Shown here: positions 1-54,930 of the stretch, piece after piece
Position numbering within the stretch: the stretch's first letter is position 1
Layout of the letters: each line of letters opens with the position of its first letter
Origin: a virus
Strand: one strand, 5' to 3'
IMG/VR virus record: IMGVR_UViG_3300049027_000115
Location: 1 to 54,930 of that record
DNA: 54,930 nucleotides
Position numbers and translations under genes: made by a program
The notes under the pieces: generated by a model
Seen by the model: only the letters and a program-made list of their open reading frames with translations
Database searches by the model: none
What the model was told of the DNA's origin: nothing

Positions 1-444
1 GGATATAGCGAAGATTCGGCCGGGGCCATCGGTCATGAGAACCTGAAAAAACCTGAAATACAGGAATTCATCTCTGCCAGACAGAAAGAGCTCCAGGAAG
101 CGACTGGTATCACACAGAAGAGAGTGCTCGAAGAGTATGCAAAGATTGCCTTCTTCGATATCAGAACACTCTACACCGCAGATGGCGGACTCAAGGATAT
201 CAGGCAACTGGACGACAACGCTGCAGGAGCAATTTCCAGTGTTGAATCCATGGAAGAGAAAACCGGTGAGGAAGATGTAGAGGCAATCGGAACAGTCCGC
301 AAAGTGAAGATGCATGACAAGGTAAAAGCTCTGGGTGACTTGGGCCGTCACCTTGGATTATTCACTGATAAGATTGACCTCAATGTTTCTGGCTCGGTTA
401 CCTGGAATGAGACAAAGACTTACCAAACGAAGGAACATGAATGA
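1..444 (+). CDS. terS: Terminase small subunit, C-terminal part (5' end cut by window edge)
   Basis: The reading frame is open from base 1. It starts with GYSEDSAGAIGHENLKKPEI, typical of the DNA-binding part of Terminase_2/P27-like small subunits, which recognise the packaging site and feed DNA to the large subunit. The first ATG is at 124, but the family match begins upstream of it, so the gene is truncated by the window and does not start there. Its stop overlaps the large subunit start in an ATGA. The missing N-terminus is almost certainly the piece at the far end of the window (54881-54930). Confidence 0.88.
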   Translation, partial: GYSEDSAGAIGHENLKKPEIQEFISARQKELQEATGITQKRVLEEYAKIAFFDIRTLYTADGGLKDIRQLDDNAAGAISSVESMEEKTGEEDVEAIGTVRKVKMHDKVKALGDLGRHLGLFTDKIDLNVSGSVTWNETKTYQTKEHE

Positions 445-1805
445 TCCTTACAGCCAAACAGACGATAGCGCTCGATCTGCTCGAAGATGAAGAAACGGAA
501 GAGTTGCTGTATGGTGGCGCCGCAGGTGGTGCAAAATCTGTTCTGGGTTGTTACTGGCAACTGAAAAAGCGGTTTAAATATCCCGGCTCACGGGGTTTCA
601 TAGGCAGGGCCTCCTTTAAGACACTGAAGGATACAACCCTCAAAACGTTCTTTGAAGTAGCAAAAATGCAAGGGATAGTAAGAGGCAAACACTTTGATCT
701 TACAGGCCCCTGGGATAAGGAGAATCCAAATTGCTTGCTGTTCGGTAACGGCAGTATGATCTATTTGCGAGACCTGGCAACTTATCCATCCGATCCTGAC
801 TTTGATGAACTGGGGTCGTTGGAGATCACTGACGCATTCATTGATGAGTGCGGGCAGATTAGCCAGAAAGCAAAGGATACATTGAAGACCCGTATCAGGT
901 ACGGGCTCAATCAGTGGGATTTGACTCCAAAGATTCTGTATTCAACCAACCCTGTAAAGAGTTGGCCCTATACGGAGTTCTACCGTCCATCACGTGACGG
1001 TACCATACCATCCTACAGGAAGTTCGTACAGGCCTTTGTCACAGATAATCCACATGCTCCGAAGTCTTATATCCAGCTCTTGCACAGGTTGCCAGAAGGG
1101 CCACAGAAAGAGCGGTTGCTGAAAGGTAATTGGGAGTATGATGATGACCCGGCAGCGTTGATTATCTATGATCGCATCCTGGATTGCTTCACAAATGATT
1201 TCGAGAAACTGAAGGGTAAGCGATGCATCACAGCGGATGTGGCCCGATACGGTAGCGACATCACTGTGATAGGCGTTTGGGATGGATTCCGGGTAACGAT
1301 CTATTGGTACAAAGGATTATCTGTACCGGAAGTAGCTGAGAAGATACGAGGTTTTCAACAGCAGCACGGAATCCCGAATAGCCGAACAGTGGTGGATGAT
1401 GATGGAGTAGGCGGTGGAGTAGTTGATATCGTTGGTTGTATTGGATTCGTAAATAACAGCAGGCCCTGGCCAAATCCGGTTAAGCCTGATCTCGATGAAA
1501 AGGGAAATCCGAAGCCAGAGAACTACGACAACTTGAAGTCTCAATGTTCATACCGAATGGCTCAAAGAGTGAATGATGGCGGTCTATACATTGAAAACGC
1601 CACACCGGAGATGAAAGAAAAGATCACGGAGGAAATGGAGCAGGTTAAGCAAAAGGATGTTGATACAGATGGGAAACGTGGAGTGCTACCGAAAAAGACC
1701 ATCAAAGAGCTTATAGGTAGATCTACCGACTACTGGGATATGATCATGATGAGAGAATTATTGGAACTAAAACCAGTCAAACAAGCAGGCGCTATTTCAT
1801 TATAA
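441..1805 (+). CDS. terL: Terminase large subunit
   Basis: This 454-aa protein is the ATP-driven packaging motor and headful/cos nuclease. The Walker A motif LLYGGAAGGAKS is at residues 22-33 and the Walker B segment ITDAFIDECG at about 129-138. The C-terminal RNase H-like nuclease is visible as ITADVARYGSD, then VVDDDGVGGG, and an acidic STDYWD near the end (three Asp clusters). The ATG overlaps the terS stop by 4 bp, implying coupled translation. The portal start follows its stop directly. Length and order fit HK97-type head modules. Confidence 0.95.
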   Translation: MILTAKQTIALDLLEDEETEELLYGGAAGGAKSVLGCYWQLKKRFKYPGSRGFIGRASFKTLKDTTLKTFFEVAKMQGIVRGKHFDLTGPWDKENPNCLLFGNGSMIYLRDLATYPSDPDFDELGSLEITDAFIDECGQISQKAKDTLKTRIRYGLNQWDLTPKILYSTNPVKSWPYTEFYRPSRDGTIPSYRKFVQAFVTDNPHAPKSYIQLLHRLPEGPQKERLLKGNWEYDDDPAALIIYDRILDCFTNDFEKLKGKRCITADVARYGSDITVIGVWDGFRVTIYWYKGLSVPEVAEKIRGFQQQHGIPNSRTVVDDDGVGGGVVDIVGCIGFVNNSRPWPNPVKPDLDEKGNPKPENYDNLKSQCSYRMAQRVNDGGLYIENATPEMKEKITEEMEQVKQKDVDTDGKRGVLPKKTIKELIGRSTDYWDMIMMRELLELKPVKQAGAISL

Positions 1806-3284
1806 ATGAACAAAGTTACACTAACAAAGAAGAAGGATGGAACGGTCATTTACAGCACCGGTGGCGGTTTTATGAGTGGTCTGAAGAACACTTTGAGGCG
1901 AGGTTTGAGTAATATGTTCGGGCGTGGTAAGATGGCTGGCGTAACGGGCATCATCGGACGAAGTGAAGTAATTCCTGATTACAGCCAACAGGCCTCAATT
2001 GATGAAGGATTTTGTGCGAGTACCTGGATATATGCCATCATCAGCAAGAATGCTAAAAAGTTCGGATCTATCCCCAGATACCTGTATGACGAGAAGAAGC
2101 TCATGCAAGAGAAGGCAACACGGATCCGATACCAGATAAAGGCTGCAAAGCCGGATATGCTCTTTGAAAGTGATCTGAATAAACTTCTCGACCGGCCAAA
2201 TGAGAATCAGGGCGGCTCACAGTTCTTCGCATTAGCTGAAGCCTTCTACCTGACAACAGGGGAGGCGTTCATTTGGCTTAACAGAGGAAATGCTGCACAG
2301 CGGTATGATCCAGTTACAGACACGTTTGTAGATCGCACAGACAAAGAGATCGATGAATTGCCGGTGCTCGAAATGTATGTGTTACCCTCACCTTCCGTCA
2401 ATGTTCTGAAAGATCCAAACAACGTGTTTGGTATCTCAGGATATGAATTAGTGGTATTGGGCCGCAAGATTCCGATCCGCAAAGGTGATATCATCCATTG
2501 GCGTGACCTCAATCTGAAGTTCGATGCATCTACTGGTGAGCACCTGCGGGGCTTCCCCAGGATGAAGGCTGGCGATAAGACTGTTCAGGAAAGCAAAGAC
2601 ATTGCTAAGAGCAGTGTAAAGATGTTCCAAAACGACGGCGCGAAGGGCATTCTGTTTTCGGAGAATCTGAGCGCAGAAGATGTGACACCTCAACAGGAAA
2701 GCGATATCCGCCGGGTAGTCAACGCCAAGATCAATGATAATGACATCAAAGGCGCTGTAGCTCTTTTGATGGGCTCGAAATGGGAATACATCGATCTGGC
2801 TTTCACTTCCGTGGACATGAATCTTATCGAGGCCAGGGTAAAGAATGCACAAGAACTCTGCGCGTTGTTCGATACTCCACACCTGCTGTTTGTTCCTTCA
2901 GATGCCACATTGGCTAACCTGGAAAACACCAAACGTAACTGGGTAAACGATGCGATCATTCCGCTGGTGAAAGAACTGGACGAGCTGTTAACCCTGAAAC
3001 TCACGAAGGCGTTTAAACTGGTTGGTAAAGCCCGGATTGTAAGCGACTTCTCAGAGTTACCAGAAATGCAATTGGATGTCAATAAAGTGGTAGATAGCAT
3101 GAGTAAAGCATGGTGGGTTACACCCAACCAAAAGCTAATTGCCATGGGTTATGAAGCGAGTACGGAGCCGAGGATGAATGAAGTATGGGTGCCTTCTGGC
3201 ATTCAGCCTCTGAGCGAAGTGATGGTAGATGATGGTTATGAAGAGCAATTGCAAGAATTGGAAAAGCGGGGGATTAAACGATGA
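1806..3284 (+). CDS. Portal protein (HK97-like family)
   Basis: This 492-aa protein would form the dodecameric channel at one capsid vertex through which DNA enters and leaves. The core resembles phage_portal/HK97 gp3 proteins. It has an N-terminal segment CASTWIYAIISKNAKKFGSI, a central fold with GDIIHWRDLN, and the later LFDTPHLLFVPSDATLANLE stretch that often marks the clip/stem region. It sits directly between the terminase and the head maturation genes. It starts at the base after the terL stop and overlaps the next ORF by 4 bp. Confidence 0.92.
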   Translation: MNKVTLTKKKDGTVIYSTGGGFMSGLKNTLRRGLSNMFGRGKMAGVTGIIGRSEVIPDYSQQASIDEGFCASTWIYAIISKNAKKFGSIPRYLYDEKKLMQEKATRIRYQIKAAKPDMLFESDLNKLLDRPNENQGGSQFFALAEAFYLTTGEAFIWLNRGNAAQRYDPVTDTFVDRTDKEIDELPVLEMYVLPSPSVNVLKDPNNVFGISGYELVVLGRKIPIRKGDIIHWRDLNLKFDASTGEHLRGFPRMKAGDKTVQESKDIAKSSVKMFQNDGAKGILFSENLSAEDVTPQQESDIRRVVNAKINDNDIKGAVALLMGSKWEYIDLAFTSVDMNLIEARVKNAQELCALFDTPHLLFVPSDATLANLENTKRNWVNDAIIPLVKELDELLTLKLTKAFKLVGKARIVSDFSELPEMQLDVNKVVDSMSKAWWVTPNQKLIAMGYEASTEPRMNEVWVPSGIQPLSEVMVDDGYEEQLQELEKRGIKR

Positions 3285-3517
3285 AGTCGGAAAATCTTCA
3301 GCAGGTAATGGAACTCACCAGGAGAATTGATGAAATCAACTTCATGGAAAAGGAGTTTGAGACATTTCGATCCAATCGATTCCGTGGCGCCATGCCGAAC
3401 CAATTGGCCAGGTACATGAATGCCAACCCTGAAAGGGCTTTGCGTTATGCACAATTAATTATGGAAGAATCCATGCAGGAAAGAGAAAAGCTACAATTAC
3501 AACTGAACGCAATATGA
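3281..3517 (+). CDS. Hypothetical small helical protein in the head operon
   Basis: This 78-aa charged, probably all-helical protein has no recognised family. Both its start and its stop are ATGA overlaps with neighbours (portal and the next small ORF), which strongly supports real translation. Its position between portal and MuF-like protein suggests an accessory role in head assembly, but nothing in the sequence identifies that role. Confidence 0.7.
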   Translation: MKSENLQQVMELTRRIDEINFMEKEFETFRSNRFRGAMPNQLARYMNANPERALRYAQLIMEESMQEREKLQLQLNAI

Positions 3518-3699
3518 GCATAGAAGAACGAGTGAGACAGATAGCGCAAAGCAGAATCCCAGAGCCGGTGATCATGTGCTGTGCAGCCAAAGAGAAGCTA
3601 CAGAACCAGCGGAACTATGAATTCAACCGGTTGATGATGCTGCTCAATGGACTGACAGATGACCAGGTAGAAATGAAACTGAAAGAATGGGGAGGATAG
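3514..3699 (+). CDS. Hypothetical small protein in the head operon
   Basis: This 61-aa protein has the sequence ending LNGLTDDQVEMKLKEWGG and an internal adjacent cysteine pair (IMCCAAKEK). No family is recognised. It overlaps the upstream ORF by an ATGA, and the next gene starts one base after its stop. It is thus part of the tightly packed head operon. Confidence 0.65.
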   Translation: MSIEERVRQIAQSRIPEPVIMCCAAKEKLQNQRNYEFNRLMMLLNGLTDDQVEMKLKEWGG

Positions 3700-3700
3700 T

Positions 3701-4543
3701 ATGAACCAACAACAACGCAGAGAATACAGCCAGATGTTCGCCGCTCAGTCCAAACGGATCGAGCGGAAGTACCTCGGTAGAATATTCAGTGCGTTGGAAT
3801 GGCAGGTAGAACAGGCGTTGCCTATCATTAAGGACAAAGGACCGGTAATGGCCAGGGGCTTGATAGACCTGCAGGTGTTCAACAGTAAGATAGATCCGGT
3901 GCTCACTGATCTGCATGTAACTGCAGGATTGTTCTTTGCAAATAAGGGTCTCCGTGAGATCAACAAGCAGGTACGGGTCATACGGCAAAAGGCTGCGATG
4001 TTTGGTTTCAGTGATGAATGGGCTGAGGATATTATCGCCTACTTCCGAATGCATCTTCTGGAGAAATCTGTTTACCCAATTTCTCAAACCACCCGGGATC
4101 AAATTCTCGGTGTATTGGAAGAAGCACAACGTGGTGGATGGGGATATGACAAGATCGCTCATGAGCTCCAGGATCCTCAGCTTCTTCTTTGGAGGGCCAG
4201 AATGATCGCAAGGACTGAAACACTCTTCGCATCCGATTACGGCCGTAAGCTCGCTGATGATAAGAGCGAGTATGAAACCGGCAAAGAGTGGATCGCAGCC
4301 AATGACCACAGGACACGCCATGGCCATCGTGATGTTGACGGAGAAGTATTGAATCAGACAGCTTCATTTGCGGTGCCGGTGTACAAAAAGAACGTGATCA
4401 TTCGTACTGAGATGATGACTGGACCCGGAGATATTACAGCCAGTGCAGAGAATGTAATCAACTGCCGCTGTACGGCGGCCCTGGTTCCGCTCAGGGATGA
4501 AAGCGGAAGACTCATACCGAAACAAGAACTCGTAACAACATAA
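3701..4543 (+). CDS. MuF-type minor head / head morphogenesis protein
   Basis: This 280-aa protein has the C-terminal phage Mu gpF/SPP1 gp7 pattern. ARTETLFASDYGRKLADD is followed by EWIAANDHRTRHGHRDVDGE and the ending AENVINCRCTAALVPL. Members are minor capsid proteins present in a few copies near the portal and involved in DNA ejection or head assembly. The location between portal and protease is standard. The N-terminal 150 residues are helical and less conserved. Confidence 0.88.
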   Translation: MNQQQRREYSQMFAAQSKRIERKYLGRIFSALEWQVEQALPIIKDKGPVMARGLIDLQVFNSKIDPVLTDLHVTAGLFFANKGLREINKQVRVIRQKAAMFGFSDEWAEDIIAYFRMHLLEKSVYPISQTTRDQILGVLEEAQRGGWGYDKIAHELQDPQLLLWRARMIARTETLFASDYGRKLADDKSEYETGKEWIAANDHRTRHGHRDVDGEVLNQTASFAVPVYKKNVIIRTEMMTGPGDITASAENVINCRCTAALVPLRDESGRLIPKQELVTT

Positions 4544-4553
4544 ATCGTGTAAC

Positions 4554-5480
4554 ATGCTTACAAAGGCAATGAAGATTAGCAAAGACGGCATTACTATTAA
4601 AGACCTCAGTATCGAGAAGAGGGTAGCTGTAATTGCCCATGCTTCATACAATAGCCTGGACAGAGATGGTGACAGAGCGAATAAGGGCATGTTCACAAAA
4701 TCATGGAATGAGCGATTTGATGATCTACGGTTCTTTCTCAACCATAAGAAGGAATTGGCGCCAGGAAAACCAACAAGGACATGGGAGGATAACGACCATG
4801 CTTACACGGAGGTTTACTTAGGAACGCATACCCTCGGTGAAGATGTGCTGAAACAGATGGACGAAGGAATTATTGTAGCCAGCTCGTATGGTTTTGATCC
4901 GGTAAGAGCAACCAAGATGAGCAAAGGCGGTTACGATTACAAAGAAGTAGCACATCTCGAAACATCGGTGCTCACACACTGGGGTGCTCACCAGGCATCA
5001 GGCGTTGTAAAAGTTACGAAAGCCTTCGATCCGGAAAAGTTAAAGGAATTGTCAAACGACGAAAAGAATTTCCTGCGTCAGCTGATCAATAATCGCACTC
5101 AGGGCCTGATGATGGCCATCAATTACAACAATACGGTTACTGAAGGTTCCGACATGTGGAGCTATATCAATGAGCTCATCGGATCCACATCATACGATAT
5201 TGGTTGGCTCAAACGCAGACTGGAATATGGGGTAAAAGAATGTGAGGATCTGCGCGCCGGTGTAAAAGCAATGAAAAGTTTCATCCGGAACACAAAAGCT
5301 TCGGATGCAGCCATACAACAAATAACGTTCGAGTTAGAACAAACAGAACATCTGTTATCAGAACTTGATACCGCAGCCACCTCTGCGCCGGAGCAATCCA
5401 CCCAGACGCCGACTGTCAGCAAGAGTGATAATAATGAGTTCATCAAACAACTTCATTATTTAAAACTTAAACTGGCATAG
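4554..5480 (+). CDS. Prohead protease (S78/HK97-like)
   Basis: This 308-aa protein resembles HK97-type prohead proteases. These process the capsid precursor and remove scaffold domains before packaging. Visible signatures are AHASYNSLDRDGD, RFFLNHKKELAPGKP (the family's His) and the Ser segment IIVASSYGFDPV, followed by SVLTHWGAHQASGV. The C-terminal third is a separate helical extension of unknown role, perhaps a scaffold-like tail. It is followed directly by the capsid gene. Confidence 0.85.
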   Translation: MLTKAMKISKDGITIKDLSIEKRVAVIAHASYNSLDRDGDRANKGMFTKSWNERFDDLRFFLNHKKELAPGKPTRTWEDNDHAYTEVYLGTHTLGEDVLKQMDEGIIVASSYGFDPVRATKMSKGGYDYKEVAHLETSVLTHWGAHQASGVVKVTKAFDPEKLKELSNDEKNFLRQLINNRTQGLMMAINYNNTVTEGSDMWSYINELIGSTSYDIGWLKRRLEYGVKECEDLRAGVKAMKSFIRNTKASDAAIQQITFELEQTEHLLSELDTAATSAPEQSTQTPTVSKSDNNEFIKQLHYLKLKLA

Positions 5481-5482
5481 CC

Positions 5483-6757
5483 ATGAAAAGAATCTTTACT
5501 GGCTTGTTCTTCTTCGATGCTGCGGCAGGCGAAGGGGGCAAGGGCGGCTCTGAAGAGCTGGTGATCCTCAAACAAGTGGATCAGAAAGTAGACCAAATCA
5601 AAAAGGACTACGAAAAAGAAGTGCGTGAGCTCAAAGAAGCCAACACGCAAGCAGAAACAAAATACAAAGACTACGAGCAAAAGGTAACTGATCTCAATAC
5701 AGAGCTTGCCGCCAAGGGTGCTACTCTGAAAGAGATTCAGGATGAAGTGATACAGCTCAAAGCGAAGAGTGGCCAAATGTCTGTTCAGACGGAGAAACAC
5801 TCCTCCATGCGCGGGCTTATTCTGAAGGAATGGGATGCCGCAGCTGAGAAGCTGAAGAACTTCCGTTCTGACATTCACAACAAGAACAATCCTTTCCCTG
5901 TACTGGAAACTAAGGCTGTTGGTACTATGACCAACGCTAACAATATCACAGGTGTTTCCATCAACGGTGTACCAACCTGGAATCAGGAGTTTGCGGTACG
6001 CGGCCGTATGAAAGTGCATGCGCGTGATATCATCCGCACGATCAATACCGGTACCGGTATCTATTTATTCCTGCGTCAAAACATCCCTGCTGGTGAAGGC
6101 TCCGTGGGTGCCACTGCGGGCCCTGGCCAAGTAAAGCCATCCAGGGATTACGACAACACGATGATCACCGTGACCGCCAAGTATCGCGCGGGAACAGTTG
6201 ATGTCGCTGCAGAAATGGAGCAGGATATTCCTGGCCTCGGTGAATACATCACAGAAGAATTGACGGAAGACTATCTGCGCGCTGAGACTTTCGACTTTAT
6301 GCAAAGTCTGGTAAGCGCAGCCTCTGCCAACAATTCTCTTCCTCCTGGTGTGACTGTGCCAGCTGAAAAGATCCCTCACTATGTGGCGAATCTGGAACAA
6401 AACGACTATGATCCTGACACGCTCATTGTGCGTCCGCGTCAGTGGGCAAATTTGCTCAATACAAAACCATCAGACTACAGTACGCCCGGCGGATTCGTTG
6501 TATTGCCAAACGGCGAAATCCTGTTTGCTGGCCTTCGCCTCGTGAAGATGTCTACCAATGCTATCAGTGATAGCCAGATCGTGGTGGGCGACTTCCGTAA
6601 GGCTCTGATCGTGCAAAAGTCTGGTGAAGGCTTCCGTGTGGAAATGTTCAAGAGCCATGACAAACACGTCTATCAGAATATCATCACCTTCCGTGGTGAG
6701 GCTCGTGCAGAACTCGCAATCCTGCGTCCTGACGCCTTCCTGGTAGGAACCATGTAA
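5483..6757 (+). CDS. Major capsid protein with N-terminal scaffold (delta) domain
   Basis: This 424-aa protein has the HK97-like plan. After a short start, residues about 25-110 form a charged coiled coil typical of the delta/scaffold domain. A basic joint follows, where the protease presumably cuts (about residues 110-145), and then the coat domain. Coat hallmarks include TVDVAAEMEQDIPGLGEYIT in the middle and the C-terminal FRVEMFKSHDKHVYQNIITF. It follows the protease by 2 bp and ends just before a strong terminator, as expected for a highly expressed late gene. Confidence 0.9.
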   Translation: MKRIFTGLFFFDAAAGEGGKGGSEELVILKQVDQKVDQIKKDYEKEVRELKEANTQAETKYKDYEQKVTDLNTELAAKGATLKEIQDEVIQLKAKSGQMSVQTEKHSSMRGLILKEWDAAAEKLKNFRSDIHNKNNPFPVLETKAVGTMTNANNITGVSINGVPTWNQEFAVRGRMKVHARDIIRTINTGTGIYLFLRQNIPAGEGSVGATAGPGQVKPSRDYDNTMITVTAKYRAGTVDVAAEMEQDIPGLGEYITEELTEDYLRAETFDFMQSLVSAASANNSLPPGVTVPAEKIPHYVANLEQNDYDPDTLIVRPRQWANLLNTKPSDYSTPGGFVVLPNGEILFAGLRLVKMSTNAISDSQIVVGDFRKALIVQKSGEGFRVEMFKSHDKHVYQNIITFRGEARAELAILRPDAFLVGTM

Positions 6758-6766
6758 TCAAATATG

Positions 6767-6794
6767 CCGGCGGCTTCGGTCGCCGGTTTTCTTT
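6767..6794 (+). terminator. Intrinsic terminator with UUCG tetraloop after the capsid gene
   Basis: An 8-bp GC-rich stem (CCGGCGGC / GTCGCCGG, one G-U pair) closes a TTCG loop and is followed by TTTTCTTT. It lies 10 bp after the capsid stop and 6 bp before the next start codon. Genes of the glycan cassette and tail must be reached by partial read-through, antitermination or their own promoter. Confidence 0.85.
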
Positions 6795-6799
6795 CTCTT

Positions 6800-7390
6800 A
6801 TGTGGGAATTCTTTGATCAAAAAGTTTGTTTGACTGCTGATGCCGGTGAATGGCAGAAAGCAGTCGATGAGTTTGCCAGGGTCGGATTATCCGTTCACAA
6901 ATTCGATGCAATGCCCGATATCGGGCCACATCAATCTTTCAATCGGTCTACCCGGCAAATACTAATACAGTTCTTTGAATCGGATGGTGATAGTCTTTTG
7001 TTTCTGGAAGATGATTGCTGGTTTCAGGATCTGTCACAGCTGCAGCATGCACTCGCTGAGCTCCCCGCTGACTGGGATATCGTTTATCTCGGTGCCAATA
7101 TCCAGGATGAGAAACCTGAAAGAGTTTCAGATTATGTGTACCGCATTCGGGCTGCATGGACAACTCACTGCATCGGCTATCGTCGTAAGGTGATACCGTT
7201 TATCCTGGAGAATCAACCGGGATTCAGTGAGCAGATGTACGATAACTGGCTTTCCAGTCAGTTACCTAACCTTCATGCCTATGTGATCAATCCTATGGTA
7301 GCATGGCAGCGCCCCAGGGTAAGTAAGATATGGAACAACATGGCGGATTACTCAGAACACTTTGAACGTTCGCAAAAACTCCTTGCATGA
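6800..7390 (+). CDS. Glycosyltransferase family 25-like protein
   Basis: This 196-aa protein resembles GT25/LPS-type glycosyltransferases: an N-terminal MWEFFDQKVCLTADAGEW, then SLLFLEDDCWF with the acidic metal/sugar-nucleotide motif, and DIVYLGANI. A start at 6764 is possible in the same frame, but that codon is at the edge of the capsid terminator and would add a stretch encoded by the hairpin. The ATG at 6800 fits the family N-terminus. The stop overlaps the next gene by 4 bp. It is the first gene of a cassette inserted into the structural operon. The acceptor is unknown: virion protein, host glycan or other. Confidence 0.75.
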   Translation: MWEFFDQKVCLTADAGEWQKAVDEFARVGLSVHKFDAMPDIGPHQSFNRSTRQILIQFFESDGDSLLFLEDDCWFQDLSQLQHALAELPADWDIVYLGANIQDEKPERVSDYVYRIRAAWTTHCIGYRRKVIPFILENQPGFSEQMYDNWLSSQLPNLHAYVINPMVAWQRPRVSKIWNNMADYSEHFERSQKLLA

Positions 7391-8163
7391 ACCACTTGGT
7401 AACATTCACGGACGATAACATGACCATCTCGGCAGAGATCTGCGCAGCGAGTGCGCGGCGCCATGATGTTGATCAAACGTGGACATGGAACAAGGCAGCG
7501 TTAATGCAAACGGAATTTTACCAGGACAACAAAGAGCTCCTGGATCAGCCGCGCGGTTGTGGCTACTGGGCATGGAAGCCATTTGTTATCCTGCGAACCA
7601 TGCAAGCGGCAGCAGATGGCGATATAATCATCTATGCTGATGCAGGTGTCGAGTTCATAGACAACGTAAATCACATCGTTCCCAAAATGAATGATATCTG
7701 GCTCTTTGCCAATTTGTGGCAACACATACATTGGTGCAAGGCCGATACTATGAAAGCACTCAACTGTTGGGATTCAGGCAGCCAGGTGCAAGCAAGCGTA
7801 ATCTTCATTCGGAACTGCAAACAGATGCGCGATTTCGTAAGTGAATGGTTGGAGTGGTGCACGGTTCCTTATCTCATCGATGATAGTCCAAGTAAATGCG
7901 CCAATCATCCAGAGTTCCAGGAACACCGACACGATCAGGCTATACTTACAACGATGGCATATCGGGAAAAGATTCTGTTGCACTGGTGGCCAGCAATGTA
8001 CAACGCAGGAGCATTCGCCTATGATAAACAAGGCTTCCGGGATAACTACCCGGTCCTCTTTCATCATCACCGGCGGAGAAATGAAGACTGGTCAAAGACC
8101 GACCCTCTGAACCGACAAATCACCGATTATTTCAAACGCCGCAATTACGGCATAAAACTATAA
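7387..8163 (+). CDS. Putative glycosyltransferase (GCGYWAWKP / DADAG type)
   Basis: This 258-aa protein matches a poorly named group of nucleotide-sugar-transferase-like proteins. Recognisable parts are RGCGYWAWKPFVI, then DGDIIIYADAGVEF (acidic DxG motif in a Rossmann-like context) and the late EHRHDQAILTTMAY. No signal peptide or membrane segment is seen. It overlaps the upstream GT25-like gene by ATGA and the next ORF starts 2 bp after its stop. The transferase call is from motif memory; donor and acceptor cannot be told. Confidence 0.6.
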   Translation: MNHLVTFTDDNMTISAEICAASARRHDVDQTWTWNKAALMQTEFYQDNKELLDQPRGCGYWAWKPFVILRTMQAAADGDIIIYADAGVEFIDNVNHIVPKMNDIWLFANLWQHIHWCKADTMKALNCWDSGSQVQASVIFIRNCKQMRDFVSEWLEWCTVPYLIDDSPSKCANHPEFQEHRHDQAILTTMAYREKILLHWWPAMYNAGAFAYDKQGFRDNYPVLFHHHRRRNEDWSKTDPLNRQITDYFKRRNYGIKL

Positions 8164-8165
8164 CC

Positions 8166-8396
8166 ATGTCAAAAGCCAAAAAAGATACAGAATTGGAACA
8201 GGATGCAGCTCAGGAGGCTACTCCCTGCGCATGCGTGGAGGTGGTAAAAGCCTTTGCTGCACTTCCCCTGGAGCAACGTCTGGCGGTTCACAAAGCCATT
8301 GATCAGGCCGTTGCTATCGACAAGGAGCGCGCTGGTCTCGGCCAGGACTCGAACACTGAATTGTACGATCAGGCTATAGCCGCACTCAACCAGTAA
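8166..8396 (+). CDS. Hypothetical small acidic/alanine-rich protein in the glycan cassette
   Basis: This 76-aa protein has a hydrophilic N-terminus, a CACVEVVKAFAALPLEQRLAV helix with a Cys pair, and a C-terminal YDQAIAALNQ helix. No family is recognised. It is embedded 2 bp after a glycosyltransferase and 2 bp before a methyltransferase. It could be a partner of the cassette or a leftover structural gene from the original post-capsid position. Confidence 0.6.
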   Translation: MSKAKKDTELEQDAAQEATPCACVEVVKAFAALPLEQRLAVHKAIDQAVAIDKERAGLGQDSNTELYDQAIAALNQ

Positions 8397-8398
8397 GC

Positions 8399-9016
8399 AT
8401 GCAATCATTTGTAAACAAGTACGCCAAGGATATCACTTACTCCCAGAACGGGGAAGAGGGAATATTGATTGAATGCCTGTCCCGGATGGGAATCACCAAA
8501 GGCCATGCGGTGGAGATCGGCGCCAACGACGGGAAGTGGTGTAGCAATACAGCCCTGCTGATTGAAAAAGGATGGACCGCTAAAATGGTGGAAGCTGATT
8601 TCGATCTGTGGACGAAGTGCTGCGCAAATTGGCAAGGTAATAATCGCGTGAAGGCTCAATGCACAAGGGTGGATGCTTACAACATCAATGCATTTGTTGA
8701 TGATAAATGTGATGTGCTCAGCATCGATACTGATGGCTTGGACTTTAAACTGTTTGAGGCGTTGAAAGCGAAACCAAAGATCGTGATTGTGGAAATCGAT
8801 AGCAGCATACCTCCGGATAAGACCGGTTTCAATGCTGAAGGTGGATCCAGCTACAGGTCAATGGTAGAGCTCGGTATTTCAAAGGGATATTTCCTATTGT
8901 GCCACACCGGTAACCTGGTGTTTGTTGATGCAGAATTTCAAGAGTTGTTTCCAGAGATCGAGGGTGATCCGCTCACTGATACAAAAGAGTATTTCAAAAC
9001 TGCATGGCTCCAATGA
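8399..9016 (+). CDS. FkbM-like SAM-dependent methyltransferase
   Basis: This 205-aa protein has the SAM-binding motif I HAVEIGANDGKWCSNT at about residues 36-51. The acidic motif II region MVEADFDLW follows, and later come CDVLSIDTDGLDFKLFEAL and KPKIVIVEIDSS. FkbM-type enzymes often O-methylate sugars in surface glycans or antibiotics. Its place between glycosyltransferases suggests capping or decorating the same glycan. The stop overlaps the fucosyltransferase start (ATGA at 9013). Confidence 0.72.
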   Translation: MQSFVNKYAKDITYSQNGEEGILIECLSRMGITKGHAVEIGANDGKWCSNTALLIEKGWTAKMVEADFDLWTKCCANWQGNNRVKAQCTRVDAYNINAFVDDKCDVLSIDTDGLDFKLFEALKAKPKIVIVEIDSSIPPDKTGFNAEGGSSYRSMVELGISKGYFLLCHTGNLVFVDAEFQELFPEIEGDPLTDTKEYFKTAWLQ

Positions 9017-9804
9017 GGAAGATAGTAACCTTCAATAGCTTGGGGCGGTACGGCCGCTTCGCCAATCAGATGTTTCAGATTGCTGGGACTATCGGTATCG
9101 CTCGTAAAAACGGTTTTGATTTTGCTTTCCCTGAATGGAAGAACTATGATCATGCAGAGCGCTTCGGCAGCCATGAGGATATCGACCTGCAGAAGTATTT
9201 CGTAAATCCTCTTCCTGTCTATCAGGGCCCAGTATTGCCGGAAAGGTTTGTAGATTGGGGTTACCATGATATTCATCTAACGGAGAACTGTAGCCTTTCA
9301 GGCCACATGCAATCGGAAAAGTATTTCTCACACTGCCTCGACGAGATCCGCTGGTATTTCCGGATGAAGGATGAATACCCGACAACGGATAAGGTTGCAA
9401 TTCATATTCGGTTGGGAGACTACGACAACGCTTACCATCCCAGGATGGATATGGGATACTTCGCACCAGCAATTGACCAGTTTTCAAAAGGTACCAAATT
9501 CCTTGTGTTTAGTGACGAACCGGTAAAGGCAAAAGAAATGTTTGCCAAGCATTATAAGGAAATCAAGCGGTTTGAATTTGTAGAAGCGGATTACATCGAT
9601 TCCTTCAAACTCATGAAATCCTGCAGGCACTTCATTATTGCCAATAGTAGCTATTCGGCCATGGCGGCAATATTAGGCGAGACTCCTGATAAGAAGATAA
9701 TTGCTCCGGCACCATGGTTCGGACCTAAGTACACCAACATTACAGGGAATGATATCTATGGTGAAGGTTGGTCAGTAATTGATTACGAACAAATAAAATT
9801 GTAA
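9013..9804 (+). CDS. Alpha-1,2-fucosyltransferase-like (GT11)
   Basis: This 263-aa protein is a clear GT11-type enzyme. GRYGRFANQMFQIAGTIGIA is near the N-terminus and VAIHIRLGDYDN at about residue 128 carries the HxRxGD donor-binding motif. FIIANSSYSAMAAIL near the end matches the third conserved block. GT11 enzymes transfer fucose or galactose-type sugars to glycan ends. An ATG at 9004 is also in frame, but the ATG at 9013 overlaps the upstream stop as ATGA and is preferred. Confidence 0.85.
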   Translation: MRKIVTFNSLGRYGRFANQMFQIAGTIGIARKNGFDFAFPEWKNYDHAERFGSHEDIDLQKYFVNPLPVYQGPVLPERFVDWGYHDIHLTENCSLSGHMQSEKYFSHCLDEIRWYFRMKDEYPTTDKVAIHIRLGDYDNAYHPRMDMGYFAPAIDQFSKGTKFLVFSDEPVKAKEMFAKHYKEIKRFEFVEADYIDSFKLMKSCRHFIIANSSYSAMAAILGETPDKKIIAPAPWFGPKYTNITGNDIYGEGWSVIDYEQIKL

Positions 9805-9807
9805 GCA

Positions 9808-9996
9808 ATGTTTGATAAAATCATCCTGCCTGGCTACTCGCAGGCACAACGAGCATCATTCGAGAATTACTTGTTTTCATCTGAAAGAGAAAAGAATCTC
9901 ATCAACAACCCGGGGTTGATGAATGCGCAGGAGCGTGCTCAGAAGGTGCATCATGCCGATGTTGAGAACTGGAAAGTAAAGGAGGAAAAGAAATGA
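9808..9996 (+). CDS. Hypothetical small protein in the glycan cassette
   Basis: This 62-aa charged helical protein ends in KVKEEKK and has no recognised family. It starts 4 bp after the fucosyltransferase stop and overlaps the next glycosyltransferase by ATGA. The lysine-rich end of this gene also provides a strong Shine-Dalgarno sequence (AAAGGAGG, 9978-9985) for the downstream gene. Confidence 0.6.
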   Translation: MFDKIILPGYSQAQRASFENYLFSSEREKNLINNPGLMNAQERAQKVHHADVENWKVKEEKK

Positions 9997-11078
9997 GGTT
10001 CCTCTGGATCATACACCTGTACCCACCAAAGCACAATTGTGGTAGTGAGCTTATGGCTCACCACATCAACAGGTTTTTATTGAGTAAGGGACACGAGGTG
10101 AGGGTGGTGCTGATGCAGGCTAAGTGGCACAATGTAAAAGTGCCCTATGATCATGAAGGTGTACGGGTAATGGGAGATCCAACTGACAATCTCGATGTAT
10201 ACCGCTGGGCAGACGTATTGCTCACGCACCTGGACTTTACCAGGTTCGCGATCAATATAGCCAGGCTGGTGAAGAGGCCGATTGTGAATTTCATTCACTC
10301 GCATTACACCTACAGCCCGAATCCAATACCTGATGCGAAATCCGATTGCCATGTGGTTTACAACAGTCAGTGGGTGAAAGAACACTTGAATTATGACTGG
10401 CCTTCCATGGTCATGTACCCGCCGTGTGATCCGGCATATTACAATGTGTGTGAAGATTCGTGGAAAAACAAGGCGATTACCATGATCAGCCTCAACGAAA
10501 ACAAAGGCGGCTACATTTTATATCGTGTGGCGAAGGCTATGCCTTACGCGAAGTTCATCGGCGTAACCGGCTCTTATGATGATGGTGGCCTGCAGGATGC
10601 GATAGTGAACAAAATACGGAACGAGTGCCCTAATGTAGAGATAGTTCCGAATACGCCGAATATCCTGGAAGTGTATAAGCAAACCAGAGTACTGCTGATG
10701 CCTTCACGATATGAAAGCTGGGGCCGTACCGCAACAGAGGCTATGTGCAACGGTATACCAGTAATCTGCACGGAGACGAAAGGGCTCCGAGAGAACTGTG
10801 GTGATGCTGGCCTGTACATCCCGGACCGCGGTCCCTGCAAAGCTGACCAGTTTGGGAAGATAGTAGAGCATGACGGTGATGCTTATGATATAGAACCCAT
10901 CCTTCAGCATTTACGAAACCTGGATAACGAGACTTATTACAGAAAGGTAAGCGTGAAGTGTGGGGAAAGGGCCGAAGAGCTCAACCCCACAAACCAGATG
11001 CAACAACTTGAAAACTTTTTGGCGAATGCAAAACGATATCGTGGATATAAAGAGAAGGCAGGCCACCTCCATCACTGA
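9993..11078 (+). CDS. Glycosyltransferase family 4
   Basis: This 361-aa GT-B fold enzyme has the N-terminal LWIIHLYPPKHNCGSELMAH with an SKGHEVRVVLM strand. The C-terminal nucleotide-sugar site reads LLMPSRYESWGRTATEAMCN with the downstream GIPVICTETKGLRENCG. These are hallmark retaining GT4 features (the E-x7-E region). A strong Shine-Dalgarno 7 bp before the ATG suggests high translation. The 3' end overlaps the head-tail connector by 53 bp, so the cassette is tightly fused to the tail operon. Confidence 0.88.
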   Translation: MRFLWIIHLYPPKHNCGSELMAHHINRFLLSKGHEVRVVLMQAKWHNVKVPYDHEGVRVMGDPTDNLDVYRWADVLLTHLDFTRFAINIARLVKRPIVNFIHSHYTYSPNPIPDAKSDCHVVYNSQWVKEHLNYDWPSMVMYPPCDPAYYNVCEDSWKNKAITMISLNENKGGYILYRVAKAMPYAKFIGVTGSYDDGGLQDAIVNKIRNECPNVEIVPNTPNILEVYKQTRVLLMPSRYESWGRTATEAMCNGIPVICTETKGLRENCGDAGLYIPDRGPCKADQFGKIVEHDGDAYDIEPILQHLRNLDNETYYRKVSVKCGERAEELNPTNQMQQLENFLANAKRYRGYKEKAGHLHH

Positions 11079-11622
11079 GCCGGTAACCCTGGCAATTGTG
11101 AAGGAATGGCTGATCATCGATCATAACGATGATGATGCTTTATTGACGCGCCTTATACCACAGGTTCGTGCAGCCATTGAAAATAAAACAAAACTGTCCC
11201 TGGTTGAGCGGGAAGTGGTAGTTACTGTTCGTCTTCATGGAGAATTCAAACTCCCCTACGGGCCGGTGAGGTCTATTACATCTGTGGTTTATAGCCCGGA
11301 TGCAGATCCGGAAACATTGACCACCGATGATTATAAGCTAAATGGCCAGGATCAAAAAGTTATTCGGATAAACAAGTGTGGCATGTCTCAGATCACCTAC
11401 TCCGCGGGTTATGGAGTGGTCGTTTCACCTGAATACAACAATCCAATACCCGAAGACCTGATGAATGGAATTCTTCAGGAAATCGCCTACCGATACGAAC
11501 ACAGAGGTGACGAAACAAACACGAAAAGCAGCGCCGGCAATGATACAGTGAACGCCATTGATGGAATCAGTTCAGGCGCCATGCAATATATAAAACCTTA
11601 CATCGGAATGGCATGGGTGTAA
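11026..11622 (+). CDS. Head-tail connector (gp6-like)
   Basis: This 198-aa protein resembles HK97 gp6-like connector proteins that ring the portal. The N-terminal EPVTLAIVKEWLIIDHNDDD is followed by LLTRLIPQVRAAIENKTKLS, the usual two-helix opening. The tail reads ITYSAGYG and ILQEIAYRYEHRGDE. A longer frame starts at 10960 but overlaps the glycosyltransferase further; the ATG at 11026 places the family motif near the start. The gene resumes the structural order interrupted by the glycan cassette. Confidence 0.8.
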   Translation: MQNDIVDIKRRQATSITEPVTLAIVKEWLIIDHNDDDALLTRLIPQVRAAIENKTKLSLVEREVVVTVRLHGEFKLPYGPVRSITSVVYSPDADPETLTTDDYKLNGQDQKVIRINKCGMSQITYSAGYGVVVSPEYNNPIPEDLMNGILQEIAYRYEHRGDETNTKSSAGNDTVNAIDGISSGAMQYIKPYIGMAWV

Positions 11623-11960
11623 GATTTACCATAGGCTCTTTGAAAGATAAAGTAACATTCAAAAAGAATGTTCGCGGCTCACTCGGCGCAGGGTCAAAAG
11701 ACGGGTATGTCGAATTTCTTACCACTCGGTGCAGCTTGGAGAAAAAGCGATCTGTGAGGGATAATGATCGAGGCCAGGTGGAGATCGTAACATGGTACTA
11801 TATGCGTTGTCGGTTTCAGGAGGCGCTGATTTCAAACCTGGCTTATTCAGTTATCTGCGAAATCAACGAGGAGACATACACGCTTCATGATTTCGAAGTG
11901 ATAGACCGGAAAAATCATTTGTACGAATTCATGATCAGTAAACCAAAACGGAATGGCTGA
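11613..11960 (+). CDS. Head-tail adaptor / head closure protein
   Basis: This 115-aa protein opens with IGSLKDKVTFKK and has a mid segment EIVTWYYMRCRFQEAL, matching SPP1 gp16/HK97 gp7-like adaptors. These are small beta-barrel proteins closing the head after packaging. It overlaps the connector by 10 bp and the next gene by 8 bp. Position and size support the call more than residue identity. Confidence 0.72.
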   Translation: MGVRFTIGSLKDKVTFKKNVRGSLGAGSKDGYVEFLTTRCSLEKKRSVRDNDRGQVEIVTWYYMRCRFQEALISNLAYSVICEINEETYTLHDFEVIDRKNHLYEFMISKPKRNG

Positions 11961-12549
11961 TGCCTTTGGAAATATCAGGGTTGATGGGATCGAGGAGTTG
12001 CTCAAAGACATTGATTCGTACGATGCAAAAACGAGAGCAGTTATTCATAACGAGATCAAAGCTGCAGTACAAACCGTTGTACGCAATGCGAAGCGGCTGG
12101 CGCCAAAAGATCAGGGCGCACTGGCGGCAGGGATCAACTACCAGGAGGTAAAACAGACACTGTTCAGGTATTTCAGCCAGCAGGAGACAAGTAGTTACAA
12201 AGAATTTGGTACACGTCGGAAGAGAAAGGTTCCTCCTGAAGTATTGAAACTGGGATTTCAATTGCAGGCAACTGGGAAATCAGGTGGCACAGCAGAACAG
12301 GCATTGATATTTATAACAGCTTGGGTTAAACGTCAAGGATTCAGGTTTCAGAGTGCGGGAACGTTTAAGTCAGGGAAAAAGGCAGGACAGAATAAACCAT
12401 TGACACTAGAACAAACAGCTTACCTGGTATTTCGGAAGATTATGATGGTGGGATCGAATCCTCAACCGTATTTCTTCCCGCCATTACTGGCAGAAATACC
12501 GCTACTTGAAAATAGACTTCAAGCCATTGTAAACAACACGAAAATATGA
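11953..12549 (+). CDS. HK97 gp10-like tail completion / tail terminator-type protein
   Basis: This 198-aa protein begins with GIEELLKDIDSYDAKTRAVI, followed by VVRNAKRLAPKDQGALAAGI and SSYKEFGTRRKRKVPPEV. This is the typical gp10-like pattern (helix, then RLAP.D.G.L). The Gly/Lys-rich segment near residue 140 and the end NPQPYFFPPLLAEIPLL also fit. The role is at the head-tail joining stage. The stop overlaps the next start by ATGA. Confidence 0.8.
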   Translation: MADAFGNIRVDGIEELLKDIDSYDAKTRAVIHNEIKAAVQTVVRNAKRLAPKDQGALAAGINYQEVKQTLFRYFSQQETSSYKEFGTRRKRKVPPEVLKLGFQLQATGKSGGTAEQALIFITAWVKRQGFRFQSAGTFKSGKKAGQNKPLTLEQTAYLVFRKIMMVGSNPQPYFFPPLLAEIPLLENRLQAIVNNTKI

Positions 12550-12998
12550 ACCGAGAGAAGGCGATAAGGATGGGACACTATGAAGCGATCAAAGATGCGC
12601 TCACCTACGGCGGAGCTTCTGTTCATGTATATGACAGTGCCACTACTGGCGAAGTGCCAGATGAAAATATATATGTGTTGCTTACTTCACAGTCTTCTAC
12701 AAATAGCTCTGACTTTAGGCGGTTTCGCTGGAATGCAGTGCAGGCCTTTGAGATCGTGAGTAAGCAGTTAGGGTCCGTGAGTAAAGATATTGTGGATGAT
12801 ATCAGTGAACAGATTGAAGCGATTCTTATGTACGTGGACAATCAGCCCGGTAATGGCGGCATGATCACGCAGCCAGGTTGGGAGTTTCAAGATGTAATCC
12901 TTGAATCAGCGAATTACATCGATTTTGAAATAAGCCAAAACTTTTACGAGATAACCAAAGTATTGCAGATATCCTGCATAGCAACAAAAATCAGTTAA
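12546..12998 (+). CDS. Probable tail terminator / tail completion protein
   Basis: This 150-aa protein lies where a DUF3168-like or minor tail terminator protein is expected, between the gp10-like and major tail genes. Visible parts are LTYGGASVHVYDSATTGEVP, VYVLLTSQSS-like strands and the pattern AFEIVSKQLGSVSKDIVDDI. No strong family motif was recognised, so the call is mostly from gene order. Confidence 0.55.
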   Translation: MNREKAIRMGHYEAIKDALTYGGASVHVYDSATTGEVPDENIYVLLTSQSSTNSSDFRRFRWNAVQAFEIVSKQLGSVSKDIVDDISEQIEAILMYVDNQPGNGGMITQPGWEFQDVILESANYIDFEISQNFYEITKVLQISCIATKIS

Positions 12999-13016
12999 CA
13001 ATTAAAACGCAATAAA

Positions 13017-13451
13017 ATGCCCGGAATTACTATTAATGCGAAAGACATGCCTATTGAGCTGTCATTTGATAACGGTGTAACCTGGAAGGCACTCGTTTGC
13101 TTGAAAGATATCAGTGTCCCCTTAAACGCACCTGTTACTGCAGAGGACACTTACTGTGGTAAGAAGGTCGGTGTAGGCGATGTTGAGTTCAACCCCTCAG
13201 GAAACGCTGTATGTGAAGTGACCCCGGCAGTAAATGAAGTTTCAGCTGATGAGCTGGTGCAAAAAATGGTTGCCGGCACATCCTTCCTGTGGCGCATCCA
13301 GAATCCAACGGTTGGATCAGTTGGCGTAGGCTTGTACTATTCCGGCAGCTGTAAAGCAACCAATGTGACCATTACGGGCACCGCAAATGGATTGGTAAGC
13401 TTTTCATTTACGCTGACCGGGGAAGGCATATTGACAACCGTTAAACCGTAA
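13017..13451 (+). CDS. Major tail tube protein
   Basis: This 144-aa protein is beta-rich with few charged stretches. It contains WKALVCLKDISVPLNAPVTA and TVGSVGVGLYYSGSCKATNV, ending FSFTLTGEGILTTVKP. Size and the position just before the tail assembly chaperones fit a tube-forming protein polymerising into the tail shaft. The residue pattern resembles phage tail tube folds but was not matched to a named family. Confidence 0.7.
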   Translation: MPGITINAKDMPIELSFDNGVTWKALVCLKDISVPLNAPVTAEDTYCGKKVGVGDVEFNPSGNAVCEVTPAVNEVSADELVQKMVAGTSFLWRIQNPTVGSVGVGLYYSGSCKATNVTITGTANGLVSFSFTLTGEGILTTVKP

Positions 13452-13453
13452 GG

Positions 13454-13906
13454 ATGAACAACACAGGAAGATGCTCCATTCAGTTGAATGGAGAGCAGAT
13501 TGATTTATTGTTCGGCATGCCGGCAGTAGAATATATCGCGAAAAAGGTTGAAGAAGGCAGCATGGTACTGGATGATGATGGTAACACCATCGGCAATTCC
13601 AGCATTGCCTTCCTGATTCATGCTGGGTACTGGAACCATTGTATAGCTAACGGTTTGACACCCAAAAAAAAGATAGCTGATTTCTTTGATGCGGTTGAAG
13701 ATATGGTGGACACAGAAGAAGGCCAGCGTGATCTTGTCATTGTTGCAGAAACTTACAGGGATAGCAAAAGCACCAAAAAGCAGTTGGACCGCATTCAAAA
13801 ACAGGTAGAGGAGATAAAAAAAAAGACAGAAGAATTGAGTGGGAAGAAATCGAATCCTTCTGTTATGGAGAACTCGGACTCACCAGTGAGCAGTACTACC
13901 GATTGA
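13454..13906 (+). CDS. Tail assembly chaperone, short (zero-frame) form
   Basis: This 150-aa product is the gpG-like chaperone that binds the tape measure during tail assembly. It is followed by the frameshift extension and the tape measure gene. The body is globular and helical (AVEYIAKKVEEGSMVLDDDG). The zero-frame C-terminus after the slippery site is low-complexity (KKSNPSVMENSDSPVSSTTD), as expected of a tail used only without frameshifting. Confidence 0.8.
   Translation: MNNTGRCSIQLNGEQIDLLFGMPAVEYIAKKVEEGSMVLDDDGNTIGNSSIAFLIHAGYWNHCIANGLTPKKKIADFFDAVEDMVDTEEGQRDLVIVAETYRDSKSTKKQLDRIQKQVEEIKKKTEELSGKKSNPSVMENSDSPVSSTTD
13819..13825 (+). promoter_or_regulatory. -1 programmed ribosomal frameshift site A_AAA_AAG
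   Basis: A run of nine A bases (13816-13824) followed by G gives the heptamer A AAA AAG in exactly the zero-frame phasing used by canonical -1 sites such as that of E. coli dnaX. Slipping back one base continues in an open frame (DRRIEWEEIESFCYGELGLT...) to the stop at 14178. The next frame has no ATG of its own; its first in-frame start would be a TTG at 13903. Confidence 0.85.
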
Positions 13907-14178
13907 CATACCGAGAATACCTGCTGAAAGCGGAAGGGCATAATCGGCAACAAAGCGCAATCAATAACCGCTTCCGGATGCAGGTATACTTATCGGTTAA
14001 GCCCTATTTGAAAGACCAGGATCTGACTGTATATGATTTCATGCCGTTACCGGATGATCCAACCCTGGAAGAGATCGAGAAAGCGGAGAGTGAAAGGCTT
14101 GAAGAGGCGGGAGCAGAAGCCAGGAAAGTAAGAGACCAGATTCTTTCAAAACACAAACAAAGAAATGGCGGGATTTAG
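13825..14178 (+). CDS. Tail assembly chaperone, frameshift extension (gpGT-like)
   Basis: This is the C-terminal part of a predicted fusion of about 241 residues, made when ribosomes slip -1 at 13819-13825. The segment EWEEIESFCYGELGLTSEQY followed by YRLTYREYLLKAEGHNRQQ is the usual 'LG.s...y.LT..E' pattern of tail chaperone extensions. Homologous parts lie upstream of any possible start codon, so translation by frameshift, and not from the TTG at 13903, is the best explanation. The end overlaps the tape measure by 14 bp. Confidence 0.8.
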   Translation, partial: DRRIEWEEIESFCYGELGLTSEQYYRLTYREYLLKAEGHNRQQSAINNRFRMQVYLSVKPYLKDQDLTVYDFMPLPDDPTLEEIEKAESERLEEAGAEARKVRDQILSKHKQRNGGI

Positions 14179-16261
14179 TGTAAATATCGGAGCAAATACT
14201 GCAATGTTCACGAAGACATTGGGAGACCTGCTTCGCCAATTAAGGTCATTTAAGAGTGGGTTAGAATCTGCAACGTCTCCTGATAGTATTGGTAGATTGA
14301 ATAGAGCAATTGAAGCCACAAAACAACGTATTGATGGACTCAGGGGATTTAGCGGATCTGGTTTACAAAATATTGCTGGCGGCGCGAATTCAGCTGCTCT
14401 TGCGCTTACAAATGTGGGTAGGGTAGCCCAGGATCTTCCCTTTGGTTTTATTGGAATTCAGAATAACCTGAATCCATTATTAGAATCGTTTCAACGATTG
14501 AAAGCAGAAACCGGCAGCAGTAAACTTGCATTGCAGGCTCTGGGAAATTCTTTGATAGGAGCCGGTGGAATTGGACTGGCGCTCTCTGTAGTATCATCTG
14601 CATTTGTGATTTGGCAAAATGGAATTGCCGGTTTCAATAAAAAAACTAAGGAAGCAAAAGAGGCAGCAGATGAACTGAAGAAAGTTATTCGTGATCTTGA
14701 TATCGTTCGCGGAGAGGCAGCTGCAAGCACACAGGGGCAAATCGCAACTGTAAATGCGCTCACTGCAGCCGTTCTCGATGAAACCCGATCACAAAAGGAA
14801 AGGAAAAGCGCACTGGACCAGTTGAAAGAAACAAACAAGAGTTATTTTGGTGATCTAACACTCGAAGCCAGTCAGCTTGCAACACTAAAAACAAGAGTTG
14901 ATGAATATACCCAGGCAATCATTAGACAGGCTGTTGTTAAAGGATTCGAGGAAGATATCGTAAATGTAAAGAAGGCGCAAGTCACTGCCGACAAAGATGT
15001 TGCAGCAGCCAGGTTAAATGTTGCCGATGCGCAAACAAAAGTAAACATAGCAAATCGTGAAGCACTTTCGTCTATTGGTGGCCGTGAAGGCGTTAGTAGA
15101 ACCAGGGAGCAGGCAAACGCTACCGACGATTTGAATGATGCTACAATCAAACTGCGGCAGGCTAATGAGAAGTCAACAAAGCTAAGGGAGCAGGAGTTGA
15201 TACTCACAACCCAAATTAACAAAGCTGTACTGGATGGACTTAATCTGAAAAGCCTTTCCGCCCCAGGTGGCAGCGGAGAGAAAGAAGATCCCGTGTTAAA
15301 GGCACTGAAGAAAGAACTGTCTGGTTACCAAAAGCAATTGGAAACAACGAACAAACTTCGCGAAGCCGGACTGTTACCACTCTTCCGTGAGAACGATGCA
15401 TTAGAACTCCAATTAAAAATACTGAACACTCTCAATGCGATTGACGCAAGAGAGGTGGTTATTAAAGCAAAACCTAAACTCGAAATTGATCCCACGCTTA
15501 ATGAACTGGAAATTACAAATGCATTTAAGGAATTTGGGGAAAGATCTAAACATCGCCCAATCTCGATTCCAATTTTCATAGCGCCCAAAGTGAAAATAGA
15601 TGTAGCAGGCGCCACCGGTAGTGAAGTGGCAGATGAGTCCGACTTCAATTCTCTCGTTAATGATGTTGTAAAGAAGGGAAATAAAAGCTTTTTTGAGATG
15701 AAAGAAAAACTAGAGAAAGCGCTAGGTGAATCAATTGCACAAATAAAATTTGACGGAAAAGTAGATGTTTTTGCAAGTATCGGCGAATCGTTTGGCGAAG
15801 CAATTGCCACAGCTGACTTTGGCGGTGGACTCAAGAAAGCCGCACAAAGCATATTCGGGATTATTGGAAGTGTCATGCAGCAAATTGGAAGGCAAATTAT
15901 TACCGCTGCGCTGGCCATCAAAGCACTGAAAAAGACAGTTGAAAGTTTTCTGATTGCCAATCCTGCTTTAGCAGTGATAGCAGGTATTGGTCTTGTAGCT
16001 GCGGGAGCTGTATTAAAAAATGTCAAATTCGATGGACCAAAGTTTGCAAACGGCGGCATTGTAACTGGTCCAGTGATTGGGCAAGTGGGAGAGATGCACC
16101 GACCTGAAGTTATTCTCCCTCTGGATCGCTTACCACAGATGCTGGCACAATATAATAATGGTGGCGGAGGCGGTGGAATCCAGCTTATTCCAATAGTGAA
16201 CAATGATGGGCTTTACCTGGCAGTGAAAAAAGGCGAGAGGAGCGTCGGAAGAAAATTCTAA
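14165..16261 (+). CDS. Tape measure protein
   Basis: This 698-aa protein sets tail length. It has a long, mostly helical body with Lys/Ala/Glu-rich repeats, and small-residue hydrophobic segments around 125-150 and 570-620 (e.g. NPALAVIAGIGLVAAGAVLK). The classic C-terminus is FANGGIVTGPVIGQVGEMHR then PEVILPLDRL and a Gly-rich linker. At the usual ~1.5 angstrom per residue the tail would be near 100 nm (inference). It follows the chaperones and overlaps the next gene by one base. Confidence 0.92.
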   Translation: MAGFSVNIGANTAMFTKTLGDLLRQLRSFKSGLESATSPDSIGRLNRAIEATKQRIDGLRGFSGSGLQNIAGGANSAALALTNVGRVAQDLPFGFIGIQNNLNPLLESFQRLKAETGSSKLALQALGNSLIGAGGIGLALSVVSSAFVIWQNGIAGFNKKTKEAKEAADELKKVIRDLDIVRGEAAASTQGQIATVNALTAAVLDETRSQKERKSALDQLKETNKSYFGDLTLEASQLATLKTRVDEYTQAIIRQAVVKGFEEDIVNVKKAQVTADKDVAAARLNVADAQTKVNIANREALSSIGGREGVSRTREQANATDDLNDATIKLRQANEKSTKLREQELILTTQINKAVLDGLNLKSLSAPGGSGEKEDPVLKALKKELSGYQKQLETTNKLREAGLLPLFRENDALELQLKILNTLNAIDAREVVIKAKPKLEIDPTLNELEITNAFKEFGERSKHRPISIPIFIAPKVKIDVAGATGSEVADESDFNSLVNDVVKKGNKSFFEMKEKLEKALGESIAQIKFDGKVDVFASIGESFGEAIATADFGGGLKKAAQSIFGIIGSVMQQIGRQIITAALAIKALKKTVESFLIANPALAVIAGIGLVAAGAVLKNVKFDGPKFANGGIVTGPVIGQVGEMHRPEVILPLDRLPQMLAQYNNGGGGGGIQLIPIVNNDGLYLAVKKGERSVGRKF

Positions 16262-18288
16262 TGGCGTATTTCCTTCACCATATCGTCGGATTCAAAAATC
16301 CTTTGAATGAAGATCTTTATATTGAGTTATACAAAAAGGACGTAGAGCCAGAAGCAGTGACTCCATTGTTAGCTATCAATTTCAAAATGTCCTATCCGAA
16401 TGGGGGCAAGTTTGATGGTAGTATCTGGGCCAGCGAAATCCAGCTGACTATCATGCTAGATACAACTGATGAGAAAACCTTCGATGACTTCATTGTTACC
16501 TTTGATGATGAATGGAAAGTAATCGCAAAAGATGATGACCAGGCAATCTTTACTGGATTTTTAACTCCCGGTCTTGGTCGCGCCGAGTTCCAGGATAAAC
16601 CATACGATATTACACTTCTGGCGGTTGATGGAATAGGATTGCTGAAAGGGGTTCCGTTGACAAAGCCTGATGGAAGTGTTTTTACCGGCATTAATCTGAT
16701 AAAAGATTATGTATCGGCCATTCTCGCCAAAACAGGGTTAGATCTCGATTGGCGGTTATACAGCAACGTTGTAGAATCATCAATGCAAGATCGTACACAA
16801 GACCCGCTAAAAGATACATTCAATCAGACAGGAATACATTGCCGGACGTTTCTGAAAGATCCTACAGAGTTCTATGATTGTTACACATGCCTTCAGCGAA
16901 TCTTTGGAGAATATTTTACGCTTTATCAGTGGAACGGAAAATGGGTTATACTCAGGATCGGGGAAGTGCAGGACAGCATAGGTATGAAGATATGGTATAC
17001 TGAATACAATAGTGCCGGAACCGTATTGTCTTCAAATCAACAATTGGATAACCCTGGGGCAATAGGCAGAGACAGGCTGATTCATCCGGTCGAAGTAGGG
17101 CAGTTTATCAGCTCGGATTTTGCCATAAAGTCCTGCCGTTATCAATACAACTACAGCCCATGGCCTGAAATCCCTGGTAACAGCACATTCGATCAGGGAA
17201 CAGAATTTAGAAGCGGTACCAACCCCGATGGCACAACGTATAAAGATTTTACCACTCCTAGTTGGACATACGGTGCAAAGTTCACCAGTAACTTACCAAA
17301 TCTAAATCCCACGTCTGATATAGCTTATCGCCGTTCTATATATGATGCCTATAACGTGGAAAAAGAGCGAAGAATTGTATTGGAACATTTGACAAGCGGT
17401 GAAAAAATTCTTCAAGCAGAACCATTCTTTATTAATATCGGAGACAAAATAAATATTGACTTTGATATAATGTATTTGAATGGTGGATCAGGTACTCGTA
17501 ATGCCGTGTATGCCTACATCGTCCAGGACGGAACAGGAACAAAATGGTTTTTGAGGCAGGCATACAGCGGCAGCATTCAGTTAAAACCTTATTGGGAGGC
17601 AAACATTGGAAATTCCATTCAACAGCAAAGTGACAACTTCGCTGAATGGAGCTCGGGGAGATGTGAAGCTCCTCCTTCTCCAGTTGACGGAACCATTTAC
17701 GTTGCAATGGCTTCAAATATATCCGGTAATACGCCTGTTTTTAGGAATTTCCGTATTGAATTTCTGCCTTTTATTGCTGGAGGTTACAAGCAATTGAAAG
17801 GGGACTACGCAGAGACAGCGCAGAATATCAATTTCAAAGATATTATTGAGGCTGAGGTGTTCATTTCCGATAGTCCGAGAAAAGTTTTTCAAGGATCACT
17901 ATACCGTTCCAACCTGCAGGACCTCACAACGCCTACCTGGCACCGCTATGGGAAAGCGGAATTAAGGCATTTTAAGGAGATCGGAGAGATTGCCAGGTAC
18001 AACTTTACATACAGAAGAATGTTTAGCGTGGAGGGTCCATTTGATGGTCTGAAATATACTCCTGTTGATAACGGTCTCGTAATTGAGCCTCTTAGTTTTC
18101 ACCGACACTACACTTTCCCTGATCACCCATTATTAAATGGTAGATACTTCGCGCTTGTTCCGCCATTGAACATTGATTACTCTGAAGGGCGGGCAGAAAT
18201 GAACATTGTAGAAGTTATCCTGGAAGGCGCCGGTGATGGAGATCAGTTGGGCGATACGCATATACCACTTAAATACTTATTCGTGTGA
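16261..18288 (+). CDS. Tail-tip protein, distal tail / baseplate hub-like
   Basis: This 675-aa protein directly follows the tape measure, where the distal tail or hub protein is expected. The first 130 residues are beta-rich (DLYIELYKKDVEP, WASEIQLTIMLD, AIFTGFLTPGLGRAEFQDKP), compatible with a Dit-like ring domain. Then comes a region with FYDCYTCLQRIFGEYFTLYQ and a long beta-rich C-terminus. No named family was recognised with confidence. The stop TGA overlaps the next gene's GTG start. Confidence 0.65.
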   Translation: MAYFLHHIVGFKNPLNEDLYIELYKKDVEPEAVTPLLAINFKMSYPNGGKFDGSIWASEIQLTIMLDTTDEKTFDDFIVTFDDEWKVIAKDDDQAIFTGFLTPGLGRAEFQDKPYDITLLAVDGIGLLKGVPLTKPDGSVFTGINLIKDYVSAILAKTGLDLDWRLYSNVVESSMQDRTQDPLKDTFNQTGIHCRTFLKDPTEFYDCYTCLQRIFGEYFTLYQWNGKWVILRIGEVQDSIGMKIWYTEYNSAGTVLSSNQQLDNPGAIGRDRLIHPVEVGQFISSDFAIKSCRYQYNYSPWPEIPGNSTFDQGTEFRSGTNPDGTTYKDFTTPSWTYGAKFTSNLPNLNPTSDIAYRRSIYDAYNVEKERRIVLEHLTSGEKILQAEPFFINIGDKINIDFDIMYLNGGSGTRNAVYAYIVQDGTGTKWFLRQAYSGSIQLKPYWEANIGNSIQQQSDNFAEWSSGRCEAPPSPVDGTIYVAMASNISGNTPVFRNFRIEFLPFIAGGYKQLKGDYAETAQNINFKDIIEAEVFISDSPRKVFQGSLYRSNLQDLTTPTWHRYGKAELRHFKEIGEIARYNFTYRRMFSVEGPFDGLKYTPVDNGLVIEPLSFHRHYTFPDHPLLNGRYFALVPPLNIDYSEGRAEMNIVEVILEGAGDGDQLGDTHIPLKYLFV

Positions 18289-19670
18289 GCAGCGCAAACG
18301 ACATACAAGGACGCAACTGTATCTTTCAGATGAAAGTGGGTGATGAATATTTAGATGTTATGTGTGCGAAAACATGGAGCATCAATTTCACCACTGACAT
18401 GAAAGAGACAACCACAACACAAAGTGGATTTTGGAAGGAGTATCGTCCTCGAAAAATGTCATACACCGCTTCGTTCAACGGAGTGGTGATGATTATTGCT
18501 CCACAGGATAAACCCACGATCAAAAGTCTATTCCAGAATCAGCTGAATTTTTTGCCGGTCAATTACCGGATCATATTTAAAGACAACAGCGATGAATTAA
18601 TGATCATCACTGGACAACTCTTTGTGACAAGTACTGCTTTTGATGCGAACCCTATTAATCTTCTGAATGGCACTATCCAATTTCAAGGCAACGGCCCTGT
18701 CGAAATTACTGATGAAATTCCTGAATTCATTGATCTGACGGTTTCAATAACAACTCTCGATACAGCGACAGGTAAATTCCGGTTTGTGCTGGTGGATGAA
18801 AACAGTGCTATCATTTTCGACACTGCCACGCTGCCGGAAACTGCTGGTTCGGAAGGATGGATGGTGCCTGATCAAGTTATTACAAAACAAGTACTTTCCG
18901 GAAATTACTATTTCGGTTTCACCACGAACAGTATCAATAGTGATGAGAACGTATTCGACCTGAATACCCCAAGCCCGGGCCCTGTACACATGGAATTTGA
19001 TCACGAGAACCAGGAGTATAATAGTAGTCCGGTATTGCACGACTTTACGGCTGCAAGAACCGCGTCACTGAACATAGGAACTGAATTGCCGCCACCGCCT
19101 TGTGTTCCTGTATTCATCATCGGCATTCCAAGCCTACCTGATGGCCAGGTGAATGTTCCATACAATTATACTTTCGAGATAGATGGAACGGCGCCTATTG
19201 GTCTTACAATTAATGAAAGACCAGCATGGATGAATATTGCAATAATCGGTGATGATGTAGTGTTCTCTGGGACGCCTGATACCGATGGCGTAGGAATAGG
19301 TATTTCAATTACACTATCAAATTGTTCCGGTGCAACGACTGATTTTTCGGATTCCATTGATGTAAGTGCAGCCCCAATTGGCCAGCCCACAATTTTCTGG
19401 GAAATGTACAGATCAGGTAGGTTGATAATTAACAGAAATGGCGTGCGAGTTGTTGACGCAACAACTTTTCCTTCACTCGGAAATTTCGCAGCGCTTGCCG
19501 GTGACGTGATTCAACCTTTGCTGCAGGCACCTGGTCGTGATACGTCAGGTTTGACAATAACTGATAGTGTTGATGGGGTGATATATGTTGATACGGGCAT
19601 GACCCCTTTGGGAACCGCTTTCGTTGCAGCATTAGGACACAACTACACCATTGTAGCTTATGATGTTTAA
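18285..19670 (+). CDS. Tail-tip protein with tube-like N-terminus and Ig-like domain
   Basis: This 461-aa protein starts at a GTG overlapping the previous stop (GTGA). Residues 1-145 resemble TP901-1-type tail tube proteins (CAKTWSINFTTDMKETTTTQ then SGFWKEYRPRKMSYTASFNG). About residues 270-360 look like a bacterial Ig-like/He_PIG domain (SLPDGQVNVPYNYTFEIDG, FSGTPDTDGVGIGISITLS). The rest is a small beta-rich C-terminal module. It may extend or decorate the tail tip and contact cell-surface sugars. Function is inferred from fold-like patterns and position. Confidence 0.6.
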   Translation: MSSANDIQGRNCIFQMKVGDEYLDVMCAKTWSINFTTDMKETTTTQSGFWKEYRPRKMSYTASFNGVVMIIAPQDKPTIKSLFQNQLNFLPVNYRIIFKDNSDELMIITGQLFVTSTAFDANPINLLNGTIQFQGNGPVEITDEIPEFIDLTVSITTLDTATGKFRFVLVDENSAIIFDTATLPETAGSEGWMVPDQVITKQVLSGNYYFGFTTNSINSDENVFDLNTPSPGPVHMEFDHENQEYNSSPVLHDFTAARTASLNIGTELPPPPCVPVFIIGIPSLPDGQVNVPYNYTFEIDGTAPIGLTINERPAWMNIAIIGDDVVFSGTPDTDGVGIGISITLSNCSGATTDFSDSIDVSAAPIGQPTIFWEMYRSGRLIINRNGVRVVDATTFPSLGNFAALAGDVIQPLLQAPGRDTSGLTITDSVDGVIYVDTGMTPLGTAFVAALGHNYTIVAYDV

Positions 19671-19681
19671 AAGGTAAAAAG

Positions 19682-22600
19682 ATGAAAATAAGCACTCAAG
19701 AGAGAGTAGCTTTCCGGGGTAAGTCCTGGCAGCTCCTTCTCTTCTTACTGATCCTTTACGGATCTTCCTTCGCACAGGGTTTCCCTGGCACAGACAGCTT
19801 GCGTAATTACAATACGCGCTACATTACCAACAATCCCAACACTGCCTTTACAAACTTGCGGCTGCACACTTTGTTGCGGGGCGTGATTGACTGGATTGAT
19901 ACTGCCAGGATAAGCGGCGGTGGAGGTGGCGGCTCTTTGGGCATTGATACAATCTACGCGATCAATGATTCCACTATCCGTTACAGGAAGAGTGGAGTAT
20001 TCCGGAATGTTGTCATAAAAGGGGTATATGATAATCGTCGTAAGGTCGATTCCATGTACCAGATAAATGATAGTACGATCGGGTATAAAATCAATGGGGT
20101 TCAGCGAACATTTATTGTAAGAGGATCTCCGGGATGGCAATTAACAGGCAATGCTGACACCGATCCTTCCAACTTTCTCGGCACCACAGATGAGAAGCCG
20201 CTCCGCATTGCTACCAACGGCGTGCAGCGGATCCTGGTGGACAGTGTTACCGGTAAAATAGCGTTCATCCAGGATAGCGATACACTATACCTCATTCCAG
20301 GTAGTGAGAACCTGATATCGGCTTCGCCCGGAACGGATCTTTCTTTAAAAACAGATAATGCATTACTGCGAATTGGAGGTGCGAAGAAGTTCGTAATAGG
20401 AGGCATTGATAACGGCGGCAATCCTGCAACAGATTCCTTCCTTGTTCGTAATCCTGTTGACAGTTTGGTGAAGGCTATGAGTACAGCCTTATTTGCCACA
20501 CAAGCAGCTCTCAATGATAGTGCGACTGCTTTACGAAATGCAATAGCTACAATGCTGGATAGTACGCTAGGAGTAATTTACCAGGCCGTGGGCTTCTCAA
20601 ATCTCAGCGATTTCACTAACAGGGGCGCCACAGCTTCAGTAGTAGGTGCTGACATAAGTTTTTCCGGTGGTGCAAATAACTTCAACCAAACACTGGAATA
20701 TAATATAGGTACGTTACTCGAACAGTGGCACCAATCCGCAGTATTTATCCCGACTGAAAAAACTTCCACATCATACGGATTTGGACTGGGCATACGAAGC
20801 ACCAATTCCAGTGCTGTGAATGTTACAGCAAAATTCGATGCCACTACCGGAAGCAATTCCGGCAAATTACTAATCTATGCAGGTTCCAATATATTGGTAA
20901 AGACAGGTGAAACAGCAATTGCCTTCAGTGCGAATGATTCGCTGGAGCTGCACGTGGAGCGCGCGACAGATTCGATTTACACATGGATATTCAATCGCAC
21001 ACAGAAGGTGAGCAGTCCTAAATTGTCCTACGGATACTCTTTTGCTTCTGATGCAACCGTATTCACACCCAATACTGGCCGGTTCGCTATTTCCAGCTTC
21101 GGTGGCACATTCAAAGTATCAGAGTTGACCATTACATCCAACACGCCAAAGCGTCCAGATGTCCTGATAATTGGAGACAGCAAGACTGCGGGATACTTTG
21201 CCAATTCTCCTTTCGACCGGTGGGCAGTCATGTTCAGGAAATCCTTTCCGAATACTGTAATTCAGGCGGGCAGTGCTGATAAGATCACTGACGCAATGGC
21301 GCGGTTGGATGAGACACTGAGCATTCTTCCCCGGCAGGTACTCTTATCTATTGGCGTGAATGACATCAGAGTGGGCGTAGACAGCAATACAATAAAAAGC
21401 AATTATACCACCTACGTAGCCTCTTTGCAGGCAGGTGGCGCAATGGTGTATCATCTATTGTCTATGAAGGAAGTTTCGCTGAACGCAGATTGGTTCAACA
21501 ACTTTATCATCCGCACCTGGCCGAATGAATACATCGATTCTAAAATTCAGTTCTGTAATGACTGTCTTGCTTTCGACAATATACATCTGAATAATAAAGG
21601 TAACACTGTAGTTGCTGGTGCTGTCATTAGCAGCGGCAAGTTGCAGGGGCAAACGAGTGTTGAAGATAATTCTTTGAACTCGGTATTGGCAAAAGGAAGT
21701 GTCTCAAATATAACGCCTATAATTGGATCCATCTCTCGTTTAGGTGGGACTGCGGCGGGCTCTTTTTCTGATCCAAAATTAATACTGACCAGCTCTACAT
21801 ATCCATCAATTGTTATGGAAACTGGTACGACTAATTTTGGCGGCGGCTCCATTGCATGGAAAACGAACAGAGGCGGTCCGAAAGTTAATCCTTCTCTATT
21901 CGGCGATAGCGTTGCTATGGCAATGGTTGTTCATGCCTACGATAATACCGCACGTACATGGGCGCTTTTTACAGCAACCAATTCGAGTAACCAGGTAACA
22001 GGATTCGCAATCAGACAACCAGATAGTGATTTCATCGGAACGAGATCGAGAGTGACAGCTCAGGCCGGACAGAACTTATATGCAGGATTTGAATTAGCAG
22101 GAACAGTGAATTTCAATGCTACACAAGCTGTCTTTGCTGTCAATGCAGCCACGCAGCCTGTAGACTTCTATAATCTCCCTTCTGTCAGCATTGATACTAC
22201 TACGTATAAGCCATTGGTTCGGCGTTCTGATGGCCGTACTTATACATCATACTGGCCTGTATATGGCGGCGGCGGGGCTGGCACGGTTACAGACTTTACA
22301 TTCACAGATGGAAATGGCTTCGATGGAACCGTATCTACATCAACTTCAACGCCAACATTATCAATTACTACATCTTTGACAACTGGCAGTGTTCCGTTCA
22401 TCGGTGCAGGCGGCGCGTTGTCGGAAGATAATGCAAATCACTTTTGGGATAATTCAAACAAACGTCAATCTATAGGAGCAGGCACGAGCCCATCTGCTCG
22501 ATTGCATATAAACAGCGATGCTCTTGGCGGTACCACTACAGGAACGTCGTTAAACTCCTCCGGTATTTTTTTATCGAGCACCACGGCTGCTACGAATGGT

Positions 22601-23533
22601 GCACAACAAATGAGCCCCGCGATAGTGATGCGAGGAAATGGGTATGGTACCACGGGATCTGCAAGCCAGACAGTGGATTGGAAAATGCAGGTATTACCCA
22701 TCCAGGGAACTACTCCTTCTGCTCAGCTAGTTTTTTCACCGAGCATTAATGGAGCAACTTATACTTCGCCTATTAATTTTACTTCGGGTGGCATGATCAA
22801 TGCTGGTACTCTGGTGACCACTGGCGCTATCGTTACCGGATCAGCATCCTTCCTTGGATGGCAGGGAAGATCGACCATGTATTCACCTGCTAATGGCAAT
22901 ATTCGTCTTACTAACCAGGCCGGTACTGATTTCGGCTTATTGATTTTTGGAGATGCTACTTCTTCTTTTCCAGCGCTTCAACGTAGTGGTTCGGGGTTGA
23001 TTTTACGTCTCGGTGATAATAGCGCCGATGCGCCACTTACCGCTTCAGGCCTTACACTTTCCGGCCTAACGGGAACTGGTACGCGCCTTTCTACCACTTC
23101 CTCGACCGGCGTGTCCGGTGCCATTACCAACGGATCTGATGGACAAGTGATGACAATGGTAAGCGGATCCCCGGCATGGACCAATAAAGATTTCGAAAGC
23201 GGGACGTATACACCGACCGTGTCCGGATTAACCAACGTTACTTCAAACACTCCTCAAAATGCTACCTGGATGCGTGTCGGAAATACTGTAACAGTTGCCG
23301 GCGCTATAGATATTGGTACGGCATCCATTGGTACCGTTTTCAGTTTATTTCTATCCCTTCCAATCGCTTCGAATTTTACTGGTTACGATGGCGGCGGAAC
23401 TGGGGGTTATGCGTTAGGGACGAATTGCTATACCCTGACCACGAATGTCGCCAACGATGTAATGCAATTGCAAGGTACATCCGAAAACACCGGGATGACT
23501 ATCACGTATCATTTCACATACACCATCAAATAA
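19682..23533 (+). CDS. Tail fiber with signal peptide and SGNH esterase domain
   Basis: This 1283-aa protein has an N-terminal hydrophobic segment LLLFLLILYGSSFAQGFPG, which looks like a cleavable signal peptide with a Bacteroidota-style SFAQ site, after a 16-residue polar start. An SGNH/GDSL hydrolase lies at about 490-650: IIGDSKTAG (Ser block), LSIGVNDIR (Asn block), FDNIHLNNKG (Asp-x-x-His block). The long Gly/Ser/Thr-rich middle is repetitive beta structure. The C-terminal GTYTPTVSGL...WMRVGNTVTVAGAI domain resembles fiber tips of Bacteroidota phages. It likely binds and deacetylates host surface glycan. Confidence 0.85.
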   Translation: MKISTQERVAFRGKSWQLLLFLLILYGSSFAQGFPGTDSLRNYNTRYITNNPNTAFTNLRLHTLLRGVIDWIDTARISGGGGGGSLGIDTIYAINDSTIRYRKSGVFRNVVIKGVYDNRRKVDSMYQINDSTIGYKINGVQRTFIVRGSPGWQLTGNADTDPSNFLGTTDEKPLRIATNGVQRILVDSVTGKIAFIQDSDTLYLIPGSENLISASPGTDLSLKTDNALLRIGGAKKFVIGGIDNGGNPATDSFLVRNPVDSLVKAMSTALFATQAALNDSATALRNAIATMLDSTLGVIYQAVGFSNLSDFTNRGATASVVGADISFSGGANNFNQTLEYNIGTLLEQWHQSAVFIPTEKTSTSYGFGLGIRSTNSSAVNVTAKFDATTGSNSGKLLIYAGSNILVKTGETAIAFSANDSLELHVERATDSIYTWIFNRTQKVSSPKLSYGYSFASDATVFTPNTGRFAISSFGGTFKVSELTITSNTPKRPDVLIIGDSKTAGYFANSPFDRWAVMFRKSFPNTVIQAGSADKITDAMARLDETLSILPRQVLLSIGVNDIRVGVDSNTIKSNYTTYVASLQAGGAMVYHLLSMKEVSLNADWFNNFIIRTWPNEYIDSKIQFCNDCLAFDNIHLNNKGNTVVAGAVISSGKLQGQTSVEDNSLNSVLAKGSVSNITPIIGSISRLGGTAAGSFSDPKLILTSSTYPSIVMETGTTNFGGGSIAWKTNRGGPKVNPSLFGDSVAMAMVVHAYDNTARTWALFTATNSSNQVTGFAIRQPDSDFIGTRSRVTAQAGQNLYAGFELAGTVNFNATQAVFAVNAATQPVDFYNLPSVSIDTTTYKPLVRRSDGRTYTSYWPVYGGGGAGTVTDFTFTDGNGFDGTVSTSTSTPTLSITTSLTTGSVPFIGAGGALSEDNANHFWDNSNKRQSIGAGTSPSARLHINSDALGGTTTGTSLNSSGIFLSSTTAATNGAQQMSPAIVMRGNGYGTTGSASQTVDWKMQVLPIQGTTPSAQLVFSPSINGATYTSPINFTSGGMINAGTLVTTGAIVTGSASFLGWQGRSTMYSPANGNIRLTNQAGTDFGLLIFGDATSSFPALQRSGSGLILRLGDNSADAPLTASGLTLSGLTGTGTRLSTTSSTGVSGAITNGSDGQVMTMVSGSPAWTNKDFESGTYTPTVSGLTNVTSNTPQNATWMRVGNTVTVAGAIDIGTASIGTVFSLFLSLPIASNFTGYDGGGTGGYALGTNCYTLTTNVANDVMQLQGTSENTGMTITYHFTYTIK

Positions 23534-23541
23534 TTACAAAC

Positions 23542-24375
23542 ATGACTACCACGACACGTCTCGATATACCATTTAGCTCCGGCAGAGCTGTTCCAACGGT
23601 TTTTCATAAATCATCCAACGCGCCGGCAGATGCACCACTCATCATCTTCGGCCCTGGTAGCGGTGAAAACCTAAGCAGAGGCCCAGTGACTGCTACTACT
23701 CTCACGGAACGATACAATAACCTCGTGAGTTATGGCCATCATAAAACTCTTGCCGCGAATGCAGACAAGATGGGTTTCCATGTGCTGATACCGTTGTTTG
23801 TACAGGAGTGGAACAACTGGGTTCCTGCGTGGACCGGTGGTACTTACATCGAAAATATTATTGATTGGGCTGTTAAAAATCTTCCCATCGATCCAACACG
23901 CATCATCCTGATGGGATATTCCGAAGGTGGCTGCATGGTGCTGGATGCGTTGACCAGGAACGAGAGATTAACTGCAAAGATCGCTGGCGGAGTAGTTCTT
24001 TCGGGTGGAGGTGTAAGTAATCCTACATGGAAATTGATCGCAGACTTTCATATTCCAGTTTGGTTTTACCACGCGAAAGATGATACTAGTCCGGCACCAT
24101 ACTCCATGAGTGTATCGAATGTTGAATCCATCCGAAAGACCAGCGCTGATCCGGCTCCTGTTTTTCACCAGATCCCCAGTGGTGGACATAATGCTGGACC
24201 TACGGTTGGCCTCACGGACTTGGCCATGTACAATGCGGCGTTAACGTGGAAGGCCGGAAGTGTACCAGGCACCGGTAACCCAGAAGAACCGGAAGAGCCT
24301 GCAAAAACGATTGTCGCCAAGTTGGAGATCACACTGTTCAGCGACGGTACAACCGAGACAAAGAAACTTCAATAA
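23542..24375 (+). CDS. Alpha/beta-hydrolase (esterase-like) in the tail module
   Basis: This 277-aa protein has the nucleophile elbow GYSEGG at about residue 127, an Asp in HAKDDTS near 178 and a His in SGGHNAG near 213, in catalytic-triad order. The fold resembles phospholipase/carboxylesterase or dienelactone hydrolase families. A proline/glutamate linker (PEEPEEPAK) leads to a short C-terminal module LEITLFSDGTTETKKL that may attach it to the virion. No signal peptide. The first ATG after the fiber stop (23542) is chosen; an upstream in-frame start would lie inside the fiber gene. Confidence 0.75.
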   Translation: MTTTTRLDIPFSSGRAVPTVFHKSSNAPADAPLIIFGPGSGENLSRGPVTATTLTERYNNLVSYGHHKTLAANADKMGFHVLIPLFVQEWNNWVPAWTGGTYIENIIDWAVKNLPIDPTRIILMGYSEGGCMVLDALTRNERLTAKIAGGVVLSGGGVSNPTWKLIADFHIPVWFYHAKDDTSPAPYSMSVSNVESIRKTSADPAPVFHQIPSGGHNAGPTVGLTDLAMYNAALTWKAGSVPGTGNPEEPEEPAKTIVAKLEITLFSDGTTETKKLQ

Positions 24376-24395
24376 CCCATTTCGTATATCCGCCC

Positions 24396-24659
24396 ATGGT
24401 ACAGAAAAATGATACAGTCAACAAAGTAAAAGCAACTGCTTTCAACTGGGTTTCGATGACCCTTATTAGCATCGTCGGTTGGCTTGTAATGGACATGCAT
24501 GCAGATTTAAAAAGTGTCCTACAGGTGATCCCAGTAATGCGATTGGAAATAGACTATTTGAAAGACAACAGGCTTGTTGACCGGCTGAAGATGCACCAGC
24601 TTCTACCAAAGGGCAAGCATGAGGATGAAATAAACTACGATTCATTAACACAAAAATAA
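24396..24659 (+). CDS. Small membrane protein, lysis-region
   Basis: This 87-aa protein has one predicted membrane segment (WVSMTLISIVGWLVMDMH, about 20-38) followed by a charged, helical tail. The size and position before the holin-like gene fit a holin accessory or XhlA-like protein. No specific family was recognised. The next gene begins 6 bp after its stop. Confidence 0.55.
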   Translation: MVQKNDTVNKVKATAFNWVSMTLISIVGWLVMDMHADLKSVLQVIPVMRLEIDYLKDNRLVDRLKMHQLLPKGKHEDEINYDSLTQK

Positions 24660-24665
24660 AAAGTG

Positions 24666-24962
24666 ATGGAAACAACTACGACCTCGAAACAGTACACCCT
24701 CAATGTCAAGGATGCCCTCAGGGGCCTTCTCATGGCTGTTCTTGGTGCAGTCCTTACAGCCTTATATCCGGTTGTATCTGATGGTTCATTCGATTTCAAC
24801 TGGAAATCAATTGCTGCAGGCGCAGTAACTACCGCCATTGCCTACCTGCTCAAAAACTTTTTCACTCCAACAGAAGTAGTGGTGACCAAAGTGCCAGAAG
24901 AGAAAGTGAAGCAGGTTCAGAAAGGGACCGCTGATGTGGTGATTCAATCGAACAGGAAATAA
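24666..24962 (+). CDS. Holin-like membrane protein
   Basis: This 98-aa protein has two hydrophobic segments (ALRGLLMAVLGAVLTALYPV and SIAAGAVTTAIAYLLKNFF) joined by a short polar loop, and a charged C-terminus. This is the usual layout of small holins that open the inner membrane for the endolysin. A GTG at 24663 is also possible, but the ATG at 24666 is preferred. It lies two genes before the endolysin. Confidence 0.65.
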   Translation: METTTTSKQYTLNVKDALRGLLMAVLGAVLTALYPVVSDGSFDFNWKSIAAGAVTTAIAYLLKNFFTPTEVVVTKVPEEKVKQVQKGTADVVIQSNRK

Positions 24963-24989
24963 CATTCATAACCTACAAATACAACAACC

Positions 24990-25451
24990 ATGAGTTTAGG
25001 AAAATTCTTACGCAAGCTGTGGCTTGGTATAGCAAACCTCTTTAAGAAGATTGACAAAGAGGTGAAGGAAATTGTTCCGATCGCTATCGGCATTATCGAG
25101 AACATTAAAAAAATCACTGACACACATATAGGAGATGTGATCACTGCTATCATCCCCGGCAACCTGGATGATAAGATCCATGACCAGTTGAAAGAGTTTC
25201 TGCCGAAAGCAATATTGAATCTTACGCTGATCGGTGATATCGCGGCTATCGAGGATCCGAATGAAAAGCTGAAAGCGATCCTTGCGAAAATTAATGTGAG
25301 CCCGGATGATACCAAGAAAGTTTTCTACCACGGGCTTGCATCACTTGTACTGGAACGCCTGGCCGACGGCAAATTTGACTGGTCCGATGCCACGGCCGTC
25401 GCAGAGTACTATTACCAGCACATCCTTAATGAGGAAGAAAAGGAGGATTGA
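24990..25451 (+). CDS. Hypothetical protein of the lysis module
   Basis: This 153-aa protein has an amphipathic helical N-terminus (FLRKLWLGIANLFKKIDKEV) and a C-terminal globular helical part (GLASLVLERLADGKFDWSDA). No catalytic motif is seen. Its position between holin-like and endolysin genes is constant enough to suspect a role in lysis or host-membrane contact, but this is inference. The end of the gene provides a strong Shine-Dalgarno (AAGGAGG) for the endolysin. Confidence 0.55.
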   Translation: MSLGKFLRKLWLGIANLFKKIDKEVKEIVPIAIGIIENIKKITDTHIGDVITAIIPGNLDDKIHDQLKEFLPKAILNLTLIGDIAAIEDPNEKLKAILAKINVSPDDTKKVFYHGLASLVLERLADGKFDWSDATAVAEYYYQHILNEEEKED

Positions 25452-25454
25452 TCT

Positions 25455-26090
25455 ATGCTGATTACAGAAGAACAACTCAAAAATATTGCGACCCGCATGC
25501 CGGATCCGTTGGTAACAGAGATCACCGGGCTCATCAATTTGATTTGCCCTGACTTCGGCATGAACAGAGATGTGCTTCAGGAATTCTTACCAAACGTCCT
25601 GCACGAATCGGATGAATTCACCAGGCTGGAAGAGAACCTGAACTACTCTGCCAAACGGCTTACAGAGGTGTGGCCCAGTCGGTTCCCGAATATCGCAGCC
25701 GCCCAGCCCTACGCCAACAACCCGCGCGGTCTGGCTAATAAAGTGTATGGCGGCCGAATGGGCAACGAGCAGCGCAATGATGGCTGGGACTTCCGTGGAG
25801 GGGGTGCCATTCAACTTACTGGCCGCGGCATGTACTCTGCGTTCGCAAGATTCATGCTGGATCGCTTCGGGATGAAGAGGACAGCGCAGGAGTGGGCAGA
25901 GCTGATCCGGACAAACCAGAAGTGGAGCATGTATGCCGCATGCTGGTTCTTCTCTGTCGCCAAAGACCTGAATGGCCTGGCAGTGAACGATGAGATGAAA
26001 GTGATAGTAAAGAGGATCAATGGGGGCTTTAACGGGCTCGATGATCGCATGAAGTACTATGTACTGTGCAAGAAACATCTTCCTGAATAA
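25455..26090 (+). CDS. GH19-type endolysin (lysozyme/chitinase fold)
   Basis: This 211-aa enzyme would degrade peptidoglycan at lysis. The family pattern is clear. VLHESDEFTRLEENLNYSAK holds the catalytic Glu residues (about 51 and 59), followed by EVWPSRF, LANKVYGGRMGNEQRNDGW, FRGGGAIQLTGRGMY, and the late VKRINGGFNGLDDRM. A Shine-Dalgarno AAGGAGG lies 8 bp before the ATG. It is the last gene of the late operon and is followed by a strong terminator. Confidence 0.9.
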   Translation: MLITEEQLKNIATRMPDPLVTEITGLINLICPDFGMNRDVLQEFLPNVLHESDEFTRLEENLNYSAKRLTEVWPSRFPNIAAAQPYANNPRGLANKVYGGRMGNEQRNDGWDFRGGGAIQLTGRGMYSAFARFMLDRFGMKRTAQEWAELIRTNQKWSMYAACWFFSVAKDLNGLAVNDEMKVIVKRINGGFNGLDDRMKYYVLCKKHLPE

Positions 26091-26217
26091 CTATACTTAC
26101 GGTTGCGCCGAAAGCGCATCTATCAGCTCTGGTTTCTACCGGGGCTTTTCGTTTACGGTTTCCCGTAAAATACTCCTGCAGGAATCAACGACCTTTACAT
26201 CTCAGATGTATCATTTA

Positions 26218-26247
26218 GGCCCCGGGTGTTTACCTGGGGCCTTTTTT
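26218..26247 (+). terminator. Intrinsic terminator of the late operon
   Basis: A 10-bp stem (GGCCCCGGGT / ACCTGGGGCC, one G-U pair) with a GTTT loop is followed by six T. It ends the rightward late operon and touches the stop codon of the convergent - strand gene at 26246. Confidence 0.9.
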
Positions 26248-26611
26248 ATACGTTGCTTTCAATCTGTGGTAAATCGAAGAAGTTTGCCGCGAACAATCTA
26301 TACTCTTCAATGGTGTAGACGAATTCACCTGTTTTTTTCTCACTTGTCTTAACATTGCGAATCCATTTACGACCGGATAATGTGTCGTCCACCTCATCAT
26401 GTATAAGTGAATACCCATCAATTTGCAATCCATAATCAGCCAGGTAGCAGACGATACTGTAGATGTGCTTCGCTGGGATGAGTCTACCTGTTGCCAGCGC
26501 CTGGCGAATGGTACCGTTTGGAAGTCCCAGTTCTTTTTCCACAATAGTGGGCGCAACGGCTGGATGAGATCGAAAATATTCACGAATAATATTGGTATAT
26601 TTTTCTTGCAT
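26246..26611 (-). CDS. Small helix-turn-helix regulator
   Basis: This 121-aa protein reads (from 26611) as an HTH protein. IIREYFRSHPAVAPTIVEKE then LGLPNGTIRQALATGRLIPA form a likely DNA-binding helix pair, followed by KHIYSIVCYLADYG. A Met at 26659 is in frame, but that start would sit in the bidirectional terminator, so 26611 is used. The pattern 'R.IPAK....I...L..YG' is shared with the broken regulator at 28440-28597, suggesting paralogues. Confidence 0.65.
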   Translation of the reverse strand: MQEKYTNIIREYFRSHPAVAPTIVEKELGLPNGTIRQALATGRLIPAKHIYSIVCYLADYGLQIDGYSLIHDEVDDTLSGRKWIRNVKTSEKKTGEFVYTIEEYRLFAANFFDLPQIESNV

Positions 26612-26647
26612 ATCTTTGGAGTTATTCCGGGTTCGTAAGTGTTCCGG

Positions 26648-26686
26648 AAAAGCCCCCAAGGTTGCAGCCGGATTGGGGGCTTTTTT
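26648..26686. terminator. Bidirectional intrinsic terminator
   Basis: A 9-bp stem (AGCCCCCAA / TTGGGGGCT) with T runs on both sides (AAAA on the left, TTTTTT on the right). It would end the - strand gene that stops at 26689 and could also stop rightward read-through. Confidence 0.8.
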
Positions 26687-26688
26687 AA

Positions 26689-27054
26689 CTATGACACGGC
26701 TTCCGCTTCTTTTGTGAGATTAGCAATTAGCTCTTCTGCTTTTTTTAATAACTCAGGCAGTTGCTTGGCCCATTCAATCAGTTCCTTCCCTGTAACGTAA
26801 TCATACCAGTAGTTGAAATCATTTGCCCAGTATGTCCCTTTCCCCAAATCTTCCGTGCAAGTAGGGATAAGTTTATTGCTAATCCGTAAACAACTTCCTT
26901 CGTTTTGCCCGCGACCGCAACGCCCAATGTCAAAGTTTTTCCAGAACTCAAACGGTACATTCTTTTTAACGTATTCCTCAAACTCTTCAGTCTTGTCAAT
27001 TAACGACTGTGTAGCAAGTTTGTAGCTGGCGATTTTTTCAATTAATGTTTGCAT
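26689..27054 (-). CDS. Hypothetical 121-aa protein (lysogeny region)
   Basis: This protein starts MQTLIEKIASYKLATQ; an in-frame upstream Met at 27120 would overlap the promoter and is rejected. It is helical at both ends, with a middle CGRGQNEGSCLRIS segment holding two cysteines, and ends LPELLKKAEELIANLTKEAE. No family is recognised. A good -7 box with a perfect palindrome upstream (27118-27160) shows it has its own regulated promoter, and a bidirectional terminator follows its stop. Confidence 0.6.
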   Translation of the reverse strand: MQTLIEKIASYKLATQSLIDKTEEFEEYVKKNVPFEFWKNFDIGRCGRGQNEGSCLRISNKLIPTCTEDLGKGTYWANDFNYWYDYVTGKELIEWAKQLPELLKKAEELIANLTKEAEAVS

Positions 27055-27117
27055 TTTGTAAGTGTTTAAGAAAGTTACCGGTTTGCAGCCCGGACCGTTA
27101 CAATCATAACGACAAAA

Positions 27118-27125
27118 CAAAGATA
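27118..27125 (-). promoter_or_regulatory. Promoter -7 box TATCTTTG
   Basis: On the - strand the sequence reads TATCTTTG, an exact match to the Bacteroidota TAnnTTTG -7 element. Transcription would start near 27114 and run into the 26689-27054 gene with a leader of about 55 bases. No clear TTTG lies at the -33 position; a palindrome occupies that region instead. Confidence 0.65.
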
Positions 27126-27142
27126 AGGAGATTATCTAAAAA

Positions 27143-27160
27143 TGTAACACATGTGTTACA
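27143..27160. promoter_or_regulatory. Perfect 18-bp palindromic operator
   Basis: TGTAACACATGTGTTACA is a perfect 18-bp palindrome located from about -30 to -46 of the promoter at 27118-27125. A second smaller dyad (AGATAA-N5-TTATCT, 27121-27137) overlaps the -7 box. These look like binding sites for one of the nearby HTH proteins, as activator or repressor. Confidence 0.65.
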
Positions 27161-27201
27161 AAATATTCTTGCAGCGTTGTTGCAAATGTAGTTGTGAAAT
27201 G

Positions 27202-27226
27202 AAAAAGCCCGCGTCGCTCGGCGGGC
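27202..27226 (-). terminator. Intrinsic terminator on the - strand
   Basis: Read on the - strand, a GCCCGCC / GCGGGC-type stem with a short loop is followed by TTTTTC. It would terminate transcripts coming from the DUF3800 locus upstream. The rest of 27055-27432 holds the promoter and operators listed here; no gene was seen. Confidence 0.75.
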
Positions 27227-27432
27227 CTATGATGAGTTTGTATGCGGAAAGCGGAACTGAAGATAGGTAAAATTTAAATCCGGTAATATACTGCAAATCA
27301 GCTAAATTTTCATAAAAAGGAATAATTCACCACTTTTGTTGTATTAAGTTGTAAACTTCGTAACTTTGCAAAGGATTGGGGTGTCCCCGGTCGCTAAGAA
27401 AGACAGTTCCATTTGAGGACTGGCTTTTTAGT

Positions 27433-28164
27433 TTACGGGAAGATCTTCAAACCATATCTGCAACCATTCTTATTGTAGAATTTGTCACAAAAAACATCAA
27501 AAGCAGGATTTGCACGTTCGGGATCGATAATGTGACGCGCAGTAGGATAAGCGACCAAATCTGCAATTTGCAACCCAATAATATCTTCCTTCTTGTCATA
27601 AAATTTGAATCCCTTAATTAATGCGCGGAGCCTCTCAGGTTTAACATAGTAAGTGCCACGCGACAAGACCCGTTGAAGATGTTCTGAAAGTATTCGGTCT
27701 TCTTTCTCTCCTCGCTTTTCAATATATATAAATACTCCCTTTTCTCCTGGTATGTCGTCCATTTTAAAAACCAGTCGCTCTATAATGTACGATAGTGAGA
27801 CCTGATATACATCTTCCCCGATTTTTCCATACTTCATAAGGTACTCCGACTTATTTACCCCAGCTGTAATGATAGTATAGTCGCCATCACGCATAATTGC
27901 ATTTAAGCAAGTATAAAATTTCTGTTTTTTCTCAGGATCAAATAAGAGCGAGAATTCCTTCTCGCATCGCCGAATATCACTAGAATGAAGAATAACCTTT
28001 TTGTTACCCCAGATTTCTTCTTTGAGATCAATTATTTGTTGTCCCATCAAACAATATGCGTCACGGGATGCAAGAATTCCTGTAAGGACAAAAACAGGAA
28101 ATGTAGAGTCAATCTTTGTAAGTCCGTGGTCACCGCTTTAATCAATAAAAAAGTAATAATTCAT
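27433..28164 (-). pseudogene. DUF3800-type protein with a nonsense codon at the conserved Glu
   Basis: The full frame from the ATG at 28164 reads MNYYFFID, then TAA (28138-28140), then SGDHGLTKIDSTFPVFVLTG and on to 27433. DUF3800 proteins begin with 'FiDESGd', so the stop replaces exactly the conserved Glu of the DESGD motif (GAA to TAA). Downstream homology is intact (ILHSSDIRR, LQIADLVAYPTARHI). The first Met after the stop (28050) would give a 205-aa product without the motif. DUF3800 proteins are RNase H-like and often phage-borne. TAA is used normally elsewhere in the window, so recoding is unlikely. Confidence 0.75.
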
Positions 28165-28235
28165 GATGGTTAGTTTCTGCCTTAAAAGGCAATTAAGGTT
28201 TCACCCCCAATAGGGGTAGCCTTAGTAACCAGACC

Positions 28236-28394
28236 ATGAAAGGAAAGGGAAACTCTTGGAAAGAATGGTTGGAAGTGGTAAATTTGCCACTGGGAATAAC
28301 TTTAACCTTCTATGTTAAGAGTTTCCAATGCCTTCCAGTTGACCGCTGGGAGGCATTGTTATTTCAGATTCAGACAACTTACACAAGAGTTTAA
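28236..28394 (+). CDS. Possible small protein, 52 aa
   Basis: A short ORF starts MKGKGNSWKEWLEVV and continues with a hydrophobic segment LPLGITLTFYVKSF. It is divergent from the DUF3800 locus. It has no recognised family and no clear promoter. It is reported because the protein composition looks natural and the region is otherwise empty. Confidence 0.35.
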   Translation: MKGKGNSWKEWLEVVNLPLGITLTFYVKSFQCLPVDRWEALLFQIQTTYTRV

Positions 28395-28439
28395 TTCCTC
28401 TATTTTTATGCTTCGGAAATTACGGTCAAAATAGTAAAA

Positions 28440-28597
28440 TTACTGTATGCTTTTAGGGTGTTTATACCCATACTTTCCGAGCTCTTCCTCGAACTTGTCC
28501 AGGTACTTCGCAGGTATCGCCCGAGCCCCGAAATAGATAGGAGTGGGTGATCTTTCAGCCAGGCGAGGATCCGTTCGCCGCGTTCTTTGTTTGCCAT
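28440..28597 (-). pseudogene. Broken HTH regulator remnant
   Basis: The frame from 28597 gives MANKERGERILAWLKDHPLL and then loses sense. A neighbouring frame on the same DNA carries ARAIPAKYLDKFEEELGKYG and ends at 28440. The two halves resemble the start and end of the paralogous regulator at 26246-26611 (…HP.v.. and R.IPAK…L..YG), but the stretch that should lie between them, about 15-20 residues including the recognition helix, is absent. A deletion plus frame change near 28510-28535 is the simplest explanation. Confidence 0.5.
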
Positions 28598-28678
28598 TCC
28601 GCAAAATTCAGGAAAAACCCTATGCGATTCAGGTTTTTTCCTTCAACCCGCTTGTATACTTTCGGCTAAAACAACACC

Positions 28679-28846
28679 ATGGCAACAATCGCAGATCGAC
28701 TGGCATCTACTCTGGCCTTATGCCTTTGGAGCTATTGTATCAAATTCGGCTTTGAAGATTCAAAAATTCCTGATTTTATATGGGAAGGTTTTGCATTGCT
28801 TGAGGAGTACAAGAGCGAAAAAGACGCTACTCAAACCCTTTCTTAA
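28679..28846 (+). CDS. Possible small protein, 55 aa
   Basis: A short ORF MATIADRLASTLALCLWSYC… is rich in aromatic and acidic residues toward its end. It converges with, and overlaps by 20 bp, the 3' end of the - strand XRE gene. No family is recognised. A loosely promoter-like TATACTTTCG lies about 15 bp upstream. Support is limited to ORF quality and position. Confidence 0.35.
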   Translation: MATIADRLASTLALCLWSYCIKFGFEDSKIPDFIWEGFALLEEYKSEKDATQTLS

Positions 28847-29063
28847 AGAACTCTGCCGGCGTCACGCCGAGGGCGTCCAGAATCTTCAGCAGGGTGGTAT
28901 ATTGGAGGTCCGCTTCGCCGCGTTCATAGCGCCCCCATTGTGAGCGATCGATGCCTTTCTCGTAAGCAAATATATCCGCATTACCATATCCAGCCTGCTT
29001 TCTCATTTCCCGCAAGCGGGCTCCGAGAACTTTCAAAGGATCATCTGTTTTTCTGCCTTTCAT
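28827..29063 (-). CDS. XRE-family transcriptional regulator
   Basis: This 78-aa protein is a single HTH_3/XRE domain. LGARLREMRKQAGYGNADIF is followed by AYEKGIDRSQWGRYERGEAD and LLKILDALGVTPAEFF, the classic five-helix Cro/CI fold. It is a small DNA-binding protein of the CI/Cro type. An upstream cluster of GCTAAT half-sites (29101-29127) probably represents its own operator (inference). Confidence 0.88.
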   Translation of the reverse strand: MKGRKTDDPLKVLGARLREMRKQAGYGNADIFAYEKGIDRSQWGRYERGEADLQYTTLLKILDALGVTPAEFFKKGFE

Positions 29064-29100
29064 TTCCGCAAGTTCCTGAAAGACAGCGTAAAAGCATACT

Positions 29101-29127
29101 GCTAATAAGCACGCGGCTAATTAGCCG
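29101..29127. promoter_or_regulatory. GCTAAT half-site cluster with a 14-bp palindrome
   Basis: A GCTAAT hexamer (29101-29106) is followed by the perfect palindrome CGGCTAATTAGCCG (29114-29127), so the same half-site occurs three times in 27 bp. It lies 38-64 bp upstream of the XRE gene start, where an autoregulatory operator is expected. A weak -7-like TATGCTTTT lies between the sites and the gene. Confidence 0.5.
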
Positions 29128-29283
29128 TTTTTCCGTACCTTACAATTGGATATGGGCGAGGTACCCTCGATTAGTAGCACCAGATTTACTCTGCCCCACA
29201 TAAAACTTTTTTTGCTATAGGTGCCTATTGGGTGCCTCCTCGCCGGTAGTCCTGCCGGTGAGCTTCCTAAAACACCTTTCCGC

Positions 29284-29454
29284 ATGATTGAGCTTTTGGT
29301 ATTGTGGGTCATGTTCCGGTTTATCCTGGCGATAGTAGTAGGGCTCGCTGCCTTTTCCTACCTGGTGGCGGAGCGAAACTGGCCGGAGCCGCCGGCAGTT
29401 GTGGTGTGGTTACTCATTTCCCTTCTTCTTCTTTGGCTCTTCTTTTTTGTATAG
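29284..29454 (+). CDS. Possible small two-segment membrane protein
   Basis: This 56-aa ORF has two strongly hydrophobic segments (LLVLWVMFRFILAIVVGLAA and VVVWLLISLLLLWLFFFV) around a short polar loop. It converges with and overlaps the HTH gene at 29410. No promoter is evident. It could be a small superinfection-exclusion or holin-like protein, or a chance ORF. 29128-29283 holds no gene that can be supported. Confidence 0.4.
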   Translation: MIELLVLWVMFRFILAIVVGLAAFSYLVAERNWPEPPAVVVWLLISLLLLWLFFFV

Positions 29455-29712
29455 TGGGTCGTTTTCGATAAGAGCTCGCATTTGCTTCACTGTAATACCG
29501 AAGTGCACAGCCATATTCGTGATTTCCTCCGCTGAGAAGTTGAGCCCGGTCTTCCGGATAGTTGCCATTCGAACAGGAGATATACCTGCAGATGCAGCAA
29601 CGGCAGAGACGCCGGCTAACCGGGGCTGCAGGATCTGTGTGAAGGTAGTAATGTCGCCTGCATTCACCAGGACGCGAACAGCAGACTGGTAATCGATTCG
29701 CTTATTGGGCAT
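29410..29712 (-). CDS. Small HTH-type regulator adjacent to the integrase
   Basis: This 100-aa protein carries a likely helix-turn-helix (VSAVAASAGISPVRMATIRK, then GLNFSAEEITNMAVHFGITV) and a basic C-terminal tail EEPKKKKGNE. It is divergent from the integrase with only 41 bp between, so it may control integrase expression. A TACCTTTG box 4 bp before its ATG suggests a leaderless mRNA. Confidence 0.65.
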   Translation of the reverse strand: MPNKRIDYQSAVRVLVNAGDITTFTQILQPRLAGVSAVAASAGISPVRMATIRKTGLNFSAEEITNMAVHFGITVKQMRALIENDPLYKKEEPKKKKGNE

Positions 29713-29716
29713 GCAG

Positions 29717-29724
29717 CAAAGGTA
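29717..29724 (-). promoter_or_regulatory. Promoter -7 box TACCTTTG, leaderless
   Basis: On the - strand TACCTTTG is followed by CTGC and the ATG of the 29410-29712 gene. This exact TAnnTTTG match would put the start point one base before the start codon. No clear -33 TTTG is seen. Confidence 0.5.
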
Positions 29725-29753
29725 GCAATCGGATAATTTATTAACTTAGAAAA

Positions 29754-31313
29754 ATGACAACAGCGTTTGGGTATATGCGCCTTTCAGGCGAGGACCAATC
29801 CTTCTATTCCACCGAGTTTCAGGAGGCGGGCATTCGTGAGTATTGTAAGCGACATGGTATTGAGCTGAAACAAATCTTGCTGGATAATGGAGAGAGCTCC
29901 TATACTTTTGAACGCAAAGCCTTCAAAGACATGGAGGCGCTTTTTAAAAAGCACAAGGCAGATTATCTTATAGTCTACCACCTGGATCGATTTGGCCGAA
30001 ACATGGCCGAGGCAATGCTGAAGGTAAAGTACTTCCTTGATAAAGGGATCAAGGTCCGCGATATAAGTGAGCCTTTGGATATGGATGATACGGACATGAA
30101 CACGTTCATGATGCGTACCATGAAGTTCATGGCTGCTGAAACAGAATTGCACCGGATCCGGGCAAGAACTCAATCCGGTTTGCGCCAGGCAAAATTGAAC
30201 GGCAGGTTTGCGGGCGCCGCTCCTTATGGCTACCGCAATGGCAGAGACGAAGAAAGCAAAAGTGTGCTGATAGTTGAAGAGGAAGAAGCAACCATCGTAA
30301 GAAAAATTTTTCAACTATACATTGCTGGCGCTACAGTTGAAACGATCAGGAAGATCGTTAAGGAAAAAGGGTTCAAGAAAACTGGAACCTCCACCATACA
30401 ACGTATGCTGGCCAATCCTGTATATGCCGGCCTCGTTCATGTGCCAGGAATAAAAAATAGTCCAGCGCAGACAGTAAAAGGAATTCACACCGCGCTGGTG
30501 ACAGAATACGATTATTATCATGTGCAGGAAAAATTAAATCGAAAGACTGTCATCACCCAAAACCGGGAAGAGGTTCCTTTGCGGGGTGTATTAAGATGCA
30601 CATGCGGAGCATTGATGACAGCCGGCAATTCCAGAAATAAGGTGGGCAATTATTTTTGGTATTATGTATGCCGGAAAGGGCACAAGGTGAATCTTTCTGC
30701 TATTAAAATATACAAACAGTTTATTGAACTACTGCAGGCGCTTTCGCTTAAAGAGCGCGAGGTCCAACAAATTCGCATTAAGCTGACAGAAAAAATGCAG
30801 GGCTTTTTGAGCAACCATGAATCCAAAGAGAAAGAGATCCGCAAACGTCTTTCTATAGTCGAAAACAAAATACAGACAGCGGAAGAGCGATATCTCACTG
30901 GGATTGGCAGCGAGAAAGCTTATCACAAAGTGATGACTGAGATGAAAACAGAGCGTGCGAGAATATATAACGAACTCGCCCAGGCAACTACTAACGCCAG
31001 TGTATATTGGGAGCGGCTGGAAGTTGTTTTAAACACATTGGAAAATGTCGCTGAGGTATTCGAAAAATTCTCGTTAGAAAAAAAACATCAGTTCATAAAC
31101 CAGGTGTTCAACCACTCTCTTAACCACGATGGTGCTATCTATCGAACACAAAAATTGCACGAAGTTTTTCGGCATAAGACAAACGAACTCAAAGAAAAAG
31201 GGCTGCTCCATGTGGACAGCCCTGTAGTTGATTTGAGAAGTACTCTCGTGAGTACCGGGGACGAGAGCCCAATCGAACTCATAGACAGACTTTATAAGGT
31301 GCTGGCAGGGTAA
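29754..31313 (+). CDS. int: Large serine recombinase (phage integrase)
   Basis: This 519-aa enzyme catalyses site-specific integration and excision. The resolvase catalytic domain begins AFGYMRLSGEDQ with Arg9 and the nucleophile Ser11, continuing to YLIVYHLDRFGRNMAEAM. The recombinase domain contains APYGYRNGRDEES, and the zinc ribbon is CTCGALMTAGNSRNKVGN with a later C..GH. A coiled coil follows (about 340-400). No tyrosine integrase or excisionase was recognised. attP should lie close by, most likely in the 61 bp after its stop, but no core can be fixed from this sequence alone. Confidence 0.93.
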   Translation: MTTAFGYMRLSGEDQSFYSTEFQEAGIREYCKRHGIELKQILLDNGESSYTFERKAFKDMEALFKKHKADYLIVYHLDRFGRNMAEAMLKVKYFLDKGIKVRDISEPLDMDDTDMNTFMMRTMKFMAAETELHRIRARTQSGLRQAKLNGRFAGAAPYGYRNGRDEESKSVLIVEEEEATIVRKIFQLYIAGATVETIRKIVKEKGFKKTGTSTIQRMLANPVYAGLVHVPGIKNSPAQTVKGIHTALVTEYDYYHVQEKLNRKTVITQNREEVPLRGVLRCTCGALMTAGNSRNKVGNYFWYYVCRKGHKVNLSAIKIYKQFIELLQALSLKEREVQQIRIKLTEKMQGFLSNHESKEKEIRKRLSIVENKIQTAEERYLTGIGSEKAYHKVMTEMKTERARIYNELAQATTNASVYWERLEVVLNTLENVAEVFEKFSLEKKHQFINQVFNHSLNHDGAIYRTQKLHEVFRHKTNELKEKGLLHVDSPVVDLRSTLVSTGDESPIELIDRLYKVLAG

Positions 31314-31374
31314 AAAAAGAAAAAAGGACCTGATTTCTCAATTCCTTTTCAAGATTTTTTCGGCCTTCTGGATC

Positions 31375-31578
31375 TCACTTCATCCCGATGTCCTTCTTAA
31401 CGCCCGCCAGGTCTTCCGGAGGAACACCATTCTTTTCACACAACTTCAACAGCAGGAAAATGATGGTCTGCTGGTTCCGGATCTTCTTGTCCGATTTCGT
31501 GGCATAGTTGATGATCAGGTACCAGATGAGGATGCCGGCAGCGCCCAGCATGATGTAGGTTAAGATTTGTTCGTTCAT
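31375..31578 (-). CDS. Small membrane protein
   Basis: This 67-aa protein has one hydrophobic segment (IMLGAAGILIWYLIINY) and a basic cytoplasmic part ending VPPEDLAGVKKDIGMK. No family is recognised. The - strand sequence AACCTTTG ends 5 bp before the ATG (one mismatch to TAnnTTTG), so its mRNA may be nearly leaderless. It converges on the integrase gene and separates it from the secreted-protein operon. Confidence 0.55.
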   Translation of the reverse strand: MNEQILTYIMLGAAGILIWYLIINYATKSDKKIRNQQTIIFLLLKLCEKNGVPPEDLAGVKKDIGMK

Positions 31579-31644
31579 ATTGTCAAAGGTTTAATAAATA
31601 GTAAATACTAGCTTCTGCCGATGTCAACCGGAGCTCATAGTTTC

Positions 31645-32109
31645 TTATTCCTTTTTTGCGAAGAGGCGATCTAACATTTTTCGTGTGAGTCCGAAATTTG
31701 CTCCATTCCGCAGCATGACGAAATTAATGCCGGTAAACCCGGCATGCTTCCTGGTGACAACCTCAATATTCTCTTCCCCAAGTTTGAAGGATATCTTACT
31801 CATTTTCTCTGCATCAATGGCGGATTTCAGCAATGAATAAAGTGTATCTAATATGCCGAACTCCGCTTTGAATTCTATACTTTGAATGTCATTAATATGC
31901 TGGTATTGCAGATTCTTGAATTGTAATAGGTAAAGCGTGTCCCCATTATGAATTGAATATTCCAGTTTAGCAACAAAAGCACCTCCACTTTTTGCCTCAC
32001 CGATGAGCTTCCAATCTGTGCTTGGATCGCTTTTCTGCAATTGACAGTTAGCGGTTATTGAAACAAACAAAAGAATGAGAAGAGAAATTAATTTCATGTG
32101 AATATTCAT
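31645..32109 (-). CDS. Secreted protein 3 of the lysogeny operon
   Basis: This protein of about 150 residues has a signal peptide (KLISLLILLFVSITANCQLQ). A start at 32109 overlaps the upstream stop as ATGA; an internal ATG at 32097 (MKLISLL…) would give a more usual signal peptide. The mature part is mostly beta and polar (VAKLEYSIHNGDTLYLLQFK) with no recognised domain. Three such genes lie in one - strand operon beside the integrase, a common place for lysogenic-conversion genes. Confidence 0.65.
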   Translation of the reverse strand: MNIHMKLISLLILLFVSITANCQLQKSDPSTDWKLIGEAKSGGAFVAKLEYSIHNGDTLYLLQFKNLQYQHINDIQSIEFKAEFGILDTLYSLLKSAIDAEKMSKISFKLGEENIEVVTRKHAGFTGINFVMLRNGANFGLTRKMLDRLFAKKE

Positions 32110-32543
32110 TTACGATTTGCTCTTACGAAATCAATGAACTTTTTAAGATATCGGCGGGTATCTCCATTCGCTTCCCAATTAGTGATGATAGGAATGCCGT
32201 ACTCAGGATTGTTACCTGACTTTGTATAAACAATTACGTTGTATTTGTCGCCATATGCTTGTCTGTCCATAGTAACATTTATAGAAGTTAGGCCAGCAGT
32301 CCATTCCATTGAATAAAATTTATTGTACTTCACCTTCTCCATACGAACAGCAATACCTTCCAAGAAGGTTATAATGGAATCTACCTTTAGTGCATCCATT
32401 GGAATGAAACCTTTTTCGAGATGGGAAATTCCTACAGTGTCTGCGTATAGAATGGGAGCTTTCAGCTCCGGGTCAACTATTGCATATTTTTGTGCAATAC
32501 AAACAGCAGGCAAAAAGGAGAGTATTATTAGGAGTATTTTCAT
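32106..32543 (-). CDS. Secreted protein 2 of the lysogeny operon
   Basis: This 145-aa protein has a signal peptide MKILLIILSFLPAVCIAQ and a mature beta-rich domain (ITFLEGIAVRMEKVKYNKFY). It overlaps the downstream secreted gene by 4 bp and lies 8 bp after the upstream one. No cysteine follows the cleavage site, so it is not a lipoprotein; it is probably periplasmic or exported. Function unknown. Confidence 0.65.
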   Translation of the reverse strand: MKILLIILSFLPAVCIAQKYAIVDPELKAPILYADTVGISHLEKGFIPMDALKVDSIITFLEGIAVRMEKVKYNKFYSMEWTAGLTSINVTMDRQAYGDKYNVIVYTKSGNNPEYGIPIITNWEANGDTRRYLKKFIDFVRANRK

Positions 32544-32551
32544 GTTATCGT

Positions 32552-32989
32552 TTATTTTGAAAAAGTAATAGGGCCGAATTCTTTCGCAATATCAACAAGT
32601 TCGTCCCACGACTTCCTGAGAGGGCTGTTTTTTGATCCACCATAGTATGTTGGATCAAATGTTCGAGCCGTTGTAACTCCATAAAGGCTTAGATGGATAT
32701 CTAAGGCATGTGTTCCTGTAAAGACCATACAGGTATCTTTTATAGAAATTCTTAATTTTGTTGAAACACTCTGTTTTGGATGCGACTTTTCCCCAGTAGA
32801 AATCAATTTTAAAGAATCGTTTTTGTGTTCAATTGTATATCCTTTTTCAAATAAAATAACAGCAAGTTTATTCATCATGGTGTTAGCTGAATCAGTTATG
32901 TGAACTATTACTTTGGTGGCTTTCTTTGGTGGAGTTTGTGATAAAGAAAACAATGGTAGTAAGAGAAAGAATACAGTTATCAGTTTCAT
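32552..32989 (-). CDS. Secreted protein 1 of the lysogeny operon
   Basis: This 145-aa protein has a signal peptide MKLITVFFLLLPLFSLSQ and a mature part with VIVHITDSANTMMNKLAVIL then FEKGYTIEHKNDSLKLISTG, a pattern reminiscent of small periplasmic proteins of Bacteroidota. It is the first gene of a three-gene secreted operon. A dyad in its 5' leader (33009-33028) suggests regulated expression. It is not a typical virion gene. Confidence 0.65.
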   Translation of the reverse strand: MKLITVFFLLLPLFSLSQTPPKKATKVIVHITDSANTMMNKLAVILFEKGYTIEHKNDSLKLISTGEKSHPKQSVSTKLRISIKDTCMVFTGTHALDIHLSLYGVTTARTFDPTYYGGSKNSPLRKSWDELVDIAKEFGPITFSK

Positions 32990-33008
32990 GCTGAAGGTTT
33001 AATTATTA

Positions 33009-33028
33009 ATCTTGATTGAGGTCAAGAT
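33009..33028. promoter_or_regulatory. Dyad upstream of the secreted-protein operon
   Basis: ATCTTGA-N6-TCAAGAT, perfect 7-bp arms, ends about 20 bp before the ATG of the first secreted gene (- strand). It could be an operator or a leader hairpin; no matching regulator is known. Confidence 0.4.
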
Positions 33029-33116
33029 GAGAGAATATATTTTTATAGTGAAATTTGCACGTAATATTTTCGCTACAGAAAACTACTTATCACGTTAGAA
33101 ATGTTTTTGTTCAGTT

Positions 33117-33132
33117 CTACGGATATCCGTAG
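33117..33132. promoter_or_regulatory. Perfect 16-bp palindrome CTACGGATATCCGTAG
   Basis: A perfect palindrome in the 305-bp stretch 33000-33304 between the secreted operon and the repressor. Read on the + strand it is followed by TTTTAGTTT, so a weak terminator is also possible; an operator is the alternative. Nothing else was recognised in this stretch. Confidence 0.4.
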
Positions 33133-33304
33133 TTTTAGTTTCTGATCACTTGAATACGAATTCCCTTTCGAGTTACGGCTCCTAGTTGAACTTCTGCTCC
33201 ATATCCTGCACCAGCCTACACTACCGGCTTGAACCCATCGTGACAACTGTCAACATTTATTGTAAAAACCGTAAACCTGTGTCTAATGCAGAACGATTGC
33301 TCTT

Positions 33305-33907
33305 TTACTTGCGAAAACTGTCCACTTCCTCATTGTCTTTATTCTGCTCTTCCAAAAGCTTCGAAATTTCACGAGTGCCCGCTTCTACGATTAAGTCGTT
33401 TTCTGAGGGGCGTTTCTCTATCCGGGCCAGTGACATTAAAATGGTCTCATGATATGCTCGGTCATGCCTTGATAACGAAGATAACAACTGTTGCATTGCC
33501 ACTAAATTGAGATCAATTACTTTTTGCAGTTGCTTCTTATCATCTTCCAGCTTTTTTTTATCGGATTTCAGAGCATCGACATATTCCTGGGCGGTTAATT
33601 TAATTGGACCGCTCAGGAATATGTCATCCTTATGAGTGTTATCATTCCCTTTGTTGTCATTAAGTTGAATGGGTGTTTCATGTGGAACTTTGTCCAAATT
33701 CTCTTTGGCAGTTCCTTCTTGTTTTCTTAGCCATTCAACAATAGTCGCATGATCCTCAGATTTGGGATTCGTTCCAACCGACCGCCATTTGTAGACGCGA
33801 TCCCGCGGGATCTTAGTCTCTTCTTCAAACTTCAGGACCGATATGTTTTTCGATTCTAAAACCTGGAAGAGCTTTACAACTAATTTGTTCTGCCTTTTTG
33901 CAGCCAT
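33305..33907 (-). CDS. Probable phage repressor (HTH plus coiled coil)
   Basis: This 200-aa protein has an N-terminal HTH (LFQVLESKNISVLKFEEETK then IPRDRVYKWRSVG). A polar linker and a coiled coil follow (ALKSDKKKLEDDKKQLQKVI), with a C-terminal helical part for self-association. This layout is common in Bacteroidota phage repressors. It is divergent from a Cro-like gene, with operators between them, the standard lysogeny-switch layout. A TAATATTG box 4 bp before its ATG suggests a leaderless repressor mRNA. No LexA-type protease motif is visible, so induction may not use RecA cleavage. Confidence 0.78.
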   Translation of the reverse strand: MAAKRQNKLVVKLFQVLESKNISVLKFEEETKIPRDRVYKWRSVGTNPKSEDHATIVEWLRKQEGTAKENLDKVPHETPIQLNDNKGNDNTHKDDIFLSGPIKLTAQEYVDALKSDKKKLEDDKKQLQKVIDLNLVAMQQLLSSLSRHDRAYHETILMSLARIEKRPSENDLIVEAGTREISKLLEEQNKDNEEVDSFRK

Positions 33908-33942
33908 GTTGCAATATTAATTTGGAAAATAGTCCGAATAAA

Positions 33943-33975
33943 TTTGGAAATAAGTACAAACGAATTGTATATTTG
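33943..33975 (+). promoter_or_regulatory. Early rightward promoter TTTG-N21-TATATTTG
   Basis: A -33 TTTG (33943-33946) is separated by 21 bp from a perfect -7 element TATATTTG (33968-33975), the full Bacteroidota consensus. It points at the Cro-like gene and the long early operon. A second copy of the AATTTGGAAA sequence lies about 22 bp upstream. Expected start point is near 33979. Confidence 0.8.
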
Positions 33976-34004
33976 TCCAACAATCGTCATAACGAATATA
34001 CAAT
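33964..34004. promoter_or_regulatory. Inverted repeat operator at the lysogeny switch
   Basis: ATTGTATATT (33964-33973) and its exact complement AATATACAAT (33995-34004) form 10-bp arms with centres 31 bp apart, about three helical turns. The left arm covers the -7 box and the right arm covers the start codon of the Cro-like gene. This fits binding by a repressor that blocks both transcription and translation initiation. Confidence 0.6.
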
Positions 34005-34236
34005 GAAAGTTTCAAAAGCGGCAATAACGGCAATTACAGAGGATAGGAAGATTCTATTTGCGGTTGCTCTTGCTCTGGAATTCACAGAACAATGGACTCG
34101 GAGGTTATTGGAAAAGAATAAGAATAATGGGCCATTAACTACAGCAAAAGCTCTTGAGGCCATCAGGAAGGAGACAGGGCTAAACGATGATCAGATACTG
34201 GAGCGTGAAGAGGTGGGAACTGAGGAGCAAAGCTAA
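34003..34236 (+). CDS. Cro-like / CII-like regulatory protein
   Basis: This 77-aa protein opens the early operon. AVALALEFTEQWTRRLLEKN reads like an HTH, and the C-terminus ALEAIRKETGLNDDQILERE is helical. An earlier in-frame start (33898) would lie across the promoter, so the ATG at 34003 is used. The start codon is inside an operator arm. Likely the antagonist or partner of the repressor encoded on the opposite strand. Confidence 0.65.
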   Translation: MKVSKAAITAITEDRKILFAVALALEFTEQWTRRLLEKNKNNGPLTTAKALEAIRKETGLNDDQILEREEVGTEEQS

Positions 34237-34305
34237 TTGCGAAAAGTCAATTGTGCAATACCGCAACTGTTAAAAAGTAAACCGACCATTTAAATAGTAC
34301 TTGTT

Positions 34306-34512
34306 ATGAAAAGTATCACCCGCATTGCTGTATTGAATTTCTGGACTCGCGAACTTAATTCAGGCCGAGAGACCTATAAAGATGAATGCGGGGAAAAGGA
34401 TTATACCTTGATGGGTGAGCACGCCGCAGAGCATTTTAGCGTAGAGAGTGAGCAGGGCAATTCTGAAATCGAACAGGACATTTTTCAGTGGACCACCGAG
34501 CTGATTTTTTAA
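34306..34512 (+). CDS. Hypothetical early protein, 68 aa
   Basis: This acidic 68-aa protein begins MKSITRIAVLNFWTRELNSG and has no recognised domain. It is the second gene of the early operon, 69 bp after the Cro-like gene. Support is from position, composition and lack of competing frames. Confidence 0.5.
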   Translation: MKSITRIAVLNFWTRELNSGRETYKDECGEKDYTLMGEHAAEHFSVESEQGNSEIEQDIFQWTTELIF

Positions 34513-34526
34513 CCGCCGCTAATCTG

Positions 34527-34544
34527 ATTAACTAACTATTCAAC
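34527..34544 (+). repeat. 18-bp direct repeat, copy 1
   Basis: ATTAACTAACTATTCAAC here recurs exactly at 34761-34778. Each copy ends 8-10 bp before the start codon of a small gene (34553 and 34789), so it may serve as a shared translation leader or regulatory site. Confidence 0.6.
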
Positions 34545-34552
34545 CGCTACAA

Positions 34553-34765
34553 ATGCCCGCATACATGGAAAAATATATTGTCTATCACGGTGTAACTGTT
34601 TATAGAAGCGCTAACACACATCCCGGCGCTAAGACTAGATCTTTTGTTGTTCTATCTGCGGACGATAGAGTGGCAGGGAGATTCCGCTATATAGTTAACG
34701 ACATAAAATCTCTGGATGAAGCATTATGCAATGCATATAGAGCAATCCGAAACCTTAACCATTAA
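34553..34765 (+). CDS. Hypothetical early protein, 66-70 aa
   Basis: The frame has two possible starts: 34553 (MPAYMEKYIV…, 70 aa) and 34565 (MEKYIVYHGVTVYRSANTHP, 66 aa). The protein is small, beta/alpha mixed, with the ending SLDEALCNAYRAIRNLNH. No family recognised. The copy of the 18-bp repeat lies 8 bp before the first ATG, which favours that start. Confidence 0.5.
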   Translation: MPAYMEKYIVYHGVTVYRSANTHPGAKTRSFVVLSADDRVAGRFRYIVNDIKSLDEALCNAYRAIRNLNH

Positions 34766-34778
34766 CTAACTATTCAAC
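34761..34778 (+). repeat. 18-bp direct repeat, copy 2
   Basis: Exact copy of 34527-34544; it overlaps the stop region of the 34553 gene and ends 10 bp before the ATG of the 31-aa membrane peptide gene. Confidence 0.6.
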
Positions 34779-34788
34779 TTAACCAATC

Positions 34789-34884
34789 ATGAAACAAATC
34801 AATTTCACACCAGCAAGAACTGTCGCCATCATCGTTGCTTTTCTTGCCCTGGTATTTTCGATCACAGCTATTCCTTTTATCTAA
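34789..34884 (+). CDS. Tiny membrane peptide, 31 aa
   Basis: A short ORF encodes a single hydrophobic helix (VAIIVAFLALVFSITAIPFI) after a short polar start. Its stop is directly followed by the ATG of the next small gene. It is followed by coupled ORFs and preceded by the duplicated leader repeat, which supports real translation. Likely a membrane micro-protein; role unknown. Confidence 0.5.
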   Translation: MKQINFTPARTVAIIVAFLALVFSITAIPFI

Positions 34885-35010
34885 ATGCAAAGCTTTTCCA
34901 ACATACCACCTGAAGAACAACTGATCGACCTTATAGTCGATGCGTTGTTTGACCAGATAATGAATATGGAGGAAAAGACTATTCCTGAGCTCGTAAAGCA
35001 AACAGCATGA
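34885..35010 (+). CDS. Small acidic protein, 41 aa
   Basis: This 41-residue ORF (MQSFSNIPPEEQLIDLIVDA…) begins one base after the previous stop and ends in an ATGA overlap with the next gene. It is helical and acidic. It is coupled to its neighbours on both sides, so it is likely real. No family recognised. Confidence 0.55.
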   Translation: MQSFSNIPPEEQLIDLIVDALFDQIMNMEEKTIPELVKQTA

Positions 35011-35252
35011 AACTGATCACCTTCACCACACCGCTCGATGCTTCGCTGTACAGCTTCCTGTTACCAGGCTGCCAGGAGGTGAAGGTTACCTACAGTGTGT
35101 TGGAGGTCGAGGGGAAAGTTTCCTTCCATGACGTGGAAGAGATAGGAGCGAGACCGAAGCTGATGCTGCTGATCAACAACTGGCCGGCTGTCTACGACCA
35201 CGCACACAAAGCCGCGCTAAACAATTACCATTCACTTTTCGTAAACCCGTAA
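35007..35252 (+). CDS. Hypothetical early protein, 81 aa
   Basis: This 81-aa protein starts MKLITFTTPLDASLYSFLLP and contains GCQEVKVTYSVLEVEGKVSF, a likely beta domain. It has no signal peptide pattern despite a hydrophobic start. It is coupled to the upstream ORF by ATGA. No family recognised. Confidence 0.55.
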   Translation: MKLITFTTPLDASLYSFLLPGCQEVKVTYSVLEVEGKVSFHDVEEIGARPKLMLLINNWPAVYDHAHKAALNNYHSLFVNP

Positions 35253-35255
35253 CCC

Positions 35256-35477
35256 ATGGAACTGGCAATCTTATTCGCCTTATCGTACATCGTCTGTTTT
35301 TTAATTATCGGTTATACATTACTGTTATTGCACCAGTCACAAAATGAATATCCCAGTCATGTTACTCATCATCCTTGGCGCTTTCGCTTTCATCATGTTG
35401 ATGGCTGCGCTGATCCGCCGAAACAGAAGGAGCCGCTATACCGTGAGTTACAAAGGGAAGCTCTTGTACGACGGTAA
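35256..35477 (+). CDS. Small membrane protein, 73 aa, overlapped by another gene
   Basis: Residues 1-30 form a membrane segment (AILFALSYIVCFLIIGYTLL) after MEL. The rest is polar and out of frame with a second membrane gene (35344-35520), and its composition looks less natural. The 5' half is convincing; the 3' end may be only tolerated sequence. The overlap is 134 bp, far longer than the usual 4 bp here. Confidence 0.5.
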   Translation: MELAILFALSYIVCFLIIGYTLLLLHQSQNEYPSHVTHHPWRFRFHHVDGCADPPKQKEPLYRELQREALVRR

Positions 35478-35520
35478 ACCAGTGAAGCTGGACGATCACG
35501 AATTGATGATCAGCGAATGA
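35344..35520 (+). CDS. Small membrane protein, 58 aa, nested start
   Basis: This ORF encodes one membrane helix (VMLLIILGAFAFIMLMAALI), a basic stop-transfer RRNRRSR, and a structured tail YTVSYKGKLLYDGKPVKLDD. The composition is clearly protein-like. The start lies inside the previous membrane gene, and the stop overlaps the next micro-ORF by ATGA. A nested arrangement like Rz/Rz1 in form, but not in sequence. Confidence 0.6.
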   Translation: MNIPVMLLIILGAFAFIMLMAALIRRNRRSRYTVSYKGKLLYDGKPVKLDDHELMISE

Positions 35521-35594
35521 TCTGGTACATACTCGCGTTCCTCTGGTTTCTGATGATGTTGGACCGTGGAGATAGAGGGATGCGCAACTTATAA
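35517..35594 (+). CDS. Membrane micro-peptide, 25 aa
   Basis: MIWYILAFLWFLMMLDRGDR… is one short hydrophobic helix with a basic end. Its ATG overlaps the upstream stop (ATGA). It resembles a second ATGA-coupled micro-peptide at 53583-53624 (MKYILLLTWFFFS). Tentative but supported by coupling. Confidence 0.4.
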   Translation: MIWYILAFLWFLMMLDRGDRGMRNL

Positions 35595-35644
35595 TTTCCG
35601 AAAAAAGCGTCAGCGGCCTGCTGACAATGTAGGGTTTAGGGTTG

Positions 35645-35683
35645 CCGGGTGCGGGTTTCGGGTTAAGTCCCGCCCCGGTTTTT
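35645..35683 (+). terminator. Terminator-like hairpin 1 of the early leader cluster
   Basis: A stem CCGGG-GCGGG / CCCGC-CCGG with one internal mismatch and a 13-base loop is followed by five T. It lies after the last membrane micro-ORF. Confidence 0.55.
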
Positions 35684-35713
35684 AAAAAGATTTCATAGGG
35701 CACGCAATCGTAT

Positions 35714-35748
35714 ACCGGTGTGGTTCTTTCCAGGCGTGACCGGTTTTT
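35714..35748 (+). terminator. Terminator-like hairpin 2 of the early leader cluster
   Basis: ACCGGT (35714-35719) and ACCGGT (35739-35744) can pair as a 6-bp stem and are followed by TTTTT. It is weaker than its neighbours. Confidence 0.4.
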
Positions 35749-35849
35749 AAGACATTCTTCCGAAAAAGCAACATCGTTTTGAATAGAGGATAAGGTAAAG
35801 GTTGAGGCTTTGGTAGCATTTTCATGGGTTAATGATTATTGGTTAATGG

Positions 35850-35877
35850 CCGGGAGAGATCCTGCTCCCGGTTTTTT
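35850..35877 (+). terminator. Terminator-like hairpin 3 of the early leader cluster
   Basis: A 7-bp stem CCGGGAG / CTCCCGG with an 8-base loop is followed by TTTTTT, a good intrinsic terminator. The 435-bp stretch 35595-36029 holds no supported gene. It contains these hairpins and may encode a small RNA or attenuator region; an ORF at 35810-36010 looks like chance. Confidence 0.65.
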
Positions 35878-36029
35878 CAGACTAAACGACTTCGGGGTAT
35901 TCCCGGGGATCATCATAGGACACTCCGCACCATTTGGTTGCGTGTGTGGTTCACAGTTAGTAAACCCCCGGCGTTGTTTCTACTCTGCTGGTTTCTTTGA
36001 GCATTATTAAATCAAAATAAACTAAGTAC

Positions 36030-36158
36030 ATGAAAACAATGAATCCCGGCGCTCAGGCAGCGCAAACAAACGACGGCGCAGAACAGGCGAGTGAAGTAAA
36101 CGGTACTGAAGAAACTGCAACCGAAAACCAGGAAGGCGCAGGCTCACTGGTGGATTAA
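36030..36158 (+). CDS. Small acidic protein, 42 aa
   Basis: MKTMNPGAQAAQTNDGAEQA… is rich in Ala, Glu, Asn and Thr, low in hydrophobic residues, and probably unstructured. It is the only convincing ORF between the hairpin cluster and the terminator at 36168. No family; phage-encoded small acidic proteins sometimes inhibit host factors (speculation). Confidence 0.45.
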   Translation: MKTMNPGAQAAQTNDGAEQASEVNGTEETATENQEGAGSLVD

Positions 36159-36167
36159 CAATTCATC

Positions 36168-36206
36168 GCCCCGGACGCTGTGAAGAGGTGGGCCGGGGCT
36201 TCTTTT
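36168..36206 (+). terminator. Intrinsic terminator before the recombination genes
   Basis: A 7-bp stem GCCCCGG / CCGGGGC with an 18-base loop is followed by TTCTTTT. It lies between the 42-aa ORF and the 36220 gene, so downstream genes need read-through or their own promoter. Confidence 0.6.
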
Positions 36207-36219
36207 AAAATTATTCAAA

Positions 36220-36456
36220 ATGCAGATCAATAAAGTTTTCAAATCAGGTGAATGCGAAATGGATGTGTGGGTCGAGTACAATGCCGGAACGAACACGGTG
36301 GATAGTATTCTCTCTGTAGGATTCACCTGGTGCGGCCTTACTGTGGACGCCTCGGATATGATGATGAAATATTTTGAGCCCTGCCTGAATAAATTGATCG
36401 ATGAGACTGATTGGAGGGAAGTGGCGTGTGATGAAGTTATAAACGAAGTATTCTAA
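36220..36456 (+). CDS. Hypothetical early protein, 78 aa
   Basis: This acidic 78-aa protein contains CEMDVWVEYNAGTNTVDSIL and ends DWREVACDEVINEVF. It is probably an alpha/beta protein. It sits 16 bp upstream of the RecT gene. No family recognised. Confidence 0.55.
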   Translation: MQINKVFKSGECEMDVWVEYNAGTNTVDSILSVGFTWCGLTVDASDMMMKYFEPCLNKLIDETDWREVACDEVINEVF

Positions 36457-36471
36457 AATCAATTATAGAAA

Positions 36472-37251
36472 ATGGAAAATAAACAATTGGAGGTTATCAA
36501 AAAGCTGAATGAAAGTGTGGGCTCTGTTTTATCTAAGGACGGACTGCTTGGCTTTGAGAAAGCCTATAAGATCGCTGATGCTGTTCAGCAATTGAAAGAT
36601 TTGTTGACAACTGAATACATGAAGCCGATCATGGCACTTCAGGGGAATAAGCTTGGGTTCAAAACCGACAGGGACAAGGATGGAGGATATTCCCAGGATG
36701 TGGTGAAGAATTGTCTGATTGAAGCAGTGCTTACTGGTGTACAGCCGTTCGGAAATCAATTCAACATCATTGCTGGCAACTGTTACATCACAAAAGAAGG
36801 CTTCGGTTACCTGCTGGCAAATTTCCCGGGCCTTTCCTATGATATCGTTCCACAGCTACCTCGCATCAAAGATGGTTCTGCAGCTATTGTGATGGAAACA
36901 GAATGGACCTTGAATGGCATTACCAAGAAGAAGTCTTTGGACATTCCTGTGAAAGTAAACCAGCACATGGGGACAGATGCAGTGATCGGAAAGGCAACCC
37001 GGAAATCCCGCGCATGGTTGTACAATTCTATCTCAGGAACTGAAATCGCTGACGGCGATATCCAGGATGTAGATGCAACTGTGGTAGGGTCCAAAATAAA
37101 CGAGCAGTTTAACCTTGAAGATTTGCAGTTCCTCTATGAAGCAAAAAAAGCAGCACTCACGCCGGAAGAACAAAAGGATGCAGAACGCATTCTGAACAAC
37201 AAGGAAGAAAAATCTTACTCCAAACTCCACAAACTGCTTCAATCCAAATGA
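36472..37251 (+). CDS. recT: RecT-family single-strand annealing protein
   Basis: This 259-aa protein has the RecT core. The pattern DVVKNCLIEAVLTGVQPFGN then QFNIIAGNCYITKEGFGYLL and DIVPQLPRIKDGSAAIVME is typical, followed by GKATRKSRAWLYNSISG. RecT anneals complementary strands during phage recombination. The stop overlaps the exonuclease start by 4 bp; the pair forms a Red/RecET-like system. Confidence 0.85.
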   Translation: MENKQLEVIKKLNESVGSVLSKDGLLGFEKAYKIADAVQQLKDLLTTEYMKPIMALQGNKLGFKTDRDKDGGYSQDVVKNCLIEAVLTGVQPFGNQFNIIAGNCYITKEGFGYLLANFPGLSYDIVPQLPRIKDGSAAIVMETEWTLNGITKKKSLDIPVKVNQHMGTDAVIGKATRKSRAWLYNSISGTEIADGDIQDVDATVVGSKINEQFNLEDLQFLYEAKKAALTPEEQKDAERILNNKEEKSYSKLHKLLQSK

Positions 37252-37991
37252 TCAATAACGCCCAACGAATCGGAAACTTCACCAGCAGCAATATAGCTGC
37301 TCTTTTGACTACTGATAAGTCAGGAAAAAGTTTTGGCAAACCAGCATTAACCTACATCGAGGAAAAGAATATGGAACGCAGGTTAGGTTTGTCGCTGAAT
37401 GCTGAATCAAATGCCAGAGCGCTTTCATGGGGGAAGTTTTTGGAAGGTGCCGTCTTCGATTTGTTGGGCATGGCATATACTCTTTCCAGCACTGATACTA
37501 TCGTTCATCCCACAATTCCATTTTGGTCCGGATCGCCAGATCTCACAAAAGCTGAAACTGTCGGTGATATCAAATGCCCGCTTACCAGGAAATCATTTTG
37601 TCAACTGGTGCATCCGCTGTATGATGGCCTACAGGGGGTTGAAGCGATGAACAAAGTGCGGGAGACCCACAAAGATGGAGAGGATTTCTACTGGCAACTC
37701 GTTTCAAATGCGATCCTCACAAATAGACGCTTCGCTGAACTGATCGTATACATGCCATATCAATCTGAATTAGCAGCTATACAATCTATGGCTGAAGGAA
37801 ACAAAAACTTGTACTGGTTGTGGTCTTCGAGTGAAGATGAACTCCCGTTCCTCAAAGATGATGGTTACTACAGAAACATCAATATCATCCATTTTGAAGT
37901 GCCAGAGGAAGACAAAGAATTGCTGACTGAAAAAGTAAAAGCTGCAGGTGAGAAACTGATAACAATCAAAACCGAAAAAGTGAAGTTATGA
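37248..37991 (+). CDS. YqaJ-like / RecE-type 5'-3' exonuclease
   Basis: This 247-aa protein carries the lambda-exonuclease-like fold. SNIAALLTTDKSGKSFGKPA is near the start, SWGKFLEGAVFDLLGM lies before the nuclease site, and SGSPDLTKAETVGDIKCPLT holds the catalytic Asp, Asp and Lys (D…DIKCP). The QLVSNAILTNRRFAEL motif follows. It resects DNA ends for RecT. It overlaps both neighbours by 4 bp. Confidence 0.85.
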   Translation: MINNAQRIGNFTSSNIAALLTTDKSGKSFGKPALTYIEEKNMERRLGLSLNAESNARALSWGKFLEGAVFDLLGMAYTLSSTDTIVHPTIPFWSGSPDLTKAETVGDIKCPLTRKSFCQLVHPLYDGLQGVEAMNKVRETHKDGEDFYWQLVSNAILTNRRFAELIVYMPYQSELAAIQSMAEGNKNLYWLWSSSEDELPFLKDDGYYRNINIIHFEVPEEDKELLTEKVKAAGEKLITIKTEKVKL

Positions 37992-38395
37992 CATGTGAAT
38001 TCCCCGGCTGTAAAAGCCATCCACAAAAAAACGGTTACTGCATCGGTCACAGAATCTATGCTAGTACGCAAGTAGAGAAAGAGAAGCCGAAGCAGATCGC
38101 TAAACGCTCAGAGAAAATGAAAGAGACCATGAAGTCTTTGAAGAAAGAGTATGCTCTTTACCTGGCGCAGCCCGAGAATAAGTACTGCCAACTGAAGATG
38201 CATGGCTGCACAAAGGTTGCAACTGCTGTTCACCACACGAAAGGCAGAGAAGGAGCAAATCTTACCGATCAAAACACCTGGATGCCCAGTTGCTCTCACT
38301 GCAATTTGATGACAGAAGAGAAAGACGCCGAAGCCAGGGAGAAAGGTGTGAAGAAATCCAAGCATACACCGAACTACAAAAGGAGCAAGGTATAA
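37988..38395 (+). CDS. HNH-like zinc finger protein (NinG-type place)
   Basis: This 135-aa basic protein starts MTCEFPGCKSHPQKNGYCIG (zinc-finger-like). It continues with CQLKMHGCTKVATAVHHTKG and MPSCSHCNLMTEEKDAE, an HNH-like Cys/His arrangement (HH…H…C..C). It follows the RecT/exonuclease pair and overlaps by ATGA, where phages often carry a junction-cleaving or Ninx-like nuclease. The HNH call is by motif only. Confidence 0.65.
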   Translation: MTCEFPGCKSHPQKNGYCIGHRIYASTQVEKEKPKQIAKRSEKMKETMKSLKKEYALYLAQPENKYCQLKMHGCTKVATAVHHTKGREGANLTDQNTWMPSCSHCNLMTEEKDAEAREKGVKKSKHTPNYKRSKV

Positions 38396-38437
38396 GCGAA
38401 AAACCATCCGGCCCTATTTCTTTCAAATTTGACAACA

Positions 38438-38833
38438 ATGAAATATACTCCTGAAAAAATTGATACATTGGAGAACACAGATGTCTTCGTGTTCGGTACA
38501 AACCAATTCGGCACACACGCAGGTGGTGCTGCAGCTTATGCTCAACAGAATTTTGGTGCTATCGATGCTGTTCCATTAGGACTGGCTGGAAAGACTTATG
38601 GCATCATTACAACCTCTTATACTAAGGAGGTTATCTCACTCGACTTCATCGAGAACCAGGTAAAAGTATTATACCAGTTTGCAAGGTTCCGTGAAGAGCT
38701 CACTTTCTACGTTACAAAGATCGGAACCGGTATTGCCGGGTTCATGATCGAGGATATCGCTAACATCTTCTTCAAACTTGAAACACTCCGTCCCTCAAAC
38801 ATCATTCTCCCAATCGAATTCACTCAACAATGA
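38438..38833 (+). CDS. A1S_2505-like phage protein (macro-domain-like)
   Basis: This 131-aa protein has the distinctive start VFVFGTNQFGTHAGGAAAYA, then GLAGKTYGIITTSYTKEV and FYVTKIGTGIAGFMIEDIAN. I recall this pattern from phage proteins named A1S_2505-like, with a macro-domain-type nucleotide-binding fold. In other phages the family is often encoded near early genes; its role is not known. The ATG at 38438 is chosen over an upstream TTG. It overlaps the next gene by ATGA. Confidence 0.65.
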   Translation: MKYTPEKIDTLENTDVFVFGTNQFGTHAGGAAAYAQQNFGAIDAVPLGLAGKTYGIITTSYTKEVISLDFIENQVKVLYQFARFREELTFYVTKIGTGIAGFMIEDIANIFFKLETLRPSNIILPIEFTQQ

Positions 38834-39786
38834 CAAAGAAAAAGGCTGCTGTATCGGTAGCAGAACAACCGGTAGAAAAGATTACCAAAGGTTATAAAGT
38901 GACTGATCCTGACATGCAATGCAGAGGTTTTCAGTACGAGCTCGCAAAAGTGTATGAGCACAAAGGAAGCATTTCTCCTTGCCAATCAGGCTTTCATTTT
39001 TGCCCCAAAGTAGCAGATTGTTTCAGTTATTATCAATTCGATAAACGTAATCGTGTTTTTGAAGTTGAAGCTCTGGGTGAAGTGATTGAGCATGAAGATA
39101 AAATTGTAGCCGGCAGGATCCGGTTTGTTAGGGAGATACCCTGGGAGGAAATGCTGAAGCTGGCGAATGAGGGAAATGATAATGTTGGTTTGAGTAACAC
39201 CGGCGACAGTAACACCGGCCACAGTAACACCGGCGACAGGAACACCGGCCACAGTAACACCGGCGACAGGAACACCGGCCACAGTAACACCGGCGACAGG
39301 AACACCGGCCACAGGAACACCGGCCACAGTAACACCGGCGACTGGAACACCGGCGACAGGAACACCGGCCACAGTAACACCGGCGACTGGAACACCGGCG
39401 ACAGGAACACCGGCCACAGTAACACCGGCGACAGGAACACCGGAGCTTTCTGTACGGAGACTCCACCTTTCACCCTCTTCGATAAACCGACTACCTGGAC
39501 GCTGCAGGATTTTGAAAGCAGTAATGCGTTCCGTCTCATGTCCACTCATGTAAATACGAAAATGTGGGTTCCGGATTACGCCATGACAGAAGCCGAAAAA
39601 GAAGCAAACAAAGGATGGAAAACTGCGGGAGGCTATTACAAGGATATTCCTTTCAAAGAGGCCTTTACCAATGCCTGGCACAATTGGGACGAAGACAATC
39701 GCACCTCCTTCACAAATCTGCCAAATTTTGATGCAGATAAGTTCGAGCAGATCACGGGTGTGATAGTTGAACAAAAGAAAAAGTAA
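38830..39786 (+). CDS. DUF7666-like domain with NTGxx pentapeptide repeats
   Basis: This 318-aa protein has an N-terminal domain (KGYKVTDPDMQCRGFQYELA then KVYEHKGSISPCQSGFHFCP) resembling DUF7666. It is followed by 16 perfect-length pentapeptides NTG(D/H)(S/R/W) at residues 123-202. A C-terminal domain (ETPPFTLFDKPTTWTLQDFE…) also occurs in such proteins. Pentapeptide_2-like repeats form extended beta structures. The combination is seen in phages; its function is unclear (binding surface or DNA mimicry are guesses). The long ORF on the opposite strand is only a shadow of the repeat. Confidence 0.75.
   Translation: MTKKKAAVSVAEQPVEKITKGYKVTDPDMQCRGFQYELAKVYEHKGSISPCQSGFHFCPKVADCFSYYQFDKRNRVFEVEALGEVIEHEDKIVAGRIRFVREIPWEEMLKLANEGNDNVGLSNTGDSNTGHSNTGDRNTGHSNTGDRNTGHSNTGDRNTGHRNTGHSNTGDWNTGDRNTGHSNTGDWNTGDRNTGHSNTGDRNTGAFCTETPPFTLFDKPTTWTLQDFESSNAFRLMSTHVNTKMWVPDYAMTEAEKEANKGWKTAGGYYKDIPFKEAFTNAWHNWDEDNRTSFTNLPNFDADKFEQITGVIVEQKKK
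39196..39435 (+). repeat. Coding 15-bp tandem repeat, 16 units
   Basis: Sixteen consecutive units of AACACCGGC(G/C)AC(AGT/AGG/TGG). The first nine bases are identical in every unit, so codon choice is fixed as well as the amino acids. A one-unit relic (NVGLS) precedes it. The identity suggests recent expansion or homogenisation. Confidence 0.95.
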
Positions 39787-39824
39787 ATACATCCAATCCG
39801 TACCCGCCTTTTAAATCTTCAGCA

Positions 39825-40043
39825 ATGAAATCACCTCTTTCATTCAAGCCTACTGAACTGCTGGAATATCACCAGCACCAATTAAAGTTCATGAAACAGG
39901 ATCTCCGCAACAAGGTCGCCCGCGGTCAGATGAAGGACACCTATGCCACTAAGCTGATCGCAATGCAGGAGTACACCGTGAAGATGGTAAAAGAGAATCA
40001 GCCAGTCCGTCAATTGAATTTAGGAGAACAAACTAAACCGTGA
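39825..40043 (+). CDS. Hypothetical early protein, 72 aa
   Basis: A small, basic, helical protein (LLEYHQHQLKFMKQDLRNKV) of unknown function. It is 3 bp upstream of the DnaA-domain gene, suggesting co-translation and possible involvement in replication control. Confidence 0.55.
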   Translation: MKSPLSFKPTELLEYHQHQLKFMKQDLRNKVARGQMKDTYATKLIAMQEYTVKMVKENQPVRQLNLGEQTKP

Positions 40044-40046
40044 AAA

Positions 40047-40412
40047 ATGATTTGGGTAAAAAAGACTACTCCTGATCGGGAGTTTGATGAAGGCATCATT
40101 CAACAGGTGTGTAAACGTTTCGAGGTAACCGTCAAACAGATGGAATCCAAAAACCGAAAAAGGGAAATTGTTGAGCCCCGCCAAATTGTATTCTATCTGT
40201 TGTGGAGGTATTCATATTCATCGCTGAAGACCATAGGCAGGTATTTCAACAGAGATCATACAACGGTCATCCATGGGCGAGATACTGTACAAAATTTAAT
40301 TGATACTGATGACGTCTACCGGCAAGAGATCCAACGCTTCGAAGAAACCTTGACTGGTCTCAGGCCTGTTAGAGAAAGGGTATCTGGCCCACAAGGGAAC
40401 TGGGTCAGTTAA
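40047..40412 (+). CDS. Stand-alone DnaA domain IV (DNA-binding) protein
   Basis: This 121-aa protein has a DnaA C-terminal helix-turn-helix. RQIVFYLLWRYSYSSLKTIG then RYFNRDHTTVIHGRDTVQNL mirrors bacterial domain IV (R.i.M.L…S…IG..FGgRDHtTVlHa..ki). The AAA+ ATPase region is absent. It probably binds DnaA-box-like sites to recruit or compete with host initiator at the phage origin. It directly precedes the replication protein and helicase genes. Confidence 0.8.
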   Translation: MIWVKKTTPDREFDEGIIQQVCKRFEVTVKQMESKNRKREIVEPRQIVFYLLWRYSYSSLKTIGRYFNRDHTTVIHGRDTVQNLIDTDDVYRQEIQRFEETLTGLRPVRERVSGPQGNWVS

Positions 40413-40450
40413 ACAACTGCATCGGAGTTCATCTGACAGATCCAAATCAT

Positions 40451-40475
40451 CACCTGTTTACTGCGAGTACAGGTG
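40451..40475 (+). terminator. Hairpin between DnaA-domain gene and replication gene
   Basis: CACCTGT (40451-40457) and ACAGGTG (40469-40475) form a 7-bp stem with an 11-base loop. The following CTTTAT is poor in T, so it may be an RNA-processing or control hairpin and not a true terminator. Confidence 0.4.
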
Positions 40476-40504
40476 CTTTATAAACTCAAGCCTAGAAGTA
40501 ACCG

Positions 40505-41365
40505 ATGAAACGATTCAGGAATACCAAAATTAGCCGGGAAAAGTGGTATAGGAAACTGAAGCCTGTCCACAAAGCTGTATGGAATTTTCTCTGTGATGAA
40601 TGCGATGAAGCTGGGGTGTGGGAAATAGACACTGACACATTGAATTTTCATATTAACGATGGCGAAGAGATCAATCTCGAACAGGCGCTCGCCTGTATCA
40701 ACGAAGAAAAAATACGCGTCGAAAGTTTCGGAGAGAATCGAATTTTCATTCCTGGCTTTGTTGCTTTTCAATACGGAGAACTAAGTTATAACTGTAAACC
40801 CCACATTAAAATTATCAATCTTCTTAAAAAATATGATTTATACGATAGGGTATACATACCCTATACAAAGGGTTTGCAAACCCTACAGGAAAAGGATAAG
40901 GAAGAAGATAAGGAAAAGGATAAGGAAGAAGGGGGTTCAAGGGGGAAACAGAAAAAACCAAACATCAAACCAGAGCATGATATGCAGTTCGATGAAAAGC
41001 AGATTTACCGTGATGAAGTTTTACCCGCAGTGGAAAGAGCTGTTGATATGGGCGAACGAAAAAGATTGATTGCCGATTTCATCGTTCAGCACCAGCCTTT
41101 GTGGATCCACCCCTTTGGGGATTTATGGAACCTTGCTGCGCAAGGGACGAAGCTGGCACAAATTGCTGAATTCCCGGAGAGCAGGTTAAGAAAATTCAAC
41201 ACCAGAGTACGAGAACCTGCTTTTGATTTCCTGAAGATTCTGGAAGGTATACGACAGAGCACATTCTTGCGGGGTCAAAACCAGGAGAACTGGAAAGCTG
41301 ATTGGGACTGGATTATGGCCAACGATACAAACTACTTAAAAATCATCGAAGGAAAATACAAGTGA
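40505..41365 (+). CDS. Phage replication protein (winged-helix, DnaD/replisome-organiser-like)
   Basis: This 286-aa protein starts FRNTKISREKWYRKLKPVHK and has LWNFLC-type winged-helix features (VWNFLCDECDEAGVWEIDTD, then LNFHINDGEEINLEQALACI). A Lys/Glu/Asp run follows (about 130-145) and leads to a C-terminal helical domain. Such proteins load the DnaB helicase at phage origins. Its stop overlaps the helicase start (TGATG), so both are co-translated. Confidence 0.7.
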   Translation: MKRFRNTKISREKWYRKLKPVHKAVWNFLCDECDEAGVWEIDTDTLNFHINDGEEINLEQALACINEEKIRVESFGENRIFIPGFVAFQYGELSYNCKPHIKIINLLKKYDLYDRVYIPYTKGLQTLQEKDKEEDKEKDKEEGGSRGKQKKPNIKPEHDMQFDEKQIYRDEVLPAVERAVDMGERKRLIADFIVQHQPLWIHPFGDLWNLAAQGTKLAQIAEFPESRLRKFNTRVREPAFDFLKILEGIRQSTFLRGQNQENWKADWDWIMANDTNYLKIIEGKYK

Positions 41366-42849
41366 TGGATTTAACGAATCGAAATACCAGCCGTAAGAGC
41401 CGAAAATCAGAGACAAATGATCTGAGCACGATGGTGTATGGCAAGGTCCCGCCACAGGCGAAGGACTTGGAGGTGGCCGTACTCGGTGCGATCATGTTGG
41501 AGAAACAGGCATTCGATATCGTAATCGAAATTCTGAAGCCGCAATGTTTCTACCAAGATGCTCACCAACGGATCTTTCATGCAATGTTGAGCCTGCAACA
41601 GAAGAACCAGCCCATCGATGTGCTCACTATGGTGGAAGAACTCCGGCTGCGCGGAGAACTCGAAATGGTGGGTGGCCCTTTTGCTGTGACCTCACTTACC
41701 AACTCGGTAGTTTCTGCAGCCAACATCGAAGCACACTCCCGGATTATTCTGCAGAAGTTCATCCAGCGTGAGCTCATCCGGATCAGCGGCGAGATACTGA
41801 GCGAAAGCTATGATGAGACTTCTGATGCGTTCGACCAACTCGATGCGGCCGAAAACAAATTATTCGAGATCACCAACAACCACCTGCGGAAAGACTTCAG
41901 TAAAATTGATGCTGTCCTGGTGAAAACAATCCAGCGCATCGAGCACATGAGGCACAGTGATGAGATATTGACCGGTGTGCCTTCCGGCTTCCCATCGCTG
42001 GACAAAGTAACCAACGGATGGCAGCCTACCGATCTGATTATCCTGGCTGCGCGGCCGGCCGTCGGCAAAACCGCTTTTGCGCTTAATCTAGCCCGTAATG
42101 CAGCAAAGAGTTATAAGAATGTACCGGTTGCTTTCTTCAGCCTTGAAATGAGCTCCCAGCAGCTTGTACAACGCATCCTGTCCGCAGAGTCGGATGTGTG
42201 GTTAGAAAAAATATCTCGCGGCAAGATGGATGATCACGAATACGCTACGCTTTATGCGAAGGGAATCCAGCGCCTCGCAGATGCGCCGATCTATATCGAT
42301 GATACTGCCGCCTTGAATATTTTCGAATTACGCGCCAAAGCTCGTCGTCTGAAGAACAAGCACAACATTGGCCTAATCATCATCGACTACCTGCAGCTGA
42401 TGAGTGGCGCTGGACAGAAAGGACAAAACAGAGAACAGGAGATCAGCACCATCTCCCGGAATTTGAAAACCCTGGCGAAAGAATTGGAAGTTCCCATCCT
42501 CGCCCTTTCACAACTTAGTCGCGCAGTAGAGAACCGCCAGGAGAAACAGCCACAATTATCTGACCTCAGGGAATCCGGCGCCATCGAGCAGGATGCAGAT
42601 ATGGTGATGTTCATCTACCGGCCGGAGTATTACGAGATCAACCAGAATGAAATGGGAGAAAGCACCAAAGGATTGACAGAAGTGAAGATCGCAAAGCATC
42701 GCAATGGTTCGCTTGAAACTATCCGCTTCAAAGCAAAGCTCCATATTCAAAAGTTTGTGGAATGGGAAGATGAGATACCGCAAGCTGCGCCAGGAGACAG
42801 ATGGCGACCCGTGAATGTAGGTGCAAGTCAGGGAGGATATGAGATATGA
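41365..42849 (+). CDS. dnaB: Replicative DNA helicase (DnaB family)
   Basis: This 494-aa protein unwinds DNA at the fork. The N-terminal primase-binding domain (DLEVAVLGAIMLEKQAFDIV) is followed by the RecA-like core: Walker A ARPAVGKTAFALNLA at about 228-242, FFSLEMSSQQLVQRIL, Walker B LIIIDYLQLMSG, and LRESGAIEQDADMVMFIYRP. The frame extends to 41302 but the ATG at 41365 overlaps the upstream stop. No primase or DNA polymerase was recognised, so host enzymes are probably used. Confidence 0.95.
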   Translation: MDLTNRNTSRKSRKSETNDLSTMVYGKVPPQAKDLEVAVLGAIMLEKQAFDIVIEILKPQCFYQDAHQRIFHAMLSLQQKNQPIDVLTMVEELRLRGELEMVGGPFAVTSLTNSVVSAANIEAHSRIILQKFIQRELIRISGEILSESYDETSDAFDQLDAAENKLFEITNNHLRKDFSKIDAVLVKTIQRIEHMRHSDEILTGVPSGFPSLDKVTNGWQPTDLIILAARPAVGKTAFALNLARNAAKSYKNVPVAFFSLEMSSQQLVQRILSAESDVWLEKISRGKMDDHEYATLYAKGIQRLADAPIYIDDTAALNIFELRAKARRLKNKHNIGLIIIDYLQLMSGAGQKGQNREQEISTISRNLKTLAKELEVPILALSQLSRAVENRQEKQPQLSDLRESGAIEQDADMVMFIYRPEYYEINQNEMGESTKGLTEVKIAKHRNGSLETIRFKAKLHIQKFVEWEDEIPQAAPGDRWRPVNVGASQGGYEI

Positions 42850-43151
42850 CGGAGATTCTCAATATCGAGTATCACACCCTTCGGCTGATGGTGAAAGCGC
42901 TGAATATTCACAAGACGCATGCAAAAGCTGCAGCGGCATTAGGAATGGATGAGCGAACCATATACGCAAAGAAGCGCCAGCATAACATCAAGCGCATCGA
43001 TGGGAAATACCGGATGCCAAAAGTAAAATTCATTGTATCACCAGTAATTGAAGGAAATGCAATCACCCAGGAGAATACAACGCAAGAGAACAGCAGGCTG
43101 GCGAATGCCCGAAAATACGATTTACGTCGGAAGGCCCAGCAAGTGGGGTAA
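42846..43151 (+). CDS. Small HTH (Fis-type) DNA-binding protein
   Basis: This 101-aa protein has THAKAAAALGMDERTIYAKK, a Fis/NtrC-type helix-turn-helix. A basic C-terminus follows. The start overlaps the helicase stop (ATGA). The 3' end is overlapped by the next gene in another frame. Likely a regulator of later genes; a target is not known. Confidence 0.65.
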   Translation: MTEILNIEYHTLRLMVKALNIHKTHAKAAAALGMDERTIYAKKRQHNIKRIDGKYRMPKVKFIVSPVIEGNAITQENTTQENSRLANARKYDLRRKAQQVG

Positions 43152-43356
43152 TCCTTTTCCATGTGGCGGCAACAACAGTTTGGCAGTAGAAAGTTATAAG
43201 GAATGGATATACGGAGTAAAGAGAAAGCACACGGACAGTCCGCCGCCATCTTTGGAACAAATTCAGAAAGAGTTAGGAGGAAAGAATCTCGCCTGCTGGT
43301 GCAAGGAAGGTGAGCCCTGCCACGCAGATGTATTACTCGAACTAGCAAACAAATAA
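43105..43356 (+). CDS. DUF4326-like protein
   Basis: The ATG at 43105 gives an 83-aa protein starting MPENTIYVGRPSKWGNPFPC with KNLACWCKEGEPCHADVLLE at the end, the classic DUF4326 pattern (two blocks, Gly and Cys/His-rich). A longer frame from 43048 would overlap the HTH gene further and add unrelated sequence. Biochemical role unknown; the Cys/His cluster might bind metal or nucleic acid. Confidence 0.75.
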   Translation: MPENTIYVGRPSKWGNPFPCGGNNSLAVESYKEWIYGVKRKHTDSPPPSLEQIQKELGGKNLACWCKEGEPCHADVLLELANK

Positions 43357-43373
43357 TTGTGACAACAAAACAA

Positions 43374-43460
43374 ATGCAGCGTGTCTCAAACCTCCTCCAC
43401 TTCTCAGCGATAAGCGCAGTGGTGGCGGTGTATGGGCCCCTGATTAAAGAACTGTTTTAG
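43374..43460 (+). CDS. Possible micro-peptide, 28 aa
   Basis: MQRVSNLLHFSAISAVVAVY… is a short hydrophobic ORF ending in LFKEL-like residues (…GPLIKELF). An in-frame GTG at 43359 could extend it. It is alone between DUF4326 and the methyltransferase. Weakly supported. Confidence 0.3.
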   Translation: MQRVSNLLHFSAISAVVAVYGPLIKELF

Positions 43461-43478
43461 ATTGAAACCAATTCAAGC

Positions 43479-45260
43479 ATGCAGACGACAAAAGACCTAG
43501 TAATAGACATTTTTGATCCATTATTCATTGCAGTAGATCTTTTCTGCGGCGCTGGTGGAACAACCACTGGATTTGATACAGCAGTTCTCTCTCGAAGGGT
43601 GTTGTCTGAATATGGTGTAGGTAAGGATTTTATGGAGAATGGATTCAGTAAAATTGTGAAGGTGATCGCCTGTGTGAATCATGATCCGATTGCTATCAAA
43701 AGTCATTGGCGCAATCATCCGGAGGTAAAGCACTTTGAAGAGGATATCCGGACGTTGGATCTTACCGAACTGAAGAAGCAGGTAGCCTTCTACAGAAATA
43801 AGTACCCCAATGCATTGTTGATCCTTTGGGCTTCTTTGGAATGCACCAACTTCAGTAAAGCGAAAGGCGGACAGCCGCGCGACGCAGACAGTCGTACTCT
43901 CGCTGATCATCTCGAAAGGTATGTAGTAGCTCTCAATCCGGACCTGATTCAAATTGAAAACGTGGTAGAGTTTATGAGCTGGGGGCCGCTGGACGAAAAC
44001 GGAACACCTATCTCAAAAAGGAATGGAGAAGATTACATGAGGTGGCGCGAAATGATCAAAGTGCATGGCTATCGGGATGATTGGAGGGAACTTAACAGCG
44101 CAAACTTCGGAGCTTACACTTCTCGCAACAGGCTGTTCGGAATATTCGCCAAACCAGGTATCCCCATAGTCTGGCCGGAAGCTACACATGAGAAAGTGAG
44201 GGAAAAGCAGAAGGGTGCCGTGGATCTCTTTTCATCTTCTCAGCAACCGTGGAAGGCCGTTAAAGAAGTTCTCGATTTTGAAGATGAAGGTCAAAGCATT
44301 TTCAATCGGAAGAAACCCCTATCTGACAAAACACTGGAGAGGATACTGGCCGGCCTGATCAAATATGTGGCAAAGGGTGACAAGGCTTTTATCAGTAAGT
44401 ACTTCAGTGGTAAGCCTAAAGGGAAAGTGAACAGTGTACAGGCGCCGGCGTCAACAGTAACAACCTTCGGAAACCAATCTCTGGTGCAGACAAAGAGTTT
44501 TTCCGATCTATCAGTTGATCAGCCTGCAGGAGCGCTTACGACTATCGACCATCATGCGCTGGTTCAAACGGCAGCATTCATTCAACAACGCCATGGCGGG
44601 AAACCTGAATCAAAGATTGTCGATGTGAATGGACCAGCTAGGACAATAACTTCAACTGGCGGTAATCAGGACCTGGTTCAGGCCACCTTCCTTACAATCT
44701 ATAATGGGAAAAGTTTATGCCGGAGCACTGACCAGCCTGCGCCAGTAATTGCATGTAATGATCGACTCTCTTTGATCCAGCCCTTCCTCATGCCTACCAA
44801 CTTTGATAACCCTCCTAAAAGCATAGAAGATCCAGCCCCGGTGATCACAGCCAACAGAAAACACACATACCTGGTGAATCCATCTCACGGCGGATGGAAT
44901 ACCTCTACAGAGCAACCATGCCCAGTTATTATAGCCCGTCAAGACAAGGCGCCGCTCTACTTGGTGCAGGCGAAGGAAGGCCCTTTCATGGTGCCCATCT
45001 ATCCAGACGACTCTGAAGTAATGATCGAGATAAAAAAGTTCATGGCAATGTTCAATATAGTCGATATCAAAATGCGGATGCTGCGCGTGTTGGAACTTTT
45101 GAAGATCCAGGGATTCCCGGCAGACTATAAACTGGAAGGCAACCAGGCAGATCAAAAGAAGTTCATCGGCAATAGTGTGGTCCCTCTGGTTGTGAAGGCA
45201 TGGCTGGAGGCTTTAGGTACCGAAGTTCTTCCTATTCTTTACCAAAAGAAAGTTGCATAA
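43479..45260 (+). CDS. DNA C5-cytosine methyltransferase
   Basis: This 593-aa enzyme methylates cytosine in DNA, probably protecting phage DNA from host restriction. Motif I FIAVDLFCGAGGTTTGFD is near residue 17. The catalytic Cys lies in LECTNFSKAKGG (about 122; the usual PCQ is replaced by ECT). IQIENVVEFM carries the ENV motif, TSRNRLFGIF corresponds to motif VIII, and GNSVVPLVVKAWLEAL is motif X. Between them is a repeat-rich target-recognition region (about 320-500). No partner restriction enzyme is seen. Confidence 0.9.
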   Translation: MQTTKDLVIDIFDPLFIAVDLFCGAGGTTTGFDTAVLSRRVLSEYGVGKDFMENGFSKIVKVIACVNHDPIAIKSHWRNHPEVKHFEEDIRTLDLTELKKQVAFYRNKYPNALLILWASLECTNFSKAKGGQPRDADSRTLADHLERYVVALNPDLIQIENVVEFMSWGPLDENGTPISKRNGEDYMRWREMIKVHGYRDDWRELNSANFGAYTSRNRLFGIFAKPGIPIVWPEATHEKVREKQKGAVDLFSSSQQPWKAVKEVLDFEDEGQSIFNRKKPLSDKTLERILAGLIKYVAKGDKAFISKYFSGKPKGKVNSVQAPASTVTTFGNQSLVQTKSFSDLSVDQPAGALTTIDHHALVQTAAFIQQRHGGKPESKIVDVNGPARTITSTGGNQDLVQATFLTIYNGKSLCRSTDQPAPVIACNDRLSLIQPFLMPTNFDNPPKSIEDPAPVITANRKHTYLVNPSHGGWNTSTEQPCPVIIARQDKAPLYLVQAKEGPFMVPIYPDDSEVMIEIKKFMAMFNIVDIKMRMLRVLELLKIQGFPADYKLEGNQADQKKFIGNSVVPLVVKAWLEALGTEVLPILYQKKVA

Positions 45261-45262
45261 CC

Positions 45263-45490
45263 ATGGCCTCCGCCCTCTGCAATACCTGTGGTTCTCTTGT
45301 ACACTGGCTTCACCAACCAGGTAAGCACCAGAAGCGGGTATGTGAATGCGGATCAGCAGATCTCACGAGGGTATACTCGAAGATGAGTGCAGACGGAACG
45401 AAGTGGATCTTCAGAGATGCCAGCGGGATGGTGAGGGCGGAAAGGGAGATGGGAAGGAAAACAAATTATTCAACACAGAAAATAAAGTAA
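45263..45490 (+). CDS. Small zinc-ribbon-like protein
   Basis: From the ATG at 45263, this 75-aa protein has CNTCGSLVHWLHQPGKHQ then RVCECGSADLTRVYSKMSAD, a CxxC…CxC arrangement typical of a zinc ribbon. It follows the methyltransferase by 2 bp. An in-frame upstream start (45200) would lie inside that gene. Function unknown. Confidence 0.6.
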   Translation: MASALCNTCGSLVHWLHQPGKHQKRVCECGSADLTRVYSKMSADGTKWIFRDASGMVRAEREMGRKTNYSTQKIK

Positions 45491-45493
45491 CAA

Positions 45494-45829
45494 ATGTGCA
45501 GAGAAAATGAACTCTACAAAGTAGAGATAAAAGCTCCGGGGATCAATTACACCAGTTATCCTGTAGATGAAGATGATATTAAGATCATCGAGCATATTGT
45601 TGATAAAATAAAAAGAGATGCAAGCAAGTCTGCTGAGAAAGACGAATCAGGATGGAAGCTCATCCAAAAGGAACCACCGAGATGGCCTTTAGTGATTCCA
45701 GTTTTGGAGTTCTGGGATTCGGTACAAGGTAGAACCTTTTCATTACGAGAGAATGAACTTAGCCCTGAAGAATGGCCGAAGGAGTTAACGCATTGGAGAT
45801 TCATGATCGGACCTCCGCTCGATTTTTAG
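45494..45829 (+). CDS. Hypothetical protein, 111 aa
   Basis: An acidic 111-aa protein (NYTSYPVDEDDIKIIEHIVD, then PRWPLVIPVLEFWDSVQGRT) with a probable alpha/beta fold. No family recognised. It follows the zinc-ribbon gene by 3 bp. Confidence 0.55.
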   Translation: MCRENELYKVEIKAPGINYTSYPVDEDDIKIIEHIVDKIKRDASKSAEKDESGWKLIQKEPPRWPLVIPVLEFWDSVQGRTFSLRENELSPEEWPKELTHWRFMIGPPLDF

Positions 45830-45861
45830 AACCGAATTTAATCATCAACTTATATTGACAC

Positions 45862-46083
45862 ATGGCAGAATTAACGACAGTACCAATGTTTGTCTTTTAC
45901 CAGGGCGACCCATGGGCAGAGGAAACGCCAAGCGAATACCCAATTGAAGTGAAGTATTATAATGGAACCATTTCACTGGAACAAGACGGCAATACAATCA
46001 ATATCAATACGGATTTTTTTGAAAAGTTATTTAAAGAGATCAGGAAGCATAAACCAGCAGCAGAAGCAGAACTGAATAAATAG
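45862..46083 (+). CDS. Hypothetical protein, 73 aa
   Basis: This 73-aa protein starts MAELTTVPMFVFYQGDPWAE and ends in a charged helix. Unknown family. Supported by operon context only. Confidence 0.5.
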   Translation: MAELTTVPMFVFYQGDPWAEETPSEYPIEVKYYNGTISLEQDGNTININTDFFEKLFKEIRKHKPAAEAELNK

Positions 46084-46119
46084 CATCCAAACTATCACAA
46101 AATCATTCAAAATCGGTGT

Positions 46120-46395
46120 ATGTCAAAAACGAAACTTACTTACCGGCAGTTAGCTGAAGCAATTGCTAACATGCCTGAAGAACTGAAAGAAAGGCAAGTT
46201 ATTACATGGCCATCGGACGATTCTGAAAAGGGCCACAGCGTCACAGAAGCTGAAGTTCTAAAAGAAAACTATCGCTTTGATGGTGATGAAGGGTGCATTG
46301 AAGAGAGCATACTGAAGGAGACTTATGATGATTGGAACGACGAAGACAATTATATCATTCATCCGAAAGGCATGCTTATTCTCATCACTGAATAA
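46120..46395 (+). CDS. Hypothetical protein, 91 aa
   Basis: This acidic 91-aa protein (KLTYRQLAEAIANMPEELKE, then RQVITWPSDDSEKGHSVTEA) has the YxQLxxAI-type opening seen in small phage proteins, but I cannot name the family. It is preceded by a 36-bp gap and followed by a 57-bp gap. Confidence 0.55.
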   Translation: MSKTKLTYRQLAEAIANMPEELKERQVITWPSDDSEKGHSVTEAEVLKENYRFDGDEGCIEESILKETYDDWNDEDNYIIHPKGMLILITE

Positions 46396-46452
46396 CAATC
46401 TCCCCGAACGCTATAGCACAGGTAGCGATGTGCCGGGGTCAAAACTGAATAC

Positions 46453-46893
46453 ATGAGCTTACTCGCACAGACAATACTAAACGACCATCTCCGCCGCGCC
46501 GGTGATCAGGAGCAACTTCCTTTCATCATTGCCGCAATGGTTGAATACGAAGCAAAGAGGAACAGAACTATCGTGAACTACCTGCGGGCAGTGGATAAGA
46601 TCGCCATCCCGCCAACGCAAGAAGGCAAGGAGGAACTGCTGCAAACATTCAAGGAGAAGGCAGCGGAGCTGTTAACCAATTACCAGGAAGAAGCAGATCC
46701 TGCACAACCTCTGGTAGATGCACTGAAGGAGGCAAAGAATTATATCGAATGGTTGGAGGCAAATTCTATTCATGAAGTTCATGTTGATTTAAAAGTGGCG
46801 GCAAGTAGAAGTGTAGATATCTCCCGTTCATTAACATCCATTATCACTTCCTATCCATCTATAGAAGGAGACACAAATAAATCAGAACTATGA
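46453..46893 (+). CDS. Hypothetical protein, 146 aa
   Basis: A helical 146-aa protein with a C-terminal low-complexity Ser/Thr-rich part. Middle: LVDALKEAKNYIEWLEANSI, reminiscent of a short coiled coil. The stop overlaps the next gene by 4 bp. No family recognised. Confidence 0.55.
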   Translation: MSLLAQTILNDHLRRAGDQEQLPFIIAAMVEYEAKRNRTIVNYLRAVDKIAIPPTQEGKEELLQTFKEKAAELLTNYQEEADPAQPLVDALKEAKNYIEWLEANSIHEVHVDLKVAASRSVDISRSLTSIITSYPSIEGDTNKSEL

Positions 46894-47114
46894 CTAACGA
46901 GGAGGCATACGAGTTATTTGTAAAATATAATACTGAAGATTCGATTCAAACGACAATGAGAATGATACATACAGTAGGGGTTGACGGAACACTAAAACAA
47001 TTGGAGCATGTGTTCAAAGAAATGGAGCGCAAAGATATGCCTGAAGATTACCGGGAATGGCTCACTCAGTCACTTACTTATCTGGCTAATAAAATATCCA
47101 ACCCACTTAATTAG
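46890..47114 (+). CDS. Hypothetical protein, 74 aa
   Basis: A 74-aa, probably all-helical protein (MTNEEAYELFVKYNTEDSIQ…). It overlaps the upstream gene by ATGA and is 5 bp before the next. No family recognised. Confidence 0.5.
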   Translation: MTNEEAYELFVKYNTEDSIQTTMRMIHTVGVDGTLKQLEHVFKEMERKDMPEDYREWLTQSLTYLANKISNPLN

Positions 47115-47119
47115 GAACT

Positions 47120-47701
47120 ATGAAGCAGGCTGTATTAACATTCGAGAAAAAGCGCGTTTTGCTGGTGGAACTTCCGGAAGGAGCATACGGAGTTTGTCAA
47201 ACTCACATCTACCACGGAGTAGATCCGATTACTTTTCATATCGAAGGGGAGGGGGACAAGTGCTATCATTTTAAGGTTGACGGATTCGTGGATGTGATCG
47301 GCAAGCTATCTGAACTCACAGAAGAGCAGGCCCGGGATATCGTAGAGAATTGGGAGCGTCATTTCCCGGAACAGCATACCGTATACAGGAACTACGAAAA
47401 GCCTGTAGAGTACGACGCGATCAAGCGAAGCTCCGAACAGAAGTGGGATGAACCGTTCGGGAAGGCTGTAGAATCCTTTCTATCCAAGATCAAAGCAGAA
47501 GGATTATTCTTAATCAACCCCTTCAAGAAAACAAAGGTAACAGTTAAAGGAAGCCTGAAAGACAAAGAACAGTTTAGCTCGATGTGGAAGGCAAGAAGGG
47601 AGCAAGCCGAAGCCCGAACTTTCTCACCCTCCCGTACCTGGGTATTCACTATTAAACCTACTCCTACAGAAGGAGAACAGGAGAAAAACACTGAAGCATG
47701 A
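47120..47701 (+). CDS. Hypothetical protein, 193 aa
   Basis: This 193-aa protein has an alpha/beta N-terminus (VLLVELPEGAYGVCQTHIYH) and a helical middle (LSELTEEQARDIVENWERHF). The C-terminus is basic and polar, probably disordered. No family recognised. The ATG of the next gene overlaps its stop. Confidence 0.55.
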   Translation: MKQAVLTFEKKRVLLVELPEGAYGVCQTHIYHGVDPITFHIEGEGDKCYHFKVDGFVDVIGKLSELTEEQARDIVENWERHFPEQHTVYRNYEKPVEYDAIKRSSEQKWDEPFGKAVESFLSKIKAEGLFLINPFKKTKVTVKGSLKDKEQFSSMWKARREQAEARTFSPSRTWVFTIKPTPTEGEQEKNTEA

Positions 47702-48075
47702 CAGAGCCTAAGAAGTTAATACAAACACGAGTGCACACAGATACCCAAAAAGGGAACTGCTTTCCAGCAGTGATCGCCTGTATAATGGGATTGGATAGTG
47801 CTGAGGATGCGATTCAAATCCAAGAGTATTACGAATCAGGAAACTGGGCGTGGCCGTTAATGCAATGGTTGGAAGAACGCGGTTGGGAATGGGGTAATTT
47901 GAATGATCACCAGTACGACGATTCTTTCTATCTGTGTAGTGGAAAGTCTGTGCGTGGTGTTGATCATGTTTGTATTTATCAGAATGGCAAGCTCTGGCAT
48001 GATCCGCATCCATCTGGCGCAGGACTGGTTGACGAAAGTTATTTTGAATATTTAATACCCATCAAAGCCATCTAA
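47698..48075 (+). CDS. Papain-like-fold phage protein
   Basis: This 125-aa protein contains TDTQKGNCFPAVIACIMGLD with a possible catalytic Cys. VRGVDHVCIYQNGKLWHDPH then PSGAGLVDE follows, with a His and an Asp in the order of papain/C39-like folds. The 'HDPHPS.aGL' ending is common in small phage proteins of unknown function. It may be a protease, amidase or inactive fold. Confidence 0.6.
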   Translation: MTEPKKLIQTRVHTDTQKGNCFPAVIACIMGLDSAEDAIQIQEYYESGNWAWPLMQWLEERGWEWGNLNDHQYDDSFYLCSGKSVRGVDHVCIYQNGKLWHDPHPSGAGLVDESYFEYLIPIKAI

Positions 48076-48093
48076 GCAAAAGGAGTAAGTATT

Positions 48094-48462
48094 ATGACAA
48101 TACAAGAAAGCAATAAGCTTATAGCAGAGTTTGAAGGACGATTATTTTACGGCCATCCCATATCAGGCTTTGGTGGTAATACCGGAAATGCTCTCCCTCA
48201 AATGAAGTATCACACTTCATGGGATTGGCTAATGCCGGTTATCGAGAAAATTAGTCAACATAAGTGGGAGCCAGATGAAGACTATTCTACCTACGTGTAT
48301 CCAGTGACATTTGGAATGAGGCGAGAAAGTGATGGGCAGTATATGTTCCGGTTCGTGTGCTCTGGGTTATTTATAGAGCCGAAGCTAATAGACGCAGCTT
48401 ACAAAGCAGTTGTTGATTGGATTCAATGGCACAATGAAACAAAGGCAATCCATACTAAGTAA
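48094..48462 (+). CDS. Hypothetical protein, 122 aa (SWDWLMPV type)
   Basis: This 122-aa protein contains YHTSWDWLMPVIEKISQH and ends AYKAVVDWIQWHNE, a pattern I have seen in small Bacteroidota phage proteins. Role unknown. The start is supported by the preceding AAAGGAG (48079-48085, 8 bp before ATG). Confidence 0.55.
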   Translation: MTIQESNKLIAEFEGRLFYGHPISGFGGNTGNALPQMKYHTSWDWLMPVIEKISQHKWEPDEDYSTYVYPVTFGMRRESDGQYMFRFVCSGLFIEPKLIDAAYKAVVDWIQWHNETKAIHTK

Positions 48463-48475
48463 ACCACCAGTAACC

Positions 48476-48607
48476 ATGAGTGAGATTGAGATTGTAGTTT
48501 TCATCGGGGTGGTCTTCGTTGCTATACTCGCATTTTGGTTAGGTTATATGGCAGGAAATGAGGCAGCACATTACGATCGAGACAAAGAAGATCAATTATT
48601 CAAGTAA
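48476..48607 (+). CDS. Small membrane protein, 43 aa
   Basis: This 43-aa protein has one hydrophobic segment (EIVVFIGVVFVAILAFWLGY) and a charged tail. The start is the ATG at 48476 and not the upstream in-frame Met. It is followed 7 bp later by a second membrane gene. Confidence 0.6.
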   Translation: MSEIEIVVFIGVVFVAILAFWLGYMAGNEAAHYDRDKEDQLFK

Positions 48608-48614
48608 ACCTATT

Positions 48615-49007
48615 ATGAGCAACGAAATCATTTTATTGTTTGTGCTTCTTTTTACCTGCCACTGGTTAGCAGATTACACACCTCTATCTACTCCAAAGAT
48701 GCTGAAGGCAAAATCAACAGGAGGGCCGCTGTATTGGATATTTCTGCATGGGGCTGTTCACGGCGTTTTAATGTCATCGGTTGTTGCACTCTTTGTATCT
48801 GATCCGTGGATGATAGGCGCTGTGTTCGCCACGCAGACACTTCTTCATTATTTCATTGATCTTGGTAAGGCAATGTTTGGAATGGTATTCCCTTCCGTGA
48901 AGGATTCAACAAAATACTTCCACTGGATAATATTTGGATTTGACCAACTGCTTCATAATCTCGTAATACTCGCTATTGTTAAACTCGTTTCAAAAAGTAT
49001 CATATGA
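48615..49007 (+). CDS. DUF3307-like membrane protein
   Basis: This 130-aa protein has three or four hydrophobic segments. LLFVLLFTCHWLADYTPLST is followed by KMLKAKSTGGPLYWIFLHGA and QTLLHYFIDLGKAMFGMVFP. The HWL.DY and 'LH…H' pattern resembles DUF3307. A longer frame starts at 48558 but the ATG at 48615 fits. Function unknown; membrane-located. Confidence 0.65.
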   Translation: MSNEIILLFVLLFTCHWLADYTPLSTPKMLKAKSTGGPLYWIFLHGAVHGVLMSSVVALFVSDPWMIGAVFATQTLLHYFIDLGKAMFGMVFPSVKDSTKYFHWIIFGFDQLLHNLVILAIVKLVSKSII

Positions 49008-49261
49008 CCTTACAAGAAATAAAAGACCAGTACGCCAGAGAGAAGGGGTACGATAACTGGGATTCTTTAATTAGAAACACTTTTGATAGAAACTATCCGG
49101 GTCCAGATACTCGATTGATAGATCAGTATTATACTGAAGCCAATGCTCGCTACACCACCGCCTGCTGCAAGGCTACACTGGAAAAAGCGGCACAGAACAT
49201 TGATCACTTCCCGGAAATAGACATGGAAATAATTTTCAAAGAAAGCATAGTAATTTTCTAA
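49004..49261 (+). CDS. Hypothetical protein, 85 aa
   Basis: An acidic 85-aa protein (LQEIKDQYAREKGYDNWDSL…) overlapping the upstream membrane gene by ATGA. The opening resembles short phage proteins with 'A...Gy..W..L'. No function recognised. Confidence 0.55.
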   Translation: MTLQEIKDQYAREKGYDNWDSLIRNTFDRNYPGPDTRLIDQYYTEANARYTTACCKATLEKAAQNIDHFPEIDMEIIFKESIVIF

Positions 49262-49283
49262 GCTAATTAATACTAAAGACTAT

Positions 49284-49484
49284 ATGCCAAATATTGAAAC
49301 ACCTGATGAGCTGGCTGATGAAATCCTTAACTGGGTCGGCTGCTTTGGTTGTTGTCCAGCAGAAGAAAACGGACAAGATACATGCGAGAATAAAAACCCT
49401 TTCTGCTGTCGTGTTGGTGCTATGACATGGCTACCGGATAGGATCAGGGCGTCCGTTGAAAATGAAAAGAAATTAAATCAATAA
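49284..49484 (+). CDS. Cysteine-rich hypothetical protein, 66 aa
   Basis: This 66-aa protein has eight cysteines within about 30 residues (CFGCCPAEENGQDTCENKNP then FCCRVG), suggesting metal binding. It otherwise matches nothing I recognise. Confidence 0.55.
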   Translation: MPNIETPDELADEILNWVGCFGCCPAEENGQDTCENKNPFCCRVGAMTWLPDRIRASVENEKKLNQ

Positions 49485-49505
49485 CCCCCTACTCAAGTAC
49501 ATACT

Positions 49506-51134
49506 ATGCAACAATACAGAAAGAAACCGGGAGTTGTTCATGCTCATCAATGGGATGGCTTCACAAATAAGTTGCCATCATGGGGGATAGACGCATTGAA
49601 TAATAACCAGATTTGGCAAATTGGTCAGTGCCTTGATATTCAAACGATCTATGGCACCTTTTCTATCTATCCCGGAGATTACATCTTGCTGAATGAAAAA
49701 AATGAATTAGGTGCTTATAGACAAGAAAAATTTAATGATGACTATGAGCCTGTATCTGCTCCATCTGTGCCATCAACCGTACAGGAACTTGCTATTGAAT
49801 ACGCCGAGTGTTACAAGAATGAACATCAGCAATTGATTGCTAAGAATGCTTACGTTGATGGCTTCACTTCAGCGCAACATTTATCGGCAGCATCTTCTCA
49901 GCTATCAGTACAGCAGGACAATCCCGTTGATCTTATGTGCATGGTATGTGGGAAGAATTTCAAAGGAGAACTGCCGAAGGTGTGTTGTAGTGGTCAGGAC
50001 TGCGGATGTATGGGCCAGCCGGTCGATCCCGTAGTATGCTCAAGGGAATGTTACGACAATCTTCCACATAACCGCTGCAAAGCTGAATCAGTACAGCAGG
50101 AGAACTACAAGCCGGAAGAGTTCCGGGAAGCATTATCTGAAGCACAAAAACATTTCCAGAGCGAAGGAGGGTCAGTACAGCAGGAGCCAGAAAATAAGGC
50201 ATTCAAAAAAGGAGATAGCGTTCTTTCCAGGTCAGCACATAATTCCGAGAAAGTGGGTGAGGTGTGGAAGGTTTCGGATTACGGCGTACACGTTCGTTAT
50301 GGTAAAGGGGATAATGCTTCATTTGAGGTGTTTCACTTCAACCCCCACCATCATACACAAACCCCAATCACGCTCTTAGAGAATATTGAAGCACAGGATA
50401 CGGATGTACAGCAGGAGAGCGACAAGGACAGAAAATTATTAAAAGAGTGGGCCACTATTTTCGAACCAATTTTCAAGTACGCGAATAAGCATCCAGACTG
50501 CCGACTTGGTAGCAGTGTAACAGAATTTGTAGTAGAGCAGGCGAAGAAGTATGACCAACTGAAGGCGGTGCAGAGCGAAGGAGGGTTACAGTGGGTGAAG
50601 GGCGGATACGATAAGTTATACCGGCAGGTGAAGTCAGGCATTGAAACTCCGTGCATGGTAGATTATCATCCACGAAAGGAGGAAACAGTATACAGAGATA
50701 TATGCAGTATCAAGTATCCATGGTTAGAACTCAGGTGTAGAGGTACAGGATATGGCGAGGTAAAAGATTTTCTCTTTTGGGACAAAGATCTGACAGAAGA
50801 GCAGGCGTTTATTAAACTGTGTGAGCATCGAAATGTAGAGTGGATTTGTTTCGCCTCTCCCTCTACAGCAAATACAGAGGAAGGAGCAGAACAGATAGCA
50901 CGAGATCCAGATCAGCAATACACATACTATCAGTTGGATTTTAATCTGTGCCCTTCAATAAATGCAGACTACACTATCTGCGAAACATACGAAGAGGTTA
51001 TTGTTGAACTGCGTGCTGTTGATATTGATTTGGATGATCCAACCAGTAATGCATCTGTCACCATTACTGGAATCGGTATGACGCCGAATGAATTCAAAGA
51101 ATGGCAGATTGATAACGGTATTATTCCTCACTGA
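49506..51134 (+). CDS. Mosaic protein of several small domains joined by VQQE seams
   Basis: This 542-aa protein looks like a string of small phage domains. The N-terminus KKPGVVHAHQWDG…YPGDYILLNEKNE is a common stand-alone phage protein. Next come a helical piece, a Cys-rich piece (CMVCGKNFKGELPKVCCSGQ), a beta piece (FKKGDSVLSRSAHNSEKVGE) and two further modules. The joints repeat V-Q-Q-(E/D) at DNA level, see the repeat entry. Function unknown; it may have grown by duplication and recombination. Confidence 0.65.
   Translation: MQQYRKKPGVVHAHQWDGFTNKLPSWGIDALNNNQIWQIGQCLDIQTIYGTFSIYPGDYILLNEKNELGAYRQEKFNDDYEPVSAPSVPSTVQELAIEYAECYKNEHQQLIAKNAYVDGFTSAQHLSAASSQLSVQQDNPVDLMCMVCGKNFKGELPKVCCSGQDCGCMGQPVDPVVCSRECYDNLPHNRCKAESVQQENYKPEEFREALSEAQKHFQSEGGSVQQEPENKAFKKGDSVLSRSAHNSEKVGEVWKVSDYGVHVRYGKGDNASFEVFHFNPHHHTQTPITLLENIEAQDTDVQQESDKDRKLLKEWATIFEPIFKYANKHPDCRLGSSVTEFVVEQAKKYDQLKAVQSEGGLQWVKGGYDKLYRQVKSGIETPCMVDYHPRKEETVYRDICSIKYPWLELRCRGTGYGEVKDFLFWDKDLTEEQAFIKLCEHRNVEWICFASPSTANTEEGAEQIARDPDQQYTYYQLDFNLCPSINADYTICETYEEVIVELRAVDIDLDDPTSNASVTITGIGMTPNEFKEWQIDNGIIPH
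49905..50586 (+). repeat. Dispersed short repeats inside the mosaic gene
   Basis: TCAGTACAGCAGGA occurs at 49905-49918, 50088-50101 and 50172-50185, with a shorter GTACAGCAGGAG at 50406-50417. A second repeat CAGAGCGAAGGAGGGT occurs at 50157-50172 and 50571-50586. They lie between apparent domains of the mosaic protein. Confidence 0.75.
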
Positions 51135-51153
51135 ATACAACAAACAATAAAGA

Positions 51154-51483
51154 ATGTCACGCGCTTCTGATCAGTTGGCTTACGAATACATGCTTTGGAG
51201 AGCAGGAGCATTTGATAAGGTTAAAAACAAAACAATGAAAAAGAAAGTAATCCAAGTTTGCAATTCAGGATGTGAGCAGAAACACTTCACCGCTAAAGTT
51301 GGGAATAAATCTACAACCTTCTGCTGTCAAAAAGGGTTTGAATTATCCTTGAAAGAGTTTTCTAAATCAGTTAAGCAGTTATCTTCAAGACCGCCGAACT
51401 CTACGAACTATTCGACCCCAAATATAATAAACAACAATAACCATGACAAAGAAGCTGAGGGAGGAAGTAAGGCAGAAGTATAA
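51154..51483 (+). CDS. Hypothetical protein, 109 aa
   Basis: A basic protein with several cysteines (VIQVCNSGCEQKHFTAKVGN, then FCCQKG) and a low-complexity Asn-rich end. An internal Met at 51235 could be the true start. The last 41 bp overlap the HNH gene in another frame. No family recognised. Confidence 0.5.
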   Translation: MSRASDQLAYEYMLWRAGAFDKVKNKTMKKKVIQVCNSGCEQKHFTAKVGNKSTTFCCQKGFELSLKEFSKSVKQLSSRPPNSTNYSTPNIINNNNHDKEAEGGSKAEV

Positions 51484-51838
51484 CGGTCTGTGCGGGTACA
51501 CTGGTAAACCTTTGGATGAAAAGTGGCAGGTCGATCATATTATTCCTAAAAGCCATCACATGTGGTATCAGCCAACAACAACCAAGCCTGATGATTTGAT
51601 GAACCTTCTTCCTGCGCTTCGGATTGTCAATCATTACAAGCGATGCCGTGATCTGGAAGCATGGAGGGAATTCTTGCTAACGCTTCACGAAAGATTAAAA
51701 CGTCTTCCGAAGAATCCGACTGTTCAGAAATCAATCCGGCATAAAGAATACCTGCTGGAAGTCGCCGATGCTTTTGGGATTACTATCACAACTCCTTTCA
51801 CCGGCAAGTTCTATTTTGAAACAACAATAACTAAGTAG
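51443..51838 (+). CDS. HNH endonuclease
   Basis: This 131-aa protein has the HNH core. CGYTGKPLDEKWQVDHIIPK is followed by NLLPALRIVNHYKRCRDLEA, with the DH…N…N/H residues of the family. It is not next to the terminase but in a late accessory stretch. It may nick or cut DNA, or act as a homing-type endonuclease. Confidence 0.8.
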   Translation: MTKKLREEVRQKYNGLCGYTGKPLDEKWQVDHIIPKSHHMWYQPTTTKPDDLMNLLPALRIVNHYKRCRDLEAWREFLLTLHERLKRLPKNPTVQKSIRHKEYLLEVADAFGITITTPFTGKFYFETTITK

Positions 51839-51840
51839 CT

Positions 51841-52299
51841 ATGGAGGACCGCCAACAGAAGTACTGGGAAATTTCAGGGATATTGGATATGTGGGACTGG
51901 AATCGAAAAGAAAAGCCTGAACTCACAAAGCACGAATTCATTAACAAATATCTGGATAATAAGCAAGCTGAGGAAGATTGCTACCGGGGATTGATCGAGT
52001 ATGAGAATGAATGCGCCAGAAAGAACCAACGAGTCCTGAGAGCTATTAAGTCGGTAAAAGGTATAGCGTTCTACAAGCATATTCTCGCCATCATTAAAGA
52101 AAGCGAAGGTATCCGGGATGTTGCGGAAATAGTCCGGGAGCCAATCGGCACTTTTCAGAAAGAACAATACGGCAGATCAATAAAAGGTATTTGGGTGAAT
52201 CAAACAACTGATGGTGGTTATTTGGGAGACTCTTATGCTGGCACCATCTGCATTGAGTTAAAGCCGGGGCGATACCTGAAGTTTCACTACGCAATGTAA
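51841..52299 (+). CDS. Hypothetical protein, 152 aa
   Basis: A mixed alpha/beta protein (EFINKYLDNKQAEEDCYRGL, and late YGRSIKGIWVNQTTDGGYLG). No family recognised. It follows the HNH gene by 2 bp. Confidence 0.55.
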   Translation: MEDRQQKYWEISGILDMWDWNRKEKPELTKHEFINKYLDNKQAEEDCYRGLIEYENECARKNQRVLRAIKSVKGIAFYKHILAIIKESEGIRDVAEIVREPIGTFQKEQYGRSIKGIWVNQTTDGGYLGDSYAGTICIELKPGRYLKFHYAM

Positions 52300-52332
52300 T
52301 TCCCCTCACATAACTAAAAACAAACAGTAACA

Positions 52333-52740
52333 ATGCTAACAATCGAACAACTCCTGCGCCCCAGGTACAAGATAATAGCGGACTATCCGGGGAACCCTTA
52401 TGAGATCGGTAGAATCATTTCATTCGACCGGCAACGAATGATTATTATGGAAACAGAAAGCTGCGTTCTCCTGGCACCAGTAGAAGGGTTCGATAGTTAC
52501 CCTCACCTCTTCGAGCTGGCTCACTGGTCCGAAGGCCGCACGAAAGAAGAGTTTCCTGAGTACGTCGCCTTTGCTCCGAAATTCAAAGCAGAAGAGATTT
52601 ATAAGGTCGAACAACTCCACACAACAGAGAAAGGCTTCGTTCAATCTATTCTCTGCGAGGGAGAGATCGTTCCTTACTCGCCAGGCATCTACCACCGCCC
52701 CGCTACTCAGGAAGAGTACGAAGCATACAAAAAAAGGTGA
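52333..52740 (+). CDS. Hypothetical protein, 135 aa
   Basis: This protein starts MLTIEQLLRPRYKIIADYPG and contains DSYPHLFELAHWSEGRTKEE. It is a likely small beta/alpha protein found in Bacteroidota phages. Function unknown. A 31-bp gap separates it from the next gene. Confidence 0.55.
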   Translation: MLTIEQLLRPRYKIIADYPGNPYEIGRIISFDRQRMIIMETESCVLLAPVEGFDSYPHLFELAHWSEGRTKEEFPEYVAFAPKFKAEEIYKVEQLHTTEKGFVQSILCEGEIVPYSPGIYHRPATQEEYEAYKKR

Positions 52741-52771
52741 AACAATACGTTCCACGGGAAATGAAAACGAC

Positions 52772-53206
52772 ATGACCTACATCGAAGAATACATTCTGAA
52801 ACACTGGAAGAGCAACACTGTAGCCATGATGGCGGACCAGTTGAACCTCACGCCGGCAATCGTTCGCAATGCAGCGAAGAAAATGGGCATCGATCCCATC
52901 AGCCCGAAAGATTTGAAAGTAGCTTTCATCCTGGATAACTACGAACGTTTATCGCAAGAGGAAATGGCCGAGTGTCTGGAATGCACAAAATCTACAGTAG
53001 GAGATCTTCTAGACGAATACGGGCTGAGGGCAAAGTCCAGGATGAAAGGAGAAACCCCTTTGCCCGCCATCAAGGTGAGCCCGGCACTGACCGAGTATCT
53101 GCAGGAGATCAGCCCGAAACCAACAAACAAAAAAAGACCACCAGCAATTTACAATCAATCTGGCAGTCCTTACGGGATAGCCGATGAAATCAAACAACAA
53201 TCATGA
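52772..53206 (+). CDS. HTH DNA-binding protein, 144 aa
   Basis: From the ATG at 52772 the protein has two helix-turn-helix-like segments. NTVAMMADQLNLTPAIVRNA is near the start, and LSQEEMAECLECTKSTVGDL lies in the middle, followed by a proline-rich basic C-terminus. It overlaps the next gene by ATGA. It may be a late regulator near the packaging end. Confidence 0.65.
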   Translation: MTYIEEYILKHWKSNTVAMMADQLNLTPAIVRNAAKKMGIDPISPKDLKVAFILDNYERLSQEEMAECLECTKSTVGDLLDEYGLRAKSRMKGETPLPAIKVSPALTEYLQEISPKPTNKKRPPAIYNQSGSPYGIADEIKQQS

Positions 53207-53586
53207 AATATATCATCTGCTTCTTAATCGCCTTCGGTGCTGCCTGTGTCTCCACAAAGAAGTACCACAGGACCGCGCAAACGATCGTGGACTTCGCGCA
53301 GGCAACCATCGATAGTGCCCAAACACCGGCTACAAACGCATCTGTGGTTATTGCGCGAGCAGATACAATGCTTCCAGCAGTTGCTTCCTGCCGGCACATC
53401 TGGGTAGCAGTAGAGAAGGACACTGTCGTTTACGGATTGACCACCAGTTGCGAGATGCCTCGAAAGAATCTTATCTGCCTTAGATGTTTCAAACAGAAAG
53501 AGCAGGTGGTAGCCATCGGCCAGGCAACCTGGTTACATTACCCAAATGCTCTCGTTCCAAGAACCTCACCAAAAAAGAAGCCATGA
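53203..53586 (+). CDS. Hypothetical exported/lipoprotein-like protein, 127 aa
   Basis: The N-terminus MKYIICFLIAFGAACVSTKK has a hydrophobic core ending GAAC, a plausible lipobox. The mature part has several Cys residues (ASCRHIWV, TTSCEMP, NLICLRCFKQ). It overlaps the upstream gene by ATGA. Role unknown; membrane-anchored surface protein is possible. Confidence 0.55.
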   Translation: MKYIICFLIAFGAACVSTKKYHRTAQTIVDFAQATIDSAQTPATNASVVIARADTMLPAVASCRHIWVAVEKDTVVYGLTTSCEMPRKNLICLRCFKQKEQVVAIGQATWLHYPNALVPRTSPKKKP

Positions 53587-53624
53587 AGTACATCCTGCTC
53601 CTTACCTGGTTCTTCTTCTCATAA
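53583..53624 (+). CDS. Possible membrane micro-peptide, 13 aa
   Basis: MKYILLLTWFFFS starts in an ATGA overlap with the upstream stop. It is very short and mainly hydrophobic. It resembles the micro-peptide at 35517-35594. Low support. Confidence 0.25.
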   Translation: MKYILLLTWFFFS

Positions 53625-53675
53625 ACTTTCAATCCGGTTTGAACGAAAAGTGATTTTTGGATTTATCCTTTTTCA

Positions 53676-53683
53676 TATCTTTG
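53676..53683 (+). promoter_or_regulatory. Promoter -7 box TATCTTTG upstream of the packaging end
   Basis: An exact TAnnTTTG match. A possible -33 TTTG lies at 53656-53659, but the spacing of 16 bp is shorter than usual. It points toward 53771 and, beyond, terS and the head genes. It is the best candidate in this stretch for a late promoter. Confidence 0.5.
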
Positions 53684-53705
53684 TATCCCACCTCTTCACA
53701 GGTTT

Positions 53706-53737
53706 CCAGCAGCCTCACTCATTGGCGTGCTGGTTTT
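53706..53737 (+). terminator. Attenuator-like hairpin in the leader
   Basis: CCAGCA (53706-53711) and TGCTGG (53728-53733) form a 6-bp stem followed by TTTTCCTTTT, downstream of the -7 box at 53676. It may reduce read-through of the leader. Confidence 0.45.
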
Positions 53738-53770
53738 CCTTTTCTCACTCTCATTCTAAATCCTACAAAG

Positions 53771-53980
53771 ATGACCAAAGAAGAGTCCAACCTTTTAATT
53801 ATCAAACTACTTGCTGAAGGGAAAGTACAAAAAGAAATTGCTGAAGAACTGGGCCTGACTTACGATACAGTAGTTGACAGGATATACAAAATGAAAAAGG
53901 AAAAGAAGTGTGCCACTCAAACCCAGCTTGTCGTAACAGTAATCAGAGAAAATATTTTGTCATTTCGGGGATTGCCGTAG
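53771..53980 (+). CDS. Small HTH protein (sigma-4/LuxR-like)
   Basis: This 69-aa protein begins MTKEESNLLIIKLLAEGKVQ and has KEIAEELGLTYDTVVDRIYK, a helix-turn-helix resembling sigma region 4 or LuxR-type. The upstream in-frame Met at 53657 would cover the promoter, so 53771 is used. It is next to the packaging genes and could be a late activator. Confidence 0.65.
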   Translation: MTKEESNLLIIKLLAEGKVQKEIAEELGLTYDTVVDRIYKMKKEKKCATQTQLVVTVIRENILSFRGLP

Positions 53981-53989
53981 CTTCGGCAG

Positions 53990-54229
53990 ATGCCAAAACA
54001 GATATTACTTTCCGGAGGTCCAAAAGATGGCCTGATCGTGGAAGTTGCTGATGAAAAATTGCGCTACTATATCATACGGGCATTGAAACCCGGCGCCATG
54101 ATTTTGATCGGCATGGAGATCGGCACATATCTGACCACTGGAGAATTTACAAACAATCATGAGCTCTTCACGTGGAAAGGATGGGAGAGCGAAAATAATA
54201 AAAACCCAGAGGACGAGAATGCGCCTTAA
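53990..54229 (+). CDS. Hypothetical protein, 79 aa
   Basis: A small protein starting MPKQILLSGGPKDGLIVEVA, with a likely beta-rich fold and an acidic end. It resembles short proteins seen near packaging genes but no family can be named. 54230-54345 holds no gene; a tRNA-like stretch there was considered and rejected. Confidence 0.5.
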   Translation: MPKQILLSGGPKDGLIVEVADEKLRYYIIRALKPGAMILIGMEIGTYLTTGEFTNNHELFTWKGWESENNKNPEDENAP

Positions 54230-54345
54230 TGTAAAAGTCTGAAAGTCAGAAATGGCAAAGGTCACGGCATGGCGCTGATGCCGGAGGAGGCCGTATCGCG
54301 GAGTTAGAATCCCGCCTGGGTTTTTTAAATACACGTAATAGACGC

Positions 54346-54771
54346 ATGTATCGCTACGAAGAAAACAAAGAGTACTATGATTCCCTCCGTCGCCAAACGG
54401 ACGAGTTTCGCCGATCCCTCAAAATAGATATCAATCGGCAGCTAAAGGCCGATGCTGAATCCAATGACCAAGTAGTTCGCGACAAGGCAAACACTCTCCT
54501 CCAGGCAATCGAAACGAATACTCCCTGCATATTGTATCAAGATCACGAGCGTGGCGCTGTCATTTTGCCAAAGCTCCGGTTGATCGTGAAAATGTTTCCA
54601 GGAAAAAGATTCACTACTCATCTTTGTACTCCACAAGAATTCCAAAACCACGTGAAGGCGCTGTATGTGATTTATCCCTCCATTGACTATGCGCCAAATC
54701 AGCTTGTGCGTTCTGCACTCACGATCGCGCTTTCAAAGCTTTCTATACTCCCATCTGTTGAAAATAAATAG
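54346..54771 (+). CDS. Hypothetical protein, 141 aa
   Basis: This protein has a charged helical N-terminus (MYRYEENKEYYDSLRRQTDE) and a beta/alpha C-terminal part with FPGKRFTTHLCTPQEFQNHV. No family recognised. It is the last gene before terS; a strong terminator follows. Confidence 0.55.
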   Translation: MYRYEENKEYYDSLRRQTDEFRRSLKIDINRQLKADAESNDQVVRDKANTLLQAIETNTPCILYQDHERGAVILPKLRLIVKMFPGKRFTTHLCTPQEFQNHVKALYVIYPSIDYAPNQLVRSALTIALSKLSILPSVENK

Positions 54772-54838
54772 ACTCCCAAGTAACGGTTCCGAACAAATGG
54801 GACCGTCCATTAACAAATAATCTTCTCAATTTTATTTC

Positions 54839-54875
54839 CCGAAAGCACTGAGTGAAAAAAGTGTTTTCGGTTTTT
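54839..54875 (+). terminator. Intrinsic terminator abutting the terS start
   Basis: An 11-bp stem CCGAAAGCACT / AGTGTTTTCGG (one G-U) with a 10-base loop is followed by TTTTT. The ATG of terS lies 5 bp after the T run, so late transcription must get past it or start inside it. Confidence 0.75.
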
Positions 54876-54880
54876 CATTT

Positions 54881-54930
54881 ATGGCCGAACTGACCGGAAA
54901 GCAGCAAAGATTCTGTGAAGAGTACCTGAT
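54881..54930 (+). CDS. terS: Terminase small subunit, N-terminal part (3' end cut by window edge)
   Basis: MAELTGKQQRFCEEYL is the typical start of small terminase subunits (LT.KQ.rF..eYl). The frame runs off the window in the middle of a codon. The rest matches position 1-444 in family order. About a dozen codons (like DLNATQAAIRA in relatives) are missing between the two pieces. Confidence 0.85.
   Translation, partial: MAELTGKQQRFCEEYL

Follow-up and report, generated by a model that had tools for sequence, protein, structure and literature searches.

The window, a stretch of 54,930 nucleotides of viral DNA (IMG/VR record IMGVR_UViG_3300049027_000115, positions 1 to 54,930), carries a cassette of seven same-strand genes at 6800-11078, flanked by the genes for the major capsid protein (MCP) and the head-tail connector. 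The cassette genes are designated A to G.

5483..6757, + strand: MCP, HK97-type (Pfam Phage_capsid, 1.2e-7; PHROG major head protein, 2.2e-16)
6766..6787, + strand: intrinsic terminator after the MCP gene (9-bp stem, UUCG loop, T-rich tail)
6800..7390, + strand: A, GT25-like glycosyltransferase (GT) with an EDD motif
7387..8163, + strand: B, GT-A-fold glycosyltransferase with a Y-x-D-A-G motif, without a Pfam family
8166..8396, + strand: C, small protein, lineage-specific
8399..9016, + strand: D, FkbM-family methyltransferase (PF05050, 3.4e-7)
9004..9804, + strand: E, GT11-like fucosyltransferase with GRFANQ and HIRLGDY motifs (PF01531, 1.2e-13; phrog_2644, 7.8e-48)
9808..9996, + strand: F, 62-aa protein found in the window and the relative L003 only
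9993..11078, + strand: G, GT4 glycosyltransferase (PF13692, 5.7e-13; phrog_26352, 2.1e-53 over the full length)
11026..11622, + strand: head-tail connector (Phage_connect_1, 3.3e-12; start ATG 11026)

The profile matches of the two flanking genes confirm the seven-gene run between capsid and connector given in a preliminary description of this DNA. Junctions A/B and F/G are ATGA overlaps, D and E overlap by 13 nt, and the remaining cassette junctions are gaps of 2-3 nt. The connector gene overlaps G by 53 nt, an overlap found in five contigs. The start of A had been placed at 6800, correctly so because an in-frame ATG upstream at 6764 reads ATA in L003. The cassette fills an otherwise short slot, as had been proposed; only 69 nt lie between MCP and connector in the cassette-free Cellulophaga phage phi18:1. 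Chance does not account for the arrangement, since L003 has the full set of seven genes in the same order and dozens of contigs share the core.

Family and fold assignments bear out the enzyme set first read from the letters (GT25-like, GT-A-fold glycosyltransferase, FkbM, GT11 and GT4). A of the window scores under the Pfam GT25 threshold, and PF01755 (GT25) was matched in two of 12 relatives (best 7.2e-6). The model of A (pLDDT 93) has a GT25-type GT-A fold and matches the GT25 domain of COLGALT1 (Z 19.7, rmsd 2.0, 173 aligned), with the acidic EDD motif invariant in the alignment of A copies. None of 13 members of B matched a Pfam glycosyltransferase family, and a sequence search with B against solved structures gave no match. 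The model of B (pLDDT 85.4) has a GT-A fold; the top structural matches, including a domain of A064R from the chlorovirus PBCV-1 (2p6w, Z 14.6), GT6 (1g8o, 14.4) and glycogenin (3q4s, 13.7), are all tied and comprise many glycosyltransferases of other function. The closest folds of A and B include the protein-glycosylating enzymes COLGALT1, mimivirus R655 and PBCV-1 A064R. D exceeds the cut-off of the Methyltransf_21 profile (31 against 22.7 bits) and is probably a sugar O-methyltransferase; it is missing from many relatives (present in 35 of 82). E matches PF01531 with 51.4 bits (cut-off 23.9) and contains HIRLGD, and of 100 copies examined, 97 have an H-x-R-x-x-D type motif while the other three are truncated by contig ends. 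A GDP-L-fucose synthase gene overlaps E in three relatives (L082, L084 and L098), which strengthens the predicted link of E to fucose and with it the earlier fucose claim. In G, both PF13692 and PF00534 exceed their cut-offs (Glycos_transf_1 C-terminal domain). A, B and E retain active-site-like motifs in almost every copy. No transmembrane segment was found in the seven cassette proteins (no 19-residue stretch above 1.2 on the Kyte-Doolittle scale).

The small proteins C and F had been considered as possible glycan acceptors, a role that does not hold up because both are Ser/Thr-poor and absent from most relatives. C is 70% identical to its counterpart in L003 over the conserved part and 29% identical to that in L036, and most close relatives hold a second FkbM methyltransferase in the slot instead. 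F is 84% identical to the L003 copy, with no homolog in the other loci compared.

Conservation was surveyed in 108 IMG/VR loci carrying B, from a total of 362 IMG/VR loci matching B, with the five-enzyme core defined as A-B-D-E-G and D optional. In 59 of the 108 loci (46 + 13), MCP and connector enclose the core with its gene order preserved, and most of the remainder are truncated contigs consistent with the core order. Nine loci share a second architecture with a highly divergent MCP, in which A-B-(D)-E precede the MCP gene and G still follows it; in three of these nine, a gene for GDP-L-fucose synthase overlaps the GT11 gene. G is the cassette gene most constantly placed between MCP and connector, and it lies downstream of the MCP gene in both main architectures. 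In L040, G is the only glycosyltransferase recognised in the MCP slot, and the B-E pair of L126 lies in 20.7 kb of sequence where no head genes were recognised. Between the window and L003, which share all seven genes in the same order, dN/dS is 0.06-0.12 where dS is unsaturated (C and D are saturated). Judged from these ratios, the five-enzyme core is subject to purifying selection. Genetic distances of the cassette genes correlate with those of the MCP (A 0.94, D 0.92, G 0.97, E 0.81, B 0.64), and core synteny persists among capsids whose identity falls to about 22%. The cassette encodes soluble phage glycosyltransferases that are largely co-inherited with structural genes. The locus had been described as inserted; a recent event is not borne out by this synteny and co-inheritance, and purifying selection together with synteny across diverged capsids rules out a hitch-hiking insertion. 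A simple history of one gain does not fit either, since the MCP tree requires at least two changes, with long branches that leave their depth uncertain. Flavobacterium phage 11b and phi18:1 are relatives without the cassette, so a glycan is not needed for this capsid type.

An intrinsic terminator is present in 77 of 84 MCP-A junctions, against 0.8 expected from shuffles, at the same position with differing sequence. The post-MCP terminator also occurs in cassette-free relatives. Its placement suggests a likely step-down of expression between the MCP gene and the cassette behind it.

We suggest, with a probability of about 0.6, that the soluble cytoplasmic enzymes of the cassette furnish the virion head with a fucosylated, O-methylated glycan. 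A virion glycan had been named as a possible product beforehand, and core synteny, co-inheritance with the MCP and the solubility of the enzymes support it as the likeliest one. Expression level, acceptor, sugar order and benefit to the virion are inferred in the following account. Late in infection, RNA polymerase would transcribe the head operon, and most transcripts would stop at the post-MCP terminator. Read-through would yield small amounts of the soluble cassette enzymes, together with connector, during head building. The GT25-, GT-A- and GT4-type enzymes may then use host-made nucleotide sugars (UDP-sugars, GDP-fucose) to assemble a short sugar chain on one of the head proteins, with the MCP as the likeliest candidate. 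E would attach fucose and D would O-methylate a sugar, and the end product would be a sugar-coated, partly methylated capsid surface. Our guess for the enzyme attaching the first sugar is G, because it is the sole glycosyltransferase recognised in the L040 MCP slot and the sole match in Streptomyces phage TurkishDelight. No acceptor site was identified; the MCP and tail-tube protein have few sequons and lack the Ser/Thr-rich C-terminal tails that would resemble mycobacteriophage acceptors. Considering the COLGALT1-like fold of A, a collagen-like acceptor was also sought, and the window contains no Gly-X-Y runs of at least seven.

Known systems resemble parts of this cassette. Glycosyltransferases of the mycobacteriophages Che8 and Rita (Freeman et al. 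2023) are thought to modify capsid and tail-tube subunits, with glycans covalently attached to the virion (PMC12619734, PMC11256854). The related mycobacteriophage Maravista has its glycosyltransferase genes close to the 3' genome end (PMC11256854). The likeness consists in phage-encoded glycosyltransferases and in a virion glycan, which is predicted here. The mycobacteriophage glycans sit at subunit C-termini, a tail that the MCP of the window lacks, and no fixed GT25-GT-FkbM-GT11-GT4 order at a capsid gene is described for them (PMC12619734, PMC11256854). In PBCV-1, cytoplasmic viral glycosyltransferases and a sugar O-methyltransferase (A064R, A111/114R) decorate the major capsid protein with an O-methylated glycan that contains fucose (PMC7826918). 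Domain 1 of A064R has the same GT-A fold as A and B, although the structural alignment at about 8% identity indicates fold kinship only, and PBCV-1 differs as a eukaryotic virus with multidomain enzymes and an N-glycan. The statement that no such set is known from a Bacteroidota siphovirus needs tempering. Cellulophaga phage phi18:1, itself a Bacteroidota siphovirus, encodes glycosyltransferase gp41 and methyltransferase gp40 inside the head module (PMC11946311), much as glycosyltransferases and FkbM occur here. However, phi18:1 has only these two genes, located between MuF-like and protease genes with MCP adjoining connector. Situated between the capsid and major tail genes of TurkishDelight is gp20, a tandem GT4-like protein resembling G (29%, E 1e-25). 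The host of this phage belongs to another phylum, and the region read gave matches to G-like domains only, none to A, B, D or E. Synechococcus cyanophage S-SM2 has GT11 and GT25 genes side by side, one of them 38% identical to E, though in a sugar-metabolism island of a 190-kb phage. Literature searches yielded no description of a glycosyltransferase cassette adjoining a phage capsid gene.

The enzymes might instead act on the host envelope, altering LPS or capsule precursors late in infection to block superinfecting phages or the sticking of virions to debris, an explanation that we regard as possible though unlikely. LPS loci commonly encode members of the GT25, GT11 and FkbM families, and B has bacterial homologs in O-antigen-type loci beside Wzx-, GMD- and fucose-synthase-like genes. 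LPS modification has also been proposed for the structural-module glycosyltransferase of phi18:1 (PMC11946311). However, any late position would suffice for such a role, whereas the cassette is tied to the MCP in two head architectures with strongly correlated distances (weaker for B and E). A membrane or lipid-carrier enzyme is absent from the cassette, with no polyprenol-glycosyltransferase or flippase gene among the window ORFs scanned. Within the virion, it is rather improbable that the target is a different component encoded in one operon with the MCP (portal, connector, tail tube or fibre) and not the MCP itself. The fibre protein is Ser/Thr-rich (22.8%) and mycobacteriophage glycans occur on tail-tube as well as capsid subunits according to PMC12619734, yet both main architectures adjoin the MCP and not tail genes.

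Serotype conversion from a prophage, in which a temperate phage alters the host O-antigen, is very improbable. The window encodes a serine integrase (29754-31313), so the phage is probably temperate. Yet gtr serotype-conversion cassettes combine a membrane flippase and a bactoprenol glycosyltransferase beside the attachment site, and the likeness ends with phage-borne glycosyltransferase genes. The seven cassette proteins include no GtrA/GtrB-like membrane pair, and the cassette belongs to the late head operon, separated from the integrase gene by about 18.7 kb. The host may belong to the Bacteroidota; a terminase-based genome scan for prophages with the cassette gave two Flavobacteriales-labelled MAG contigs without recognisable cassette or head genes, and an MCP profile search of 395 genomes from the phylum of Flavobacteriales matched three unrelated prophages. 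Glucosylation of modified phage DNA is equally improbable: the window encodes a C5 cytosine DNA methylase (43479-45257) and DNA-modifying phage glycosyltransferases are known (as cited in PMC12619734), but no hydroxymethylase or TET-like gene was found among the ORFs scanned, which included part of the small ones, and the cassette tracks the capsid gene rather than replication genes.

Glycosylation of the phage's own head remains the preferred reading. The cassette beside the capsid gene in about 100 relatives suggests that many environmental phages may coat their own heads with sugar. On balance, we lean towards a widespread module dedicated to capsid glycosylation, an ordered multi-enzyme line that adjoins the capsid gene in two or more highly dissimilar head-gene architectures and would produce a fucosylated, O-methylated head glycan, timed and dosed by the terminator. 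To our knowledge, phage virion glycosylation has been established in only a few cultured phages, mainly actinobacterial. If the conserved association of this cassette with the capsid gene across dozens of lineages reflects virion glycosylation, the modification would be common in the environment, and environmental phages would possess a counterpart of chlorovirus capsid glycosylation. The signature of GT25, GT-A, FkbM, GT11 and GT4 genes beside the MCP gene would then predict glycosylated phages from sequence. This raises the questions of which residue would bear the glycan, which threats it might protect from, and whether it influences adsorption, decay or grazing. The cassette also supplies phage-derived enzymes for studies of glycan assembly on protein scaffolds.

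In the window, a single IMG/VR virus record of 54,930 bases, the interval between the major capsid protein (MCP) gene and the connector gene holds seven closely packed plus-strand genes, A to G.

5483-6757, major capsid gene
6766-6787, terminator hairpin after the MCP gene
11026-11622, connector gene

A truly begins at 6800, as the related locus L003 does not keep the upstream ATG. G and the connector overlap by 53 nt in five contigs, a figure that depends in the window on the connector starting at ATG 11026, and by 4 nt in 18. Pfam assigns D to FkbM methyltransferases, E to GT11 and G to GT4, and the Pfam scan gave no convincing match of their own for A or B. Among 12 relatives of A, two match GT25. 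The A family profile retrieved mimivirus R655 (1.8e-4) and procollagen galactosyltransferase 1 (about 1e-3) from PDB, and the structure model of A (pLDDT 93) aligns with the GT25 domain of COLGALT1 at Z 19.7, far higher than with unrelated glycosyltransferases. The model of B (pLDDT 85) has a GT-A fold and best matches the first domain of A064R, a capsid glycosylation enzyme of chlorovirus PBCV-1 (Z 14.6). Since GT6 and GT8 enzymes score about equally well, only the predicted fold is claimed for B. Diverged B homologs occur in 9 of 395 bacterial genomes of the phylum searched. Several of the five such loci inspected are of O-antigen type, with Wzx flippase, GT2, GDP-mannose dehydratase or fucose synthase genes as neighbors when read by eye.

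A profile of B matched 362 IMG/VR loci. Among the 82 nearest to the window, 46 carry the complete run MCP-A-B-(D)-E-G-connector, 19 show MCP and cassette up to the contig end, five the cassette followed by the connector, seven a split arrangement (A-B-(D)-E upstream of MCP, G after it) and five neither flank. D, present in 35 of the 82, is an optional member. Because these loci were those nearest to the window, 26 further contigs were drawn by starting from L126, the most deviant member and the sole long locus lacking recognised head genes. They comprised 13 complete, 6 and 3 truncated, two split and two loci with no MCP in reach; matches overlap between samples and some contigs are near-copies, so locus counts are not independent events. 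One of the three truncated loci follows a third layout, in which GT2-like genes, A, B, E and a gene resembling methyltransferases immediately precede the portal gene (L144:3371-8352). Insertions of homing-endonuclease-like genes (GIY-YIG or HNH, by eye) occur in three cassette regions and leave gene order intact (L032:5291-6352, L027:8965-9573, L110:9171-9761). In one rare case two overlapping ORFs stand in place of an intact A (L134:5405-5921), probably a broken gene or else an assembly error.

L003, with a capsid 94% identical to that of the window, has all seven genes in the same order. Between the two, dN/dS is 0.06-0.12 for A, B, E, F and G, near structural-gene values, and synonymous sites are saturated in C and D. 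Three further scans found A-B-D-E-G retained between MCP and connector in relatives with capsid identity as low as about 22%. Pairwise distances correlate with those of MCP at 0.97 for G, 0.94 for A, 0.92 for D, 0.81 for E and 0.64 for B. The concatenated A, B, E and G tree agrees partially with the MCP tree and places L041 differently from L028 and L032, which suggests that some cassette genes were exchanged between lineages, B and E being likelier given their lower correlations. The preliminary description proposed the small proteins C and F as acceptors or accessories. No Ser/Thr richness was found in either; conservation of C is partial in L003 and weak in L036, and F was found in the window and L003 only among loci compared. 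This speaks against acceptors, and both may be accessory at most. In most close relatives, C's place between B and D is taken by a second FkbM-type methyltransferase:

L025:8783-9385, second FkbM-type methyltransferase
L027:6730-7320, second FkbM-type methyltransferase
L028:8953-9534, second FkbM-type methyltransferase
L032:8759-9337, second FkbM-type methyltransferase

The putative Bacteroidota host of the window is suggested by the resemblance of its terminase and capsid to those of Flavobacterium phage 11b and Cellulophaga phages, and by two MAG contigs labelled Flavobacteriales. Other window genes include:

19682-23533, tail or fibre-like protein of 1283 aa; a GDSL/SGNH hydrolase domain lies inside it (residues 497-600), possibly a tail esterase
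29754-31313, large serine recombinase, integrase-like; the phage is therefore probably temperate
38830-39786, DUF7666 domain fused to pentapeptide repeats
43479-45257, C5 cytosine DNA methylase (593 aa, long for the family), matching in two stretches and likely containing a large insertion

A set of soluble glycosyltransferases plus a sugar methyltransferase that is linked to the capsid gene and has no membrane partners is consistent with head-protein glycosylation. Glycans are present on the capsids and tail tubes of mycobacteriophages (Freeman et al. 2023, as cited in PMC12619734 and PMC11256854), and PBCV-1 makes a fucose-containing, methylated capsid glycan with its own cytoplasmic enzymes (PMC7826918). 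A literature search, with most subscription papers outside its reach, returned no description of such a cassette. The best evidence for GDP-fucose as the donor of E is a GDP-L-fucose synthase gene (41-43% identity to a bacterial one) directly before E, overlapping it by 4 nt, at three loci:

L082:11857-12765, GDP-L-fucose synthase
L084:13142-14095, GDP-L-fucose synthase
L098:8005-9012, GDP-L-fucose synthase

None was found among the window ORFs scanned, so the host would have to supply GDP-fucose.

Modification of the host envelope is a possible alternative, as enzymes of these families also modify LPS, and late timing by itself would permit it. LPS modification is among the roles proposed for gp41, a structural-module glycosyltransferase of Cellulophaga phage phi18:1 (PMC11946311). 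In that phage, gp40 (L063:1057-1524), annotated as a DNA methyltransferase from PF13578, adjoins a glycosyltransferase in the head module, and sugar methyltransferase is a candidate alternative role. Serotype conversion is unlikely given the late operon, the distant integrase gene and the lack of a membrane glycosyltransferase. DNA modification by the cassette glycosyltransferases lacks its usual partner genes among the window ORFs scanned.

The terminator hairpin after MCP in the window has counterparts of differing sequence at the same place in 77 of 84 MCP-A junctions (0.8 expected from mononucleotide-shuffled sequence) and also follows MCP in the cassette-free phages 11b and phi18:1. We infer from this recurrence that the cassette sits behind an old expression step-down point, which would yield small amounts of the cassette enzymes together with the low-copy connector.
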